Assembly: GCA_015494155.1 (NCBI GenBank)
Contig: WGBU01000144.1
Location: forward strand, 1-60,284
DNA from: Deltaproteobacteria bacterium
Lineage (GTDB): Bacteria > Desulfobacterota > Dissulfuribacteria > Dissulfuribacterales > Dissulfuribacteraceae
DNA length: 60,284 nucleotides
Reading direction: 5' to 3'
Made by a program: the position numbers and the translations under genes
Notes under the pieces: generated by a model
Told to the model about the DNA's origin: nothing
Seen by the model: only the letters and a program-made list of their open reading frames with translations
Database searches by the model: none
Shown here: positions 1 to 60,284 of the stretch, piece after piece
Position numbering within the stretch: position 1 is the first letter of the stretch
How the letters are laid out: the number at the start of each line of letters is the position of its first letter

Positions 1-671
1 ATGATGTCTGAGACATGGATTATGGCAGTGATATCCTTAAAGCCTGGTGCCTCTTCAGGGTTGTGGTGGAACTCTATTGGTATGGAGAGTCTATCTGGAA
101 GGTTCCACTCTTTGGCGAGCAACCCGCCTATTATCGAGTGTTGTACCCCAAGGACCTGTTCCTCTGCCTCTCGCATGGATATGTCTTTGGTGAGTACCAG
201 GTCTTGGATCTTCTGATACTCCTCGGGCATCTCCGCCCGTATGACCACCTTGCCGATGTCGTGGATCAGGGCGGCGGTGGAGACCTCTTCAGGGTTTTTG
301 ATGCCACGACATGTGGCAAGAATTGTGGCACATGCAGCACACCCGAGCGAGTGTTCCCAGAGTCCAATGTCGGAAGATTGCATCACATCGAAGATGCTGG
401 AAGAGACCACCAGGGTCTTTATCACGTTGAACCCCAAAAGGACTATGGCATTGGATACAGTGGAGATACGCTGGGGGAATCCAAAGAAGGACGAATTTAC
501 CATGCGCAGAAGCTTGCTGGTGAGCACCTGGTCGCGCTCTATCACCTTTCCTACGCTGATGGCTGTAGCGTCTTCGTCTTCCACCATCTCATTTAGCTTA
601 GAGACAATGGGTGGTAAGGTGGGCAGCGACTTTAGGCCCTTTAGTATCCGTTTTATCTCGTCTCTATCCAC
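1..671 (-). CDS. HDOD domain signalling protein (3' end outside window)
   Basis: The reverse strand reads from a GTG at 671 through the window edge with no stop, giving 223 codons. The visible protein is an HDOD domain from near its start: an N-terminal LPTLPPIV segment, then a helical region with VNSSFFGFP and AIVLLGFNVIKT, which are hallmark HDOD stretches, and an HD-like segment with LIHDIGKVV and FHHNPEEA. HDOD proteins are non-enzymatic or regulatory relatives of HD phosphohydrolases, often tied to c-di-GMP or cell-cycle signalling. The GTG start is preceded by a GAGGT ribosome binding site and lies 10 bases after the stop of the small gene 682-990, so the two are probably cotranscribed. 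The C-terminus is not visible, so a further output domain cannot be excluded. Confidence 0.85.
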   Translation of the reverse strand, partial: MDRDEIKRILKGLKSLPTLPPIVSKLNEMVEDEDATAISVGKVIERDQVLTSKLLRMVNSSFFGFPQRISTVSNAIVLLGFNVIKTLVVSSSIFDVMQSSDIGLWEHSLGCAACATILATCRGIKNPEEVSTAALIHDIGKVVIRAEMPEEYQKIQDLVLTKDISMREAEEQVLGVQHSIIGGLLAKEWNLPDRLSIPIEFHHNPEEAPGFKDITAIIHVSDI

Positions 672-681
672 GAGACCTACC

Positions 682-990
682 TCACTCCCTATAGGATTCG
701 ATCCAATACTCGGCGATGAGCTTCATAAGGGCGCGCTCCACCGGGTCGTCCATAACGCGCTGGAATCTAGTCTCGAGTTCCTTTAGCCTTTCCTTGAGGT
801 CCTTTTCTCCTGGAAGCCTTACAGGGCGCCCCTTTACAGTGATGGATTCCACCCCAGAGCGCTCCAGCCGTTCGATGATCTCCTGGGTAAGGGTGGTACC
901 TGCTCCACAGAGGACCTTCCCATCCTCTGTAAGGGCCTCCTTTTTTAAGATCATTCCGGCCTTGGCCGCCTTTATAGGGATGCGCTGCAT
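682..990 (-). CDS. Small conserved protein resembling the N-terminal module of HD-GYP proteins
   Basis: This 102-residue protein opens with a pattern (IPIKAAKAGMILKKEALTED, then a GAGTTLTQEIIERLERSGVESI stretch split over residues 28-51) that resembles the DUF3391-like module found at the front of many HD-GYP phosphodiesterases. Here it stands alone, followed by a charged helical tail, and its stop lies 10 bases from an HDOD gene, so the two may work as separate subunits of one signalling unit. An AGAGGT ribosome binding site sits 6 bases before the ATG. No catalytic motif is visible. The family likeness is from memory of the sequence pattern and the exact function is unknown. Confidence 0.7.
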   Translation of the reverse strand: MQRIPIKAAKAGMILKKEALTEDGKVLCGAGTTLTQEIIERLERSGVESITVKGRPVRLPGEKDLKERLKELETRFQRVMDDPVERALMKLIAEYWIESYRE

Positions 991-1023
991 CTGTTGACCT
1001 CTATCCCATGTTCGTTTGTGGGC

Positions 1024-2493
1024 CTACAGTTCTGGCCAGGGTGCCACAGGCCCTCTCAGACCCTCATATGTACTCCCCACATGGATGAGGGTGTCTTCCC
1101 TAAAAGGTGGTGCAATAAACTGGACACCTACAGGAAGCCCGTCTTCTGTGAGTGCACAGGGTATGGATATACCTGGAAGTCCTGCAAGGTTTACTGGTAT
1201 AGTAAAAATATCAGATAGATACATTTGTAGTGGGTCGTCTACCTTCTCCCCTATCTTAAAGGGCGGTGTTGGGGCTACTGGGGTGATTAGACAGTCACAC
1301 TCACTAAATGCCTTCAAGAAATCATCCCTTATGATGGTCCTCACCTGTGAGGCCTTCTTGTAGTAGGCGTCATAATAGCCTGACGAGAGGCTGTATGTAC
1401 CGAGCATGATCCGCCTCTTGACCTCTGGGCCAAAGCCTTGAGATCGGGTCTCCTTGTACATATCGAGGAGGTTTTTGTATCCAGTGGCCCGCAGGCCATA
1501 TTTGACGCCATCGTAGCGCATGAGGTTAGAACTCGCCTCTGCCGGGGCAATGATATAGTAGGCCGCAACAGCATATTCTGTATGGGGCAGTGAAACCTCT
1601 TTTATCTGGGCGCCATTTTCCTCTAGGAGGGAGATCGCCCTTTTAATGGCCGACTCGACGCCCTCCTCTATGCCGTGTCCAAAGTACTCTTTTGGCACCC
1701 CTATCCTCATTCCATTGAGTTCCTTGCCCAGGGCCGAGGTGAAATCAGGGACCTCACCAGGATATGATGTGGAATCCTTTGGATCAAAGCCTGCTATGGA
1801 ATTCAACAGGATGGCGCAGTCCCTGACGTCTCTTGTCATGGGGCCAATCTGGTCCAGTGACGAGGCAAATGCCACGAGCCCATAACGCGACACCCTGCCA
1901 TAGGTGGGTTTCATCCCAACTACGCCGCAGTGGGAGGCCGGCTGCCTGATGGAGCCACCTGTGTCAGAGCCAAGGGCAGCGCAGGCGATCCTCGCCGCCA
2001 CTGCCGCTCCTGAACCACCACTGGACCCCCCTGGTATGCGGTCTAGAGACCAGGGGTTTCTTGTGGGGAAAAATGCAGAGTTCTCTGTGGAAGACCCCAT
2101 GGCAAATTCATCCATGTTGAGTTTTCCTAAAAATACAGCACCTTCATCCTTTAGCCGTGCCACCACAGTGGCATCATATGGGGGGACAAAGTGTTCGAGG
2201 ATCTTGGAGGCACAAGTTGTTGGAATGCCCTCCGTACAGAGGACGTCCTTTAGGCCAATGGGTACGCCTGTGAGAGGTCTGTGGTCGCCTGAGGCGATCC
2301 TCTTGTCTGCCTCCTCAGCGGCCCTTAGGGCCTGGTCGGCTGTTACTGTGATGTATGCCTTTACCTTTGGATCTACTGCCTCGATCCGCTCAAGATAGGC
2401 CTCTGTGACCTCCTTTGAGGAGACCTCCTTTTTCCTCAAAAGCGTGCTAAGTTGCCATATGGTGAGGTCTACTAGCCCACTCTTATCAGCCAT
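1024..2493 (-). CDS. gatA: Glutamyl-tRNA(Gln)/aspartyl-tRNA(Asn) amidotransferase subunit A
   Basis: GatA hydrolyses glutamine to supply ammonia for converting Glu-tRNA(Gln) or Asp-tRNA(Asn) to the amidated form. The 489-residue length is normal. The amidase catalytic triad is intact: Lys82 in GLKDV, cis-Ser157 in PGGSSGGSG and nucleophile Ser181 in [10 protein letters not shown]. It follows gatC by 14 bases in the same direction. The synthetic partner gatB is not in the window and must lie elsewhere, which is common outside the Firmicutes. Confidence 0.97.
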
Positions 2494-2507
2494 GTCATCT
2501 TCTCCTT

Positions 2508-2792
2508 TTAGATTATGCGCGGTACTACGAATTGTGAGCCTTCCTTTTCTGGTGCATTCTCTAATGCCTTTTCAGGGGAGAGAGAAGGGGATGAGGCGTC
2601 GTCCCTGAACCTATTTTTGAGCTCATGGGCATGGGTCGTTGCGGGGACGGCCTCTGTGTCCAGTTCATTGAGTTTCTCAATATAGACAAGTATGTCATTG
2701 AGCTGTCTAGAAAAGAGATCTATCTCTTCGTTGGAAAACTTGAGCCTGGCAAGCTCGGCAACGTGCAACACCTCTTCTCGGGATATCTTCAT
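2508..2792 (-). CDS. gatC: Glu-tRNA(Gln) amidotransferase subunit C
   Basis: GatC is the small stabilising subunit of the GatCAB complex. The ATG at 2792 gives 94 residues, the normal size, beginning [17 protein letters not shown], which is the typical GatC N-terminus. A GGAGG ribosome binding site lies 5 bases upstream and decides this start. A longer reading from a TTG at 2867 would begin inside the probable -35 box and is rejected. The mid-protein segment ([16 protein letters not shown]) and the C-terminal part rich in Asp and Pro match the family. It is the first gene of a gatC-gatA unit with its own likely promoter. Confidence 0.95.
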
Positions 2793-2838
2793 AGGGCCTC
2801 CACGATATATGGATTCTCCCACATGGGCAGTTGCTTCA

Positions 2839-2867
2839 TTTTTAAAGGAATAAAGGGGATTTGTCAA
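2839..2867 (-). promoter_or_regulatory. Probable sigma-70 promoter for gatCA
   Basis: On the minus strand a perfect TTGACA (2867-2862) is followed after 17 bases by TAAAAA (2844-2839, four of six to consensus), about 45 bases upstream of the gatC start. It lies in the 112-base gap between the helicase gene and gatC, the only sizeable gap in this minus-strand run, so gatCA can be expressed independently of the fatty-acid genes upstream. Confidence 0.55.
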
Positions 2868-2904
2868 AAGATCCTAAAAAGCAACCTACATTTCATAGTG
2901 CCCA

Positions 2905-4638
2905 TCAGAAGAGAGAACCCTGTCGAGGGCCCTTTGGACGGCGGGGGGCCTTCTTTTTGCTCTTTATGAATTCTTCTAGGTAAAGCCCCTCTGGAAAGCG
3001 TTCTAAAAATGGGCTTTTTCCCCCGCTGGCCGAAGAATACGTGATATAGAGCCTTGTGACTGCACGCGTTATGGCCACGTAAAAGAGTCGCCGCTCCTCT
3101 TCTTCGTCTCCACCTTCTATTGGAATCATGCCCGACTCACACCTAGGGATGAATACCACTGGAAATTCAAGCCCTTTGGCCCCATGGATGGTCATGAGAT
3201 GCACTGCATCCAACCTAACTCCCAAGAGATCCACGTCCGATCCCAACTCAAGTGGCATGGCCCCGGTGATGTTGGTAGTGGTGACCTGTTTCAAAAACGC
3301 ACGATAGAGGGCATCCTCTGGGTCGCCTCCTATCTTCCTGAGTACCTCTTTTAACTCGCCCTTGGAAATGGCCCTAAGGCATTCGTCTATCTCATTCGGC
3401 CCCATGTGGGCCTCTTCTTCAAGACGCCTTTTGTGAAATGCAGGATTTTCCCCCCTGCTTATGGAGATGAGGCGTATAAAGGACCTAAGGCACCTGTCTT
3501 GGGCGAGGGTATGACCATAGGTCTCTAGAAATGGAATACCAGCCCTTGAGAGTGCCTCTTTTATGGCATTTACACTGCTACGGGTCCGGGTGAGGATGGC
3601 CACATCCCCCAGGCTAAAGGCACCATCCTCTGTGGGCACATTACCTGAAAAGTTTATGGCCTCGAAACTCAGTGCCCCTGTAAGGGATTCGATGGTCCTT
3701 GCAATCCAGCGCGCCTCTTCTCTTGGACCAGGAAAACCCCTGATCTCCACCTTGGGCCCATGGCCCTTTTCCGCCTTTAGTGCCTTTTTTGAGGCGGATT
3801 TATCTGACAGTAGAGAGGCTGCGCATCCAAGCACCTCTCCGTGGCACCTATAGGCGGTCTCAAGGGTTATCACCTCGGCATCTGGGTGGGTTGACACAAA
3901 CCTCTCCAATGCCCTTGGATCAGAACCCCTGAAGGCGTATATGGACTGGTCTGGATCCCCTATGAGGGTGAGGTATTTTGGGGAGAGCCGCTCTAATAGG
4001 GCCACCTGCACGCCATTTACGTCTTGAAATTCATCCACCAGCACATGTGGCCACCTCTTCCGTATCGTTTTAAGGAGTGATTCATCCTTGAGGAGTGAGA
4101 GCGCAAGGAGCATGAGCTCATCAAAGTCAACCACTCTGTGCCTGCTAAGTAGTGCCTGATAGAAGAGAAAGAGACTCCTTTTACCCCAATCCTCTGACCT
4201 CTTCGGCGGATAGCTCTGCCTAATGAGGCCAATCTCTTTAAAGAGCTGTCTTGCACTTCCCGCACTTTTAAGGCCAGAAAGCTTGATCGCCTCTTTGAAC
4301 AGGGCAAGGGCGTCTAGTTCGTCTATTATGAAAGGTGCCTCCTCTCCCAAAACCTCTCTTATAAGGGTATATGCCCATGCATGGAAGGTGGTACAGAGAG
4401 GGGACTCCTGGACCAAGGACTCAATGCGGTCCCTCATCTCATTGGCTGCGAAATTCGTAAAGGTGATGGCGAGAATCTCTTTTGGTGCCACACCCTTTTC
4501 CTTTATGAGGTAGGCAATCTTGTGGGAGAGTACCCTGGTCTTTCCAGTACCAGGCCCTGCCACAACCACAAGCGGTCTTGGTTCAAAGAACTCCACTGCT
4601 CGTCTCTGGGCAGGGTTTAGGGCGTCTAGGAAGGTCAT
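2905..4638 (-). CDS. UvrD/Rep-family superfamily 1 DNA helicase (short form)
   Basis: A 577-residue ATP-dependent helicase. Motifs in order: Q motif LNPAQRRAV near the start, Walker A GPGTGKT at 28-34, motif Ia TFTNFAANEM, motif II LVDEFQDVN near residue 203, motif III GDPDQSIYAFRGSD, motif V TIHGAKGLEFPVVFIP and motif VI RLFYVAITRAVTRLYI. It is shorter than UvrD or Rep (about 670-730), with a reduced 2B region and a basic tail (KKKAPRRPKGPRQGSLF). Its ATG overlaps the stop of the acyl-CoA synthetase gene as ATGA, so it is translationally coupled to a metabolic gene with no evident functional link. The role is probably in DNA repair or replication restart, but the exact partner is unknown. 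Confidence 0.93.
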   Translation of the reverse strand: MTFLDALNPAQRRAVEFFEPRPLVVVAGPGTGKTRVLSHKIAYLIKEKGVAPKEILAITFTNFAANEMRDRIESLVQESPLCTTFHAWAYTLIREVLGEEAPFIIDELDALALFKEAIKLSGLKSAGSARQLFKEIGLIRQSYPPKRSEDWGKRSLFLFYQALLSRHRVVDFDELMLLALSLLKDESLLKTIRKRWPHVLVDEFQDVNGVQVALLERLSPKYLTLIGDPDQSIYAFRGSDPRALERFVSTHPDAEVITLETAYRCHGEVLGCAASLLSDKSASKKALKAEKGHGPKVEIRGFPGPREEARWIARTIESLTGALSFEAINFSGNVPTEDGAFSLGDVAILTRTRSSVNAIKEALSRAGIPFLETYGHTLAQDRCLRSFIRLISISRGENPAFHKRRLEEEAHMGPNEIDECLRAISKGELKEVLRKIGGDPEDALYRAFLKQVTTTNITGAMPLELGSDVDLLGVRLDAVHLMTIHGAKGLEFPVVFIPRCESGMIPIEGGDEEEERRLFYVAITRAVTRLYITYSSASGGKSPFLERFPEGLYLEEFIKSKKKAPRRPKGPRQGSLF

Positions 4639-6335
4639 GTCACTTGGATGAGGTGTCTTTTTATCTTTCGCGTAGAGGTCTTAGGGAATTCCTCATCCCT
4701 TATCTGAAAGGATTTAATCCTCTTATAGCCAGCAAGCACCTTGTTGGTACGTTTTACGTCCTTTGAGATGAGCCCATTTATCTTGGATTCAGAAAGTGGC
4801 CCCTTGTATAACTTGCCAATGGTCTCATAGTCTGGCACGATCAATGCCCTCACCTCTTCCCCCCCTGTGGGAAGGGGTCTCCCATAGACCATTGCCTCCA
4901 AAATATGAGGGCTTTCACATAAGATGGCCTCTATCTCTTCTGGATATACATTTTTGCCAGCAGGGGTTACAATGAGATTCTTGCCCCTTCCAGAGATGAA
5001 ACAATAGCCGTTTTGATCGATCCAGCCCAGATCGCCCGTGAGGAGCCAACCGTCCTCTGTGAGTACCTCCTTAGTGGCCTTTGGGTTGTTGTAGTAGCCC
5101 TTCATGATCATAGGACCCCTAAAGGCCAGTTCGCCAACGCCTTTATCATCTGGGTCGATTACCTTTACCTCTACGCCTGGAAGGGGCCTTCCAATGCTAT
5201 TGTCCTTTGGGGCATCTTCTGGATTGAGGGTGAGGACAGGGCTTGCCTCTGTGAGTCCATAACCTTGAAGCATCATGATGCCCAGTCGCCTAAAATCTCT
5301 AGGTATTTGTGGCCTGACCGGGGCACCACCCACAATGAAAAACCTGAGATGCCCTAGGCCGGCCTTTTCCCTGAGACCCTTAAAGAAGATCTTACCAAGG
5401 TGGTGTCTGCCCGTCTTCTCTCCTGCCTTAACGACCTTCATCAGGGCGTTGAAGGCAATCCTCTTTCCGGGAGAGGCCTTTTCTATCCCCCTCTTGATCC
5501 CATCGAGCATCTTTTGGAACAAGAGGGGTACCCCGAGCATGACAGTGGCACGAGATGCCTTCAGGTCTTCGATGATATATTTAGACTTGAGGCTCCTTGC
5601 AAATGTGATGCTGCAACCACTATAGAGCGGGAGGAGAAATCCTGCGGTGCACTCAAAGGTGTGGTGCATCGGCAGTACACTCAAGAAGCGTTCCTGGCCA
5701 ATATAGACTGCCTGGTAACATGCCGCACAGTCAGAGATGATGTTTTTGTGGGTGAGCATTACTCCCTTGGGCCGTCCAGTGGTACCAGATGTATAGATAA
5801 TGGCAGCCAGTGACTCAAGGTCTGGTCCTCCTTTTAAACCTGGTCCAAGTTCCCCCTTTTTCAAGAAGTCCTCCCAGGGGATGGCACTTCCAGGTGGTTC
5901 TCCGTCCTCCCAGTCCATGACAATGAGGTGCCTGAGGCTACGAAGCCCCAGGTGGGAATCTAAAACCATGTCCAGGAACCTTGTGGTAACGAATGCCACC
6001 TTGGCCTTGGAATCTGCAAGGAGGTGAGTGATCTCGTTCTGGGTCAAGAGGGAGTCTATGGGGACGCAGATGGCGCTGGCCTGGCTAGTACCAAGATAGG
6101 CCTTGGCCCATTCAGGAGAATTGTGTCCTAAGATGGCCACTTTATCTCCAGGTCTCACACCAAGGTCTGCCAGTCCCTTGGCCACCAGCGTCACCTCATG
6201 GAAGAGCCCTTCATACGTGGTGACTTCATCCCCTCTGGGCGTGCGCTTTATGAGGGCAGGGCGGGGTCCAAATTCCTCCGCCCCGCGCCTTATCATCTCT
6301 GGGATTGGATATATGCCCTTATGAGATCGTTTCAT
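4635..6335 (-). CDS. AMP-dependent acyl-CoA synthetase (long-chain fatty acid-CoA ligase type)
   Basis: A 566-residue member of the adenylate-forming family that activates a carboxylic acid with ATP and CoA. The P-loop-like motif YTSGTTGRPKGVMLTH, the A5 motif GYGLTEASPV, the A7 motif LTGDLGW and the hinge and C-terminal lysine region (ISGRGKNLIV, ... PKTSTRKIKRH) are all present. It starts 5 bases after the stop of a FadL-type porin gene, so the pair probably imports and activates exogenous fatty acids by vectorial acylation. That role is inferred from context; the sequence does not fix the substrate chain length. Its stop overlaps the helicase start. Confidence 0.92.
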   Translation of the reverse strand: MKRSHKGIYPIPEMIRRGAEEFGPRPALIKRTPRGDEVTTYEGLFHEVTLVAKGLADLGVRPGDKVAILGHNSPEWAKAYLGTSQASAICVPIDSLLTQNEITHLLADSKAKVAFVTTRFLDMVLDSHLGLRSLRHLIVMDWEDGEPPGSAIPWEDFLKKGELGPGLKGGPDLESLAAIIYTSGTTGRPKGVMLTHKNIISDCAACYQAVYIGQERFLSVLPMHHTFECTAGFLLPLYSGCSITFARSLKSKYIIEDLKASRATVMLGVPLLFQKMLDGIKRGIEKASPGKRIAFNALMKVVKAGEKTGRHHLGKIFFKGLREKAGLGHLRFFIVGGAPVRPQIPRDFRRLGIMMLQGYGLTEASPVLTLNPEDAPKDNSIGRPLPGVEVKVIDPDDKGVGELAFRGPMIMKGYYNNPKATKEVLTEDGWLLTGDLGWIDQNGYCFISGRGKNLIVTPAGKNVYPEEIEAILCESPHILEAMVYGRPLPTGGEEVRALIVPDYETIGKLYKGPLSESKINGLISKDVKRTNKVLAGYKRIKSFQIRDEEFPKTSTRKIKRHLIQVT

Positions 6336-6340
6336 CTACA

Positions 6341-7624
6341 CTAAAATGCATAACTCAAAGCAATATTTACTATATGTGCATGGGCCTGATATGTGCCTTC
6401 AAGCCCTGGGGTCACAAGGGGTGAAGGCCTGCTGTCTTCAACTGCAAGATAGGTATATGCACCATCGATTTGGAAGCCATGAATCAGATACCCAAGCCCA
6501 ATACTGAAGAGGTGCCTGTCGTTAGTGGGCAATATGGCATCCCTGTATGTATCTGATATGGGAGAGCGGTCGTAGACATAGGATGCCCTGAGTTTTAGTG
6601 CGTCGCTGTATGTGTATTCCACTCCAAAGCGCAGCGCATAGTCGTCACTCCAGTTTTTTGGACTGTGTACGGCTCCAGGCACACCGGCATATAGCATTTT
6701 TTCATAGTGGATGGACAGCTCGTCGTAGCTGGACCACCAGGTCCAGAGATAGTCGAATGTGATGAGCCAGTGTTTGAAATAGGTGGTGCTCATTCCAAGG
6801 GATAGGGTGGCCGGCAGCCTCACCACTAGCCATGCATCTGATGTGGGAAAGAATTCATGGCCTGCCCGTGTATAACCTCTATTGTATTTTGCCTTGCCCT
6901 CGATGTCCAGGCTCACCTCAGACCTGAATACGGCACCAAAATTAAAGTAGTCGCAAGGGGTCAACTGTAGTGCCAGGAGATACCCTGCACTGGTGTCCTC
7001 GCCGTCAAGTTTGGTCCTCACCTCTGGCGTAGTGATAGCGATACCAGGGGCTACTGGAAAGGTCCTTGAGGGGATGGCCTGTTTGAGCTCAGCCGTAGAT
7101 TTTACTATCTGTGCGCCAACACCTAGGGAGATGTATTTGTTTACCCTGTATGATATAGACGGTGTGAAAAAGGCGGTCTTTAGCTCTGTCTTGATGGCAA
7201 AAAATCTCCCTGGCCAGTCCCTGTCCCACTCAGTTGTCAATCCATAGGGGGCATTTATCGAAAGGCCAATACCAACTCTATCCCACAGGGTCGTTCCAGC
7301 ATAGAAGTAGGGCAGAGGATAGGCCATATTCTTCATGTCAGGGTCATCACCGTTTGGGGTGTCCAATTCGAGGCTTGGAAATACAAGGGCCATACCACCC
7401 ATCAGTCTCGTCTTTGAAAAGGATGAGGTGGCCGCTGGATTGAACCATGCCATCTCTGCCGAGTCCTTGAGAGAGGTCATGGCAGCCCCAAGACCAGTGG
7501 CCCTGGCAGAGAGTTCGTTAAAAAGTTGGAACCCAGCGCTATATGCCCTGCTAGGGCCTAGTGCGATCAAAAATGCCAGGGTCACCAAGGATACGATCAC
7601 GGTCCTACAACAGATCTTTTTCAT
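6341..7624 (-). CDS. FadL/OmpP1/TodX-family outer membrane porin
   Basis: A 427-residue outer-membrane beta-barrel for hydrophobic substrates such as long-chain fatty acids. Residues 1-29 are a signal peptide (basic MKK start, hydrophobic core, cleavage near AYSA). The mature N-terminus begins GFQLFNELSARATGLG and carries the NPA motif (WFNPAATSSF) that forms the FadL hatch. The rest alternates in beta-strand fashion and ends with an aromatic residue (NIALSYAF), as outer-membrane proteins do. A GGGAGGG ribosome binding site precedes the ATG. It heads the run with the acyl-CoA synthetase and helicase. Confidence 0.93.
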   Translation of the reverse strand: MKKICCRTVIVSLVTLAFLIALGPSRAYSAGFQLFNELSARATGLGAAMTSLKDSAEMAWFNPAATSSFSKTRLMGGMALVFPSLELDTPNGDDPDMKNMAYPLPYFYAGTTLWDRVGIGLSINAPYGLTTEWDRDWPGRFFAIKTELKTAFFTPSISYRVNKYISLGVGAQIVKSTAELKQAIPSRTFPVAPGIAITTPEVRTKLDGEDTSAGYLLALQLTPCDYFNFGAVFRSEVSLDIEGKAKYNRGYTRAGHEFFPTSDAWLVVRLPATLSLGMSTTYFKHWLITFDYLWTWWSSYDELSIHYEKMLYAGVPGAVHSPKNWSDDYALRFGVEYTYSDALKLRASYVYDRSPISDTYRDAILPTNDRHLFSIGLGYLIHGFQIDGAYTYLAVEDSRPSPLVTPGLEGTYQAHAHIVNIALSYAF

Positions 7625-7649
7625 GTTTCCCTCCCAAAAGCACTTTTTC

Positions 7650-7676
7650 TGTCACATGTCCCCGAAAATAGTGACA
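7650..7676. promoter_or_regulatory. Inverted repeat TGTCAC-N15-GTGACA upstream of the fadL-like gene
   Basis: TGTCAC (7650-7655) and GTGACA (7671-7676) form perfect 6-base half-sites separated by 15 bases, 26 bases before the porin ATG in a 184-base divergent promoter region. The spacing suggests an operator for a dimeric regulator of the porin operon, or an RNA hairpin in its leader. No clear -35/-10 pair is visible for either divergent gene. Confidence 0.35.
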
Positions 7677-7808
7677 AGTTAGTGTTAGCAGAAAAACTTC
7701 TTGGCCTCAACAGTGAAGAATTAGTCGGTCAAAGTTTATTAATCATAGAAAAAATTTTAACATTTTTAGGGAGGCTGTCGATCCATATGATAGATTAGGG
7801 GATTTTTT

Positions 7809-9590
7809 ATGCCACTTATCTGCAACAAGATAAAAAAGACGGTCAATAGGCTACTTCAGCCCCTATTTGACCTCAGTCTCTTCTGGAAGGTGGGCATTGT
7901 CATAGGTACCTGTGTAATAGTCAACACTCTCATTGCCCTCAATTTCTTTGACAGGTTCAATACCATCAAGAGCTACCTGGAAAATGAGCCATTCTATTCA
8001 TATAAGAGTCTGGCCCAAGAGGGGCTCCTCATCATAAAGGGACTGGCCCAATGGGATAAGAGTGAAGCTGAAAAGGCCGTAGAGTTGACGCATCTAAGGG
8101 AGCTTGCGTGGATTGGTCTAAAGGGTGGGGTCTATGAGTGTAACGGTACTGAAGTGGTGAGGATATACAGGGTCATCCACGACAAGGCCCTCCAAGTGCA
8201 CCTTGAAAGAATAAGGGATTTGAGCAATGAGCCGCTTGGGTTCAATGCAACCGCCCTTACCCCCCTTAAAAGGGAATTGGAGGCCATACTCCACTGGGCA
8301 ATAGATAAGGAAGATGAGCTAAATAGTGAACTAAAGGCCCTGTCTGGAAACATGGCCTATTTTTATATGGTACTTTTAGTCATCCTTGCCCTCTTTTTGG
8401 TGTGGGGGGCACTGGCCTTTTTGTTCATGGTAAAGAGGCCACTTGATAACATTACTCACTCCATTAAGAGGCTCTTTTGGGATCAGAATAAATTTTGCGA
8501 AGACCCAGACAGGGTCCGATTCACCTATTATGCCAATGATGAGATAGGGCGGCTTGCAAAGGCAGTGGACGAGGTGATCCAGTACTACGGGGAGATGGCG
8601 TGCTTTAGGCACCTAATTGAGGAGGACCAGGACTTAGATGACGTACTAGAGCACCTGGGAAATGTGTTTGAGCGTCGGCTTGGTTTCAGCACCTTTGCCA
8701 TCTATCAGGTGTCTAATTCGCAGAATACCATGCAGTGTGTATATCTGTCTCCTCCTGATCTGGAGATCAATCCTGAGAAGCTCATAAATGCCAATATATG
8801 CAGGGCAAAGCGCACAGGCCACCCGGTGAGTTCCATCGAACAGCCAGAGGTGTGTAAGGTCTTCCTATGGAACGACGAGGCAGACCACTACTGTATCCCG
8901 TTTATGAGTGGTGGCTCGTGTGTTGGGCTTGTACAATTCATAATACCCAAGAGCTACTCCACCAGGGTCCAGAAGAACGTGATCATGAACCTCAAGCTCG
9001 CAGAACGCTACATACAAGAGGCAGTCCCAGTCATAGAGGCAAAGCGGTACGCCAAGGGCCTTAGGGACCAGGCCTTAAAGGACCCGCTTACAGGCCTCTA
9101 TAACCGAAGATTCCTCGGTGAGGCCCTGGACAACATAGTGGCAGGGGTGTTGAGGAGAAAGTCCTGTATGGGGATACTTATGGGAGATCTCGATCACTTT
9201 AAGTCGGTTAACGACCGTTACGGCCATGATGTGGGGGACAAGGTCTTAAAGGAGACTGCCAGGATACTCAAGTCAGGGGCCCGTGCCTCTGATCTGGTGT
9301 GTCGTTTTGGTGGTGAAGAATTCCTGATACTCTTGATGGACATTCACAAGGGTGATGCCAAAGATGTGGCAGAAAAGCTCAGGGCCAGGGTTGAAGCACA
9401 CAAGTTCGAGACCCCTCAGGGCATCATAAGACGCACTATCTCAATTGGTGTTAGCGAGTTTCCTGTGGACTCAGATGCAGTATGGGAGACCATCAAATTT
9501 GCAGATGTGGCCCTCTACAAGGCAAAGGAGATGGGCAGAAATAGGGTGGTGCGCTTTACAAAAGATATGTGGGAAGGAGATGAGTATTGA
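7809..9590 (+). CDS. Membrane-bound diguanylate cyclase with HAMP, GAF-like and GGDEF domains
   Basis: A 593-residue c-di-GMP synthase. A first transmembrane helix (about 27-46) is followed by a periplasmic region, a second helix (about 184-207) and a HAMP linker (KRPLDNITHSIKRLF). A GAF-like domain follows (about 265-405) and then the GGDEF domain (about 430-585). The active site is GGEEF at 501-505, and the inhibitory I-site RASD lies exactly five residues before it, so product feedback is expected. An AGGGGA ribosome binding site precedes the ATG. It is divergent from the porin gene and convergent with the antiporter gene, with only 7 bases between the latter stops. The signal sensed is unknown. 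Confidence 0.93.
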   Translation: MPLICNKIKKTVNRLLQPLFDLSLFWKVGIVIGTCVIVNTLIALNFFDRFNTIKSYLENEPFYSYKSLAQEGLLIIKGLAQWDKSEAEKAVELTHLRELAWIGLKGGVYECNGTEVVRIYRVIHDKALQVHLERIRDLSNEPLGFNATALTPLKRELEAILHWAIDKEDELNSELKALSGNMAYFYMVLLVILALFLVWGALAFLFMVKRPLDNITHSIKRLFWDQNKFCEDPDRVRFTYYANDEIGRLAKAVDEVIQYYGEMACFRHLIEEDQDLDDVLEHLGNVFERRLGFSTFAIYQVSNSQNTMQCVYLSPPDLEINPEKLINANICRAKRTGHPVSSIEQPEVCKVFLWNDEADHYCIPFMSGGSCVGLVQFIIPKSYSTRVQKNVIMNLKLAERYIQEAVPVIEAKRYAKGLRDQALKDPLTGLYNRRFLGEALDNIVAGVLRRKSCMGILMGDLDHFKSVNDRYGHDVGDKVLKETARILKSGARASDLVCRFGGEEFLILLMDIHKGDAKDVAEKLRARVEAHKFETPQGIIRRTISIGVSEFPVDSDAVWETIKFADVALYKAKEMGRNRVVRFTKDMWEGDEY

Positions 9591-9597
9591 AGAGGCC

Positions 9598-10569
9598 TTA
9601 GATAAGGCCGTAAATAAAGAATACATATCCCGAGTAGATGGATATGAGCAAAAGGCCAAACCAACGGCCGATCTTGCCCCCCCTTACTACCAATACCAAG
9701 AGCATGAGACAGGATACCATTAGCATGGGAAAGTCCCTTACCATGGCCAAGTGGGCAACCCTTACTGGCTTGATCAAAGACGTGATGCCTAACACCAGAC
9801 ATAGATTGGCGAGGTTGCTCCCTATGACGTTTCCCATGATCACATCGCCAGAGCCACGCCGTGCAGCAGAGACCGTTGCTGCGATCTCTGGAAGTGAGGT
9901 GCCCACTGCTGTTATGGTGAGTCCGATGAAGAGATCTGGTACACCCAGGATCGCGCCAATCTTGATGGCCCCTATTAAAAAGACCTTGGACCCATAGACC
10001 AGTGCCAGTAGCCCTCCAACGGCAAGGGCCAATTCGTAGAATAGGTGTATGTATTTACGAGGCCTTTTCCCCCCACTAGACCTTTCAGCCTCACCTATTG
10101 AATATGCGGGATTCGCCCGCGCCCTGTAGAGATACATACAATAGAGGGAAAAGGCCCCAACCGCCATTAGTCCATATGTTAGGTGGAGTGGACCTAATAG
10201 GGCAAGGCCCCAGGCCAGGCTCGTCATAACAAAGAGAAAGGGGACTTCAATGCGCACTAGTGATGGATGGCACCTAAAGGGTCTAATCATAGCCCCAATA
10301 CCCACTATCAAAAAGGCATTGGCAATGTTGCTCCCCACCACATTTCCTATGGCAATGTCTGGCACCCCTTTGATGGCAGCAGAGAGGCTTACGCCGAGTT
10401 CTGGACAAGACGTGCCAAAGGCCACGATGGTGAGTCCAGCTACAAGCGGGCTCAGCCCCAGTCGCCTGGAGAGCCTTAAGCTCCCCTCCACCAGCCCCTC
10501 TGCGCCAAAGGTCAAGAGCATGAGACCTGCGCACAAGAGCAAAAGCGGTATGATAAGGTGGGTCATCAA
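9598..10569 (-). CDS. CaCA-family Ca2+/Na+:H+ antiporter (YrbG-like)
   Basis: A 323-residue inner-membrane cation exchanger. It has two inverted halves, each with the alpha-repeat signature of the family: TIVAFGTSCPELGVSLSAA with GNVVGSNIANAF in the first half, and TITAVGTSLPEIAATVSAA with GNVIGSNLANLC in the second. Ten or so hydrophobic helices are evident. The conserved Glu in each repeat (CPE, LPE) is the cation ligand. Its ATG overlaps the plsC stop as ATGA, so it is translationally coupled to plsC. Confidence 0.93.
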   Translation of the reverse strand: MMTHLIIPLLLLCAGLMLLTFGAEGLVEGSLRLSRRLGLSPLVAGLTIVAFGTSCPELGVSLSAAIKGVPDIAIGNVVGSNIANAFLIVGIGAMIRPFRCHPSLVRIEVPFLFVMTSLAWGLALLGPLHLTYGLMAVGAFSLYCMYLYRARANPAYSIGEAERSSGGKRPRKYIHLFYELALAVGGLLALVYGSKVFLIGAIKIGAILGVPDLFIGLTITAVGTSLPEIAATVSAARRGSGDVIMGNVIGSNLANLCLVLGITSLIKPVRVAHLAMVRDFPMLMVSCLMLLVLVVRGGKIGRWFGLLLISIYSGYVFFIYGLI

Positions 10570-11285
10570 AGGGCGCCTTTAGACCTTTCTACGAGTTCTT
10601 CAATGGCCTCTCTTACGTGGGCAACGAGCTTTTCCTTGGCGTCTTTTCCAGTGTAGCTTTTGGTGTCGATGGGGCGACCAATGGTCACCACAGCACTCCC
10701 AGGGCGGACCCAGAGGCTACCCTTGGGCAGTATCTTGTAGGTGCCCCAGATGCCTATTGGGATAATGGGCACACCAGACCTGAGGGCTATGAGTAGTGCA
10801 CCACTCTTAAATGGTAGAAGACGCCCGTCTGGGCTCCTCGTCCCTTCAGGGAACACCACAACGCTAGTCCCAGAGCGAATACGCCTAACTGCGTCCCTCA
10901 GGCTTTTCACTGCCTTCTTTCCCCCTGAACGGTCAATAGGTACATAACCTGCCCTTTTCATAGCCTGACCAAAGAGTGGGATCTTAAAGAGTTCCTGTTT
11001 GACTACGAACCTGAATTGCACTGGGAGTGCTAGATAGAGCGCCGGGATGTCGAATTGGCTCTGGTGGTTGGAGGCAAATACAACTGGTGTGCCACGGGGG
11101 ATATTTTCTTGGCCCTCTACCTTGAGCCTTACCCTTGCGGTAAAAAAGAGGATTCTAGACCAGATGCGACCCAGGCTGTGGAGCAGATCAGCCCCCCTTG
11201 GGTATACGAAGGAGAGTATGAGCCCTGTTGATGCCAGTAAGATGTATGAGAGTATCCCAATTATTGGGGTCAATATTCCAGCCAT
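10566..11285 (-). CDS. plsC: 1-acyl-sn-glycerol-3-phosphate acyltransferase
   Basis: A 239-residue membrane acyltransferase that makes phosphatidic acid from lysophosphatidic acid in phospholipid synthesis. The catalytic HX4D motif is NHQSQFD, the glycerophosphate-binding motif is FPEGTRSPDG, and a later block reads VPIIPIGIWGT. One or two N-terminal hydrophobic helices anchor it. It starts 12 bases after the TIGR03790 gene and has no visible Shine-Dalgarno sequence (CCAAGACC precedes the ATG), which fits the promoter-like sequence immediately upstream. Confidence 0.93.
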   Translation of the reverse strand: MAGILTPIIGILSYILLASTGLILSFVYPRGADLLHSLGRIWSRILFFTARVRLKVEGQENIPRGTPVVFASNHQSQFDIPALYLALPVQFRFVVKQELFKIPLFGQAMKRAGYVPIDRSGGKKAVKSLRDAVRRIRSGTSVVVFPEGTRSPDGRLLPFKSGALLIALRSGVPIIPIGIWGTYKILPKGSLWVRPGSAVVTIGRPIDTKSYTGKDAKEKLVAHVREAIEELVERSKGAL

Positions 11286-11294
11286 GGTCTTGGT

Positions 11295-11323
11295 TTTTTA
11301 ATGGATATTTTTTGTTCTTGCAA
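11295..11323 (-). promoter_or_regulatory. Possible internal promoter giving a leaderless plsC transcript
   Basis: On the minus strand TTGCAA (11323-11318), a 17-base spacer and TAAAAA (11300-11295) end 9 bases before the plsC ATG, overlapping the TAA stop of the upstream gene. Each hexamer matches consensus at four of six positions in A-rich DNA, so chance is possible. The absence of a Shine-Dalgarno sequence supports it. Confidence 0.35.
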
Positions 11324-12506
11324 GAAAGGGTCTGTAGAGTGGGTCCCCGATGAGCACCATCTGCCACGATGTAACGGGAATGGACTGCCAGTAGCACTCG
11401 GCCACTGTGAGATTGGTATTGACCAGCAGGCCAAAAAAGATGTGCGGAATGGGGAATGCCTGGATGTATGGCTCTCTTACTGGTCCAAGGGTAACTGTTA
11501 TACCATCCTCAAGCATGCGCTTACACCACACCTGGCTGTTTTTTGCCTTGAGGGTGGTGAGTTCAGAGCTTGCTATGTGGTAGCCTATGGCCCCAGCCAC
11601 CCAACTGAAGGCATCTACATAGTGTCCCAGGCTGTACCAGCCACAGTATAGGGCGGCCCTGGGGCACGATCCCTCTTTAAATAGGGTGGGTTTTGAGTCG
11701 ACTATTACCTTAAAGAGCCTGGAGACCCTGACGATCTCTGATGCCGCATAGATCGACCAGTCATAATACCCATAGCCCATATCTTTAAAGTGCTTTTTAC
11801 CCTTTGGGGGCAGATACCTTGCATCAAAGTATGCGATCCCCTTGAGCCCCTCTTGCTCTGCCTTTATGGCAAGGTCCACGATCCTTTTGGCAAGCTCTAC
11901 TGTTGGTCCATCTATCCGTGAGACCATGATTACATTCTTTGGAAATTTGACCTCTGCCCTGGTCTTGGGGCTAAGAGCTATGAAGAAGGGATTGGGTTGC
12001 CACCCCTCCAGGGTGTAGTTTCCAGACATACAGAGAGATAGCTCTGAATCCACTGAGGCATCGGCCGTTGCCCCCTTTTTCCCCTTTTTAACAGTTTCGT
12101 GGCGGGACTTTGGGCGGACCAAAGGGTGCCGTCTCTTTTTTGGGGCGGAGTGTACGATCTTAAGTGGGATGCCATAAGTAAGTAGTATGCACTTAATCTT
12201 TCCATTTCGCCTCGAGATCTCCCTTCTAATGGGCCTTAGTATGTCCTTATTGAACCTTGCCCTTGAGATGGCCTCTTGCCTTACGGTCCAGAGCCTTACC
12301 ATGTTAGAGGGCGGTATGTGTCTCCTCGCCACATAGTATCTGGCCACCTCAATGCTTCCCCTGTAGTTCCTGTTGGCCACCACAAGGATCTCGTCTGGTG
12401 AAAGGGCAAAGGCCTTGGAGGCCACAAGGATGAGTAGAGAGAATAAATATGATAGTGATAACCCCAGAAGAAATGGCTGTTGTGAGTGGTTTCTTGTATG
12501 TGCCAT
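11298..12506 (-). CDS. TIGR03790-family exported protein of unknown function
   Basis: A 402-residue protein with an N-terminal signal sequence (hydrophobic 12-35, cleavage near SKAFA before LSPDE). The opening of the mature protein, ILVVANRNYRGSIEVARYYV followed by IPPSNMVRL, and a later LTYGIPLKI match my memory of the TIGR03790 family, which has no established function. A Lys/Arg-rich insert (about 123-147, PKKRRHPLVR ... KKGKKG) is unusual and looks like a solvent-exposed loop. No Shine-Dalgarno sequence precedes the ATG. It sits immediately downstream of the groEL terminator and upstream of plsC. Confidence 0.75.
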   Translation of the reverse strand: MAHTRNHSQQPFLLGLSLSYLFSLLILVASKAFALSPDEILVVANRNYRGSIEVARYYVARRHIPPSNMVRLWTVRQEAISRARFNKDILRPIRREISRRNGKIKCILLTYGIPLKIVHSAPKKRRHPLVRPKSRHETVKKGKKGATADASVDSELSLCMSGNYTLEGWQPNPFFIALSPKTRAEVKFPKNVIMVSRIDGPTVELAKRIVDLAIKAEQEGLKGIAYFDARYLPPKGKKHFKDMGYGYYDWSIYAASEIVRVSRLFKVIVDSKPTLFKEGSCPRAALYCGWYSLGHYVDAFSWVAGAIGYHIASSELTTLKAKNSQVWCKRMLEDGITVTLGPVREPYIQAFPIPHIFFGLLVNTNLTVAECYWQSIPVTSWQMVLIGDPLYRPFLARTKNIH

Positions 12507-12516
12507 GGTGGCTATG

Positions 12517-12545
12517 AGGATAACAGCCCTAAACGGGATTTACAA
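12517..12545 (-). promoter_or_regulatory. Possible promoter for the TIGR03790 gene, with start-proximal -10
   Basis: On the minus strand TTGTAA (12545-12540), 17 bases, then TATCCT (12522-12517), ending 10 bases before the ATG at 12506. Both hexamers are four of six to consensus. The gene follows the groEL terminator and so needs its own promoter, and it has no Shine-Dalgarno sequence. Confidence 0.4.
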
Positions 12546-12549
12546 AAGA

Positions 12550-12572
12550 AAAAGGGGGCAAAGCCCCCTTTT
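12550..12572 (-). terminator. Rho-independent terminator of groES-groEL
   Basis: AAAAGGGGGC (12550-12559) and GCCCCCTTTT (12563-12572) form a perfect 10-bp stem with a 3-base loop, 25 bases after the groEL stop. On the minus strand it is followed by a T-rich run (TTTTTCTTTT), the usual intrinsic terminator form. The stem is symmetrical, but the T tract favours termination of groEL transcripts. Confidence 0.9.
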
Positions 12573-12596
12573 GATTCCATTTTAATCGTTTAGAGA

Positions 12597-14228
<1,632 letters not shown>

Positions 14229-14301
14229 CTAAACCTCCGCTATATTAAAATTTTTTGTTTTCTATTGATTGATTTGATGTCCTGAGAATTTTATCGAAGG
14301 T

Positions 14302-14592
14302 CTATTCTTCAATAATCCCAAGGATGTCATCTTCCCTCATTATGAGGTACTCTTCGCCTTCTATCTTGATATCAGTGCCAGCATACTTGCTGAAGAGCAC
14401 ACGATCGCCTGCCTTGACTTCAAGGGGTCTTATCTCGCCATTTTCAAGGAGCTTTCCATTTCCAACTGCGATGACCTTTCCTTCAATGGGTTTTTCCTTT
14501 GCAGTATCTGGGATAATGATGCCGCCTTTGGTCTTTTCCTCTTCTTCAAGCCTCTGAACTAGGATCCTGTCGTGTAATGGACGGATTTTCAT
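14302..14592 (-). CDS. groS: Co-chaperonin GroES (HSP10)
   Basis: The ATG at 14592 gives 96 residues starting [20 protein letters not shown], the standard GroES opening. A GAGGAG ribosome binding site precedes it. A longer reading to 14646 would add 18 non-conserved basic residues and is rejected. The mobile loop segment ([18 protein letters not shown]) and the [16 protein letters not shown] region are present. The operon is under CIRCE control. Confidence 0.97.
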
Positions 14593-14679
14593 GGCTTTCT
14601 CACTCCTCCTCGCTTTGTTTTTTGCCCCTTTTAGCCAGGGGGTCAATTTGTTTTTTTTTATCGTTGGATGTCAAATTGA

Positions 14680-14695
14680 AAAGGTGGCCACCTTT
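14680..14695. promoter_or_regulatory. 16-base perfect palindrome beside CIRCE
   Basis: AAAGGTGGCCACCTTT is a perfect palindrome with no spacer, 1 base from the CIRCE element, inside the groES leader. It could be a second operator or only a short RNA hairpin. Nothing in the window identifies a partner protein. Confidence 0.4.
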
Positions 14696-14696
14696 A

Positions 14697-14723
14697 TTAG
14701 CACCCGTTTTGATCGAGTGCTAA
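14697..14723. promoter_or_regulatory. CIRCE operator (HrcA binding site)
   Basis: TTAGCACCC-N9-GAGTGCTAA matches the CIRCE consensus TTAGCACTC-N9-GAGTGCTAA with one mismatch. It lies about 105 bases before the groES start and overlaps the -10 region. By established knowledge HrcA represses groESL through this site until heat shock. Confidence 0.95.
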
Positions 14724-14749
14724 TATAAGCACTGCTTTTTTGTGTGCAA
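14722..14749 (-). promoter_or_regulatory. groESL promoter
   Basis: On the minus strand TTGCAC (14749-14744), 16 bases, then TATATT (14727-14722, five of six). The -10 hexamer overlaps the first bases of CIRCE, so HrcA binding would block RNA polymerase. Confidence 0.6.
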
Positions 14750-14768
14750 CCCCCTTTTTGTGATTTTT

Positions 14769-15263
14769 TTATTCGAGGTCCCTATGGATGATGAGAAAGT
14801 GGAAGGCAAGGAGGGTCGCCCCTACAGTGATTGCCGAGTCTGCCACGTTGAATGCAGGCCAGTGCATGTCACCTAAATAAAAGTCGAGAAAGTCTATTAC
14901 ATATCCATGTCTTACCCTATCCACAAGGTTTCCCATGGCCCCGCCAAATATGAGTGAAAGTCCCCAGAAAAAGGCAGTACTCTTTTGTCTGGCGCTCTTA
15001 TAGACGTATATCAGGGCAAAGAGGGCACAGACGCTGATGGTCTGAAAAAAGATGTGTCTCCACCTTTCGGCCCCCTGCAAGATGCCAAAGGCAGCACCAG
15101 TGTTTGTTATGTAGGTAATGTTGAAGAGACCTGGGATTATCACCTTGGAGTCGTATAGGTTAAACGTGGTGGATACGAGATACTTTGTAGCCTGGTCAAG
15201 GACCAGGACTATCATCCCTACTGTCAGAAATGGAATCAGTGGATTTACCTTGTTCTGTGTCAT
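14769..15263 (-). CDS. lspA: Prolipoprotein signal peptidase (signal peptidase II)
   Basis: An inner-membrane aspartyl protease that cleaves signal peptides of lipidated prolipoproteins. Four hydrophobic helices and the conserved blocks LVLDQATKYLV, NTGAAFGIL, GGAMGNLVDRVRHGYVIDFLDF and FNVADSAI are visible; the catalytic Asp residues are in NLVDR and NVADS. An ATG at 15263 gives 164 residues, while a GTG at 15272 is also possible. Either way the start lies 68-77 bases inside the end of the M48 protease gene, so the two are probably coupled. Several lipoproteins in this window would be its substrates. Confidence 0.95.
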   Translation of the reverse strand: MTQNKVNPLIPFLTVGMIVLVLDQATKYLVSTTFNLYDSKVIIPGLFNITYITNTGAAFGILQGAERWRHIFFQTISVCALFALIYVYKSARQKSTAFFWGLSLIFGGAMGNLVDRVRHGYVIDFLDFYLGDMHWPAFNVADSAITVGATLLAFHFLIIHRDLE

Positions 15264-16638
15264 GTCCTTCACTCTTTTCCAGTCTGCGTCTCTGGGGTGA
15301 GTCCTTTGGAAGCAACCTTATGGCCATCCTGCGATGATATGTTGCGGCATCCCCATCTCCTGTCCATTGATAATACAAATAAAAATAGTAGTGGGCATCT
15401 CCGTCCTTGTGTAGGGCAGCATAAGCACGCCCCAGGTCAAACGCCACCTCTGGGTCCCGTCCCAGGGCGTAATAGACCTCCTTTATGTACTGGAGGGCCT
15501 TGTCTGCCCTCTTGGCCTCGAGGTAGGCCTTTCCCAAAAAGAGTCTCGCCTCCATGTCATCAGGCCTCTTGTCTAAAAAGAGCCTCAAGGTCCTAATTGC
15601 ATCTTTGTAATCGCCCTTGGTATAATAGGCAACTCCCAGGTCTTTTACATATAGGGGCTCGTTGGCATATGTGGCGACTAGGTCTTTCATATACTTTATG
15701 GCAAGTTCGTAGTTCTTGGCCTTGAGATATGCCAACGCTAGGCCATAACGTATATACTCGTCTTTGGGGCTTTGTATAATGCTCCTCTCATACCTCTTTA
15801 TGAGTTGATACGGGTCCTTGGTCTCCACAGTGAGTCGTACCTGTATGCGCCTCAGTTCCTGGCTGGCACGCCTTATGGGGACATTGCACCTAGGGGCACC
15901 CTTCAATAGGTCCTCTAGGTATGTGATACGTTGGGCACTTCCTGGGTGTGTGGAGAGATAGCTCGGTATGGCGTCGCTCCCAAGCCAACGCATCCTCTGC
16001 ATCTTGTCGAGGACCGTTATGAGCCCCCTGGGGTTATAACCGGCCTTGCACAACCACTGAAAGGCGCGGCGATCGGCCTCTTCCTCGTCTTCGCGGCTAT
16101 ATTTTAGACCTAGGGATGCATTGAGTGCTGTGGTAGTGGCAAGGAGGGCAGAGCCTGCCTGTCCCTTTCCCAGAAAGACCCCTAGTAATAGGGCTGCAAT
16201 GCTTGCGATGTTGAGCCGCTTCATCCTCTCTATCCTTCGGGCAATGTGGCGTCCCTGGACGTGGCCGATCTCGTGGGCGAGCACACATATGAGCTCGTCG
16301 TCTGTATCGATAACCTCAAGGAGTCCACTGTGGACAAAGATAAAGCCACCAGGAATGGCAAAGGCGTTCAGACCGTCGTCCTTTATGACAAAGAAGCGAT
16401 AGTCAAAAAGTGGGTTCTCCACGTGGGCAAGGACCTTGTGGCCCGCATCTGTTACGTATTGTTCCACCTCCTGGTCGTGGATGAACTCCACCTGTTGCCT
16501 CAGCTGGGCAAGGAGCCTTTGCCCAAACTCACGCTCCTGCCTAAGGGTCATCTTGGCCTGGGCTGGAATGGCAACCGACACAAACAAGAGGATTGTAAAG
16601 AGGACCGTCCTGGGCCCAGTCTCTAAAAGAGGGAGCAC
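15196..16638 (-). CDS. M48-family metalloprotease with TPR repeats (BepA/YfgC-like)
   Basis: A 480-residue exported zinc protease. A signal peptide covers about residues 1-28 (hydrophobic core, cleavage near IPAQA). The M48 zinc site is HEIGH at 122-126 with the downstream ligand in EEEADRRAFQWL. The C-terminal half carries TPR-like helices with YGLALAYLKAKNYELAIKYM and KALQYIKEVYYALG. BepA-like proteins assist outer-membrane assembly and degrade misassembled barrels. I chose GTG at 16638 because GGAG lies 6 bases upstream. A TTG at 16650 is in frame but has no such site. Its last 68 bases overlap lspA. Confidence 0.92.
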   Translation of the reverse strand: MLPLLETGPRTVLFTILLFVSVAIPAQAKMTLRQEREFGQRLLAQLRQQVEFIHDQEVEQYVTDAGHKVLAHVENPLFDYRFFVIKDDGLNAFAIPGGFIFVHSGLLEVIDTDDELICVLAHEIGHVQGRHIARRIERMKRLNIASIAALLLGVFLGKGQAGSALLATTTALNASLGLKYSREDEEEADRRAFQWLCKAGYNPRGLITVLDKMQRMRWLGSDAIPSYLSTHPGSAQRITYLEDLLKGAPRCNVPIRRASQELRRIQVRLTVETKDPYQLIKRYERSIIQSPKDEYIRYGLALAYLKAKNYELAIKYMKDLVATYANEPLYVKDLGVAYYTKGDYKDAIRTLRLFLDKRPDDMEARLFLGKAYLEAKRADKALQYIKEVYYALGRDPEVAFDLGRAYAALHKDGDAHYYFYLYYQWTGDGDAATYHRRMAIRLLPKDSPQRRRLEKSEGHDTEQGKSTDSISDSRDDSPGP

Positions 16639-16751
16639 CCTGTTCTCCAACAGAAATCGTTAAATGGTTACTGTCATATCAACGACTAAATTCACCTGCC
16701 ACTTCGGAGCGCCAACTGAATTATGGTCAGCTAGAGGGTTTGTTAGTCAAA

Positions 16752-16946
16752 TTAGTTACCTATAGCTTCCATAAGTGCTTTGACAATCTTTGGATGTAAT
16801 ATCTTCCCTTTGTGAAACGGAAGCACAAATCTTTCATTCTCTCTTTGATAGATCCTGTGACTCCCTTTGCTCCTTATGTGTTTAAAACCCACTCTTAGAA
16901 GCATTTTTTCCGCTTCTTCTGCTGTCAATCTTGGTAATTTAGGCAA
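16752..16946 (-). CDS. hicA: HicA-family mRNA interferase toxin
   Basis: A 64-residue double-stranded-RNA-binding-like toxin that cleaves mRNA. The sequence carries the family features: LTAEEAEKMLLRVGFKHIRSKGSH with the catalytic His30 in GSH, and a VLPFHKGKILHPKIVKALM tail. It overlaps the end of hicB by 8 bases, so expression is coupled to the antitoxin. The pair is more AT-rich than its neighbours, which suggests acquisition. Confidence 0.92.
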   Translation of the reverse strand: MPKLPRLTAEEAEKMLLRVGFKHIRSKGSHRIYQRENERFVLPFHKGKILHPKIVKALMEAIGN

Positions 16947-17157
16947 TGTTAACCTCTAATGAGGTTGTCAGGATCTCCTGGGATAGACAATATTCTTTCT
17001 CTTCTTCAGACAAAGTTTCAACATAGAGTTCTATTGCTTCTTTTATATTTTCAAGGACCTCTTCCAGGGTATCACCTTGGGTATGACAACCCTTTAATTC
17101 AGGGCAGAAAGCAAAATAACCATTTTTGTCTTTTTCAATTATTATATTTACCTTCAT
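16939..17157 (-). CDS. hicB: HicB-family antitoxin (short form)
   Basis: A 72-residue protein with the HicB partial RNase H-like fold: IIEKDKNGYFAFCPELKGCHTQGDTLEEVLENIKEA spans residues 5-40. It has no C-terminal ribbon-helix-helix or HTH DNA-binding domain, so the pair may not autoregulate in the usual way. Antitoxin precedes toxin here, the reverse of the E. coli hicAB order. It begins 26 bases after the end of the RND transporter gene. Confidence 0.9.
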   Translation of the reverse strand: MKVNIIIEKDKNGYFAFCPELKGCHTQGDTLEEVLENIKEAIELYVETLSEEEKEYCLSQEILTTSLEVNIA

Positions 17158-17183
17158 CTTGTATTACACCCTGTAGTCTTATT

Positions 17184-20100
17184 TCATGCTAACCTCTGTT
17201 TTATCCTGTGGTCAAGGTAATAGAGTATAGGCACTACCATCCTCGAAAACAGTGTGGCTGCCACCTCGCCTGCCATGAGTGATATGGCAAGGCCCTGAAA
17301 GATTGGGTCGAAGAGGATCACAAAAGAGCCCACCACTACTGCACTCGACGTGAGTAGCATGGGCCGAAAGCGGATGGTCCCAGCATCTATCACTGCCTCT
17401 CCCAAGGGCATCCCCTCTTTTAGCCTCAATTCAATAAAGTCCACGAGTATGATGGAGTTCCTCACTACGATACCGGCACCAGCTATGAACCCGATCATGG
17501 AAGTGGCAGTGAAGAAGGCATTCATGAGGGCGTGTGCAGGTATAATGCCAATAAGGGAGAGCGGAATCGGGGAGAGTATAACAAGGGGTATAGAGTACGA
17601 CCTGAACCAGCCCACCACCAGGATGAATATTATTACTATGACTACCCCAAAGGCAGCTCCCATGTCCCTAAAGACCTCATATGTGATGTGCCATTCCCCA
17701 TCCCACTTCATGGCCCAGTCCTTGGTGGAGTATGGCTGGTGGGTATAGTAGATCTCAAGGTGTGTGCCAGCCGGGGTCTTGAGCCTTTCCAATTTCTTGT
17801 TGGCCTTTAAGATGGCATATACAGGGCTCTCCTCCTCACCTGCCACATCACCTGTTACGTAGACTACTGGCTGTAGATTCTTGTGATAGATGGGGTGATC
17901 GATCGTCTCCTCTCGCACCTTCACCAGCTCACTGAGTGGAACCATACGTCCAGTATATGATCGGACCTTTATCTGGAGGATGTCATCTAGGCTAGAGCGC
18001 TTCCACCTGGGTAGTCGTACAAAGAGTGGAATGTCCTCCTTGGCGTCAGGATCGTGAAAGAGTCCTGCTACCCTTCCACTCACTGCGGTCTCCAAGACCT
18101 CCTTTACGCGCATGGGGTCCACCCCATTCATCATGGCCTTGGCCCTGTCCACTACAAGGCGCATCTCCTTCTGTGGATCTGTCATGTACCAGTCAACATC
18201 TACGACTCCACTGGTGGACTCGAATATTTCTTTTATCCTACGCGCGAGCTCGATCTGTTTCTCATAGTCAGGGCCATAGACCTCTGCTACCAAGGTTTGG
18301 AGCACTGGAGGACCTGGTGGTATCTCGGTAACCTTGATATTCGCATCGTATCTTGCAGCCACCTCCTTTAGCTTGGGTCTAATGGCCTTGGCAATGTCGT
18401 GGCTCTGTAGGTCCCTCATACCCTTGGGGATGAGATTTACCTGTATGTCGCACACATTGCTGCCGCGCCTCATGTAATAGTGGCGCACTAGACCATTAAA
18501 GTTAAATGGCGCCGAGGTGCCCACATAGAGTTCATAGTCTGTCACATATGGTTCTTTTGAAATGACCTCTCCAAGGGCCTGGCACGCCCTGAAGGTCTCC
18601 TCAAGCGGTGTACCCTCTGGCATATCCACTATCACCTGGAACTCGCTCTTGTTGTCAAAGGGCAGCATCTTCACTTTAACCACTTTTGTGGCTATAAGCG
18701 CACATGCCGCCACAAAACAGACCATCATGATGGCGAGGAAGCTGAAACGCCACCAGCGGTTGTATATGAGGTGTCCCATGGTCCACCGGTAGAGTCTTGA
18801 GAACCACCCCTCTTTTTCTTCTTCTCTACCTGCTGATTTTCCGAGGATATGGTAGGCAGTCCAAGGTGTTATGACAAAAGAAATTATCATGGATAGGAAC
18901 ATCGCCACCGATGCCCCAACGGGCATGGGCCTCATGTATGGCCCCATAAGCCCCCTCACAAAGGCGAGGGGGAGTATTGCGAAGATCACTGTGAAGGTGG
19001 CGAGGATGAGTGGGCTACCCACCTCTACTACAGCATCTGTGATCACGTCTTTAAAGGGCCTTTTCTTATTCTCTGGCAGCCTCAGGTGTCTCACGATGTT
19101 TTCCACGCCAACAATGGGGTCGTCCACTAGGATTCCAATACAGAAGATGAGTGCAAAGAGTGTGACGCGGTTTAGGGTGTAACCGTGGATGTAGTATATG
19201 AAGAGCGTGAGGGCCAGGGTCACCGGAATGGCCACCAGGACCACCAGGCTTGCCCTCACCCCCAGAAGCAAGGCCATCAAGATGGCCACAGAAATGGTGG
19301 CAATGGCCAGGTGTTCCAGGAGTTCATTGGATTTCTCCTTGGCCGTCTCCCCATAGTCCCTGGTGACCACCATGTGGATGTCAGTGGGGAGTAGGTGTCC
19401 CCTGAGTGACTCCACCTTTTCTATCACCTTTTTGGCAAGTTCTGTGGCGTTCCTCCCCTTTCTCTTGGCCACTGCAATGCTCACAGCCGGTCTGAGTTCC
19501 CCTGGAGAGAGCCCCACCTGCTTTTCACGGGACGACTGGCCTGCCCCTATGAACACATAGGACTCAGGCTCTGCTGGTGCATATTCAATGTGGGCCAGGT
19601 CACCAAGGTAAACGGGCCTACCATCTCTTACGGTGACCACCAGTTGGCGGACCTCATCTGGGTCCTTGAAGAAGCTGTTCAGCCTGAGGCTGAATTCGTA
19701 GTTGCCTTCCACGTATGCCTGGGGGTTTGATGCCTGATTTTCCACCCAAAGGGCATCCAGTACGTCCTTTGGATCAAGTCCTGCCGACTCTAGCTTCAAT
19801 GGGTCCAGGATGACCCTTAGCCTCTTTTTTAGGCCTCCCTTTATAAAGGTCTCACTGATGCCATTGATGGATCGGATCTCGTCGTCGAGATTCTTGACTA
19901 TTGCCCTAAGTGTGGACGCATCATAGCCGTCTCCCCAGAAGGTCAGTGTGAGGATTGGGACGTCGTCTATGGAACGGGGCTTTAAAAGGGGTTTGCTACA
20001 CCCTGGGGGTATCCAATCGAAGTGGGAATAGAGCTTGTCATATACCTTTACTAGACTCTTCTCCACGTCTTGGCCCACATAGAACCGGACTACACTCATG

Positions 20101-20393
20101 GCCCGTCCAGGCATGGCCGTGGAGTACACGTATTCCACCCCAGGGATCTCCCAGATGAGTTTTTCCATGGGGTTGATCACCCGCTCTTCCACCTCTTTGG
20201 CACTGGCCCCTGGCATTGATACTAGCACGTCCACCATGGGGACCACTATCTGGGGTTCTTCCTCGCTGGGGGTAAGATAAATAGACAGTGCCCCAAGGAG
20301 GATGCTCGCCAGTATTATGAGCGGGGTGAGTTTTGAGTCTACGAAACTCTCGGTGACGCTCCTAAGAAAAGAGGGCCTGTGTACACTATTCAA
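17184..20393 (-). CDS. RND-family efflux transporter, inner-membrane pump
   Basis: A 1069-residue proton-driven pump of the AcrB type. It has the twelve-helix, two-loop layout with a first helix near residue 22-40. The transmembrane acidic pair is in CIGILVDDPIVGVENI, equivalent to the Asp-Asp proton relay of AcrB. This favours a hydrophobe/amphiphile (HAE) rather than a CzcA-type metal pump. It overlaps the adaptor gene by 8 bases and completes a TolC-adaptor-pump operon. The substrate is unknown. Confidence 0.95.
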   Translation of the reverse strand: MNSVHRPSFLRSVTESFVDSKLTPLIILASILLGALSIYLTPSEEEPQIVVPMVDVLVSMPGASAKEVEERVINPMEKLIWEIPGVEYVYSTAMPGRAMSVVRFYVGQDVEKSLVKVYDKLYSHFDWIPPGCSKPLLKPRSIDDVPILTLTFWGDGYDASTLRAIVKNLDDEIRSINGISETFIKGGLKKRLRVILDPLKLESAGLDPKDVLDALWVENQASNPQAYVEGNYEFSLRLNSFFKDPDEVRQLVVTVRDGRPVYLGDLAHIEYAPAEPESYVFIGAGQSSREKQVGLSPGELRPAVSIAVAKRKGRNATELAKKVIEKVESLRGHLLPTDIHMVVTRDYGETAKEKSNELLEHLAIATISVAILMALLLGVRASLVVLVAIPVTLALTLFIYYIHGYTLNRVTLFALIFCIGILVDDPIVGVENIVRHLRLPENKKRPFKDVITDAVVEVGSPLILATFTVIFAILPLAFVRGLMGPYMRPMPVGASVAMFLSMIISFVITPWTAYHILGKSAGREEEKEGWFSRLYRWTMGHLIYNRWWRFSFLAIMMVCFVAACALIATKVVKVKMLPFDNKSEFQVIVDMPEGTPLEETFRACQALGEVISKEPYVTDYELYVGTSAPFNFNGLVRHYYMRRGSNVCDIQVNLIPKGMRDLQSHDIAKAIRPKLKEVAARYDANIKVTEIPPGPPVLQTLVAEVYGPDYEKQIELARRIKEIFESTSGVVDVDWYMTDPQKEMRLVVDRAKAMMNGVDPMRVKEVLETAVSGRVAGLFHDPDAKEDIPLFVRLPRWKRSSLDDILQIKVRSYTGRMVPLSELVKVREETIDHPIYHKNLQPVVYVTGDVAGEEESPVYAILKANKKLERLKTPAGTHLEIYYTHQPYSTKDWAMKWDGEWHITYEVFRDMGAAFGVVIVIIFILVVGWFRSYSIPLVILSPIPLSLIGIIPAHALMNAFFTATSMIGFIAGAGIVVRNSIILVDFIELRLKEGMPLGEAVIDAGTIRFRPMLLTSSAVVVGSFVILFDPIFQGLAISLMAGEVAATLFSRMVVPILYYLDHRIKQRLA

Positions 20394-21579
20394 GGCTCAT
20401 TCCCTCCCTTATCTCTTGGAGCCTAGATGAACATACCCGCATCCCTGGGCTTAGACCGCTCGCAATGAGTAAGAGCCTTTCAGTTGTGCTGGTCCTGGCC
20501 CCTTCGCTGTAGGTACATGGGAATAGGTCTTCCTCTATCCTGTAGTAACAGCCCCCAACCGTAATCACCTGAAAGTGTATGGTCTTGTCATCTTCTGCTG
20601 TGTAGACCCCTTTTATGCCTCCCCTTTTTACGATGACACTTTCTGGGATGAGGAGCCCACTCAAGCTTCCGCCGTCTAACCAAATGGTCCCAAACATGCC
20701 TCCTTCGAGGCCATTTCGATTGCCTAGATCCACCTTTACCTTGAATGTGCGGGTCCCAGGGTCTATCTGTGGTACGATTCTCGTCAAGTTTACTTTCTGT
20801 GGATATCCTCTACGGCCCTCTTCCCCACTAATGGCGAGAAATGCCGTATCACCGGCCTTAATTTTGCCAAATAGGGATTCTGGGATGCGCGCCTCAAACC
20901 AGAAGCCAGCCTCCCTGGAAGAGACCTGAAGAAGTGGGCTTCCAGGACCAACAAAGGCACCAGGGTCAACGAACCGCTTGGTAACTTGGCCAGAGTGGGG
21001 GGCGCGGATTATCCGGTAGGTGAGTTCATTTTTTACTGCCTCTATCTCTTGGTCCACTGCCTTTATCTGCGCCTCATAGGCCCTCACCCTTTCTTTTGCT
21101 GCAAGATATGCGGACTTGGCCCTGTCGAATTCATCTTTTGTCGCAGCCTCTTCATTGAAGAGGGCCTCTATCCTCTTGAAGGTTGCCTTTGCATAGGAGA
21201 GGTCCTGGGCATAGGCAGCCTTCTCCCGTTTTAAGGCCGCCTTTTTCTCTCCAAGACCCTTTAGCCGTGCCCTAAGATCCTTGTCGTCCAGGCGTATGAG
21301 TATATCACCTGCCTCAACACTGTCTCCCTCTCTCACCTCTACAGAGGTCACATAACCAGGCGCCTTGGCCGACAAGATGATCCTTATCTTTGGGGTGACC
21401 CGGCCTGGGAAGGCCATGTACTGTGGCAGGGTCTCTTTTTTTAACTGTATGGTCTCTACTGAAATCTTTTTGGTGGCCAATGGCACCCTCTTTACCTCTT
21501 CCTTTTTTGAACAGGAGGTGAAGGTTGCCCCAGTAAGCAATATGGACAAGATTACCAAACCTATTTTTATGCGGTGCAT
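20386..21579 (-). CDS. RND efflux periplasmic adaptor (membrane fusion protein)
   Basis: A 397-residue adaptor. The N-terminus is a signal sequence ending TGATFTSC, consistent with a lipoprotein anchored at Cys23. A biotinyl-lipoyl-like domain (SAKAPGYVTSVEVREGDSV) brackets a coiled-coil hairpin (about 105-185). The second lipoyl half reads YRIIRAPHSGQVTKRFVDPG. It starts immediately after the TolC-like stop (TAG then ATG) and overlaps the pump gene. Confidence 0.94.
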   Translation of the reverse strand: MHRIKIGLVILSILLTGATFTSCSKKEEVKRVPLATKKISVETIQLKKETLPQYMAFPGRVTPKIRIILSAKAPGYVTSVEVREGDSVEAGDILIRLDDKDLRARLKGLGEKKAALKREKAAYAQDLSYAKATFKRIEALFNEEAATKDEFDRAKSAYLAAKERVRAYEAQIKAVDQEIEAVKNELTYRIIRAPHSGQVTKRFVDPGAFVGPGSPLLQVSSREAGFWFEARIPESLFGKIKAGDTAFLAISGEEGRRGYPQKVNLTRIVPQIDPGTRTFKVKVDLGNRNGLEGGMFGTIWLDGGSLSGLLIPESVIVKRGGIKGVYTAEDDKTIHFQVITVGGCYYRIEEDLFPCTYSEGARTSTTERLLLIASGLSPGMRVCSSRLQEIREGMSLE

Positions 21580-22953
21580 CTACTCTGCCTCCTCTACTCT
21601 TTCTTCACTGGTCAACAAGGTGCCAGAGAAGAGTTTGAGTTTGAGCTCTGAAAGCCTCTGCCTGAACCTTGCATCCTCGAGGCCAAGTTCAGCATATTTG
21701 AGGGCATCCTCTGCCCCCAGTACCTCTACCATCAGGGCAAGGCCCTGGGTGTAGCGCCTTCTCAGGATACGGAGTGCCTCTTTGGCCCTTTCCACCTCGC
21801 TTTTGGCAGACCTGAGTGCCTCTTCAGCAGCAATATTGGCGTGGTATGCAGAACGCACTTCGAGTTCAGTCTCATTGAGTACCCTCTGTCTCTGTGCCCT
21901 GGCACGTTCTACATCTGCACTGGCCTCTACTAATCTGGCCTTGTCACCAAGGCCCCTAAATATATTAAAGGATGCCTTTGCCATTATGGACCACGACTCT
22001 CCATCGTCTGAAAAGGGGTCTTCTCCGTGGAGTTCATAATCTCCCTGAAGATTCAAAGATGGAAGAAAGTTGAGCTTGGCCCCCTTTTTCTTAAGTAGTG
22101 CAAGCTCTACGAATTTATCCGATATGGCGACCTCAGGGCGCCTTTCTTTGGCAAGTTCAATCCAGGACTCTAAGGGCCTGGTGGCCCCCTTCTCTAGTAA
22201 GACCCCTTGGTCCAGTTCCCAGACCTCATTTTGTGGACGGGACATTATGCTGTTGAGCTCGCTCATGGCGGTCTTCTCTTCTGCCTTGGCAGTGGCGAGC
22301 TCGTGCTTTAAGCGCATAAGGCGCGCCTCTGCCGCCAGCATGTCTGATTTTAGTGCAGTGCCAGCCAGATACCTATTGCGTGCCAGTTCATAGCCCTGTC
22401 TCGCCGTTTCTACTGCCCTTGTCATCACCTTTCGCCGCTGAATGGCTAGGAGTGTCTTGAGGTATGCGCTTTCCACCCTAAAGGCCACATATTGTTTTAC
22501 AGCCTTTTGGCGAAGTGCCGTGATCTCATACGCCTTTTTGGACAACTCATTGCCAATGTATTCCTTCCCGCGGTTAAAAATCGGCTGGGTTAGAACGAGC
22601 CGTGTGGCCCAATCGGTTCTGGGTGAAGGGTCGTTTAGGTTTTGTATCCTGAAATCAGACTGGGAAAAGAGTTCCTGGTTGAGCTTTTCCATGAATACCA
22701 TCACTGGGTTGTCGCTCCTAATAAAGCCCTCTTCCACATCGAGCCTGGGAAAGAATGCACTCCTGGCCTGGACCTTCTGGGCCTCGCTCATCTTGAGTTC
22801 AGACATCACAGCCCTGACCTGAGGGTTGTCCTTTAATGCAATGTCGAGCGCCTCTTCTAGAGAGAGGGGGCGCGCCGCAAGGGACAAACCACTGTGCAGG
22901 AAAAAAGATAGTGCAATAATGAATAAAGACAAAAAAAGTCTTGGTCTCTTCAT
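21580..22953 (-). CDS. TolC-family outer membrane efflux protein
   Basis: A 457-residue outer-membrane channel. The ATG at 22953 is preceded by GAGGAA at 7 bases and begins a clear signal peptide (MKRPRLFLSLFIIALSFFL..., cleavage near SLAARP). A longer reading to 23016 would precede the signal with non-conserved residues. Two homologous halves of TolC-type long helices are visible, each with an LxxALxxAxxxNPQVxxxxxE-like start or heptad pattern. It is the first gene of the efflux operon. Confidence 0.94.
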   Translation of the reverse strand: MKRPRLFLSLFIIALSFFLHSGLSLAARPLSLEEALDIALKDNPQVRAVMSELKMSEAQKVQARSAFFPRLDVEEGFIRSDNPVMVFMEKLNQELFSQSDFRIQNLNDPSPRTDWATRLVLTQPIFNRGKEYIGNELSKKAYEITALRQKAVKQYVAFRVESAYLKTLLAIQRRKVMTRAVETARQGYELARNRYLAGTALKSDMLAAEARLMRLKHELATAKAEEKTAMSELNSIMSRPQNEVWELDQGVLLEKGATRPLESWIELAKERRPEVAISDKFVELALLKKKGAKLNFLPSLNLQGDYELHGEDPFSDDGESWSIMAKASFNIFRGLGDKARLVEASADVERARAQRQRVLNETELEVRSAYHANIAAEEALRSAKSEVERAKEALRILRRRYTQGLALMVEVLGAEDALKYAELGLEDARFRQRLSELKLKLFSGTLLTSEERVEEAE

Positions 22954-23004
22954 ACAATGTTCCTCTAAATAGCGGATTTCATGAGGTGGAGACGATTCTA
23001 TGAG

Positions 23005-23033
23005 ATAATCATACAAGTTAGCCTATAGGTCAA
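23005..23033 (-). promoter_or_regulatory. Probable promoter of the efflux operon
   Basis: On the minus strand TTGACC (23033-23028), 17 bases, GATTAT (23010-23005), about 52 bases before the TolC-like start. The -35 box is five of six and the -10 four of six. Confidence 0.5.
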
Positions 23034-23135
23034 GCCTTAAAAAAACACCTTAAATCCCGTAAAAAACGGCAAAGGGGGGCTGAAAACAAAAATTTAGTGA
23101 GCCCTTGTTATTCTCCTGATTTTGCGAATATTCAT

Positions 23136-23894
23136 CTATTTTCGCCGTTTTCCTTTTTTGTGTCTTTTCCCCCACCTGTCTCGCCTGCGTCCAGATTTCT
23201 CTTCAAGGTATGCTACGTCGCTGGGGTCTATGGTCAAAAAGAATGAGCCAGGTGGGGACTTTTGTCCTTTTTCCAGTTCATTCTCTCTTACCTTTTGAAC
23301 ATGGGGCTCTTCCCTCTTGTCTTCCTCTCCTCCCATTTCTTCCTCAATCATTGGGAGTCTTAACCACTTGGGGTGGAGGAAAGGGCATGTATAGAGGACG
23401 CCACCTAGGGATTGAAACCTGGCCCCTCTGGCCTGGGCCATTACTGAATCAACTTCGATCAACAGGTAGTTTCCAGTGAGACGTTTTACGATCCTCTCTG
23501 CCATCTCTTTTGTCTCAGAGAGTACGAGGCGCCTTTTGGTACTGTCCAACCCATGTTTCCTCACATGGTGGAGGGCCTTTTTTCTAATGCCATAATAGAG
23601 GGTCCCCTCTGGATAAGAGGCCTCTAATAGCTCTGAGTATTGGAATGAACGGTTGGTGGACCTGAGTCTCCCAGGTTCGATCTCAATGTCCGGGGGCCTG
23701 TACACCTCAAAGAACCTTATGAGCCCCTTGTGGCTTCTTGGCCCAATGCCCTCTTCGCGAAGCACCTTGTAGAGTGTCTTAAAATCGAGCCAACCTCCTT
23801 GGTCCAATACGACACCAAATTCCCAAGGCCTTTTAGAGAGGATATTCATAACTATTTTGAGCAGTCGGGCTTCACCGCGTGAAAGGAGAGTCAT
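23136..23894 (-). CDS. Divergent KptA/Tpt1-like protein with degenerate active site and basic tail
   Basis: A 252-residue protein whose first 180 residues follow the KptA/Tpt1 RNA 2'-phosphotransferase pattern: LLKIVMNILSKRPWEFGVVLDQGGWLDFKTLYKVL spans 11-45, with GRLRSTNRSFQY at 75-86, LYYGIRKKALHHVRKHGL at 99-116, LVLSETKEMAERI and later GGVLYTCPFLHPKWL. KptA normally has an Arg-His pair (LRHKP) and a GHS motif. Here these are Ser20-Lys21 and RSF (82-84); only the Arg78 counterpart is retained. Catalysis as a phosphotransferase is therefore doubtful. The last 70 residues are highly charged and end in a poly-basic stretch. Its ATG overlaps the stop of the HDOD gene upstream. Confidence 0.65.
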   Translation of the reverse strand: MTLLSRGEARLLKIVMNILSKRPWEFGVVLDQGGWLDFKTLYKVLREEGIGPRSHKGLIRFFEVYRPPDIEIEPGRLRSTNRSFQYSELLEASYPEGTLYYGIRKKALHHVRKHGLDSTKRRLVLSETKEMAERIVKRLTGNYLLIEVDSVMAQARGARFQSLGGVLYTCPFLHPKWLRLPMIEEEMGGEEDKREEPHVQKVRENELEKGQKSPPGSFFLTIDPSDVAYLEEKSGRRRDRWGKRHKKGKRRK

Positions 23895-24841
23895 ATTAAG
23901 AGATTGTCTAAAAAGTGTGTCACCTTAAGGGTCTCATAATATATAGATGAGTTTCTTTCAAGCTCCTTTAACTCCTGCCTTACAAGTGTACTCACCATCT
24001 TCTCAGAGATGCCGCATAGGTCTTTTAACTTCTTTCTTGCTTCTTCCTGTAGTCTGCGTCCCTTAAGTCCTGGTGTACCAGCACCTTCCACAAGTTCATT
24101 GGCAAGATGGGCGATGAGTTGTGGGGTACGCATCCTGTGCCCAGTGGGCCGCCCCACATTACGTCTCAAGTAGACGACATCCATGAGTTTTTTGGGAAGG
24201 TTCCATTTGGTAACCAGGTGTTTGGTGAGTTCATCAAAAGTGAGGCCAAAGGCCTCCCTCGAGGCCAGGTCCCTGTTACGCCTCCTTAGAAAGAACTGTG
24301 AGAATTTGTCATAGCCCTCCTGATTGATGAATGAGAGGATGACCTCCCCGAGGTCCCTGAAGAGCGCCTGATAAAAGACAACCTCTAGGTCCATGTCAGT
24401 ATATCTGGCAAAGGCGATGGATAGGTGTGCTGCAAATACCTTCCTTGAGGACAGGACGATCCATGGTGGTGGTATGCGTTTTGGACCTATCCGGAATTCA
24501 TCTATCTTGGCCCTAGGCATCTCAAGGACCGTATGGGCCAAGACGTCCATTCCAAGGAGTACAATGGCATGGAGTACAGAGACCACAGGGGTCTTGTCTG
24601 CAGAATAGAATGCAGAGTTTATGGTGCGTAATACGTTGAGGGTCATCCCGAAGTCATATTGGATGACCCTGCTTATCTCTGGCGCATCGCTGTTTATGGA
24701 GCCACACAGGGCCAGCACAGTGCGAACTGTGGGAGGGAGTGCAGGGAATGCAAGGGTGGAGATAGCAGAGAGAGTTTTCTCCCGTTTTTTCAGGAGGTTT
24801 TCAAGGTGTGTCGTCTGGTTATCGCCCCGTTTTTCAAACAT
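23891..24841 (-). CDS. HDOD domain protein
   Basis: A 316-residue protein with an HDOD domain over about residues 30-230: FPALPPTVRTVLALCGS, LRTINSAFYSADKTPVVSVLHAIVLLGMDVL and a later YQALFRDLGEVIL. No HD metal site is intact, as expected for HDOD. The C-terminal 80 residues are helical and charged. An AAAGGGGAAAGAGAG stretch before the ATG offers a ribosome binding site. It overlaps the KptA-like gene by 4 bases, so the two probably act together. HDOD proteins regulate through partner binding, but the partner is not evident. Confidence 0.88.
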   Translation of the reverse strand: MFEKRGDNQTTHLENLLKKREKTLSAISTLAFPALPPTVRTVLALCGSINSDAPEISRVIQYDFGMTLNVLRTINSAFYSADKTPVVSVLHAIVLLGMDVLAHTVLEMPRAKIDEFRIGPKRIPPPWIVLSSRKVFAAHLSIAFARYTDMDLEVVFYQALFRDLGEVILSFINQEGYDKFSQFFLRRRNRDLASREAFGLTFDELTKHLVTKWNLPKKLMDVVYLRRNVGRPTGHRMRTPQLIAHLANELVEGAGTPGLKGRRLQEEARKKLKDLCGISEKMVSTLVRQELKELERNSSIYYETLKVTHFLDNLLI

Positions 24842-24898
24842 TATTGCTCTCTTTCCCCTTTTTTATATCGGTCTTTTAGACTAGATTTGTAAAGTGAT

Positions 24899-25186
24899 AT
24901 GGAAAAATCTCTTATTTTTATACCAGAAGTGTCCGAAGACTTCATAAAGGCCCAGCGCCAAAAGGCCAAGGCCCTCAAAAAGTCTAGGTGGTGGAGGCAG
25001 AAGATTCAGAAGGGTGTGTGCTACTACTGTGGAAGAAAATTTCCCCCAAATGAACTTACCATGGACCATGTAGTGCCAATAATAAGGGGGGGGAGATCTG
25101 AAAAGAACAACCTCGTACCTGCCTGCAAAGAGTGTAATGCTCGGAAGAAGCACAAACTGGGCTTTGAATTCCAATTAAATAATTAA
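24899..25186 (+). CDS. Small HNH-type nuclease-like protein
   Basis: A 95-residue stand-alone HNH domain. The zinc ligands Cys41/Cys44 (CYYC) and Cys76/Cys79 (CKEC), the metal-binding Asp56-His57 in TMDHVVP, and the terminal Asn80 make a complete HNH motif. It lies 17 bases before glmS and shares its direction, but has no known link to amino-sugar synthesis. Such small HNH genes are frequent as housekeeping-linked genes of unknown substrate. No Shine-Dalgarno sequence is obvious. Confidence 0.88.
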   Translation: MEKSLIFIPEVSEDFIKAQRQKAKALKKSRWWRQKIQKGVCYYCGRKFPPNELTMDHVVPIIRGGRSEKNNLVPACKECNARKKHKLGFEFQLNN

Positions 25187-25203
25187 GGAGGAAGAGAGCG
25201 GTC

Positions 25204-27048
25204 ATGTGCGGAATCGTTGGTTATGTGGGCACAAGGCGCTGTATCCCTGTTCTCATAGAGGGGCTAAAGAGGCTTGAGTATAGGGGATATGACAGTGCAG
25301 GGGTGGCATGGATGGATGATAACGGGGCCATATCCCTAGTGCGCGCTAAGGGAAAGCTCATGGTCCTGGATAAAAAGTTGGATGGTGTGAGAGACACCAA
25401 GAGCTATATCGGACTTGGGCACACGAGATGGGCTACCCATGGAGAGCCCAGTGTAGAGAATGCACACCCGCACATGGACTGTAAAGGTGAGATCGTCGTG
25501 GTGCACAATGGCATCATCGAAAACTACTATAGTCTAAAAAAGGCCCTTGAAGAGGAAGGACACAAATTCCTTTCAGATACAGATACAGAGGTACTGGCGC
25601 ACCTCTTTGAAAAGTACCTCAATGGCGACATAGTGGAGGCAGTAAAGCGTGGATTAAGGGATGTAGAGGGCGCATATGCCATTGGTGTCATGTGGAGGGG
25701 GGCGCCAGATATCATAGTGGCGGCGCGAAAACAGAGCCCACTCGTCCTTGGAGTGACTGAGGATGAGGCCTTTTTGGCATCTGACATCCCTGCACTCTTA
25801 CCCTATACCAACTCCTTTGTCTTTTTGGACGATGGCGAGCTCGCCATCCTCAAAAAGGGTTCATACCAGGTAGTGGAGCTTTCAAGCGAGAGTATCGTTG
25901 ACAAAGAGACCCAGGTCATCAACTGGGACGCATCCATGGCCGAGAAGGCCGGATACAAGCACTTCATGTTGAAGGAGATCTATGAGCAGTCTCAGGCGAT
26001 CATGAATACCTTGAGGGGGAGGGTGCTTCCAGAAGAGGGGATGGTTCAGTTCGAGGATATGGGGGTAACAGAGGACTTCATCAGGGACATCGAGATGGTG
26101 AATCTCGTGGCGTGTGGCACCTCCTGGCACGCTGGGCTTGTGGCAAAATACTGGATTGAAAAGTGGGCCAGAATACCTGTGCAGGTAGACCTTGCGTCGG
26201 AATTTAGGTACAGAGAACTCCTCCTGGATGATAAGTGGCTAACGATCCCCATATCGCAGTCTGGCGAGACTGCCGACACCCTTGCAGGGCTTAGGATCGC
26301 CAAGGACCTTGGAAGCACTGTCATATCGATCTGTAACGTGGTGGGTAGCACCATAACAAGGGAGTCGCATGGTACCATATATACCCATGCAGGACCAGAG
26401 ATCGGGGTGGCGTCCACAAAGGCATTTACAAGCCAACTGGCAGCCCTATATCTTCTGGGCCTCTTTATGGCAAGGGCCAGAGGGACCATGGACAGGGCCA
26501 CTGCCAAAAGGAAGATAGAGGCAGTGTTGGATGTGCCAGAGGCCTTGGACAGGGAGATAGACTCGTGGCACACACAGGCAAAAGAGCTGGCCATCGAATA
26601 CTCCCAGTACCCCAATTTCCTCTACCTCGGGCGCGGGCTCCATTTCCCCATTGCCCTTGAAGGTGCACTAAAATTAAAAGAGATATCCTACATCCACGCC
26701 GAAGGCTATGCAGCAGGGGAGATGAAGCATGGCCCCATTGCCCTAATAGATAAAAACATGCCAGTTGTATGCTTGGCCCCAAGGGACCACGTATATGAAA
26801 AGCTTTTGAGCAATATTGAAGAGGTGAGGTCCAGGAGGGGTATTGTGTTGAGTGTTGGTGAAGAGGGGGATGAAAAATTGCAATCCCTCTCAAAGGATGT
26901 TATAGCGGTCCCGTCCTTTGAGGAAAAGGATGTGAATCCATTCATATATACGATTCCATTGCAGCTACTCGCCTATGAGATAGCAGTGCATAGGGGGTGT
27001 GACGTAGATCAGCCCAGGAATCTCGCAAAGAGCGTTACAGTGGAATAG
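25204..27048 (+). CDS. glmS: Glutamine--fructose-6-phosphate aminotransferase (isomerising)
   Basis: A 614-residue enzyme making glucosamine-6-phosphate from fructose-6-phosphate and glutamine, the first step to UDP-GlcNAc for peptidoglycan and LPS. The N-terminal Ntn glutaminase begins with catalytic Cys2 (CGIVGYVG). The two SIS isomerase domains follow (CGTSWHAG, SQSGETADTL, GRGLHFPIALEGALKLKE), and the C-terminus ends with the conserved NLAKSVTVE. An AAGGAGG sequence sits about 13 bases before the ATG, longer than usual. No glmS ribozyme is visible in the short upstream gap. Confidence 0.98.
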   Translation: MCGIVGYVGTRRCIPVLIEGLKRLEYRGYDSAGVAWMDDNGAISLVRAKGKLMVLDKKLDGVRDTKSYIGLGHTRWATHGEPSVENAHPHMDCKGEIVVVHNGIIENYYSLKKALEEEGHKFLSDTDTEVLAHLFEKYLNGDIVEAVKRGLRDVEGAYAIGVMWRGAPDIIVAARKQSPLVLGVTEDEAFLASDIPALLPYTNSFVFLDDGELAILKKGSYQVVELSSESIVDKETQVINWDASMAEKAGYKHFMLKEIYEQSQAIMNTLRGRVLPEEGMVQFEDMGVTEDFIRDIEMVNLVACGTSWHAGLVAKYWIEKWARIPVQVDLASEFRYRELLLDDKWLTIPISQSGETADTLAGLRIAKDLGSTVISICNVVGSTITRESHGTIYTHAGPEIGVASTKAFTSQLAALYLLGLFMARARGTMDRATAKRKIEAVLDVPEALDREIDSWHTQAKELAIEYSQYPNFLYLGRGLHFPIALEGALKLKEISYIHAEGYAAGEMKHGPIALIDKNMPVVCLAPRDHVYEKLLSNIEEVRSRRGIVLSVGEEGDEKLQSLSKDVIAVPSFEEKDVNPFIYTIPLQLLAYEIAVHRGCDVDQPRNLAKSVTVE

Positions 27049-27067
27049 AAAGGGGTACAAATAGACC

Positions 27068-28090
27068 ATGTATCAATTCAAAAAGGTGCTCGTCACAGGT
27101 GCAGCGGGCTTTATCGGGTTTCACCTTTCAAAGAGACTTCTTGCCATGGACGTTGAGGTAGTTGGTATAGACAACCTCAATCCCTACTACGACCCGTCAC
27201 TCAAGGAGGCCAGGTTGGCCCAATTGACCCCAGAGAAAAATTTTAAGTTCTATCGCCTTGACATGAAAGAAAGGGCGGCCATGGAGGAACTCTTCAAGAA
27301 TGAAGGGTTTGACTGTGTGGTGAACCTTGCTGCCCAGGCAGGTGTGAGACATAGCCTCAAAGACCCCTATTCCTATGTTGATACAAATCTTATGGGTTTT
27401 TTGAACATCCTGGAGGGATGCAGACACAATGGTGTAGGACATCTGGTCTTTGCAAGCTCAAGCTCTGTTTACGGCGCCAATACGCGCATGCCCTTTTCAG
27501 TCCACCACAATGTGGATCATCCTGTATCACTCTACGCCGCCACAAAGAAATCGAATGAGTTGATGGCCCACTGCTACAGCCACCTCTATGGGATACCATG
27601 TACGGGCCTACGCTTCTTCACGGTCTACGGGCCATGGGGGAGGCCAGATATGGCGCTCTTTTTGTTCACCAAGGCCATCTTGGAAGACCGGCCCATAGAC
27701 GTGTTTAACCATGGGAATATGCAGCGGGATTTTACCTATATCGATGACATTGTTGAGGGTGTAGTAAGGGTCATGGGGCGACTGCCAGAACCAAATCCCA
27801 ACTGGTCAGGCGATGACCCCGACCCTGGCACAAGCTACTGCCCATACAAGATCTATAACATCGGGAATAATGAACCGGTTACACTCATGAGGTTTATTGA
27901 GATCATCGAAGAGACCCTTGGGAAGAAGGCAAAGAAAAACCTCCTTCCCATGCAGCCAGGGGATGTGCCTGCAACGTATGCGGACATAGAAGACCTCAAG
28001 AGGGACGTGGGGTTTGAACCAAAGACCACCCTGGAGGAGGGCATCCCCAAATTTATCGCCTGGTATAAGGACTACTTCAATATAGATTGA
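27068..28090 (+). CDS. NAD-dependent sugar epimerase, probably UDP-glucuronate 4-epimerase
   Basis: A 340-residue short-chain dehydrogenase-type epimerase. The Rossmann motif is GAAGFIGFHL, the catalytic YxxxK is YAATK, and a NLNPYYDPSLKEARLAQL segment (residues 36-53) is characteristic of UDP-glucuronate 4-epimerases (LspL/Cap1J type). These convert UDP-GlcA to UDP-GalA for surface polysaccharide. It follows glmS by 19 bases, so the pair probably supplies envelope sugars. The exact sugar specificity is inferred from the family resemblance. Confidence 0.9.
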   Translation: MYQFKKVLVTGAAGFIGFHLSKRLLAMDVEVVGIDNLNPYYDPSLKEARLAQLTPEKNFKFYRLDMKERAAMEELFKNEGFDCVVNLAAQAGVRHSLKDPYSYVDTNLMGFLNILEGCRHNGVGHLVFASSSSVYGANTRMPFSVHHNVDHPVSLYAATKKSNELMAHCYSHLYGIPCTGLRFFTVYGPWGRPDMALFLFTKAILEDRPIDVFNHGNMQRDFTYIDDIVEGVVRVMGRLPEPNPNWSGDDPDPGTSYCPYKIYNIGNNEPVTLMRFIEIIEETLGKKAKKNLLPMQPGDVPATYADIEDLKRDVGFEPKTTLEEGIPKFIAWYKDYFNID

Positions 28091-28127
28091 GAGCCACCCC
28101 TAAGACAAGCCCCCACTCTGTTCTAGG

Positions 28128-28697
28128 CTATAAGAGCCTATACGGGTAGGCCCTCTTTGTCCAATCGCTATCTGGAAACCTTTGGGTGAGCTCTTCATAG
28201 GCCTCCTTTAAGGGTGAAGCATCATGGGTGAGTTTATATGTCGCCACACCCCGTAAAAATATGGCCTCTGCCGAGAAGCTACTCTCTGGGTATGCCTCCA
28301 AGACACGTTTAAACCACTCCTTTGCCGCCTCGAACTCGTCCCGTTCAAAATAGGCCTTTCCGATCCCAAGCATCAATGATGGGATAAGCTCTTCCGGTGC
28401 CAGGAATCCCACTGTACGATGGTGTTCTCTACCCTGGTGATCGAGGATCAACAGGGTCGGTGTCCATTTCACCTGAAAATCGTCTGCCAAGGGCCTTGCA
28501 TCGTGGGCCACCCTAACTGGTACAAGGTGCGCATCTATGAACTCTATGACCTCTTTTTGTGGAAACGTGACCGCTTCCATCTGCTTACACCCTATTCAGC
28601 CAGGATTAAAAAAGTCGAGGAACACAAATTTCCCCGATTCCTGTGCCTTTTTTAGGCCTTCGTCCAGAGAATCCAGCCAATTGACCTTGTCTGCCAT
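28128..28697 (-). CDS. Candidate selenoprotein: thioredoxin-like domain (Sec34-x-x-Cys37) with C-terminal TPRs
   Basis: Read from ATG 28697, the frame runs 189 codons to a TAG with one in-frame TGA at 28598-28596. The residues around it are FLDFFNPG-U-IGCKQMEAV, which is a thioredoxin active site in which the first Cys of CxxC is replaced by the UGA-encoded residue. The thioredoxin cis-Pro is present at residue 80 (KWTPTLL). Residues about 100-185 form two TPR-like helix pairs. A SECIS-like hairpin follows the UGA at the proper distance. A gene caller would start at Met40 (28580) and lose half the thioredoxin fold. A G-rich stretch upstream may serve as ribosome binding site. It is likely a redox protein; a sequencing error or pseudogene is the alternative. 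No partner gene lies beside it. Confidence 0.85.
28561..28578 (-). promoter_or_regulatory. SECIS-like hairpin directing UGA readthrough
   Basis: In the mRNA, GGAAGCG-GUCA-CGUUUCC forms a 7-bp stem (one G-U pair) with its first base 18 bases after the UGA. The apex contains GGUC, and the E. coli fdhF SECIS also presents a GGUC apex. The 23 bases between the UGA and that GGUC fall within the range used for bacterial SECIS elements. Confidence 0.75.
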
Positions 28698-28877
28698 AAT
28701 TAAGCCCCCCCTTTTTATGATTGTTTTTGGAAGTCATTTAAATTTTGGCACATATAAGTATGAAAGTCAAACTTTTTGGTGGGGCTTTTTTGAGTTTACT
28801 TTGAGATAGAAATAATGAGAAGATCGGGCCTGGACATAGAGGGGCACTTGATCGTCTAATAGTAGCTTGAAATATAT

Positions 28878-28890
28878 TGACAATTTGTCA
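28878..28890. promoter_or_regulatory. Palindrome TGACA-ATT-TGTCA in the gap before the NERD gene
   Basis: Perfect 5-base half-sites around a 3-base centre, within the 282-base AT-rich gap 28698-28979 that separates the divergent selenoprotein and NERD genes. A TTGACA (28877-28882) overlaps it but has no -10 partner at 16-18 bases. The rest of this gap shows no gene, repeat or clear promoter. Confidence 0.3.
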
Positions 28891-28979
28891 TTATCAAGTG
28901 AGCAGGGATGGAGATTTTAAAACTCATTCTAAAGGATCTTCATACCTAGACAACGGGCTTTTTGGAGTGATTTTCTATT

Positions 28980-29867
28980 ATGATACTCAAGGAACGCGAT
29001 TCACGGGAACGAGACATTATCGAGCTTAAGAGACTCCTAGCATATGATTTGACCCCCAAACAGAGGTTTTTAATCGAACGCGAGATTGCTTCTATAAAAA
29101 AGGGTGAGTCTGGGGAGGATGATTCGGCGTATTATATTAATTTTTACTATGGTGATTCAAAGCGGTGGGTAGTCATTCATGACTTGAGGATTGAATTAAA
29201 TGGTAAGGTAGCTCAAATAGATCATATTCTCATAAATAGGCTATTCGATATATATGTGCTCGAATCCAAAAATTACAGATATGGGATTAGAATAACGGGA
29301 ACAGGGGAGTTTGAGGTCTACTACCGGGGCCATTATATTGGAATTCCCTCTCCACTAGAGCAGAACAAACGGCATATTGTCCTATTGGCCGAATTGATTA
29401 AGCGGCACAGGCTAATGCCAACTAGACTTTCCATCCCCATTAGCCCAAATTTTCTCAACTATGTACTCATGTCACCATCGTCGATCATAAAAAGGCCGCC
29501 CAAGAGACAATTTGATTCATCCAATGTCATAAAGGCAGACACACTAAACACAGTAATTGAGCAAAGGGTCGATGGGATAGGCGTTCTGGATGCAGTGTCG
29601 AGCCTTGCCAAAATGGTTCCTTTTTCTGATATTAAGGAGTTTGGAAGAAGGCTCGTACGTTTCCATCGTCCTTCATCAATTGATTGGAAGAAAAAGTTTG
29701 GCATAGTGGACCAAGGAGGGCAAAAGCAGAAAAAGGCCTCCAGGTACTTTTGCGCCAGATGTAAGGCCAGTATCTCAGAAAAAGAAGCACAATTTTGTTG
29801 GAATAACAGGCAAAGGTTCAAGGGACGGGCGTTTTGTTACAACTGCCAAAAGAAGGTGCGGCCCTAA
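28980..29867 (+). CDS. NERD domain nuclease-like protein with C-terminal zinc finger
   Basis: A 295-residue protein. A short N-terminal helical region precedes a NERD (nuclease-related) domain in which Asp81 (QIDHILI) and Glu95-x-Lys97 (VLESKN) form a PD-(D/E)xK-type active site. The C-terminus carries two Cys pairs (CARC ... CYNC), a probable zinc ribbon. NERD proteins are linked to DNA processing and phage or plasmid defence, but no target is evident here. The gene and its upstream gap are clearly more AT-rich than the neighbours, with AT-ending codons, suggesting transfer. A GGAG lies 12 bases before the ATG. Confidence 0.85.
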   Translation: MILKERDSRERDIIELKRLLAYDLTPKQRFLIEREIASIKKGESGEDDSAYYINFYYGDSKRWVVIHDLRIELNGKVAQIDHILINRLFDIYVLESKNYRYGIRITGTGEFEVYYRGHYIGIPSPLEQNKRHIVLLAELIKRHRLMPTRLSIPISPNFLNYVLMSPSSIIKRPPKRQFDSSNVIKADTLNTVIEQRVDGIGVLDAVSSLAKMVPFSDIKEFGRRLVRFHRPSSIDWKKKFGIVDQGGQKQKKASRYFCARCKASISEKEAQFCWNNRQRFKGRAFCYNCQKKVRP

Positions 29868-29887
29868 CCCCTTCCCCCTTCAAACTA

Positions 29888-29916
29888 TTGACACGCTACC
29901 CTTTAAAGCGTAATTT
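29888..29916 (+). promoter_or_regulatory. Probable argS promoter giving a leaderless transcript
   Basis: Perfect TTGACA (29888-29893), 17 bases, then TAATTT (29911-29916), which ends 8 bases before the argS ATG. Transcription would start within a few bases of the start codon. No Shine-Dalgarno sequence is present between. Confidence 0.5.
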
Positions 29917-29924
29917 CATGCCCC

Positions 29925-31604
29925 ATGATACAGAAAATCATCTACAATAAGGTACTTAAGGCCCTTGAAGAGTGTGTAAAAAGGGGTGATCTTGGCACAA
30001 CCCCACCCCCTGATCTGGCCCTGAGGCACCAGGTCTCGCAGCCAAAGCAGGAGGCGCATGGAGACTATGCATCGAATATCGCCCTTATGCTTTCTGGTCC
30101 TTTGCGGCGAAAGCCCAGGGAGATCGGAGAGGTGCTCGCAGAGGAGTTAGAAAAGGACCCCTTGTTTCAAAAGATAGATGTGGCAGGTCCAGGTTTTTTA
30201 AATTTTTTCGTATCCAATGCCTATTGGCAGGACAATCTGCGGGTCATACTTGATAAGGCCGGAGACTATGGCCGCCTAGATGTGGGCAGGGGCCAGAAGG
30301 TCCTGGTGGAATATGTGAGTGCAAACCCCACAGGTCCTCTCCATGTGGGGCACGGCAGGGGGGCAGCCATTGGTGATAGCCTGTCACGCATACTCTCCTT
30401 TGCAGGCTTTTCTGTGGAGACAGAATATTACATAAACGACGCTGGCAATCAGATGGATACACTGGGAAAGAGTGTATATCTGAGGTACCAGGAGATATTT
30501 GGAAAAGAGGTCGAATTTCCCAAGGAATGTTACCAGGGCGATTATATAAAAGAGATCGCAAGGGGTATATCAGCCAAGCATGGTGATAGATTTGTGGATA
30601 CCCCCTTGGAAGAGTGCCTTTCCCTCTTCACATCCATTGCAGTGGAAGAGATAAGTAGTGGCATAAAAGAGGACCTTGACCGATTCAACTGTCGCTTTGA
30701 CCACTGGTTCAGCGAGAAGACACTACATGAGTCGGGATATGTGGACGAGACCATAGCCGAGTTAAAGAGACTTGGGTATGTCTACGAACAGGATGGCGCC
30801 CTCTGGTTCAAGGCCACCCAGTTTGGCGATGAAAAGGACAGGGTAATCAGGCGTTCAAATGGCGTTACTACGTACTTTGCAGCGGATATTGCCTACCACC
30901 GAAACAAGCTCGAACGGGGCTTCAATGTACTGGTGGACGTATGGGGTGCAGACCACCACGGATATGTGCCCAGGCTGAAGGCAGCCATCCAGGCCCTGGG
31001 GTGTGACAAGGAGGCACTCAAGGTCATCCTTGTTCAATTAGTGAATCTCCTAGAGGGTGGGGAGGTCAAGGCCATGAGTACCCGTGCAGGGGAATTTGTC
31101 ACCCTTCGGGAGGTGTTAGACGATGTGGGTAAGGATGCTGCCCGCTTTATCTTTCTCACTAGGCGTTCAGATAGCCACCTGGACTTTGATCTAGAGATCG
31201 CCAGAAAAAAGAGCCAAGAAAACCCTGTGTATTATGTTCAATATGCCCATGCCCGTCTCACCAGTGTCTTTGAAAAGGCCAAGGACAAGGGAATAGACGT
31301 AGAAAAGGCGCTCAATGGTGGTGACCTATCCAAGCTCGATACCCGAGAGGACATACAGCTTTTGAAGACCTTGGAGGCATTCCCAAAACAGGTAGAGAGT
31401 GCGGCAATCAACTCCGAGCCACACCTTATTGCATATTATCTTACGGAACTTGCGTCGAGGCTCCACGGCTATTATAACAAACATAGATTTATTACAGATG
31501 ATTCCCCGTTGACCATGGCCCGCCTTTGCCTTGCACAAGGGGTCAGACAGGTGGTCAAAAATGGATTGGGCCTTCTCGGAGTAAGCGCTCCAGAGAGGAT
31601 GTAA
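29925..31604 (+). CDS. argS: Arginyl-tRNA synthetase
   Basis: A 559-residue class I synthetase. The HIGH-type motif is in GPLHVGHGRG, the N-terminal Add1 domain covers about residues 1-100, and the KMSKS counterpart is the modified KAMSTR sequence typical of ArgRS. The C-terminal anticodon-binding domain ends RQVVKNGLGLLGVSAPERM, the normal end. Motif QYAHARL is also present. The ATG aligns with the usual N-terminus. The upstream bases lack a Shine-Dalgarno sequence. It begins an arginine-related stretch (argS, ArgA-like, argJ, argH). Confidence 0.97.
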   Translation: MIQKIIYNKVLKALEECVKRGDLGTTPPPDLALRHQVSQPKQEAHGDYASNIALMLSGPLRRKPREIGEVLAEELEKDPLFQKIDVAGPGFLNFFVSNAYWQDNLRVILDKAGDYGRLDVGRGQKVLVEYVSANPTGPLHVGHGRGAAIGDSLSRILSFAGFSVETEYYINDAGNQMDTLGKSVYLRYQEIFGKEVEFPKECYQGDYIKEIARGISAKHGDRFVDTPLEECLSLFTSIAVEEISSGIKEDLDRFNCRFDHWFSEKTLHESGYVDETIAELKRLGYVYEQDGALWFKATQFGDEKDRVIRRSNGVTTYFAADIAYHRNKLERGFNVLVDVWGADHHGYVPRLKAAIQALGCDKEALKVILVQLVNLLEGGEVKAMSTRAGEFVTLREVLDDVGKDAARFIFLTRRSDSHLDFDLEIARKKSQENPVYYVQYAHARLTSVFEKAKDKGIDVEKALNGGDLSKLDTREDIQLLKTLEAFPKQVESAAINSEPHLIAYYLTELASRLHGYYNKHRFITDDSPLTMARLCLAQGVRQVVKNGLGLLGVSAPERM

Positions 31605-31622
31605 CAAAAAGGGGCCTACACT

Positions 31623-32384
31623 ATGGCTAAAAAGAAGAAGAAAAGGCCACCTTTCAGGTTGGAGATGGGCTGGGGTGGCGTAATCGCCGTTGTCACAGGT
31701 GCATTTGTGGCCATTTTGTGGACGTTTGTCTTGGGGGTATGGGTTGGAAAGAAGGTGGCAACCCCCAAGGGAGAACTCACTGCACCATTAATGGAATCTA
31801 GGTACGGCGAAGGCAATCTGGGGGCTAAAAAGGCCGAAGTACCCCAAAGTGCACCGCTCTTTACCATGGAAAATAAGGTAGCCCCTGGGGCAAATGTGGT
31901 GGAAGAGGTGCCCGAGGGGCCAGAGGTGCCAACTAGTGCGCCCAGGACTATTGAAAAGGAGGCCAGAGAGGAACGAGGTAAGGTTGCTGCCCCTTTGAAG
32001 GAAGAAGTAGTAAAGCCAAAGAAAGAGCCAAAGGAAGAGGCAAAGGCCCCAATCCTTCCTGAGAAGGCCCACCATCTAAAGAAAGAGGCAAAGAAGCCTG
32101 TTGTAACAGTCAAGGCCAAGAGGCTATCAAAGGCCAGACCGCGACCATTTTTCGCCCTTCAGGTGGCATCCTTCAAGGACCTAAAATATGCCCAGAGAGA
32201 GGTGATAAGGTGGGAGAACCTAGGCTATTCAGCCACCATTCGAAAGGTGGATCTAGGCCCCAAAAAGGGCACCTGGTACAGGGTCTTTGTGGGCAGATAT
32301 GCCACCATCGCCGAGGCACGAAAGGGTGCAGTTGAACTCGCCAAGAAGTTCAAGCAGAAGTCCTACATCAGACCCGTGAGATAA
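31623..32384 (+). CDS. SPOR domain membrane protein
   Basis: A 253-residue protein with a basic N-terminus (MAKKKKKR), one transmembrane helix at about 20-41, a long Pro/Glu/Lys-rich linker and a C-terminal SPOR domain (FALQVASFKDLKYAQREV ... WYRVFVGRYATIAEA). SPOR domains bind denuded septal peptidoglycan, so a role in division or cell-wall remodelling is likely. It is 18 bases after argS and is followed 2 bases later by an acetyltransferase gene. The linker has the low complexity usual for FtsN/DedD-like proteins. Confidence 0.9.
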   Translation: MAKKKKKRPPFRLEMGWGGVIAVVTGAFVAILWTFVLGVWVGKKVATPKGELTAPLMESRYGEGNLGAKKAEVPQSAPLFTMENKVAPGANVVEEVPEGPEVPTSAPRTIEKEAREERGKVAAPLKEEVVKPKKEPKEEAKAPILPEKAHHLKKEAKKPVVTVKAKRLSKARPRPFFALQVASFKDLKYAQREVIRWENLGYSATIRKVDLGPKKGTWYRVFVGRYATIAEARKGAVELAKKFKQKSYIRPVR

Positions 32385-32386
32385 CC

Positions 32387-32839
32387 TTGATCAGGAAGGC
32401 CAAAATAGGCGATATCCACTCTATCCACTCCATATTGGCACACTTTGGGGAAAAGGGCCTACTCCTGCCACGACCCCTCAGTGACCTCTATGATCACCTG
32501 CGCGACTATGCCGTCTATGTAGATGACGAGGAACGAGTGGTGGGCATCGTGGCACTGCACATATCGTGGGAAGACCTCGCAGAGATCCGCTCCCTAGCAG
32601 TATTGGAGTCTCATCAGGGGAAGGGGATAGGAAGGGCCCTTGTGGAATTTGCAGTCTCAGAGGCCCTCACCTTGGGCATCTACAGGGTTTTTACCCTCAC
32701 ATATCAACCTGGTTTTTTTGAAAAGATCGGCTTCAAAGAGGTGGATAAAAAGGTGCTTCCCCACAAGGTATGGGCAGACTGTCTCAAGTGCCCAAAGTTT
32801 CCAGACTGTGACGAGACTGCCATGCTTCTCCAGCTTTGA
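32387..32839 (+). CDS. GNAT acetyltransferase of the short ArgA (N-acetylglutamate synthase) type
   Basis: A 150-residue GNAT protein. The acetyl-CoA motif is SHQGKGIGRALVEFA and the C-terminal block CLKCPKFPDCDETAM with its Cys cluster is typical of short ArgA-like N-acetylglutamate synthases. It starts at a TTG that matches the usual IRKA N-terminus; GAGA lies upstream. Genes for ArgS, ArgJ and ArgH lie nearby, which supports an arginine role. ArgJ can also make N-acetylglutamate, so this may be a feed-in or redundant step. Confidence 0.82.
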   Translation: MIRKAKIGDIHSIHSILAHFGEKGLLLPRPLSDLYDHLRDYAVYVDDEERVVGIVALHISWEDLAEIRSLAVLESHQGKGIGRALVEFAVSEALTLGIYRVFTLTYQPGFFEKIGFKEVDKKVLPHKVWADCLKCPKFPDCDETAMLLQL

Positions 32840-32884
32840 TTTAATGGTTGACCCTAGGAGGCCTATTGTACTCCACGGTCCCCA

Positions 32885-32917
32885 TTGCTAAAATGGCACT
32901 TCTCTTGCTAATATGGC
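32885..32917. repeat. Two 13-base direct repeats 20 bases apart upstream of secA
   Basis: TTGCTAAAATGGC (32885-32897) and TTGCTAATATGGC (32905-32917) differ at one base and are spaced by two helical turns start to start. They overlap the sigma-54-like promoter. They could bind a regulator or arise from a short duplication. Confidence 0.6.
32894..32909 (+). promoter_or_regulatory. Sigma-54 (-24/-12) promoter upstream of secA
   Basis: TGGCAC-TTCTC-TTGCT matches the consensus TGGCAC-N5-TTGCW at all specified positions, with the required 10 bases between GG and GC. The predicted start is near 32920, about 44 bases before secA. No clear sigma-70 promoter is seen in the same 124-base gap. Confidence 0.7.
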
Positions 32918-32963
32918 GTGACGGATTACCTTATCTTGGTAAATTGTGGATTAGGTGCATTTT

Positions 32964-35501
32964 ATGATAGGAAAGCTCTTAACAAAGATAGTTGGTACCA
33001 AACATGATAGAGAGATCAAGAAGATACGCCCATTGGTGGATCGGATAAATGCCCTCGAGCCAGAGGTGTCCAAGCTGAGCGATGATGCCCTGGCGAGAAA
33101 GACTGTGGAATTCAAAGAGAGGATCGAAAAGGGGGAGTCCCTCGACTCGCTCCTCCCAGAGGCCTTTTCAGTGGTGCGCGAGACCTCAAAGCGTGTCCTA
33201 GGCATGAGGCCCTACGACGTACAGCTCATTGGTGGCATAGTGCTACACCAGGGCAAGATCGCAGAGATGAAGACTGGTGAGGGAAAGACCCTGGTGGCCA
33301 CCATGCCAGTCTATCTGAATGCCCTTACTGGCCGCGGTGTACACGTGGTCACAGTAAACGACTATCTCGCCCGCAGGGACGCAGAGTGGATGGGGGCAAT
33401 ATACAAGTTCCTGGGCCTTTCAGTGGGAGTGATAGTACACGGTCTGGATGATCCAGAGCGGAAAGAGGCATATGACAGTGACGTCACCTATGGTACTAAC
33501 AACGAGTTTGGCTTCGACTATCTGAGAGATAACATGAAGTACTCCCTGGAAGACATGGTCCAGAGGGAGTTCTACTATGCCATTGTGGACGAGGTGGACT
33601 CTATCCTCATAGATGAGGCGAGGACCCCTCTAATCATCTCTGGCCCCTCTGAAGAGTCCACAGAACTCTACTATCGGGTGGACAGGGTCATTCCACACCT
33701 AAAAAAGGAGGTGGACTACACTGTTGACGAAAAGGCCCGCACTGTGACCCTCACTGAGGAGGGGGTGGCCAAGTGCGAGAAGCTCTTAAAGGTGGACAAC
33801 CTGTACGACCCTGTGAACACAGAGCTACTCCACCATGTGCAACAGGCCCTCAAGGCCCACGTGCTATTCAAAAAGGACGTGGACTACATCGTAAAGGATG
33901 GCCAGGTGGTGATAGTGGATGAGTTTACAGGACGCCTCATGCCAGGGCGCCGCTATTCCGATGGGCTACACCAGGCCCTAGAGGCAAAGGAAGGGGTGAA
34001 GATCGAGAGTGAAAATCAGACCCTGGCCTCCATCACGTTCCAGAATTTCTTCAGGATGTATGAAAAGCTCGCTGGCATGACTGGTACTGCGGACACAGAG
34101 GCAGAGGAGTTCAAAAAGATCTATGACCTCGATGTGGTAGTGATCCCCACCCACAAGCCCATGATCAGAGTAGATCACCCAGACCTCGTCTTCAGGACCG
34201 TGAGGGAGAAGTTTGAGGCAGCAGTAAAGGAGATAGAAGAACTCCACAAGATTGGACGCCCGGTCCTTGTGGGAACCACCAGTGTGGAGAACTCTGAACG
34301 GCTCTCGGCCATGCTCAAAAAACGCGGCATCCCACACGAGGTGCTCAATGCAAAACACCATGAACGCGAGGCAGAGATCGTAAAGCATGCCGGCGAAAAG
34401 GGCAAGGTGACCATAGCCACCAACATGGCGGGCCGTGGTACAGACATCGTTCTGGGCGAGGGGGTGAAGGAGCTTGGCGGCCTCCACATCCTCGGGACAG
34501 AAAGGCACGAATCCAGGCGTATAGACAACCAGTTGAGGGGACGTGCAGGAAGACAGGGTGACCCTGGTTCATCCAGGTTCTACCTCTCCCTTGAAGATGA
34601 TCTCTTGAGGATCTTCGGAGGGGAAAAGATCCAGAAGATCATGGATCGTCTGGGAATGGAAGAAGGCGAACCCATTGAGCACTCCATGCTCTCCAAGGCC
34701 ATAGAGAATGCCCAGAGAAAGGTGGAGGCCCACAACTTCGAGATCAGAAAACACCTCCTCGAGTACGACGATGTCATGAATACCCAGCGGACCGTGATCT
34801 ATTCCCAGAGACGTGAGATACTCTCTGGTGGGAGCCTCAAGGAGACGATCTTGGGCTTTGCAGAGGAGGTGGCTGCACGCCTGGCAGACCTCTATGCAGA
34901 TGAAAAGGCCCCATCGAGCGAATGGGACTGGAAGGCACTCAGGGAACGCCTCTATGGTGGTTTTGGGGTGGATCTCCAGCTCTCTGACGAACAAAGGGCA
35001 GATATCTCCAAAGATGAACTCGAGGAGCGGATCAAAGAGGCGCTCTTTAAGGCATATGAGGAGCAGGAGAGGCGCTTTGGTGAGGAGGAGATGCGTCAGA
35101 TAGAGCGCTTTATCGTGCTCCAGACCCTGGACAACCTGTGGAAGGACCACCTACTCAACATGGACCACCTGAGGGAGGGGATAGGACTCATGGGCTACGG
35201 CCAGAAAGACCCCCTTCAGGAGTATAAGCGAGAGGGCTACCAGATGTTCCTAGATATGGTGGATAGATACAAGGAGGAGTCCCTGAGCCTCCTTTTGAGA
35301 ATAAGGCCCATGCGCGAGGTGGAGATCGAACGGCTTGAGGAAAAGAGGCGGCGGAAGCAGGAGCGCCTCCAGTTCAGCCATGGAGACGAGGAGGCCAACA
35401 AGCCAAAGACCTATAGGAGACAGGGGAAAAAGATAGGGAGAAACGACCCATGTCCATGCGGGAGCGGAAAGAAATACAAGAAGTGCTGTGGAAGAAAATA
35501 G
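32964..35501 (+). CDS. secA: Preprotein translocase ATPase SecA
   Basis: The 845-residue motor that drives secretion through SecYEG. The Walker A region is [11 protein letters not shown], the DEAD-type motif is [17 protein letters not shown], and the motif VI region has [23 protein letters not shown] split across 538-557. The C-terminus has the zinc/SecB-binding motif [16 protein letters not shown]. The ATG at 32964 is chosen because AGGTG lies 7 bases upstream. A GTG at 32955 would place the site after the start. It is separated from the upstream acetyltransferase gene by 124 bases. Confidence 0.97.
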
Positions 35502-35518
35502 GAGCGAGGGAGGGCTAG

Positions 35519-36742
35519 ATGTCAGAGGTATTGAGGCTTCCCAAGGGGTTCAAGGCCTCTTCTTTGGAGGTCGGCGTAAGGTATGAGGGGAGACTTGATG
35601 TGGGGCTCATTGCATCTGACCCTCCGGCAGCGGCAGCGGCGTGTTTTACTGAGAATGCCATAAAGGCCGCTCCTGTGAGGATCGGTATAGAGAGATTTTT
35701 AGAAAAGATGGGCCAGGTAGAGCTTAGTGCACTCATCGTAAACAGCGGAAATGCCAATGCCTGTACTGGGCGGCAAGGCCTTGAGAGTACCCAGCTCATA
35801 CTCGATGCCCTCTCAAGCGCACTTGGCGTCTCAGGGGATCAGGTCCTTATGAGTTCTACTGGTGTAATTGGTGAGCCCCTTCCCCATGAAAAGATCATTA
35901 GGGCGATCCCAGGGCTCGTTGATGGGCTTTCAGAAGAGGGCCTTTTGGGTGTGGCACAGGCCATCCTCACTACAGATACTAGGGAAAAGGTGGTCTCACG
36001 AAAGATCGCCATGGAGAGGGGGGAAGCGACTATGGTGGGGATAGCCAAGGGCGCTGGGATGATCGCCCCCAAAATGGCTGCACCCCATGCCACTATGCTC
36101 GCCTTTATTCTCACTGATGCAGCTGTAGAGCATGAGACGCTTCAAAGGCTCCTCTCTATGGCAGTGGATGCGAGCTTTAACCGAATAACAGTGGACGGTG
36201 ACACGAGCACAAACGATACAGTCTTCCTCCTTGCAAATGGTGCATCTGGCACAGCACCCCTCGATATGGCATCTGGACCTGACCTTGAACGGTTCAAGGA
36301 GGCACTTTTTGGTGTATCGAAGGAGCTCGCCAGGATGATCGTCCGCGATGGCGAAGGGGCCACTAAGGTGGTGGAGATAGTGGTAAGGGGTGGTTGGAGC
36401 CTAGAAGAGGCCAGAGATTGCGCCGTGGCAATAGCCAACTCACCCCTTGTAAAGACGGCCTTTTTTGGAGAAGACCCCAATTGGGGGCGCATCGTGGCCG
36501 CTGCTGGCAAGGCTGGTCATCCCCTGATTGAAGAGGCACTAACGCTTTGGATAGGCGATGTCCTACTCGTAACAAATGGAGAATTCCAGGGAAAGGACCA
36601 AGAGGCAAGGGCCCATGAAGTAATGAAAAGGGACGAGTTTACAGTGACCCTTGAGATCGGTACTGGTGACTACCAATACTCCATGCTTACCACTGATCTC
36701 ACAAAAGATTATGTGTCAATAAATGCAGACTATCGCAGTTGA
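35519..36742 (+). CDS. argJ: Bifunctional ornithine acetyltransferase / N-acetylglutamate synthase
   Basis: A 407-residue self-cleaving Ntn hydrolase that recycles the acetyl group in arginine synthesis. The central motif GAGMIAPKMAAPHATMLAF contains the cleavage nucleophile Thr (ATML). It has four extra residues (APHA) compared with the usual MATML. The N-terminal GFKASSLEVGVR and the C-terminal SADYRS-like end are typical. It follows secA by 17 bases and is followed by argH after 29 bases. Confidence 0.95.
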   Translation: MSEVLRLPKGFKASSLEVGVRYEGRLDVGLIASDPPAAAAACFTENAIKAAPVRIGIERFLEKMGQVELSALIVNSGNANACTGRQGLESTQLILDALSSALGVSGDQVLMSSTGVIGEPLPHEKIIRAIPGLVDGLSEEGLLGVAQAILTTDTREKVVSRKIAMERGEATMVGIAKGAGMIAPKMAAPHATMLAFILTDAAVEHETLQRLLSMAVDASFNRITVDGDTSTNDTVFLLANGASGTAPLDMASGPDLERFKEALFGVSKELARMIVRDGEGATKVVEIVVRGGWSLEEARDCAVAIANSPLVKTAFFGEDPNWGRIVAAAGKAGHPLIEEALTLWIGDVLLVTNGEFQGKDQEARAHEVMKRDEFTVTLEIGTGDYQYSMLTTDLTKDYVSINADYRS

Positions 36743-36771
36743 ATGGAAGCCTGGGAGGAGAGTGGAGACTC

Positions 36772-38166
36772 ATGGCCAAAAAACCCTGGGGTGGAAGATT
36801 TAAAGAGGCCACAGATGTACTTGTTGAGCGCTTTACCGAGAGCGTGAGCTTTGACAGGCGCCTATACAAATATGATATCGCTGGCAGTATCGCCCATGCA
36901 AGGATGTTGGCAAGGCAGGGCATCATCCCTAAAGAGGATGCAGAGGCCATAGTTAAAGGACTCGAGGAGATAAGAGATGCGATAGATGAGGGGAGATTTG
37001 AGTGGCGTGTGGACCTAGAAGATGTCCACATGAACATCGAGCACGAACTCTCGAGGCGCATAGGAGAGGCAGGTAAGAGGCTACACACTGCTAGGAGCAG
37101 GAACGATCAGGTTGCAACAGACATGCGTCTCTATCTAAAGGATGAGATCATTGCCCTGGATAGCTCGCTAAAGGACCTCCAAGAATCACTTCTATACCAG
37201 GCAAGGGAATATTTTGACTGCGTTTTGCCTGGCTTTACCCATCTTCAACACGCCCAGCCAGTCCTCTGGCCACACCACATGCTCGCCTACTTTGAACAGT
37301 TCAGGAGGGACCGTGAGAGGCTCAAAGACGCCTTTAAAAGGGTGGACGTATGTCCGCTAGGGTCTGCTGCCCTGGCGGGTTCAGACTTTCCCATTGACCG
37401 CGAGTTTGTGAGAAGGGAGTTGGGCTTTTCTGCCCTGTCGCGAAATAGCATGGACGCAGTCTCTGATCGCGACTTCGTGGCAGAGTTCATCTTCTGCGCA
37501 AGTCTTGTGATGATACACCTGAGCAGGCTCTCTGAGGAACTCATTCTGTGGGCAAGTGATGAGTTCTCCTTTGTGGAGTTGCCCGATAGCTTTTGCACTG
37601 GCTCGAGCATCATGCCACAGAAAAAGAATCCAGACTGCCCAGAGCTCATACGGGGAAAGACTGGACGGGTCCTCGGTGCCCTGACTGCCATAATGACCAT
37701 ACTCAAGGGGCTTCCCATGACCTATAACCGGGACCTCCAGGAGGACAAGGAGCCACTCTTCGACACCTGCGACACAGTGAGGCTCTGCGTAGATGTGATG
37801 GCAAGGATGCTCCGTGGCACAAGGCCAAGGCGCGATCGGATGCACCAGGCCACAAGGGGTGGCTTTCTCACTGCCACTGACCTTGCGGACTATCTTGTGG
37901 AAAAGGGGGTGCCATTTCGCTCTGCTCATGAGATAGTGGGACAGGTAGTTGCCTACTGTGTAGAGAACGGCAAGGAACTTTGGGAGTTGAGCCTTGATGA
38001 ACTCAAGGGCTTTTCCCAAGAGATAGAAGAAGACTGTTTTGAAAGATTGAGCATCCAGGGCTCTATAGAGAAAAGGAACTCTTTTGGGGGTACAGCGCCA
38101 GGGCGTGTAAAGGATGCACTAGAGGAGGCAGAGGCTTGGCTGAGGTCCCATTCCATAGGGGAATAG
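36772..38166 (+). CDS. argH: Argininosuccinate lyase
   Basis: A 464-residue fumarase/aspartase-superfamily lyase that releases arginine and fumarate, the last step of arginine synthesis. The signature GSSIMPQKKNPD is intact, as are the AKKPWGGRF start and HTARSRNDQVATD. The ATG at 36772 has GGAG 5 bases upstream; an earlier TTG at 36739 overlaps argJ and is not needed. Its last 31 bases overlap a lipoprotein gene. Confidence 0.97.
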   Translation: MAKKPWGGRFKEATDVLVERFTESVSFDRRLYKYDIAGSIAHARMLARQGIIPKEDAEAIVKGLEEIRDAIDEGRFEWRVDLEDVHMNIEHELSRRIGEAGKRLHTARSRNDQVATDMRLYLKDEIIALDSSLKDLQESLLYQAREYFDCVLPGFTHLQHAQPVLWPHHMLAYFEQFRRDRERLKDAFKRVDVCPLGSAALAGSDFPIDREFVRRELGFSALSRNSMDAVSDRDFVAEFIFCASLVMIHLSRLSEELILWASDEFSFVELPDSFCTGSSIMPQKKNPDCPELIRGKTGRVLGALTAIMTILKGLPMTYNRDLQEDKEPLFDTCDTVRLCVDVMARMLRGTRPRRDRMHQATRGGFLTATDLADYLVEKGVPFRSAHEIVGQVVAYCVENGKELWELSLDELKGFSQEIEEDCFERLSIQGSIEKRNSFGGTAPGRVKDALEEAEAWLRSHSIGE

Positions 38167-39212
38167 GAAGGCTACTAGCGGCCTTTTTGGTCATCTTTTT
38201 GGCTGGGCCCACGGGGTGTGGGCGAAAGAGCCCTCCAGTGCCCCCAGGTACCTTGAAGCCACGTCCTCCTCAGGGTCTCGAATACGCCATTACCAAAGAT
38301 GGCGTTGTCATTTCGTGGGACGTACCCACCAAGAATGTGGACGGTAGTCCTATCTTTGGTCTTAAGGGCTTTGAGGTCTTTAGGGCAGAAGAGTCTCCGG
38401 GAGAGTTCTGCGACCAGTGTCCAAAGCAATTTGAAAGCCCCATCTGGATCCCCTTCAAGGGAAAGCTTAGAAATGGCCTCAGAATGTCCTACGAAGATCA
38501 TACTGTAAAAGAGGGGTATCGCTATACATATGCCATAAGGACAGTAAAGGGGCTCTTTTCAAAGAGTGCCCTATCAGAAAAACTCACCCTCTTCTGGCAC
38601 CCACCACCAGGGAAGCCAGCAAAGCTGGAGTGGGATAGGCGTGCAGATGCGATCGTACTTAGGTGGACCCCTCCAAAGGCATTTATTGACGGGACCCCTC
38701 TCACAGACAAAGACAGGAAGAACACATTTTACAAGGTGTTGAGGCGGGTCAAGGGGGAAGAGGAGTGGAGGCTCGTGGCAGGCCATGTAAAAGGTCACAC
38801 ATTAAAGGATCGCACTACCTTCAGAGGCATGGACTATGAGTATCGGGTAGTGCCCATATTCAAATACCATGGCGTCCTTATTCCAGGCGAGGGGGCCGAG
38901 GTTACCACTCTTGTCAAGTGGTCACCCCCAGTCACGAGACAACCACAACACCTCGTTGCACTGCGTTCAAAAGATGGTATAGAGCTCCGCTGGGAAGGTA
39001 GAATAGGGAAAGATGAGGGCTTTAGGGTCTATCGTATGGGGCCTTCTGGCCTGGCAGATGCCCTCAACAAGAGGCCCATAAGGGAACATTGGTTTAAAGA
39101 TACTACTCTCCTTCCCAAGGGCACGTACACCTACTGGGTAACTATAGTCAGGGGAGGACCAGTGGAGTCTGAGGGACCCCCTTCAAATATCGCTGTAGTA
39201 AAGGTGGAATAG
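38136..39212 (+). CDS. Exported, fibronectin type III-like probable lipoprotein
   Basis: A 358-residue protein starting at a TTG inside the argH end (GGAGG about 8 bases before). A short signal sequence ends GPTGC (Cys28), a weak lipobox because Pro is at -3. The mature part begins GRKSPPVPPG, as many lipoproteins do near the arginine/lysine genes. Three beta-rich repeats of about 100 residues resemble fibronectin type III domains (KDGVVISWDVP, ADAIVLRWTPP, KDGIELRWEG). No catalytic motif is seen. It is embedded between argH and lysA, 4 bases before lysA. The role is unknown. Confidence 0.75.
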   Translation: MAEVPFHRGIGRLLAAFLVIFLAGPTGCGRKSPPVPPGTLKPRPPQGLEYAITKDGVVISWDVPTKNVDGSPIFGLKGFEVFRAEESPGEFCDQCPKQFESPIWIPFKGKLRNGLRMSYEDHTVKEGYRYTYAIRTVKGLFSKSALSEKLTLFWHPPPGKPAKLEWDRRADAIVLRWTPPKAFIDGTPLTDKDRKNTFYKVLRRVKGEEEWRLVAGHVKGHTLKDRTTFRGMDYEYRVVPIFKYHGVLIPGEGAEVTTLVKWSPPVTRQPQHLVALRSKDGIELRWEGRIGKDEGFRVYRMGPSGLADALNKRPIREHWFKDTTLLPKGTYTYWVTIVRGGPVESEGPPSNIAVVKVE

Positions 39213-39216
39213 GACT

Positions 39217-40467
39217 ATGGACTACTTTGTCTTCAAAGATGGGGAACTCTACTGCGAAGATGTCAGGGTTAGTGTAATTGCTGAGAAAGTAGGCACACCC
39301 TTTTATCTCTACAGCGCATCCACTATAGAGAGACACTTAAAGGCCTATGAGAGTGCATTAACAGGCCTCCCCCACCTAGTCTGTTATGCTGTAAAGGCCA
39401 ACAGCAACCTGGCGGTCTTGAAGCTCTTGGGAGACCTCGGTGCAGGGGCAGATATCGTATCTGGCGGAGAACTATTTAGGGTGACCAAGGCGGGTATATC
39501 GCCTCAGAAGGTAGTCTACTCTGGCGTTGGAAAGAGTGAGCATGAGATATCAATGGCCTTGGACCAGGGGATATTGATGTTCAATGTGGAATCTTTTGGT
39601 GAATTGAAGGCCATTGAGAGGCTCTCGCAGGAAAAGGGCAAGGTGGCCCCAATCTCTTTCAGGGTGAATCCTGATGTGGATCCCAAGACACATCCTTACA
39701 TATCCACTGGCCTTGAAGAGAACAAGTTTGGACTCCCTGTGGAGGATGCCCTGAGGGCATATGAGTATGCAAAGTCGAGCGATTGCCTTGCCATAAAGGG
39801 AATAAGCTGCCACATAGGCTCCCAATTGACCGATCTCAGTCCCTTTATTGATGCCCTCAAGCGGGTCTTGAGATTGGTGGACACACTTCATGATAAGGGG
39901 ATAGATATTGAATTTCTGGACATGGGTGGAGGGCTTGGCATAAGGTACAGTGACGAGACCCCACCACTGCCAGAAGAATACGCCGATGCACTGCGAGAGA
40001 CCCTGGGAGAGCGTCCTATAACCCTGGTGCTCGAGCCAGGCAGGAGCATTGTTGGAAATGCAGGTATCTTGGTCACCAAGGTGCTATACAAGAAGGAGAC
40101 TGGAAAAAAGGCCTTCCTCATAGTGGATGCCGCCATGAACGATTTGGCCCGTCCTAGTCTCTATAAGGCGCACCACGAGATCGTGCCAGTTGAGAGGGGA
40201 GGAAGAGAGAGCAGGCCCTTTGACGTGGTGGGCCCCATATGCGAGACAGGGGATTTCTTTGCCCGCTCACGGGAGCTTGAGGATGTAGATCCTGGGGCGC
40301 TTTTGGCCATAAGGAGCGCAGGTGCCTATGGTTTTACCATGAGCTCCAACTACAATTCTAGGCCAAGGGTGGCTGAGGTGATGGCGCGCGGGGACCACTT
40401 TTCTGTGGTGAGGGCAAGAGAGACCTATGATGATCTCATAAGGGGAGAGGAGTTTTTCCATGGCTGA
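39217..40467 (+). CDS. lysA: Diaminopimelate decarboxylase
   Basis: A 416-residue PLP enzyme, the final step of lysine synthesis from meso-diaminopimelate. The PLP lysine lies in CYAVKANSNLAVL, the HIGSQ motif is CHIGSQLTDLSPF, the glycine-rich phosphate site is DMGGGLGIRY and the active-site CETGD is present. The reading frame overlaps dapF by 8 bases. It begins the run lysA-dapF-dapA-dapB-FAH-dapL. Confidence 0.97.
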   Translation: MDYFVFKDGELYCEDVRVSVIAEKVGTPFYLYSASTIERHLKAYESALTGLPHLVCYAVKANSNLAVLKLLGDLGAGADIVSGGELFRVTKAGISPQKVVYSGVGKSEHEISMALDQGILMFNVESFGELKAIERLSQEKGKVAPISFRVNPDVDPKTHPYISTGLEENKFGLPVEDALRAYEYAKSSDCLAIKGISCHIGSQLTDLSPFIDALKRVLRLVDTLHDKGIDIEFLDMGGGLGIRYSDETPPLPEEYADALRETLGERPITLVLEPGRSIVGNAGILVTKVLYKKETGKKAFLIVDAAMNDLARPSLYKAHHEIVPVERGGRESRPFDVVGPICETGDFFARSRELEDVDPGALLAIRSAGAYGFTMSSNYNSRPRVAEVMARGDHFSVVRARETYDDLIRGEEFFHG

Positions 40468-41287
40468 TCCAATAAGGTTCAAGAAGATGCACGGGAGTGG
40501 CAATGATTTCATCCTCGTAGACAATAGAAAAATGGCCATACCCTTGGAGAGGGGGCCAGAGGTGGCCCAAATGCTCTGTAGGCCCAAGTTTGGCGTAGGG
40601 GCAGACGGGTTGATACTCATCGGAGAGTCTCAGGTGGCAGACTTCAAGTGGTATTTTTACAACGCAGACGGCTCAGAGGCGGAGATGTGCGGGAATGGGG
40701 GGAGATGTGCGGCACGCTTTGCGTACACCGAGGGCATTGCAGATGCCTCCATGAGGTTCGAGACCATTGCCGGGATCATCAGTGCTGAGGTCTCTGGAAA
40801 GACAGTGAAACTCCAGTTACCCACCCCAGAGGTCATAGAACCATCTATGACCATAAGTGTGCGTGAATGGAACCTCACGGGCAGTTATCTAAATACTGGT
40901 GTGCCGCACTTTGTCAACTTTGTAGAAGATGTACAAGCAGTACCAGTGTACGAAATGGGTAGGCTTGTGCGGCACCACGAGGCATTCCAACCCCATGGCA
41001 CCAATTGTGACTTCGTGGAGGTGCGCGATAAAGACTACATTGTCGTTCGTACATATGAGCGTGGTGTTGAGGACGAGACCCTTGCCTGTGGTACCGGGGC
41101 AGTGGCAAGTGCCATAGCATGTGCCCTCCTCCACAGGTGTATCCCACCTATCACAGTGGAGACGTGGGGAGGAGAGCGCTTAAAAGTCTATTTTGAATTA
41201 ACACCAGAGGGTGTTAGAGACGTCTTTCTTGAGGGAGAGGCCATTATCGTTTATTCTGGGGTACTGGATGGCGATCTTGCCATTTAA
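40460..41287 (+). CDS. dapF: Diaminopimelate epimerase
   Basis: A 275-residue cofactor-independent epimerase converting LL- to meso-diaminopimelate. The two catalytic cysteines sit in EMCGNGGRCAARF and LACGTGAVAS. The opening FKKMHGSGNDFILVD is typical. It overlaps lysA by 8 bases. With DapL this gives the short aminotransferase route to meso-diaminopimelate for lysine and peptidoglycan. Confidence 0.97.
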   Translation: MADPIRFKKMHGSGNDFILVDNRKMAIPLERGPEVAQMLCRPKFGVGADGLILIGESQVADFKWYFYNADGSEAEMCGNGGRCAARFAYTEGIADASMRFETIAGIISAEVSGKTVKLQLPTPEVIEPSMTISVREWNLTGSYLNTGVPHFVNFVEDVQAVPVYEMGRLVRHHEAFQPHGTNCDFVEVRDKDYIVVRTYERGVEDETLACGTGAVASAIACALLHRCIPPITVETWGGERLKVYFELTPEGVRDVFLEGEAIIVYSGVLDGDLAI

Positions 41288-41309
41288 ATATATATAGGAG
41301 GATTTTATT

Positions 41310-42248
41310 ATGGGTTGCGGCAGGCGACAATGTAAGACCAGTTCAGCAAAGAATAAGGGCAAGGGGAACAAGGAGATAAAGGGTGCAATAGTTGCCATTG
41401 TAACCCCTTTCAAAGATGGTGAGATAGACGAAAAGGGTTACAGGGAGCTCATAGAGTGGCACGTGAAGAGTGGGACACACGCCATTGTCCCAGTGGGCAC
41501 CACAGGCGAGTCTGCCACCCTCTCTCACGATGAGCACAAGAAGGTCATTGAGATCTGTATCGATCAGGTAAAGGGCAGGGTGCCAGTAATTGCCGGTGCT
41601 GGTTCCAACAACACAGAGGAGTCATTGGATCTCGCCCGTTTTGCCAAGAAGGCAGGGGCCGATGCCATCCTCATGGTGACACCTTACTATAACAAGCCCA
41701 CCCAGGAGGGCCTTTATCTACATTATAAGACTGTTGCAGAAGAGGTGAAGGTACCCATCATCCTCTATAACGTACCTGGAAGGACCAGTGTGAATATGCT
41801 CCCCGAGACCGTGGCCAGGCTCTCAAAGCTGAGATACATAGTGGGTATAAAGGAGGCTAGTGGGAACCTGAAACAGGTCTCAGAGGTGATCAAGCTCTGT
41901 GGCCCAAAATTCATAGTCCTCTCTGGAGATGACCCCACCTGTTTTGCTACCATGGCCTTAGGGGGACGGGGTGTCATATCCGTGACTTCCAATGTGATGC
42001 CAAAGGAGATGGCAAAGATGATGGACCTCTGTCTCCAGGGCGAGTGGGAAAAGGCCAAAAAGATCCACTACAAGCTGTTCGATCTCTTTGGTGCCATGTT
42101 CATAGAGACCAATCCAGTGCCTGCAAAACAGGCGCTCTACCTCATGGGACGTATTGAAAGCCCAGAGGTGAGGCTACCACTTGCACCAATGAAAGAGGAG
42201 AATGTAGAGCGGTTGAAGTCGGTCCTTGCCCAATACAAGTTGGTCTAG
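41310..42248 (+). CDS. dapA: 4-hydroxy-tetrahydrodipicolinate synthase
   Basis: A 312-residue aldolase condensing pyruvate with aspartate semialdehyde. The Schiff-base Lys is in VGIKEASGN, and the Tyr residues in PYYNKPTQEGL and the TTGE motif are present. A GGAGG at 9 bases makes the ATG at 41310 firm, so the 22-residue N-terminal extension (MGCGRRQCKTS..., Lys/Gly-rich) before the usual KGAIVAIVTPF start is genuine; no later start codon exists before it. The extension has two Cys and could bind a metal or partner. Confidence 0.96.
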   Translation: MGCGRRQCKTSSAKNKGKGNKEIKGAIVAIVTPFKDGEIDEKGYRELIEWHVKSGTHAIVPVGTTGESATLSHDEHKKVIEICIDQVKGRVPVIAGAGSNNTEESLDLARFAKKAGADAILMVTPYYNKPTQEGLYLHYKTVAEEVKVPIILYNVPGRTSVNMLPETVARLSKLRYIVGIKEASGNLKQVSEVIKLCGPKFIVLSGDDPTCFATMALGGRGVISVTSNVMPKEMAKMMDLCLQGEWEKAKKIHYKLFDLFGAMFIETNPVPAKQALYLMGRIESPEVRLPLAPMKEENVERLKSVLAQYKLV

Positions 42249-42263
42249 AGAGGAGGTCAAAAG

Positions 42264-43070
42264 ATGGTCAAAGCGATAGTGGCTGGTGCTGCTGGTAGGA
42301 TGGGAGGAAGGATAATCAATATTATCCATGAGACTGAGGGGATCGAACTGGGAGGTGCCTTTGAGAGGCCAGATTCTCCTCACGTTGGACAAGATGCAGG
42401 TGTAGTAGCAGGGGTTGGAGAGTTGGGTGTACAAGTAGAAGATTCCCTTGAGAAGGTGTTGGATAAGGGCGATGTAATTATTGATTTCACCTTCCACGAG
42501 GCATCCCTAAACCATGCAAGAGTGGCTGCCGAGGCCAAAAAGCCCATGGTTATTGGCACCACAGGCTTTACTGATGACGAGCTCAAGGAGGTACACAGCC
42601 TAGCCCAGGGCAATTTCCCCTTGGTGCAGGCATATAACATGAGCACAGGTATAAATCTGCTCTACAAACTGGTGGAACTCACTGCAAAGGTGTTGGGCCA
42701 GGGCTATGACATAGAGATTATAGAGGCGCACCATAGGATGAAAAAGGATGCACCGAGTGGTACTGCCATCAAGCTCTTGGATGTGGCCTCCAATGCCATG
42801 GGCTGGAAAAAGGATGAGTGTGCCAGGTTTTGTAGGGAGGGTCTCATCGGAGAGCGTCCCCAACAGGAGATCGGTGTCCAGACCATAAGGGGTGGCGACA
42901 TCGTGGGCGAGCATACGGTGCTCTTCGCTGGCATTGGTGAGCGTATTGAACTAACACACAGGGCCTCTAGCCGTGATACCTTTGCAAAAGGGGCGGTTCG
43001 CGCGGCCTTATGGGTTGTGGACAAGTCCCCCGGCGTCTATGACATGCACGATGTGTTGGGGCTCCGCTGA
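42264..43070 (+). CDS. dapB: 4-hydroxy-tetrahydrodipicolinate reductase
   Basis: A 268-residue NAD(P)H-dependent reductase. The Rossmann motif is VAGAAGRMGGRII, the catalytic HHRMKKDAPSGTA is present, and the C-terminal GVYDMHDVLGLR is normal. It lies 15 bases after dapA in the same operon. Confidence 0.97.
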   Translation: MVKAIVAGAAGRMGGRIINIIHETEGIELGGAFERPDSPHVGQDAGVVAGVGELGVQVEDSLEKVLDKGDVIIDFTFHEASLNHARVAAEAKKPMVIGTTGFTDDELKEVHSLAQGNFPLVQAYNMSTGINLLYKLVELTAKVLGQGYDIEIIEAHHRMKKDAPSGTAIKLLDVASNAMGWKKDECARFCREGLIGERPQQEIGVQTIRGGDIVGEHTVLFAGIGERIELTHRASSRDTFAKGAVRAALWVVDKSPGVYDMHDVLGLR

Positions 43071-43078
43071 TCTCCACC

Positions 43079-43855
43079 ATGGAAGGATCACGTATCATCA
43101 GATTCAGGGTCAAGAAGGGTGGTGCACCGCGGTATGGACTCCACTTTGGAGATCATGTAGTGGCCATTGTTGCGAGTCCATTTGAAGGGCTCATCGTGGG
43201 GACCTCAGAGACCTACCCCATAGAAGAGGTAGATCTTCTGGCCCCAACCATCCCCTCAAAGATCGTATGTGTCGGGCTCAACTATAAGGATCATGCCAGA
43301 GAACTCAATATGGAGCTTCCCAAGGAGCCACTCATCTTTTTGAAGCCACCTTCATCTGTGATCGGACCAGGCGATGCTATAAGGTTACCAAAGATAAGCA
43401 AACAGGTGGAGCACGAAGGAGAGCTTGCAATTGTCGTGGGTAAACGGGCAAAGAATGTGGGCAAAGAGGATGCGGATAGGTATATCCTGGGTTATACGTG
43501 TCTAAACGACGTTACGGCAAGGGACCTTCAGAGAAAAGATGTCCAGTTCACTAGGTCCAAGAGCTTCGATACATTTTGTCCCATAGGGCCATGGATAGAT
43601 ATGGATTTTAGGCCAGGTGATCAGCGGATACGGTGCACTGTGAATGGCCAGGTGAAGCAGGATTCTCGCATCGACGAATTCATTCACTCTCCCCAGGAAC
43701 TCTTCAGTTTTACATCTGCCATCATGACCCTTGAGCCAGGGGATGTGATCGCCACAGGTACCCCCTTTGGCGTCTCCAAGCTCAGTCCAGGGGATGAGGT
43801 CTGTGTTGAGATCGAGGGGCTTGGGGAGTTGAAAAATCCAGTTGTAGAGGAGTAA
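43079..43855 (+). CDS. Fumarylacetoacetate hydrolase-family protein
   Basis: A 258-residue FAH/2-keto-4-pentenoate hydratase-fold protein. The metal site EHEGELAIVVGKRAKNV and the motif CVGLNYKDHARELN, DVTARDLQRKDVQFTRSKSF and GDVIATGTPFGVS are all family blocks. It sits between dapB and dapL, 8 bases after dapB, with no visible Shine-Dalgarno sequence. It may be an oxaloacetate decarboxylase or tautomerase, or a 2-oxo acid housekeeping enzyme. A specific lysine-pathway role is not known to me and is inferred only from position. Confidence 0.88.
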   Translation: MEGSRIIRFRVKKGGAPRYGLHFGDHVVAIVASPFEGLIVGTSETYPIEEVDLLAPTIPSKIVCVGLNYKDHARELNMELPKEPLIFLKPPSSVIGPGDAIRLPKISKQVEHEGELAIVVGKRAKNVGKEDADRYILGYTCLNDVTARDLQRKDVQFTRSKSFDTFCPIGPWIDMDFRPGDQRIRCTVNGQVKQDSRIDEFIHSPQELFSFTSAIMTLEPGDVIATGTPFGVSKLSPGDEVCVEIEGLGELKNPVVEE

Positions 43856-43863
43856 CAATTACC

Positions 43864-45027
43864 ATGGAGATTCGATATTCAGAAAGACTGCACAGACTAC
43901 CACCTTACCTTTTTGTTGAACTCGATCGAAAGAAGAGGGAGGCCATTTCCAAGGGGGTGGATGTGATCGATCTGGGCATAGGAGACCCAGACCTTCCCAC
44001 ACCAGAGTTTATTGTAAATAGGATGAAGGAGGCAGTGGCACACGCGCCATATCACAGGTATCCCTCCTCCAACGGCATGAAGGCCTTTAGAGAGGCTGCT
44101 GCCACGTTTTGTAATAGACGTTTTTCACTAGATCTCGATCCAGATACCCAGGTTACTGCCCTCATAGGTTCAAAAGAGGCGATCTTTCACTTCCCTCTGG
44201 CATTCTTGGACCCAGGGGAAGTGGTCCTGGTGCCAACACCAGGCTATCCAGTGTATCACATAGGTACCCTCTTTGCAGGTGGCGAGACATTTTACCTCCC
44301 TCTAAAGGAGGAGAACGACTTTTTACCAGATCTAAATTCCATCCCCTCAGACGTGCTCAAAAGGGCAAGGATCCTATGGCTCAACTATCCCAACAACCCC
44401 ACAGCCGGGCTTGCTACAGGGGACTTCTTTTCTCAAGTGGTGGATTTTGCAAAGGAAAACGGGATAATCGTCTGTCACGACGCCGCCTATTCAGAGATGA
44501 CCTTTGATGGTTACAGGGCGCCGAGTTTTTTGGAGACCCCAGGGGCAATGGATGTGGGGATAGAGTTTCACTCCCTCTCAAAGACATACAATATGACTGG
44601 ATGGCGCATTGGCTTCGCCGTGGGTAACCCTGCCATAGTAGAGGGGCTCAAGAAGGTCAAATCCAATGCAGATTCTGGCCAGTTCGAGGCAATACAAGAT
44701 GCTGCAAGGGAGGCCCTCTTGAGCGACCAGAGCTGTGTCGTGGAGATGAGACGCATCTATGAGGAGAGACGCAATGCCCTCATGGAGGCCCTCAAGGGCG
44801 CAGGCCTCAAGCCCCCTTGTCCCAAGGCCACATTCTATATGTGGGTCAAGGTGCCTCAGGGACATACCTCGGCCTCATTTGCTGGGCTACTCTTGGATGA
44901 GGCAGGGATAGTATGTACGCCTGGAAATGGGTTTGGAGATCCGGGCGAGGGGTATGTTAGAATGGCGCTCACTGTACCAAAAGAACGGATGATGGAGGTG
45001 GGGGAAAGGCTCAAAAGGATACTCTAA
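43864..45027 (+). CDS. dapL: LL-diaminopimelate aminotransferase
   Basis: A 387-residue fold-type I PLP aminotransferase. The PLP lysine lies in SLSKTYNMTGWRIGFAVG, and the LNYPNNPTA motif is present. The opening RLHRLPPYLFVELDRKKREA and VIDLGIGDPDLPTP match the DapL family. Its presence with dapA, dapB and dapF and without dapD, dapC or dapE argues for the one-step DapL route. GAGGAG lies 13 bases before the ATG. Confidence 0.94.
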   Translation: MEIRYSERLHRLPPYLFVELDRKKREAISKGVDVIDLGIGDPDLPTPEFIVNRMKEAVAHAPYHRYPSSNGMKAFREAAATFCNRRFSLDLDPDTQVTALIGSKEAIFHFPLAFLDPGEVVLVPTPGYPVYHIGTLFAGGETFYLPLKEENDFLPDLNSIPSDVLKRARILWLNYPNNPTAGLATGDFFSQVVDFAKENGIIVCHDAAYSEMTFDGYRAPSFLETPGAMDVGIEFHSLSKTYNMTGWRIGFAVGNPAIVEGLKKVKSNADSGQFEAIQDAAREALLSDQSCVVEMRRIYEERRNALMEALKGAGLKPPCPKATFYMWVKVPQGHTSASFAGLLLDEAGIVCTPGNGFGDPGEGYVRMALTVPKERMMEVGERLKRIL

Positions 45028-45030
45028 CTT

Positions 45031-45510
45031 GTGGCCCGGTGTTTCCTGGGAATAGGTTCTAATCTTGGCGAACCGCATAAACTGGTATCAGATGCTATAA
45101 GGCGTTTGGCCAATTCCCCTGGAATCACCCTCAGGTCGTGCTCCAGGCTCTACAAGACAGAGCCTGTTGGTATAGCATCTCGGAATTGGTTCATCAATGC
45201 AGTGTGCGAGATTGAGACCGATCTGGCTCCACGGGAACTCTTGAAATTGTGTCTTGGTATAGAGAAGGAATTCGGGCGTGATAGGGCCCTAGGGCCAGAT
45301 CGGCAGATCGATCTCGATATATTGTATTTTAACAACTGCATCATATGGGAACAGGACCTCAAGATCCCACACCCTTCCATTGCCCAGAGGGGATTCGTGC
45401 TCATCCCCTGGTCGGATATAAGTCCTGGTCTTATATTGAGGCCATGGAATGAATCCATTGGGGCACTGTTAGACAAAGTGGAAAAAGACGGGGTAGAGGA
45501 GTGGGGCTGA
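45031..45510 (+). CDS. folK: 2-amino-4-hydroxy-6-hydroxymethyldihydropteridine pyrophosphokinase
   Basis: A 159-residue folate-synthesis kinase. The start LGIGSNLGEP, the segment SRLYKTEPVG and the DRALGPDRQIDLDILYF signature identify it. It uses a GTG start with AAGGA about 10 bases upstream, 3 bases after dapL. Its last 10 bases overlap the next gene. Confidence 0.95.
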   Translation: MARCFLGIGSNLGEPHKLVSDAIRRLANSPGITLRSCSRLYKTEPVGIASRNWFINAVCEIETDLAPRELLKLCLGIEKEFGRDRALGPDRQIDLDILYFNNCIIWEQDLKIPHPSIAQRGFVLIPWSDISPGLILRPWNESIGALLDKVEKDGVEEWG

Positions 45511-45782
45511 GACTCATATTGTATCTGATACTCATCTTTTTGCTCTATCGCCTCTTTAAGGCCGTGGCAGGGGGGCTGGCCTCTGTAAAGGGTAGTCGCT
45601 CTGTATCACATGGTGCTAAAGGACCACCAGGCGTCACCCGTGTGGACGACGAGCTGGTAAAAGACCCTACATGTGGCATCTACGTGGCCAAAAGAGAGGC
45701 GGTTAAGGCAAGGATAGGCGGTAGGGAATACCATTTTTGTAGTGAGTCTTGCAAAAAGAGATTCCTCGCTTCGAAGAAATAG
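45501..45782 (+). CDS. Small membrane protein with YHS-like metal-binding tail
   Basis: A 93-residue protein. A hydrophobic N-terminal helix (GLRLILYLILIFLLY) is followed by a short linker and a C-terminal YHS/TRASH-like motif: DPTCGIYVAKREAV ... EYHFCSESCKKRF. The Cys residues suggest metal binding. It starts at a GTG overlapping the folK stop and ends 89 bases before the histidine kinase gene. It resembles PP0621-type small proteins. The function is unknown. Confidence 0.78.
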   Translation: MGLRLILYLILIFLLYRLFKAVAGGLASVKGSRSVSHGAKGPPGVTRVDDELVKDPTCGIYVAKREAVKARIGGREYHFCSESCKKRFLASKK

Positions 45783-45830
45783 TTTTTTTATTTTCTAAAG
45801 ATTTTTTTCTACTAATCCGATAGAATTATA

Positions 45831-45848
45831 GATACAAACCTCTGTATC
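45831..45848. promoter_or_regulatory. Palindrome GATACA-N6-TGTATC upstream of the histidine kinase gene
   Basis: Perfect 6-base half-sites, directly after a TAGAAT -10-like hexamer (45821-45826; five of six) and 23 bases before the ATG. No good -35 box is present at 17 bases. The layout suggests an operator controlling the kinase-PilZ operon. Confidence 0.35.
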
Positions 45849-45871
45849 AAAAAATCCTACAAGGGGAATAG

Positions 45872-47764
45872 ATGAATAGGATAGCAGGATTTTACAAGGA
45901 AATCCTGGATAAGCTCGACTCATATTGCCTGGTATGTGATTCAAAAAAGCGTGTGATCTTTGCCAATAGGGCACTTGTAGAGGATAGAGGTGGGCTTAGA
46001 GATGATACCACATGTCATGAACTCCTCTTTTATATTACAGATGAATGCCCTTGGTGTCAGCAGCAAAGGGTCTTAGAGGGTAGGGCGGTACAAAGAGATA
46101 TTTTCAGCCCCAGCGACACAGCCCACTACTCACTAGTGGTCATCCCAGTACCCCTTGAAAATGGCACCACTGGATGTCTTCACATCTTGAATAGGATCAG
46201 CGAAGGTGATCTTGAGAGGAAGAAGGCAGAACGGTATGCGCGATTCCTCGAACAAATCATAGAGAATGCCCCTATAATGATATTTGGCAATAAGAATGGA
46301 AAGATATGTCTTTTTAATGAGGAGTGCCAAAGGGTTACAGGCTACTCCAGGGAAGAGGTGCTGGGAAAAGATCTTTTCGATCTATTTGTCACTGAAGATG
46401 ATATGCCGAGAGTGCGTCAGCACTGTAAGTTGGTGTTGAGTGGAGGCTTTGAACCTGGATTTGAGTTTTCCTGGCGCACCAAGTCTGGCCAATTAAGGCG
46501 AATAATGTGGAACTGTATGCTCCTTGAAGACCCAAATGGGGAGCCCATCGTCTTTGGGATGGGAGTGGATGTTACAGAGCAAAGGCGCCTTGAACAACAG
46601 TTCTTGCAGGCCCAAAAGATGGAGACCGTTGGTCGAATGGCAGGTGGACTGGCCCACGACATCAACAACTTTCTCACTGCGGTCAGGACAAGTGCAGAAC
46701 TGGCCTTGATGGATACCTCTGATCCCCGAAATGTGCAGGCGAATCTAGAGAGGATCTTAAAGGCAGTAGAGCGCACGAGTTCCTTGACGCGACAACTACT
46801 CACTTTCAGTAGAAAGGAGATAATCCGTCCAGAATTCCTAGATGTAAACGAGGTGATCGAAGGGCTCTTTGACATGCTCTCCAAGCTCTTGGGAGAAGAC
46901 ATCCGGCTTGAGACCATACTAAGAAGCGATGTGGGGACCATCTTTGCAGATCGCAATCAACTGGAGCAGATTCTAGTGAACCTGGCTGTAAACGCCAGAG
47001 ACGCCATGCCCACAGGCGGGGTGCTTCAAATAGAGACTGACATGGCTCGTGTAGAGGGAGGAGACTTCCCAGAAAAGATAGGCCTTGAGTCGGGGGAATA
47101 TGTGATCATTAGTGTATCTGATACTGGGGAGGGCATAGATCCCAAGATCATCTCCTATGTATTCGATCCATTTTTCACCACCAAGCCCAGGGGACAGGGC
47201 ACCGGGCTTGGCCTCTCAACTGTCTATTCAATTGTCAAACAGAACGGGGGCCACATTAGTATCTACAGTGAACAAGGTAAGGGAACCACATTTAAGATCT
47301 ACTGGCCAGTCTCCCATGAGAAGGACGGGCAAGAGACCAAAATCTTTGACCTTAAACGAGATAAACCGCAAGGCATTGCATCTAGAGGGGAGACTATCCT
47401 AGTCACTGAAGACGACCCCATAGTATTGGAGACTGTTAGTAGCCTGTTGGAATCTCTTGGTTACAAGGTCTTCAGGGCCAAAGATGCCCAGGAGGCAATT
47501 GAAATAGCAAAACTATATGCTGGCACAATCCAACTCTTGTTTACAGACGTAGTCCTACCAGAGATGAATGGAAAAGAGCTCTATGAAAGGATCAAGGAGG
47601 AGATCCCTGGTATAAAAGTCCTGTTTACATCTGGTTACACAGAGAATATTATTGCCCGCCATGGGGTCCTTGAACATGGTGTCTCTTTTATTCAAAAGCC
47701 GTATGAACTGTCTACCTTGGCAAAGGTCATTCGTGAAGTGCTTGACGGGGTGGTGATTTCATGA
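45872..47764 (+). CDS. Hybrid sensor histidine kinase with two PAS domains and a receiver domain
   Basis: A 630-residue soluble kinase. The first PAS-like region (about 1-95) has a Cys cluster (CLVC, TTCHELL, CPWCQQQ). A second PAS domain lies at about 125-245 (NAPIMIFGNKNGKICLFN). The HisKA dimerisation helix has His262 in GLAHDINNFL, followed by an HATPase domain (NLAVNARDAMPTGG, DTGEGIDP, GTGLGLSTVYSIV). The receiver domain has Asp559 in LLFTDVVLPEMNG and Lys in IQKPYEL. Both phosphoacceptor sites are intact. AAGGGG precedes the ATG. Its stop overlaps the PilZ start as ATGA, so the two are translationally coupled. The signal is unknown. Confidence 0.93.
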   Translation: MNRIAGFYKEILDKLDSYCLVCDSKKRVIFANRALVEDRGGLRDDTTCHELLFYITDECPWCQQQRVLEGRAVQRDIFSPSDTAHYSLVVIPVPLENGTTGCLHILNRISEGDLERKKAERYARFLEQIIENAPIMIFGNKNGKICLFNEECQRVTGYSREEVLGKDLFDLFVTEDDMPRVRQHCKLVLSGGFEPGFEFSWRTKSGQLRRIMWNCMLLEDPNGEPIVFGMGVDVTEQRRLEQQFLQAQKMETVGRMAGGLAHDINNFLTAVRTSAELALMDTSDPRNVQANLERILKAVERTSSLTRQLLTFSRKEIIRPEFLDVNEVIEGLFDMLSKLLGEDIRLETILRSDVGTIFADRNQLEQILVNLAVNARDAMPTGGVLQIETDMARVEGGDFPEKIGLESGEYVIISVSDTGEGIDPKIISYVFDPFFTTKPRGQGTGLGLSTVYSIVKQNGGHISIYSEQGKGTTFKIYWPVSHEKDGQETKIFDLKRDKPQGIASRGETILVTEDDPIVLETVSSLLESLGYKVFRAKDAQEAIEIAKLYAGTIQLLFTDVVLPEMNGKELYERIKEEIPGIKVLFTSGYTENIIARHGVLEHGVSFIQKPYELSTLAKVIREVLDGVVIS

Positions 47765-48093
47765 CCAATAAAGTGGAAAAGAGGAGGGCTAAGAGGCTTC
47801 CTACACTGTGGGAGGTCACGTTTTCAGATGGCCAGCGCTCGTTTACCGATTTTGTGAGGGATATGAGTACTGGTGGGATGCAATTGGAATCGCCTGTGGC
47901 CTTCAAACCCAATACCCATCTCATCCTCTCTTTTGGGCCTCCACCTATAAGGTTGCGCGCCATTGTGAGGTGGTGTAAACGCGACGGCATCAAGTATGTG
48001 ATGGGTGTCCAGTTTCTTTTTGAAAACCCTGAACAAGAACGCGCCATAAGGTCCAGGATACACTCTATGTTTTGGACCTATGCGAAGGCATAA
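47761..48093 (+). CDS. PilZ domain c-di-GMP-binding protein
   Basis: A 110-residue stand-alone PilZ protein. The binding motifs RRAKR (8-12) and DMSTGG near residue 36 form the RxxxR and D/NxSxxG sites, so c-di-GMP binding is expected. Its start overlaps the histidine kinase stop. Its last 29 bases overlap, in antisense, the end of the DUF3592 gene. It may link the kinase to c-di-GMP made by the cyclase at 7809. Confidence 0.9.
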   Translation: MTNKVEKRRAKRLPTLWEVTFSDGQRSFTDFVRDMSTGGMQLESPVAFKPNTHLILSFGPPPIRLRAIVRWCKRDGIKYVMGVQFLFENPEQERAIRSRIHSMFWTYAKA

Positions 48094-48562
48094 TACCCTT
48101 TTTCAAAAGAGGCCAGGCCGCGGACATGGAGATGAGGCCAAGGCCCCATAGGAAGAAAGGGGTCCAGTCTAGTCCTGGCTCTAGCAGTGCCTGGGCAGGG
48201 TCATCTGGATTGTAGTGTACCAGAACCTTCTTGCCAGACGGGTACTTTCTCAAAAAACCTTCGAGGTGTTTCTGGTTCCCAAAACACCTCCACCCACTGT
48301 TGATGCGGTGGCCATCATAGACCTTATCGCCCACCTGATATATATATTGTACATCTATGCAAAGACCGGCAATGCGTATGCCCTTTTGGGTGCGCCATTG
48401 ATCATACCTCGATAGGAGGATGCGTCCATCGGCAACTGGCCATGACCTCGCTCGAATACCCTCCATGGCCCTCTGAGTCCCGTCTATCATGGCCCACAGT
48501 CCGAAGGCCATGAAGAAGATGGAAAAAAGCTTGTAGCCCATAGATCCTATATACCAGTTCAC
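48065..48562 (-). CDS. DUF3592-family membrane protein
   Basis: A 165-residue protein with an N-terminal helix (about 9-28), a soluble middle with WPVADGRILLSRYD, DVQYIYQVGDKVYDG and KVLVHYNPDDPAQALLEPG, and a C-terminal helix. These match DUF3592, a domain of unknown function. The GTG at 48562 overlaps the Hsp70-like stop; an ATG at 48541 also has an AGGA site, so either start is possible. It is transcribed after the Hsp70-like gene and overlaps the PilZ gene tail to tail. Confidence 0.8.
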   Translation of the reverse strand: MNWYIGSMGYKLFSIFFMAFGLWAMIDGTQRAMEGIRARSWPVADGRILLSRYDQWRTQKGIRIAGLCIDVQYIYQVGDKVYDGHRINSGWRCFGNQKHLEGFLRKYPSGKKVLVHYNPDDPAQALLEPGLDWTPFFLWGLGLISMSAAWPLLKKGIMPSHRSKT

Positions 48563-51348
48563 TCATCCTTGGCAAGGATGATGCCCTGGGGCAATTCCTC
48601 TCCATATGAATAGGTCTGCTCTGCCCGATCGTATGGTACGAGCTCCATAAGTGGCCTTGTGAACTCATCATTTGCCCCAAGGGCCTCCAGCCACAGCCTT
48701 ATCTCTTCGCGGTCCTTTTTGGTGAGGTCTCGCGCCCTATCTCCTGTGAACCTGGTCATCCCCATTAGTGAGTAAAAGAATGGTGTTGAGGGCTCTATCT
48801 CCATGGTGCGCAACTTCTTGAGCCACTGGCTCACCTCTTGGGGTGGCACTACCCTGTCAATTGGCCCATAAAAGGGTTCCCTTGCCCCAAGCTTTCCAAT
48901 GAGCCAGACGAGGGCCTTGGTGTGTGGTTCACTGGACCTTACCACCCCCTTTTTGCCCAGTTCTTCCAATACAAATCGACCAAGTCCCACCTTCTTGTCT
49001 GGAGATACCTTTTCCAAAGCACCCAGGAGGAGTAGTATCTCACGCCGCTCTTCTCCGCCAATCTTGGTGGGTTTAGGCCCCTTTTTCCTCCCCTTAGTCT
49101 TAGGCATGATCGCCTTTGCCACCTGGCCAAAAATCTGTTCCTGTTGACCAGGACCGAGGCCAGGTGCAATTCTCCTCCAGAAGATCCACCACTGGAGCCT
49201 TGTGCCCTTGTCCGATGGGAAGAAGAGTCCCTTGAACCAGATGGGCCAGACGCCTTTTATGCGCCACGGGTCCAGTTCGTCCCCAATGCCTGGCCTCAGG
49301 GTGTATCCAGTGATGTTGAACCACTGGGCCTCTTTTTGGGGGGCACTGGAGCGTTTTGGTTCGAGTTTTAAGAGTATGTCTGAAATGGCCCTTAAAAGGG
49401 GCAGTGTCCACAGGCCCTTCTCCATTCCAACAATCTCTTGGATAGATGTTAAGAGTGGGCGGCCCTTGACCTTTCCCAAGAAAAAGTCCTCGATAACAGG
49501 CCTTGCCTCTTCAATGGCACGCCTGTCTTCTGGTGAGAGTTGGGCAGTGGGCCCATGCCCCACTTTTTGCCTGATCCTTACACCTTCCTCACCCCCCTTA
49601 GGCTGATGTTTTTGCGCGCCCCTAAGATCGAACTGGAGCCTCCATCTGTGCGGTCCCTTTAGAGATGTGCAAAATAGTTCAAGGGTGCCTATGGCTGTGA
49701 CAACTGCCCTTAGACTTACTGGGATCTCCTGGTGCGAGCCCTTTTTTCCATATTTGAGCACAGTGACTAGGGGGGGCAGGCTGTGCAATCCTTGGCAATC
49801 CACAAGGTCACCCAGCCTATCCCCTTTTCTGGTGGTAGAGCTGTACAGTTTGAAGGAGACGGGCCGGTTGGTTATGGCGTTATACCTACCTGGGACCTCG
49901 ATCTCCTGGCCCTCTTCAGTGCCACGTTCCACAATACAGACTGCCCTTTCACCCTCTGTCTCTCGGCCTTCCACTCCAATGTAGTAGGCCCTTGGTATGC
50001 CACCACCTATTCGGAGACCAAGGCCGTGTCGAGTAAGTCCGTAGTAGGCCGCGCCGTGGCTTATGGCAAGGTCCAGGGACATGCTGGTTAGTGGTGTGAC
50101 CTGGGAGCCTGCCCAGTTGGAAAGTACCTCAAGGAGCCTGTTTCTCACTGGGGCTGGCTTGAGGGTACCACCATTAAATAGGATCTTGGTTGGAAGCCTA
50201 CCCTCACCATGGACCTTTATGAATCTAAGCAGATGTCTCGTTATGGCAGGGTCTTGTTCATAGGGGAGGCCCATCTCTCTTAGAGCACTCCCCTCGCTGG
50301 CCTCAACAGGCTTAGAAAAATCTATGACTGGGAAAAAACCTTGGAGGATTTCGTCTATTAATTCATCCCTCTTTAGTTCAGCAGTAAGGGTTCCGGCCAC
50401 AAGTCCGCGGCCCCTCCCTGCAATTCGCACTGTCTCTGTACTGGGCCCGTCATCTGCAAGGAGTCTCTCCTTTATGTTGCGTATCTGGTTCAAGAGGCCG
50501 TGCCATTCCATGGTGGACAGCTCCTTACCCAACATCTTCTCGACCTTGGCCGTAAGGGCGAGGTCTATGTTGTCTCCTCCAAGGAGCAGGTGATCTCCCA
50601 CTGCGATCCTCTCCAACCTAAGGTCTGACCCCTCTCCCAGGCACCTAATTAGGGTAAAGTCCGTGGTGCCACCACCCACGTCACAGACGAGTATGAGGTC
50701 TTGGTCCCTTAAGACACCCTTCATCTCTCCTTCATGGTGGGAGAGCCACGCGTAAAATGCAGCCAAGGGTTCTTCCAAGAGGGTGACCCTTTTTAGCCCG
50801 GCCTCTTTTGCTGCCTCGAGGGTGAGTTCCCGTGCCACTTCGTCGAAGGAGGCAGGTACTGTGAGGATCACCTCTTGTTCCTCCATGGGGGCATCCATGG
50901 TGGTGTTCCAGGCCATTCTCATATGGTATAGATAGGCAGAGGACGCCTCTACTGGAGAGACCTTTTCAAGGTCTTGGGCCTCTACGCCCCAAGGGAGTAT
51001 CTTTGCACGCCGCTCGACCCCTCCGTGGCAGAGCCAGCTCTTCGCAGATGAGACAAGCCTTCCAGGTGCACTAAGCCCCCTCATTCGGGCAAACTCACCA
51101 CATACCCCTTTTGGCGCCTTGTCCCAGGGAAGTGCTAGTAATCCCTGGGCACGCTCCCTTTCATCTAATAGATAGAGAAACGAGGGCAGTATGAGGCGGC
51201 TTCCTGTAAGTCCCTCTGTAATGAGTTGAATGATCTCAAAGCTCTTTATCTCGATGGTAGTGGGGCTAGTATCTGCAAGGTCCACATAGCCTATGGCCGA
51301 GTTTGTGGTGCCAAGGTCAATTCCAATAATGTATCGTGGAGCTGTCAT
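48559..51348 (-). CDS. Hsp70-like chaperone with long C-terminal extension
   Basis: A 929-residue protein with a DnaK-type ATPase in the first about 460 residues: IIGIDLGTTNSAIGYVDL (8-25), the Thr-rich VCDVGGGTTDFTLIR and the LLEEPLAAFYAW segment. The later part does not follow the DnaK substrate-binding domain. It is a long helical region with WRIKGVWPIWFKGLFF and TGDRARDLTKKDREEI, like the DUF3731-type Hsp70s seen in Deltaproteobacteria, by my recollection. It is followed at once by a DUF3592 membrane protein gene. Substrate and co-chaperones are unknown. Confidence 0.88.
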   Translation of the reverse strand: MTAPRYIIGIDLGTTNSAIGYVDLADTSPTTIEIKSFEIIQLITEGLTGSRLILPSFLYLLDERERAQGLLALPWDKAPKGVCGEFARMRGLSAPGRLVSSAKSWLCHGGVERRAKILPWGVEAQDLEKVSPVEASSAYLYHMRMAWNTTMDAPMEEQEVILTVPASFDEVARELTLEAAKEAGLKRVTLLEEPLAAFYAWLSHHEGEMKGVLRDQDLILVCDVGGGTTDFTLIRCLGEGSDLRLERIAVGDHLLLGGDNIDLALTAKVEKMLGKELSTMEWHGLLNQIRNIKERLLADDGPSTETVRIAGRGRGLVAGTLTAELKRDELIDEILQGFFPVIDFSKPVEASEGSALREMGLPYEQDPAITRHLLRFIKVHGEGRLPTKILFNGGTLKPAPVRNRLLEVLSNWAGSQVTPLTSMSLDLAISHGAAYYGLTRHGLGLRIGGGIPRAYYIGVEGRETEGERAVCIVERGTEEGQEIEVPGRYNAITNRPVSFKLYSSTTRKGDRLGDLVDCQGLHSLPPLVTVLKYGKKGSHQEIPVSLRAVVTAIGTLELFCTSLKGPHRWRLQFDLRGAQKHQPKGGEEGVRIRQKVGHGPTAQLSPEDRRAIEEARPVIEDFFLGKVKGRPLLTSIQEIVGMEKGLWTLPLLRAISDILLKLEPKRSSAPQKEAQWFNITGYTLRPGIGDELDPWRIKGVWPIWFKGLFFPSDKGTRLQWWIFWRRIAPGLGPGQQEQIFGQVAKAIMPKTKGRKKGPKPTKIGGEERREILLLLGALEKVSPDKKVGLGRFVLEELGKKGVVRSSEPHTKALVWLIGKLGAREPFYGPIDRVVPPQEVSQWLKKLRTMEIEPSTPFFYSLMGMTRFTGDRARDLTKKDREEIRLWLEALGANDEFTRPLMELVPYDRAEQTYSYGEELPQGIILAKDE

Positions 51349-51441
51349 TTTTTTCTTTCCATGGGTCTCTTTTTTATCGTTTCCATTTAAGAAAGAGACA
51401 TAATAATACTGGCCAAAACAGGTGGCAAGGTACCTTTATGG

Positions 51442-51459
51442 CAAGAGGTCGGCCTCTTG
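51442..51459. repeat. 7-bp inverted repeat CAAGAGG-TCGG-CCTCTTG
   Basis: A perfect stem with a 4-base loop in the 252-base divergent gap between the Hsp70-like gene and cysS. No T tract follows on either strand, so it is not an intrinsic terminator. It could be an operator. Confidence 0.4.
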
Positions 51460-51564
51460 GCGGCACAATGGGGAGATCTGCCTTTATTTCACATGCCCAA
51501 TTTCTCTAATTGGGCCATTGGTCATTCATCCCTTTTAGTGGTGAACATGGCTACAAGCAGGGGG

Positions 51565-51593
51565 TTGACACAAGGGGTGTTTCAAACTATTGA
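51565..51593 (+). promoter_or_regulatory. Probable cysS promoter giving a leaderless transcript
   Basis: Perfect TTGACA (51565-51570), 17 bases, then TATTGA (51588-51593), ending 7 bases before the cysS ATG. Transcription would begin at or just before the start codon. The -10 is only three of six to consensus. Confidence 0.45.
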
Positions 51594-51600
51594 GAGCCCC

Positions 51601-53076
51601 ATGCCTATCCAAGTCTATTCATCAAAAGAGAGGAAGAAGGTACCCTTTGTCCCACTGGAAGAAGGGAAGGTCAGGATGTACGTCTGCGGCATCACTGCCT
51701 ATGACAGATGCCACATCGGACATGCCCGTAGTGCAGTAGTGTTCGATGCCATCTACAGGTATCTGAGAAAGAGGGGCTTTGACGTACTCTTTGTAAGAAA
51801 CTTCACAGACATAGACGATAAGATCATAAACCGTGCACGCGAAGAGGGCATTAGCACCCAGGAACTGGCCCAAAGAGAGATCGACAATTTCTATAAGGAC
51901 ATGGATGCACTGGGGGTCCTTAGGGCCACATATGAGCCACGGGCCACAGAGCACATAGGGGAGATCATAGAGCTAATCGAGACCCTTATTGAAAAGGGCC
52001 ATGCCTATGAATCTGGGGGCGATGTCTACTTCAGGGTGCGATCCTTTCCCAAATATGGAGAGCTATCCCATAGGAACATAGACGAGCTCAGGGCAGGGGC
52101 GAGGATCGAGGTGGGAGAGAAGAAGGAAGATCCCCTGGACTTTGCACTTTGGAAGGCCTCTAAACCTGGTGAGCCCAAGTGGCCTAGCCCCTGGGGTGAG
52201 GGGAGGCCAGGCTGGCATATTGAGTGCTCTGCCATGAGCATGAAGTACTTGGGCAAGACCCTGGACATACACGGGGGTGGGCTCGACCTCATCTTCCCAC
52301 ACCACGAGAATGAAAAGGCACAGTCAGAGGCGGCTACAGGCAAGACATTTGTCCGCTATTGGCTCCACAATGGGTTCGTCACAATAAGTGGTGAAAAGAT
52401 GTCCAAGTCCCTGGGTAACTTTATCACCATAGAGGCAATACTGGGGGAGTTCCACCCAGAGGCCCTGAGGTTATTCCTCCTCTCAAAGCACTATAGGAGT
52501 CCCCTCGACTATAGCCCAGAGGCACTTAAGGAGACAGAGACAGCCCTTTGGCGTGGCTACAGGGCGCTCTATGAGACCCAAGAGATCTTGTCTTCGCCTG
52601 TCAAGAAGAGACGCCCTCTGACTGGTGTGGCAGAGGAGGCACTAGAACGCCTGGGAGAGTTGGAAGATGAATTCTTCCAGGCCATGGACGACGACTTCAA
52701 CACAGCGCGCGCTACAGGGCTCTTGTTTGAGGGGATAAGGCTCTTAAATACCGTAATCGAGGAGTTTAAAAAGCGCCCTTCACTCCTCTATAAAGAGGGT
52801 CTTAAGGGGGTCTTAGAGGGGTTTTCTACCATTAGTGATGTACTGGGTGTCTTACTTAAGGACCCTGCCGCCTTTATAGAAGAGAAAAAGGAAATGCACC
52901 TTCGTTCCATGGGGATTACGAGAGACTTTGTGGATTCGGCTATTGAAGAGAGGGATGCAGCCAGAAAGGCAAAGGAGTGGGAGAAGGCAGACGGCATAAG
53001 GGCGATGCTCAGAGAAAAGGGGATCATCCTCATGGATACCCCTCAGGGGACCAAGTGGGAGGTGGAGATCGCCTAG
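51601..53076 (+). CDS. cysS: Cysteinyl-tRNA synthetase
   Basis: A 491-residue class I synthetase. The zinc/HIGH region is YVCGITAYDRCHIGHAR, the KMSKS motif is EKMSKSLGNF, and the family blocks GWHIECSAMS and LIFPHHENEKAQSE are present. I start at 51601 because MPIQVYSSKERKKVPFVPL aligns with the normal N-terminus. An in-frame start at 51457 would add 48 residues with no family counterpart. Its stop overlaps the last bases of the convergent zinc-ribbon gene. Confidence 0.97.
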   Translation: MPIQVYSSKERKKVPFVPLEEGKVRMYVCGITAYDRCHIGHARSAVVFDAIYRYLRKRGFDVLFVRNFTDIDDKIINRAREEGISTQELAQREIDNFYKDMDALGVLRATYEPRATEHIGEIIELIETLIEKGHAYESGGDVYFRVRSFPKYGELSHRNIDELRAGARIEVGEKKEDPLDFALWKASKPGEPKWPSPWGEGRPGWHIECSAMSMKYLGKTLDIHGGGLDLIFPHHENEKAQSEAATGKTFVRYWLHNGFVTISGEKMSKSLGNFITIEAILGEFHPEALRLFLLSKHYRSPLDYSPEALKETETALWRGYRALYETQEILSSPVKKRRPLTGVAEEALERLGELEDEFFQAMDDDFNTARATGLLFEGIRLLNTVIEEFKKRPSLLYKEGLKGVLEGFSTISDVLGVLLKDPAAFIEEKKEMHLRSMGITRDFVDSAIEERDAARKAKEWEKADGIRAMLREKGIILMDTPQGTKWEVEIA

Positions 53077-53384
53077 AGGCTCTTGTCCAAGACCTCTTGT
53101 AGCTCTTCGTCTTCTACCAGTTCATCTATTTCATCGAGGTCTATGTCTGTAGGGGGTTTCTCTTCTACGAGGTCCGAGACGTCAATCTTTGACAGATCTA
53201 CTGGGGCGTCGCTTCCTCTGTCTACTGCTTTTGTCTCCCTCTTTATGGCCTCAAACCAGGAAAACCCTAGCTCTGGCTGGGGGAAGTTGCCAAGTGCCTC
53301 TTTTATCTCTGTGAGATCCTGCCCACAGGCATTGCAGATGCTCGAATGGTCCCAAGAGATGTTTCCGCATTTTGTGCAGCGCAT
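53073..53384 (-). CDS. Small zinc-ribbon protein with acidic tail
   Basis: A 103-residue protein. The N-terminus is a zinc ribbon (CTKCGNISWDHSSICNACG, Cys3/6 and 17/20), and the rest is strongly acidic with a run of Asp/Glu (DIDLDEIDELVEDEELQEV). GGAG lies 9 bases before the ATG. It is convergent with cysS, with a 4-base overlap at a CTAG. No function is recognisable. Confidence 0.75.
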   Translation of the reverse strand: MRCTKCGNISWDHSSICNACGQDLTEIKEALGNFPQPELGFSWFEAIKRETKAVDRGSDAPVDLSKIDVSDLVEEKPPTDIDLDEIDELVEDEELQEVLDKSL

Positions 53385-53481
53385 ATCCTCTTACTCCTAT
53401 TTAGGCTCTCACATATCTTATCGGAACTTATAGAAGATATCATAAATACTCATGAAAAATCTTATCAGCCAGCATCCCAGG

Positions 53482-53510
53482 TTGCACTCCCTTTTCATGT
53501 CAGGTAAAAC
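53482..53510 (+). promoter_or_regulatory. Probable mpl promoter giving a near-leaderless transcript
   Basis: TTGCAC (53482-53487), 17 bases, then TAAAAC (53505-53510), ending 9 bases before the mpl ATG. The groESL promoter uses the same TTGCAC -35. No Shine-Dalgarno sequence is present. Confidence 0.4.
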
Positions 53511-53519
53511 TCCTACTCC

Positions 53520-56037
<2,518 letters not shown>

Positions 56038-56111
56038 AATCCCTGTTTCTTTACTGTCTAATGGGTTAATCGCCACAATAGGAAAATATTTAATATAAAG
56101 GAGTATGAAAC

Positions 56112-56441
56112 ATGGACCTCAGTTTAGTAAATCAGGCGTTTGCCATGGCACCACCCCAAAATGGTCAGGGTGGTGGAAATCCAATAGTTGCATTCCTGCC
56201 ACTCATCATCATCTTTGCCATCTTCTATTTCCTGCTGATTAGACCCCAGCAAAAGAGGGCCAAAGAGCACCAAAATTTCCTGGCAAATCTCAAGAAGGGA
56301 GACGAGGTTGTAACCAATGGCGGACTTATTGGTAGGATCGTCTCCCTAACCGATGACGTGGTAACCCTGGAGATTGCGGAAAAGGTGCGAGTAAAGGTCT
56401 TGAGAAATCAGATTGCAGGGAGTGTTGTAGCCAAAAAATAA
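56112..56441 (+). CDS. yajC: Preprotein translocase subunit YajC
   Basis: A 109-residue membrane protein with one helix (IVAFLPLIIIFAIFYFLLI) and the YajC signature RPQQKRAKEHQNFLANLKKGDEVVTNGG spread over 44-72. It associates with SecDF-YidC. AAGGAG lies 10 bases before the ATG; an ATG 7 bases upstream is too close to the site. The 74-base gap after tgt holds only the ribosome binding site. Confidence 0.96.
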   Translation: MDLSLVNQAFAMAPPQNGQGGGNPIVAFLPLIIIFAIFYFLLIRPQQKRAKEHQNFLANLKKGDEVVTNGGLIGRIVSLTDDVVTLEIAEKVRVKVLRNQIAGSVVAKK

Positions 56442-56461
56442 AAAAAACCTTAATGTAAAGC

Positions 56462-56515
56462 TGGCCTCCAGCCGATTATCAAAAAAGATAAAAGAGAGAA
56501 AACGGTTGGAGGCCA
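56462..56515 (+). promoter_or_regulatory. 13-bp hairpin sequestering the Shine-Dalgarno sequence of the lipoprotein gene
   Basis: TGGCCTCCAGCCG (56462-56474) pairs with CGGTTGGAGGCCA (56503-56515) over 13 bp, with a single G-U pair. The GGAGG at 56508-56512, which serves the ATG at 56519, is inside the 3' arm. The loop contains a second inverted repeat, TTATC-A6-GATAA (56476-56491). With no T tract after it, a terminator is unlikely and translation control is more plausible. Confidence 0.7.
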
Positions 56516-56518
56516 TTT

Positions 56519-57739
56519 ATGAAGAAGCAATCCCTGTTTCTTTTGTGTGTCGTCCTTGGTCTATTTGTCCTTTCTGGGTGTGGCACAAAGATCAAGGAGA
56601 CCATCAACCACGTGGATACCCCTTCTATCGAAGATCAGCCACAGGTCAAGATCGCGTTACTGCCACTGGCGGATTATACGGCAGGCGTCAGCCCCGATGA
56701 CGGAATAAGGAGGCAGGTAAAGCTCTTGAGTGCCATTGGCCATGAGCTTTCACGTCTCGGCGTCTACTCTCCTGTGGATGAGGATGTCATTCAGTGCCTT
56801 GCAGACCTAGGGATCATCAAGATCATAAATGGTTCGAGCCGTGGCCTGGGCAGTCAATTTATCGAGAGGGAAATGGCCAGTGACTGGAGCGACGATATGC
56901 GCATGGAGGTGGAAAAGGTCCTTGCAAGCGCGAGGGTGCTGGAAGAGTCACAGAGGCTCGAGACCAAGAAGATTGGCCTCGATCGTGGTGTGTTGAACGA
57001 GATAGCCCAGCGCCTTGATACTGACTATGTGTTGAGGGGTAGGATTATAGAGTATGAGGTCAGGGATGGAAAGACCTTTAATCCATTCCAAAGGGGCATT
57101 CTCCCGTTTTTCTTTGACTTCAGTTCAGCCACCATATTTGGCGTGGCAGAGTCGGATACATATGACCTGTGGCAAGATGTAGCCATTGGTGGGGTGTTGG
57201 GTGCTGCCTTTGGTGCATCTGCCAACCATCCATTCAATGCCCCAGACGATGAGACCAAAATAATAAATGGCGGACATCCCAGACTGGCCAGGACAGTCGT
57301 ACATGAAAGCGGTGGTTTTGAGGACTCGGCAGGCCTCAATGCTGCATTCTGGGGCACTGCCGCGGCTGGGGCCGCCTACCTTGCATCCAAGGGTGGCAAG
57401 GTGCCTGAGGCAGTGGTCCAGGTGGCATTGGCCCTCCAGGATGCCCATACTGGACGTGTGGTGTGGGCGAATAGGGTGGAGAAGGAGGTGGAGCCTGTAA
57501 GTGTCTGGTCCGATACACGGGTCCGCACCCAGGTGGATGTGGCAGTGGAAGAGGCAGCACGTACTCTAGTGAGAGACCTGGCTGCAGTACTGCCTAAACT
57601 CAAACAAGAGGTGGCAACAGAGGAGCATGCTGTATGGGCCACCAAGATACCCCAAAAGAGGGAGATAAAGCCACAATCCACAGGTATTCAGGGGGAGACC
57701 CCATCCAATAATGCATCGCCAGAGAACTGGGGGTCCTAG
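56519..57739 (+). CDS. Lipoprotein of unknown function
   Basis: A 406-residue lipoprotein with a signal peptide and lipobox LSGC (Cys21). The mature protein starts GTKIKETINHVDTP and then QVKIALLPLADYTAG. A segment QRLDTDYVLRGRIIEYEV is reminiscent of CsgG/GNA1162-type periplasmic lipoproteins. A glycine-rich stretch (GGVLGAAFGASAN and GTAAAGAAYLASKGG) follows. The C-terminus is Lys/Pro-rich and probably flexible. Its ribosome binding site is buried in a hairpin. It is 20 bases before the aspartic-protease-like protein gene and probably cotranscribed with it. No exact family is recognised. Confidence 0.75.
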   Translation: MKKQSLFLLCVVLGLFVLSGCGTKIKETINHVDTPSIEDQPQVKIALLPLADYTAGVSPDDGIRRQVKLLSAIGHELSRLGVYSPVDEDVIQCLADLGIIKIINGSSRGLGSQFIEREMASDWSDDMRMEVEKVLASARVLEESQRLETKKIGLDRGVLNEIAQRLDTDYVLRGRIIEYEVRDGKTFNPFQRGILPFFFDFSSATIFGVAESDTYDLWQDVAIGGVLGAAFGASANHPFNAPDDETKIINGGHPRLARTVVHESGGFEDSAGLNAAFWGTAAAGAAYLASKGGKVPEAVVQVALALQDAHTGRVVWANRVEKEVEPVSVWSDTRVRTQVDVAVEEAARTLVRDLAAVLPKLKQEVATEEHAVWATKIPQKREIKPQSTGIQGETPSNNASPENWGS

Positions 57740-57759
57740 TCATGATGGGAGGCCTTGAC

Positions 57760-59904
57760 ATGAGGGACTACAAGAGCTTTTTCCTTGCACTCTTTTTCAT
57801 TGGAATCCTTGGCCTAGTGCATAGCACTGTCCACGCCGCCTCTTGCGATACAAAAAAGGGTGGTGCGGCTGTGGCATCTCCAGATAGGGTAGACCTCTAT
57901 TCCACCACAGGATCTCTGGACGATCTTGGTACTGCCACCATCACTATTGCTGGTTTTGCCTATCCAGTGGACGACGGATGTGCCACCAAATATACCTGGG
58001 GTGAGACTACTGAATTTTGCTGGATAGCCAGTAAAGACGTAAATTGGATCACTCTTAATGGTTCTGATACTGGTATTGTGAGAAATACCGATGGCCAAGG
58101 GACGCTTACCATAGGAATAAATAAATCTGCCCTTGAACAATATCTAAATACTTTGACCACAAGGCCATCTATAGTGACGGGTACAGTTACTATCTCCACT
58201 ACCCTCACAGACACCCCGACCATAGAGATCCCGGTCTCGGTCCATCTTGAACCATTTGTAGATCAAAACTGTATTACTTCACAGGAAGGGGTCTTGATGG
58301 CCTCACCAAGTAGTCTGACCTTTTATGTAAGTGCCCAGGACTCAGAGGCCCCTTTACCAGTAAATGTAAAGCTCGAGGGCATGTTGTATCTGGAGGATCC
58401 ATCCAATGTCACACTTGCTCAGAGGGCCTCATTTTGCTGGATGGCCTCTGCCTCAAGGGACTGGATACACTTTGTAGGTGATGACGATGGTATCTTGAAG
58501 GGACAGGGCCAAGAGGGGAACTTTACTGTAGCCATCGATACATCAAAGCTAGCCATCCCCCAAGAGGTCTATCTGAATGGCGGAAGCACCACCTATGAGG
58601 GGAACATCACTATTATAACCAATCTTTCCCAATCAGGAGAAAAGACCATCCCAGTTATGGTCTATGTAAATAGTCTAAGGACTGTTGAAGAAGACACAGT
58701 CTCCACATCCCAGGAGCTATCTCTACCCTTGAACATCCCCATCTCCTCCAATCTCAAAGGGGCTCTCTATATCCTCGTAGAGCATCCAAGGCTCTTTCCC
58801 CATCAGGTGTTTGCCTACCGCTATGACGAAGAGAATGGGGCTAGGTTCGACCTATTTAGCGAGCGTGGACATCTGGTGGAAGGTGCAGGTGACCTTTACT
58901 ATGCCAGCGACATCCAAAGTGTGCCTGCTGTGAGTGTCCCCTACAGTATGTACCAATCGTATCCACCAGAGCCTTATCAAAACTATGATATGCCCCAGGT
59001 TGGCTCTGTCAATGGGACTGCCCCCAATATTCAGGGCTATCTGCCAGTAAACATTGGAGAGGGCATCCCACTTCATGGTGTTGAGGGAGACCTAATCATC
59101 AGGGCCCTTGTTGGAGACCCAGATGACGTGGCCAACTGGCGCATTTGGAAGGAACTCCTCTACAAGGTGGTGCACGTAATGCCCATTAGTGGAACGTGGG
59201 TCGTTACAGATGAAATAAATGGAAGGAACTATACCTATACAGATGACGACGGAAATACGTATCCCCTGGTACTCCATGAGGAAGATGGCGTCATTAGTGG
59301 GCAGTGGATATTGGCCGACACCACGACCAATCTCACTGTCCAATATTTGGAGAGGCCAGAGGGAGGCTACGAGATCTACTTTCAGGAGCCAAGCCCACTT
59401 TATGGCCTTGTGGAGTATCTCTACAAGATTGAGTCTATAGACACCCAGGGCTATATAGAGGGGACCTGGCAATATAAGCTCCCTGGTTCCAATGAATGGT
59501 CTGCTCCAGAGAGGTTTACAGCCGTTCGACAGGAAGTAGTAGTCCCGCTAGACAGGGAGTGTAACTGCTATCTGGTAGATGGGACTGTGAATGGCTACCC
59601 CATGAGGTTCTACATAGATACTGGCGCATCACATGTATTCCTGGATGCCTCTTATGCACAATACATGGGGGTGAATCTCGATGATCCTGCCCAGTGTATA
59701 GAAGGTACAGCAATAGGGGTGGGAGGCGAAGTGACCGCAAAGTACTGCCAGGTTGATATTGAAATAGAGGGAAGGCTTTCAAAAACAGGTGTATGGGCAG
59801 CCTTCTCAGATACATGGTCTGGCCCTGGGCTCTTGGGAATGACTTTTCTCGATACGTTCCATGTGAGCAAGTCCTCTGATGGGACGATCATCCTCGCCCC
59901 ATAG
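57760..59904 (+). CDS. Exported protein with two BACON-like repeats and a C-terminal retropepsin-like aspartic protease domain
   Basis: A 714-residue exported protein. The signal peptide covers about 1-26. GGGAGG lies 7 bases before the ATG at 57760; the ATG at 57742 is upstream of that site. Two repeats, each about 150 residues, share the pattern FCW(I/M)AS...(N/D)WI(T/H)...DDxGI (FCWIASKDVNWITL and FCWMASASRDWIHF), like BACON/Ig-type domains. A beta-rich middle (SGTWVVTDEING...) follows. The last 110 residues form a retropepsin-like fold: FYIDTGASHVFLD with Asp620 as catalytic residue, GVGGEVTAKYC and GLLGMTFLDTF. This is a single-lobe protease that would act as a dimer. The substrate is unknown. 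It precedes the prepilin gene. Confidence 0.72.
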   Translation: MRDYKSFFLALFFIGILGLVHSTVHAASCDTKKGGAAVASPDRVDLYSTTGSLDDLGTATITIAGFAYPVDDGCATKYTWGETTEFCWIASKDVNWITLNGSDTGIVRNTDGQGTLTIGINKSALEQYLNTLTTRPSIVTGTVTISTTLTDTPTIEIPVSVHLEPFVDQNCITSQEGVLMASPSSLTFYVSAQDSEAPLPVNVKLEGMLYLEDPSNVTLAQRASFCWMASASRDWIHFVGDDDGILKGQGQEGNFTVAIDTSKLAIPQEVYLNGGSTTYEGNITIITNLSQSGEKTIPVMVYVNSLRTVEEDTVSTSQELSLPLNIPISSNLKGALYILVEHPRLFPHQVFAYRYDEENGARFDLFSERGHLVEGAGDLYYASDIQSVPAVSVPYSMYQSYPPEPYQNYDMPQVGSVNGTAPNIQGYLPVNIGEGIPLHGVEGDLIIRALVGDPDDVANWRIWKELLYKVVHVMPISGTWVVTDEINGRNYTYTDDDGNTYPLVLHEEDGVISGQWILADTTTNLTVQYLERPEGGYEIYFQEPSPLYGLVEYLYKIESIDTQGYIEGTWQYKLPGSNEWSAPERFTAVRQEVVVPLDRECNCYLVDGTVNGYPMRFYIDTGASHVFLDASYAQYMGVNLDDPAQCIEGTAIGVGGEVTAKYCQVDIEIEGRLSKTGVWAAFSDTWSGPGLLGMTFLDTFHVSKSSDGTIILAP

Positions 59905-59911
59905 AGGTATG

Positions 59912-59976
59912 TGACAAAAAATGTTTTAACTGCGACAAAAAATGTCATGGGCCACGACGAATGACAAAAAATGTCA
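59912..59976. promoter_or_regulatory. Three GACA6TGT palindromes (likely activator sites) upstream of the prepilin gene
   Basis: GACAAAAAATGT occurs three times, its GAC starting at 59913, 59934 and 59963. The third copy reads TGACA-A5-TGTCA, a perfect inverted repeat; the first has a less complete right half. The TGTC half-site matches the known preference of PilR-type activators. The cluster lies about 50 to 115 bases upstream of the -24 box. The rest of the gap (59977-60027 and 60044-60198) holds no gene. Confidence 0.6.
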
Positions 59977-60027
59977 CAAAAATAAGTAAGTGTATGGGTG
60001 AAAGTGATCAAGTGCAAAGCAAAAAAG

Positions 60028-60043
60028 TGGCACACCATATGCA
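60028..60043 (+). promoter_or_regulatory. Sigma-54 promoter of the prepilin gene
   Basis: TGGCAC-ACCAT-ATGCA has the -24 GG and -12 GC separated by 10 bases as required, with one mismatch to TTGCW. It lies 155 bases before the ATG, giving a leader of about 145 bases. The three palindromes sit upstream. Sigma-54 control of pilA by PilR is established in several bacteria. Confidence 0.75.
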
Positions 60044-60198
60044 GTAGATTAAGGCAGAAGAAATAATATAAAAAAACAGATGAAAGGGGGGATGAAATAG
60101 CGGAAGAATTATTAGTATTAGAGATGTCATTGTTCATGGGTCGTCAATAAAAAAACATCAAGAGAGCAAACAAAAACCTATTAAAGGGAGGTAAGATT

Positions 60199-60284
60199 AT
60201 GTTAATGGAAAAATTTTTGCCAAAGGCCACAGGAAGTCAAAAGGGTTTCACCCTTGTGGAACTCATGATCGTCATTGCAATCAT
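60199..60284 (+). CDS. Type IV prepilin (5' part, cut by window end)
   Basis: The first 28 codons are visible: a leader ending SQKG followed by FTLVELMIVIAI. This is the prepilin peptidase site G|FTLVE with Glu5 and the hydrophobic N-terminal helix of type IVa pilins. A GGGAGGT ribosome binding site precedes the ATG. Whether it is the major pilin cannot be read from this fragment, but the sigma-54 promoter points that way. Confidence 0.88.
   Translation, partial: MLMEKFLPKATGSQKGFTLVELMIVIAI

Follow-up and report, generated by a model that had tools for sequence, protein, structure and literature searches.

The window analysed in this work, a stretch of 60,284 nt from a deltaproteobacterium of the Dissulfuribacteraceae (contig WGBU01000144.1), carries on its minus strand a frame of 189 codons whose sole break is one TGA (Table 1). 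The ATG is preceded by a G-rich stretch, and the TGA occupies the first position of a thioredoxin U-x-x-C motif (G-U-I-G-C). When the TGA is translated as selenocysteine (Sec), the product reads MADKVNWLDSLDEGLKKAQESGKFVFLDFFNPG-U-IGCKQMEAVTF.... A previous sequence-only reading had described a frame open on both sides of a single TGA at the first Cys of a CxxC motif, and the frame, the TGA position, the UxxC motif and the terminal TAG were all recovered as claimed. It had also predicted that gene callers would report a fragment of 150 residues from Met40, which is what the standard ORF finder returned (28128-28580 alone). Promoter and terminator scans gave consensus matches alone, and of the 36 candidates from a scan of the window for TGA near Cys only this gene was recognisable by eye.

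Table 1 Features of the predicted selenoprotein locus (coordinates of the window)
Feature	Position	Strand	Basis
Predicted selenoprotein gene, 189 residues with Sec34	28128..28697	minus	ATG to TAG
In-frame TGA, predicted Sec, first residue of UIGC	28596..28598	minus	frame and conservation in orthologues
DsbD-gamma-like thioredoxin domain (PF13098), putative cis-proline motif WTP at residues 78-80	28383..28646	minus	Pfam, structure comparison, conservation
C-terminal TPR-like domain, two helix pairs, residues 101-188	28131..28397	minus	PF13174 match and model helices
SECIS hairpin	28560..28579	minus	fold; pairing kept beyond codon constraint in Sec, not Cys, orthologues
Hairpin 5' arm	28572..28579	minus	
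Hairpin loop GUCA	28568..28571	minus	
Hairpin 3' arm	28560..28567	minus	

The proposed fusion of thioredoxin with two TPR-like helix pairs was borne out by Pfam, with matches to Thioredoxin_2 (PF13098, 47.6 bits, cut-off 27) and TPR_6 (PF13174, 28.6 bits, cut-off 26.3), and by an AlphaFold2 model built with 28 sequences (pLDDT 96.9, pTM 0.92). In the model the thioredoxin fold extends to approximately residue 97 and is followed by helices at 101-118, 122-135, 142-157 and 161-173, plus two short ones. The top Foldseek matches among solved structures were DsbD-gamma, the C-terminal domain of DsbD, at about 30% identity. Comparison by VIA-align gave DsbD-gamma a Z of about 13 over residues 2-110 and BamD/TPR domains a Z of about 13 over residues 100-189, a score that can be unspecific for helical repeats. 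Invariant residues are W78-T79-P80, by analogy the cis-Pro motif, together with Cys37, Q39 and M40. DsbD-gamma is the closest relative in sequence and fold and has a thiol-disulfide exchange active site, but DsbD sits in the membrane and has periplasmic domains, whereas the protein described here appears soluble and combines Sec with a TPR tail. No signal peptide was seen by eye, so the protein is most likely cytosolic, and fold and motif point to a probable role as a cytosolic selenium-dependent thiol-disulfide reductase.

The same domain order, thioredoxin then TPR, is found in the chaperedoxin CnoX/YbbN, for which to our knowledge no Sec is known. A selenoprotein acting in this manner would hold unfolding clients with its TPR part and protect or reduce their thiols with the Sec-Cys pair. 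In Caulobacter, the CxxC of CnoX is active and the protein is a constitutive holdase; its architecture places a TrxA-type domain before a TPR domain that consists of two five-helix subdomains (PMC8129009). YbbN (3qou) was among the Foldseek matches, but over its whole length the match was poor (rmsd 11.9, 13% identity). YbbN was not among the 50 VIA-align matches listed, an absence that does not speak against such a match. The modelled protein has a thioredoxin of the DsbD-gamma type and only some 90 residues of TPR-like helices, far fewer than in CnoX/YbbN, and the Pfam search returned no TPR family of the CnoX type. A chaperedoxin-like activity is thus unlikely, and the resemblance to CnoX is one of functional analogy and not of membership.

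The conservation of the TGA was followed in 148 relatives and then in 395 genomes drawn across Desulfobacterota (E <= 1e-30). Among the latter, 78 genomes contained 83 homologues, the window's own included, of which 79 have exactly one in-frame TGA and four have none. In every TGA-bearing locus inspected the codon lies at the U of U-x-x-C. The TGA-free loci inspected (Geomonas, Citrifermentans, Geomesophilobacter and the genomes G060, G323, G161 and G258) have Cys at this site and never Trp, which provides the Sec or Cys homologues that the proposal of a probable selenoprotein called for. In the Geobacteraceae-type family the gene was found in 39 of 48 genomes; the TGA is absent from the genus g261 (taken as Geomonas) and present in nearly all other genera. 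Since the identical codon is kept in independent genomes, it is not a sequencing error. The TGA could otherwise be a real stop, in a pseudogene or a misread sequence or with the downstream 150-residue ORF alone in use, and standard gene finding does yield that ORF. Such a product would have neither the first strand nor the active site, however, and the residues conserved upstream of the TGA, together with its presence in the 79 homologues across many families, make this reading extremely improbable.

The gene context offers no partner, because neighbours are not widely shared: outside Geobacteraceae no neighbour was common to more than three loci, and within this family the loci are flanked by cardiolipin-synthase-like and rsmB-like genes (named by eye from sequence). 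Some genomes encode two or three Sec paralogues (L125 and L126 in G345, L131 in G415); L125 apparently carries a signal peptide, and L126 and L131 have a U-G-A-C motif and a shortened TPR tail. The Sec orthologue L128 (G454) was reported with in-frame TGAs at two positions and with its C-terminus cut short, perhaps through a frameshift or an assembly fault. In the homologue L123 the motif reads C-A-G-S by eye, with neither Sec nor the resolving Cys.

Downstream of the TGA the best fold is a hairpin of 8 bp (UGGAAGCG/CGUUUCCA) closed by a GUCA tetraloop (-11.2 kcal/mol, z = -2.6 versus shuffles), with its first paired base 16 nt after the UGA. The SECIS-like hairpin of the sequence-only reading is therefore present, but not as the 7-bp stem with a GGUC apex at 18 bases that had been proposed, the 'GGUC apex' being made up of the final G of the stem and the loop bases GUC. 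Because the hairpin region is coding, the null was obtained by redrawing synonymous codons according to the codon usage of the gene concerned (2000 redraws). All six stem pairs are kept in 58 of 64 distinct Sec genes, which are related sequences and not independent events, against a null mean of 3.3 and a maximum of 10; in Cys genes they are kept in 0 of 16, equal to their null. Sec genes differ clearly from Cys genes in this respect, and RNA-level selection acts on the hairpin that follows the TGA. With the T of TGA numbered 0, pairs 20-37 and 25-32 are invariant in the 64 Sec genes. All of them have G as the third base of codon +10, which encodes Thr, Ala, Ser, Val or Pro, against one of the 16 Cys genes. 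The stem also covaries, GAT occurring always with TAT, GAA with TTT, and GGT with TAC or TAT.

The pairing has variants. In six Sec genes (GAC...TAC) the register is not paired alike and a one-base bulge is needed, and the distant members L133, L134, L137 and L138 have a poorer hairpin by eye. In L059, the codons of which are largely different (ATGAATACGGGTCCGTATTCC), the region still forms a stem of seven base pairs capped by a GGUC loop. This gene falls in a divergent subgroup (L127, L059, L135, L136 and L121) with the motif FW..GU[IL]GC..MN.GPYS and a strongly conserved hairpin of its own, GAAUACG-GGUC-CGUAUUC.

A search for selA, selB, selC and selD had been suggested as a check, and all four are present in the genome of the window (2.38 Mb, 97.5% complete): tRNA-Sec (75 bits; anticodon TCA by ARAGORN), selB (356 bits), selA (581 bits) and selD (371 bits). 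The selD gene has its own in-frame TGA near the N-terminus (AASGUAAKIGPG), so the gene of the window is not the only one in its genome to show such recoding. Reading of the UGA as Trp or another amino acid, through a general code change or near-cognate read-through, would open the frame as any reading of TGA would, but it has next to no likelihood in view of the Cys in TGA-free orthologues, the use of TGA as a normal stop in some orthologues, the pairing kept in TGA genes alone and the complete Sec machinery.

The conserved TGA, the constraint on the hairpin, the Sec machinery and the Sec/Cys homologues thus support a selenoprotein with Sec34 encoded by the in-frame UGA, to which we assign a probability of about 0.96. 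At codon 34 SelB, bound to the hairpin, would supply the ribosome with Sec-tRNA(UCA). The product would be a DsbD-gamma-like thioredoxin with the active site Sec-Ile-Gly-Cys, followed by two TPR-like helix pairs. Its substrates may be disulfides of client proteins, or similar oxidised sulfur or selenium groups, which would be reduced through attack by the selenolate of Sec34 and resolution by Cys37, and the TPR part may help to select or hold the client.

Well-supported branches in a maximum-likelihood tree of 99 proteins demand no fewer than four changes in the Cys label. Three Cys groups (the Geomonas group, L121 and L060) branch from within the Sec sequences, a placement suggestive of Sec-to-Cys reversion in each; the fourth (L122/L123) is weakly placed in a long-branch region and is compatible with either direction. 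The selA gene is kept in all Geomonas-type genomes tested and was not found in G323, the genome of the Cys member L121.

The designation cd02953 stands for the DsbD-gamma class, and we take the genome G455 (5,136,364 bp) to be that of G. uraniireducens Rf4. G455 has eleven PF13098 matches, and the sole TGA-bearing one is the orthologue of the window's gene. Among the predicted selenoproteins compiled in reviews is a 'Thiol:disulfide interchange protein' with PF13098 and UxxC (WP_011366075.1; PMC9312934, PMC13188914), and an ocean survey described Trx-like 2 (thiol disulfide interchange protein; cd02953, UxxC) (PMC2398784). Family members have been published in G. metallireducens, G. uraniireducens and Syntrophus aciditrophicus, and the survey of 2006 reported three members with one Cys-to-Sec event and no Sec-to-Cys, a direction mostly restricted to FdhA and SelD (PMC1794560). 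Sharing the PF13098 thioredoxin of DsbD-gamma type and UxxC, and represented by the only such locus of G455, the window's gene very probably belongs to this selenoprotein family, named twenty years ago. Whether the TPR fusion had been described was left open by the sequence-only reading: the selenoprotein family very probably has been, whereas we found no text naming a TPR part of the PF13098 UxxC family, and the descriptions consulted do not mention one. Nor was any account found of the wide distribution over many members, nearly all with Sec, or of the several likely Sec-to-Cys reversions. It is doubtful that the genes form a distinct, mostly-Sec and chaperedoxin-like family of Desulfobacterota, in which TPR would hold clients, Sec would repair them and Cys would repeatedly return with the Sec machinery kept.

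The gene of the window is a real, strongly supported selenoprotein gene, ordinary in kind. No NCBIfam model reaches its cut-off on the protein, so members of the family are probably often annotated as fragments; a literature search on NCBIfam with selenoproteins found nothing. The analysis adds dozens of well-supported selenoprotein genes to a family that no NCBIfam model covers at its cut-off and that merits a model of its own. The Cys copies nested in Sec clades, most of them in genomes with selA, offer a natural test of why Sec is abandoned.
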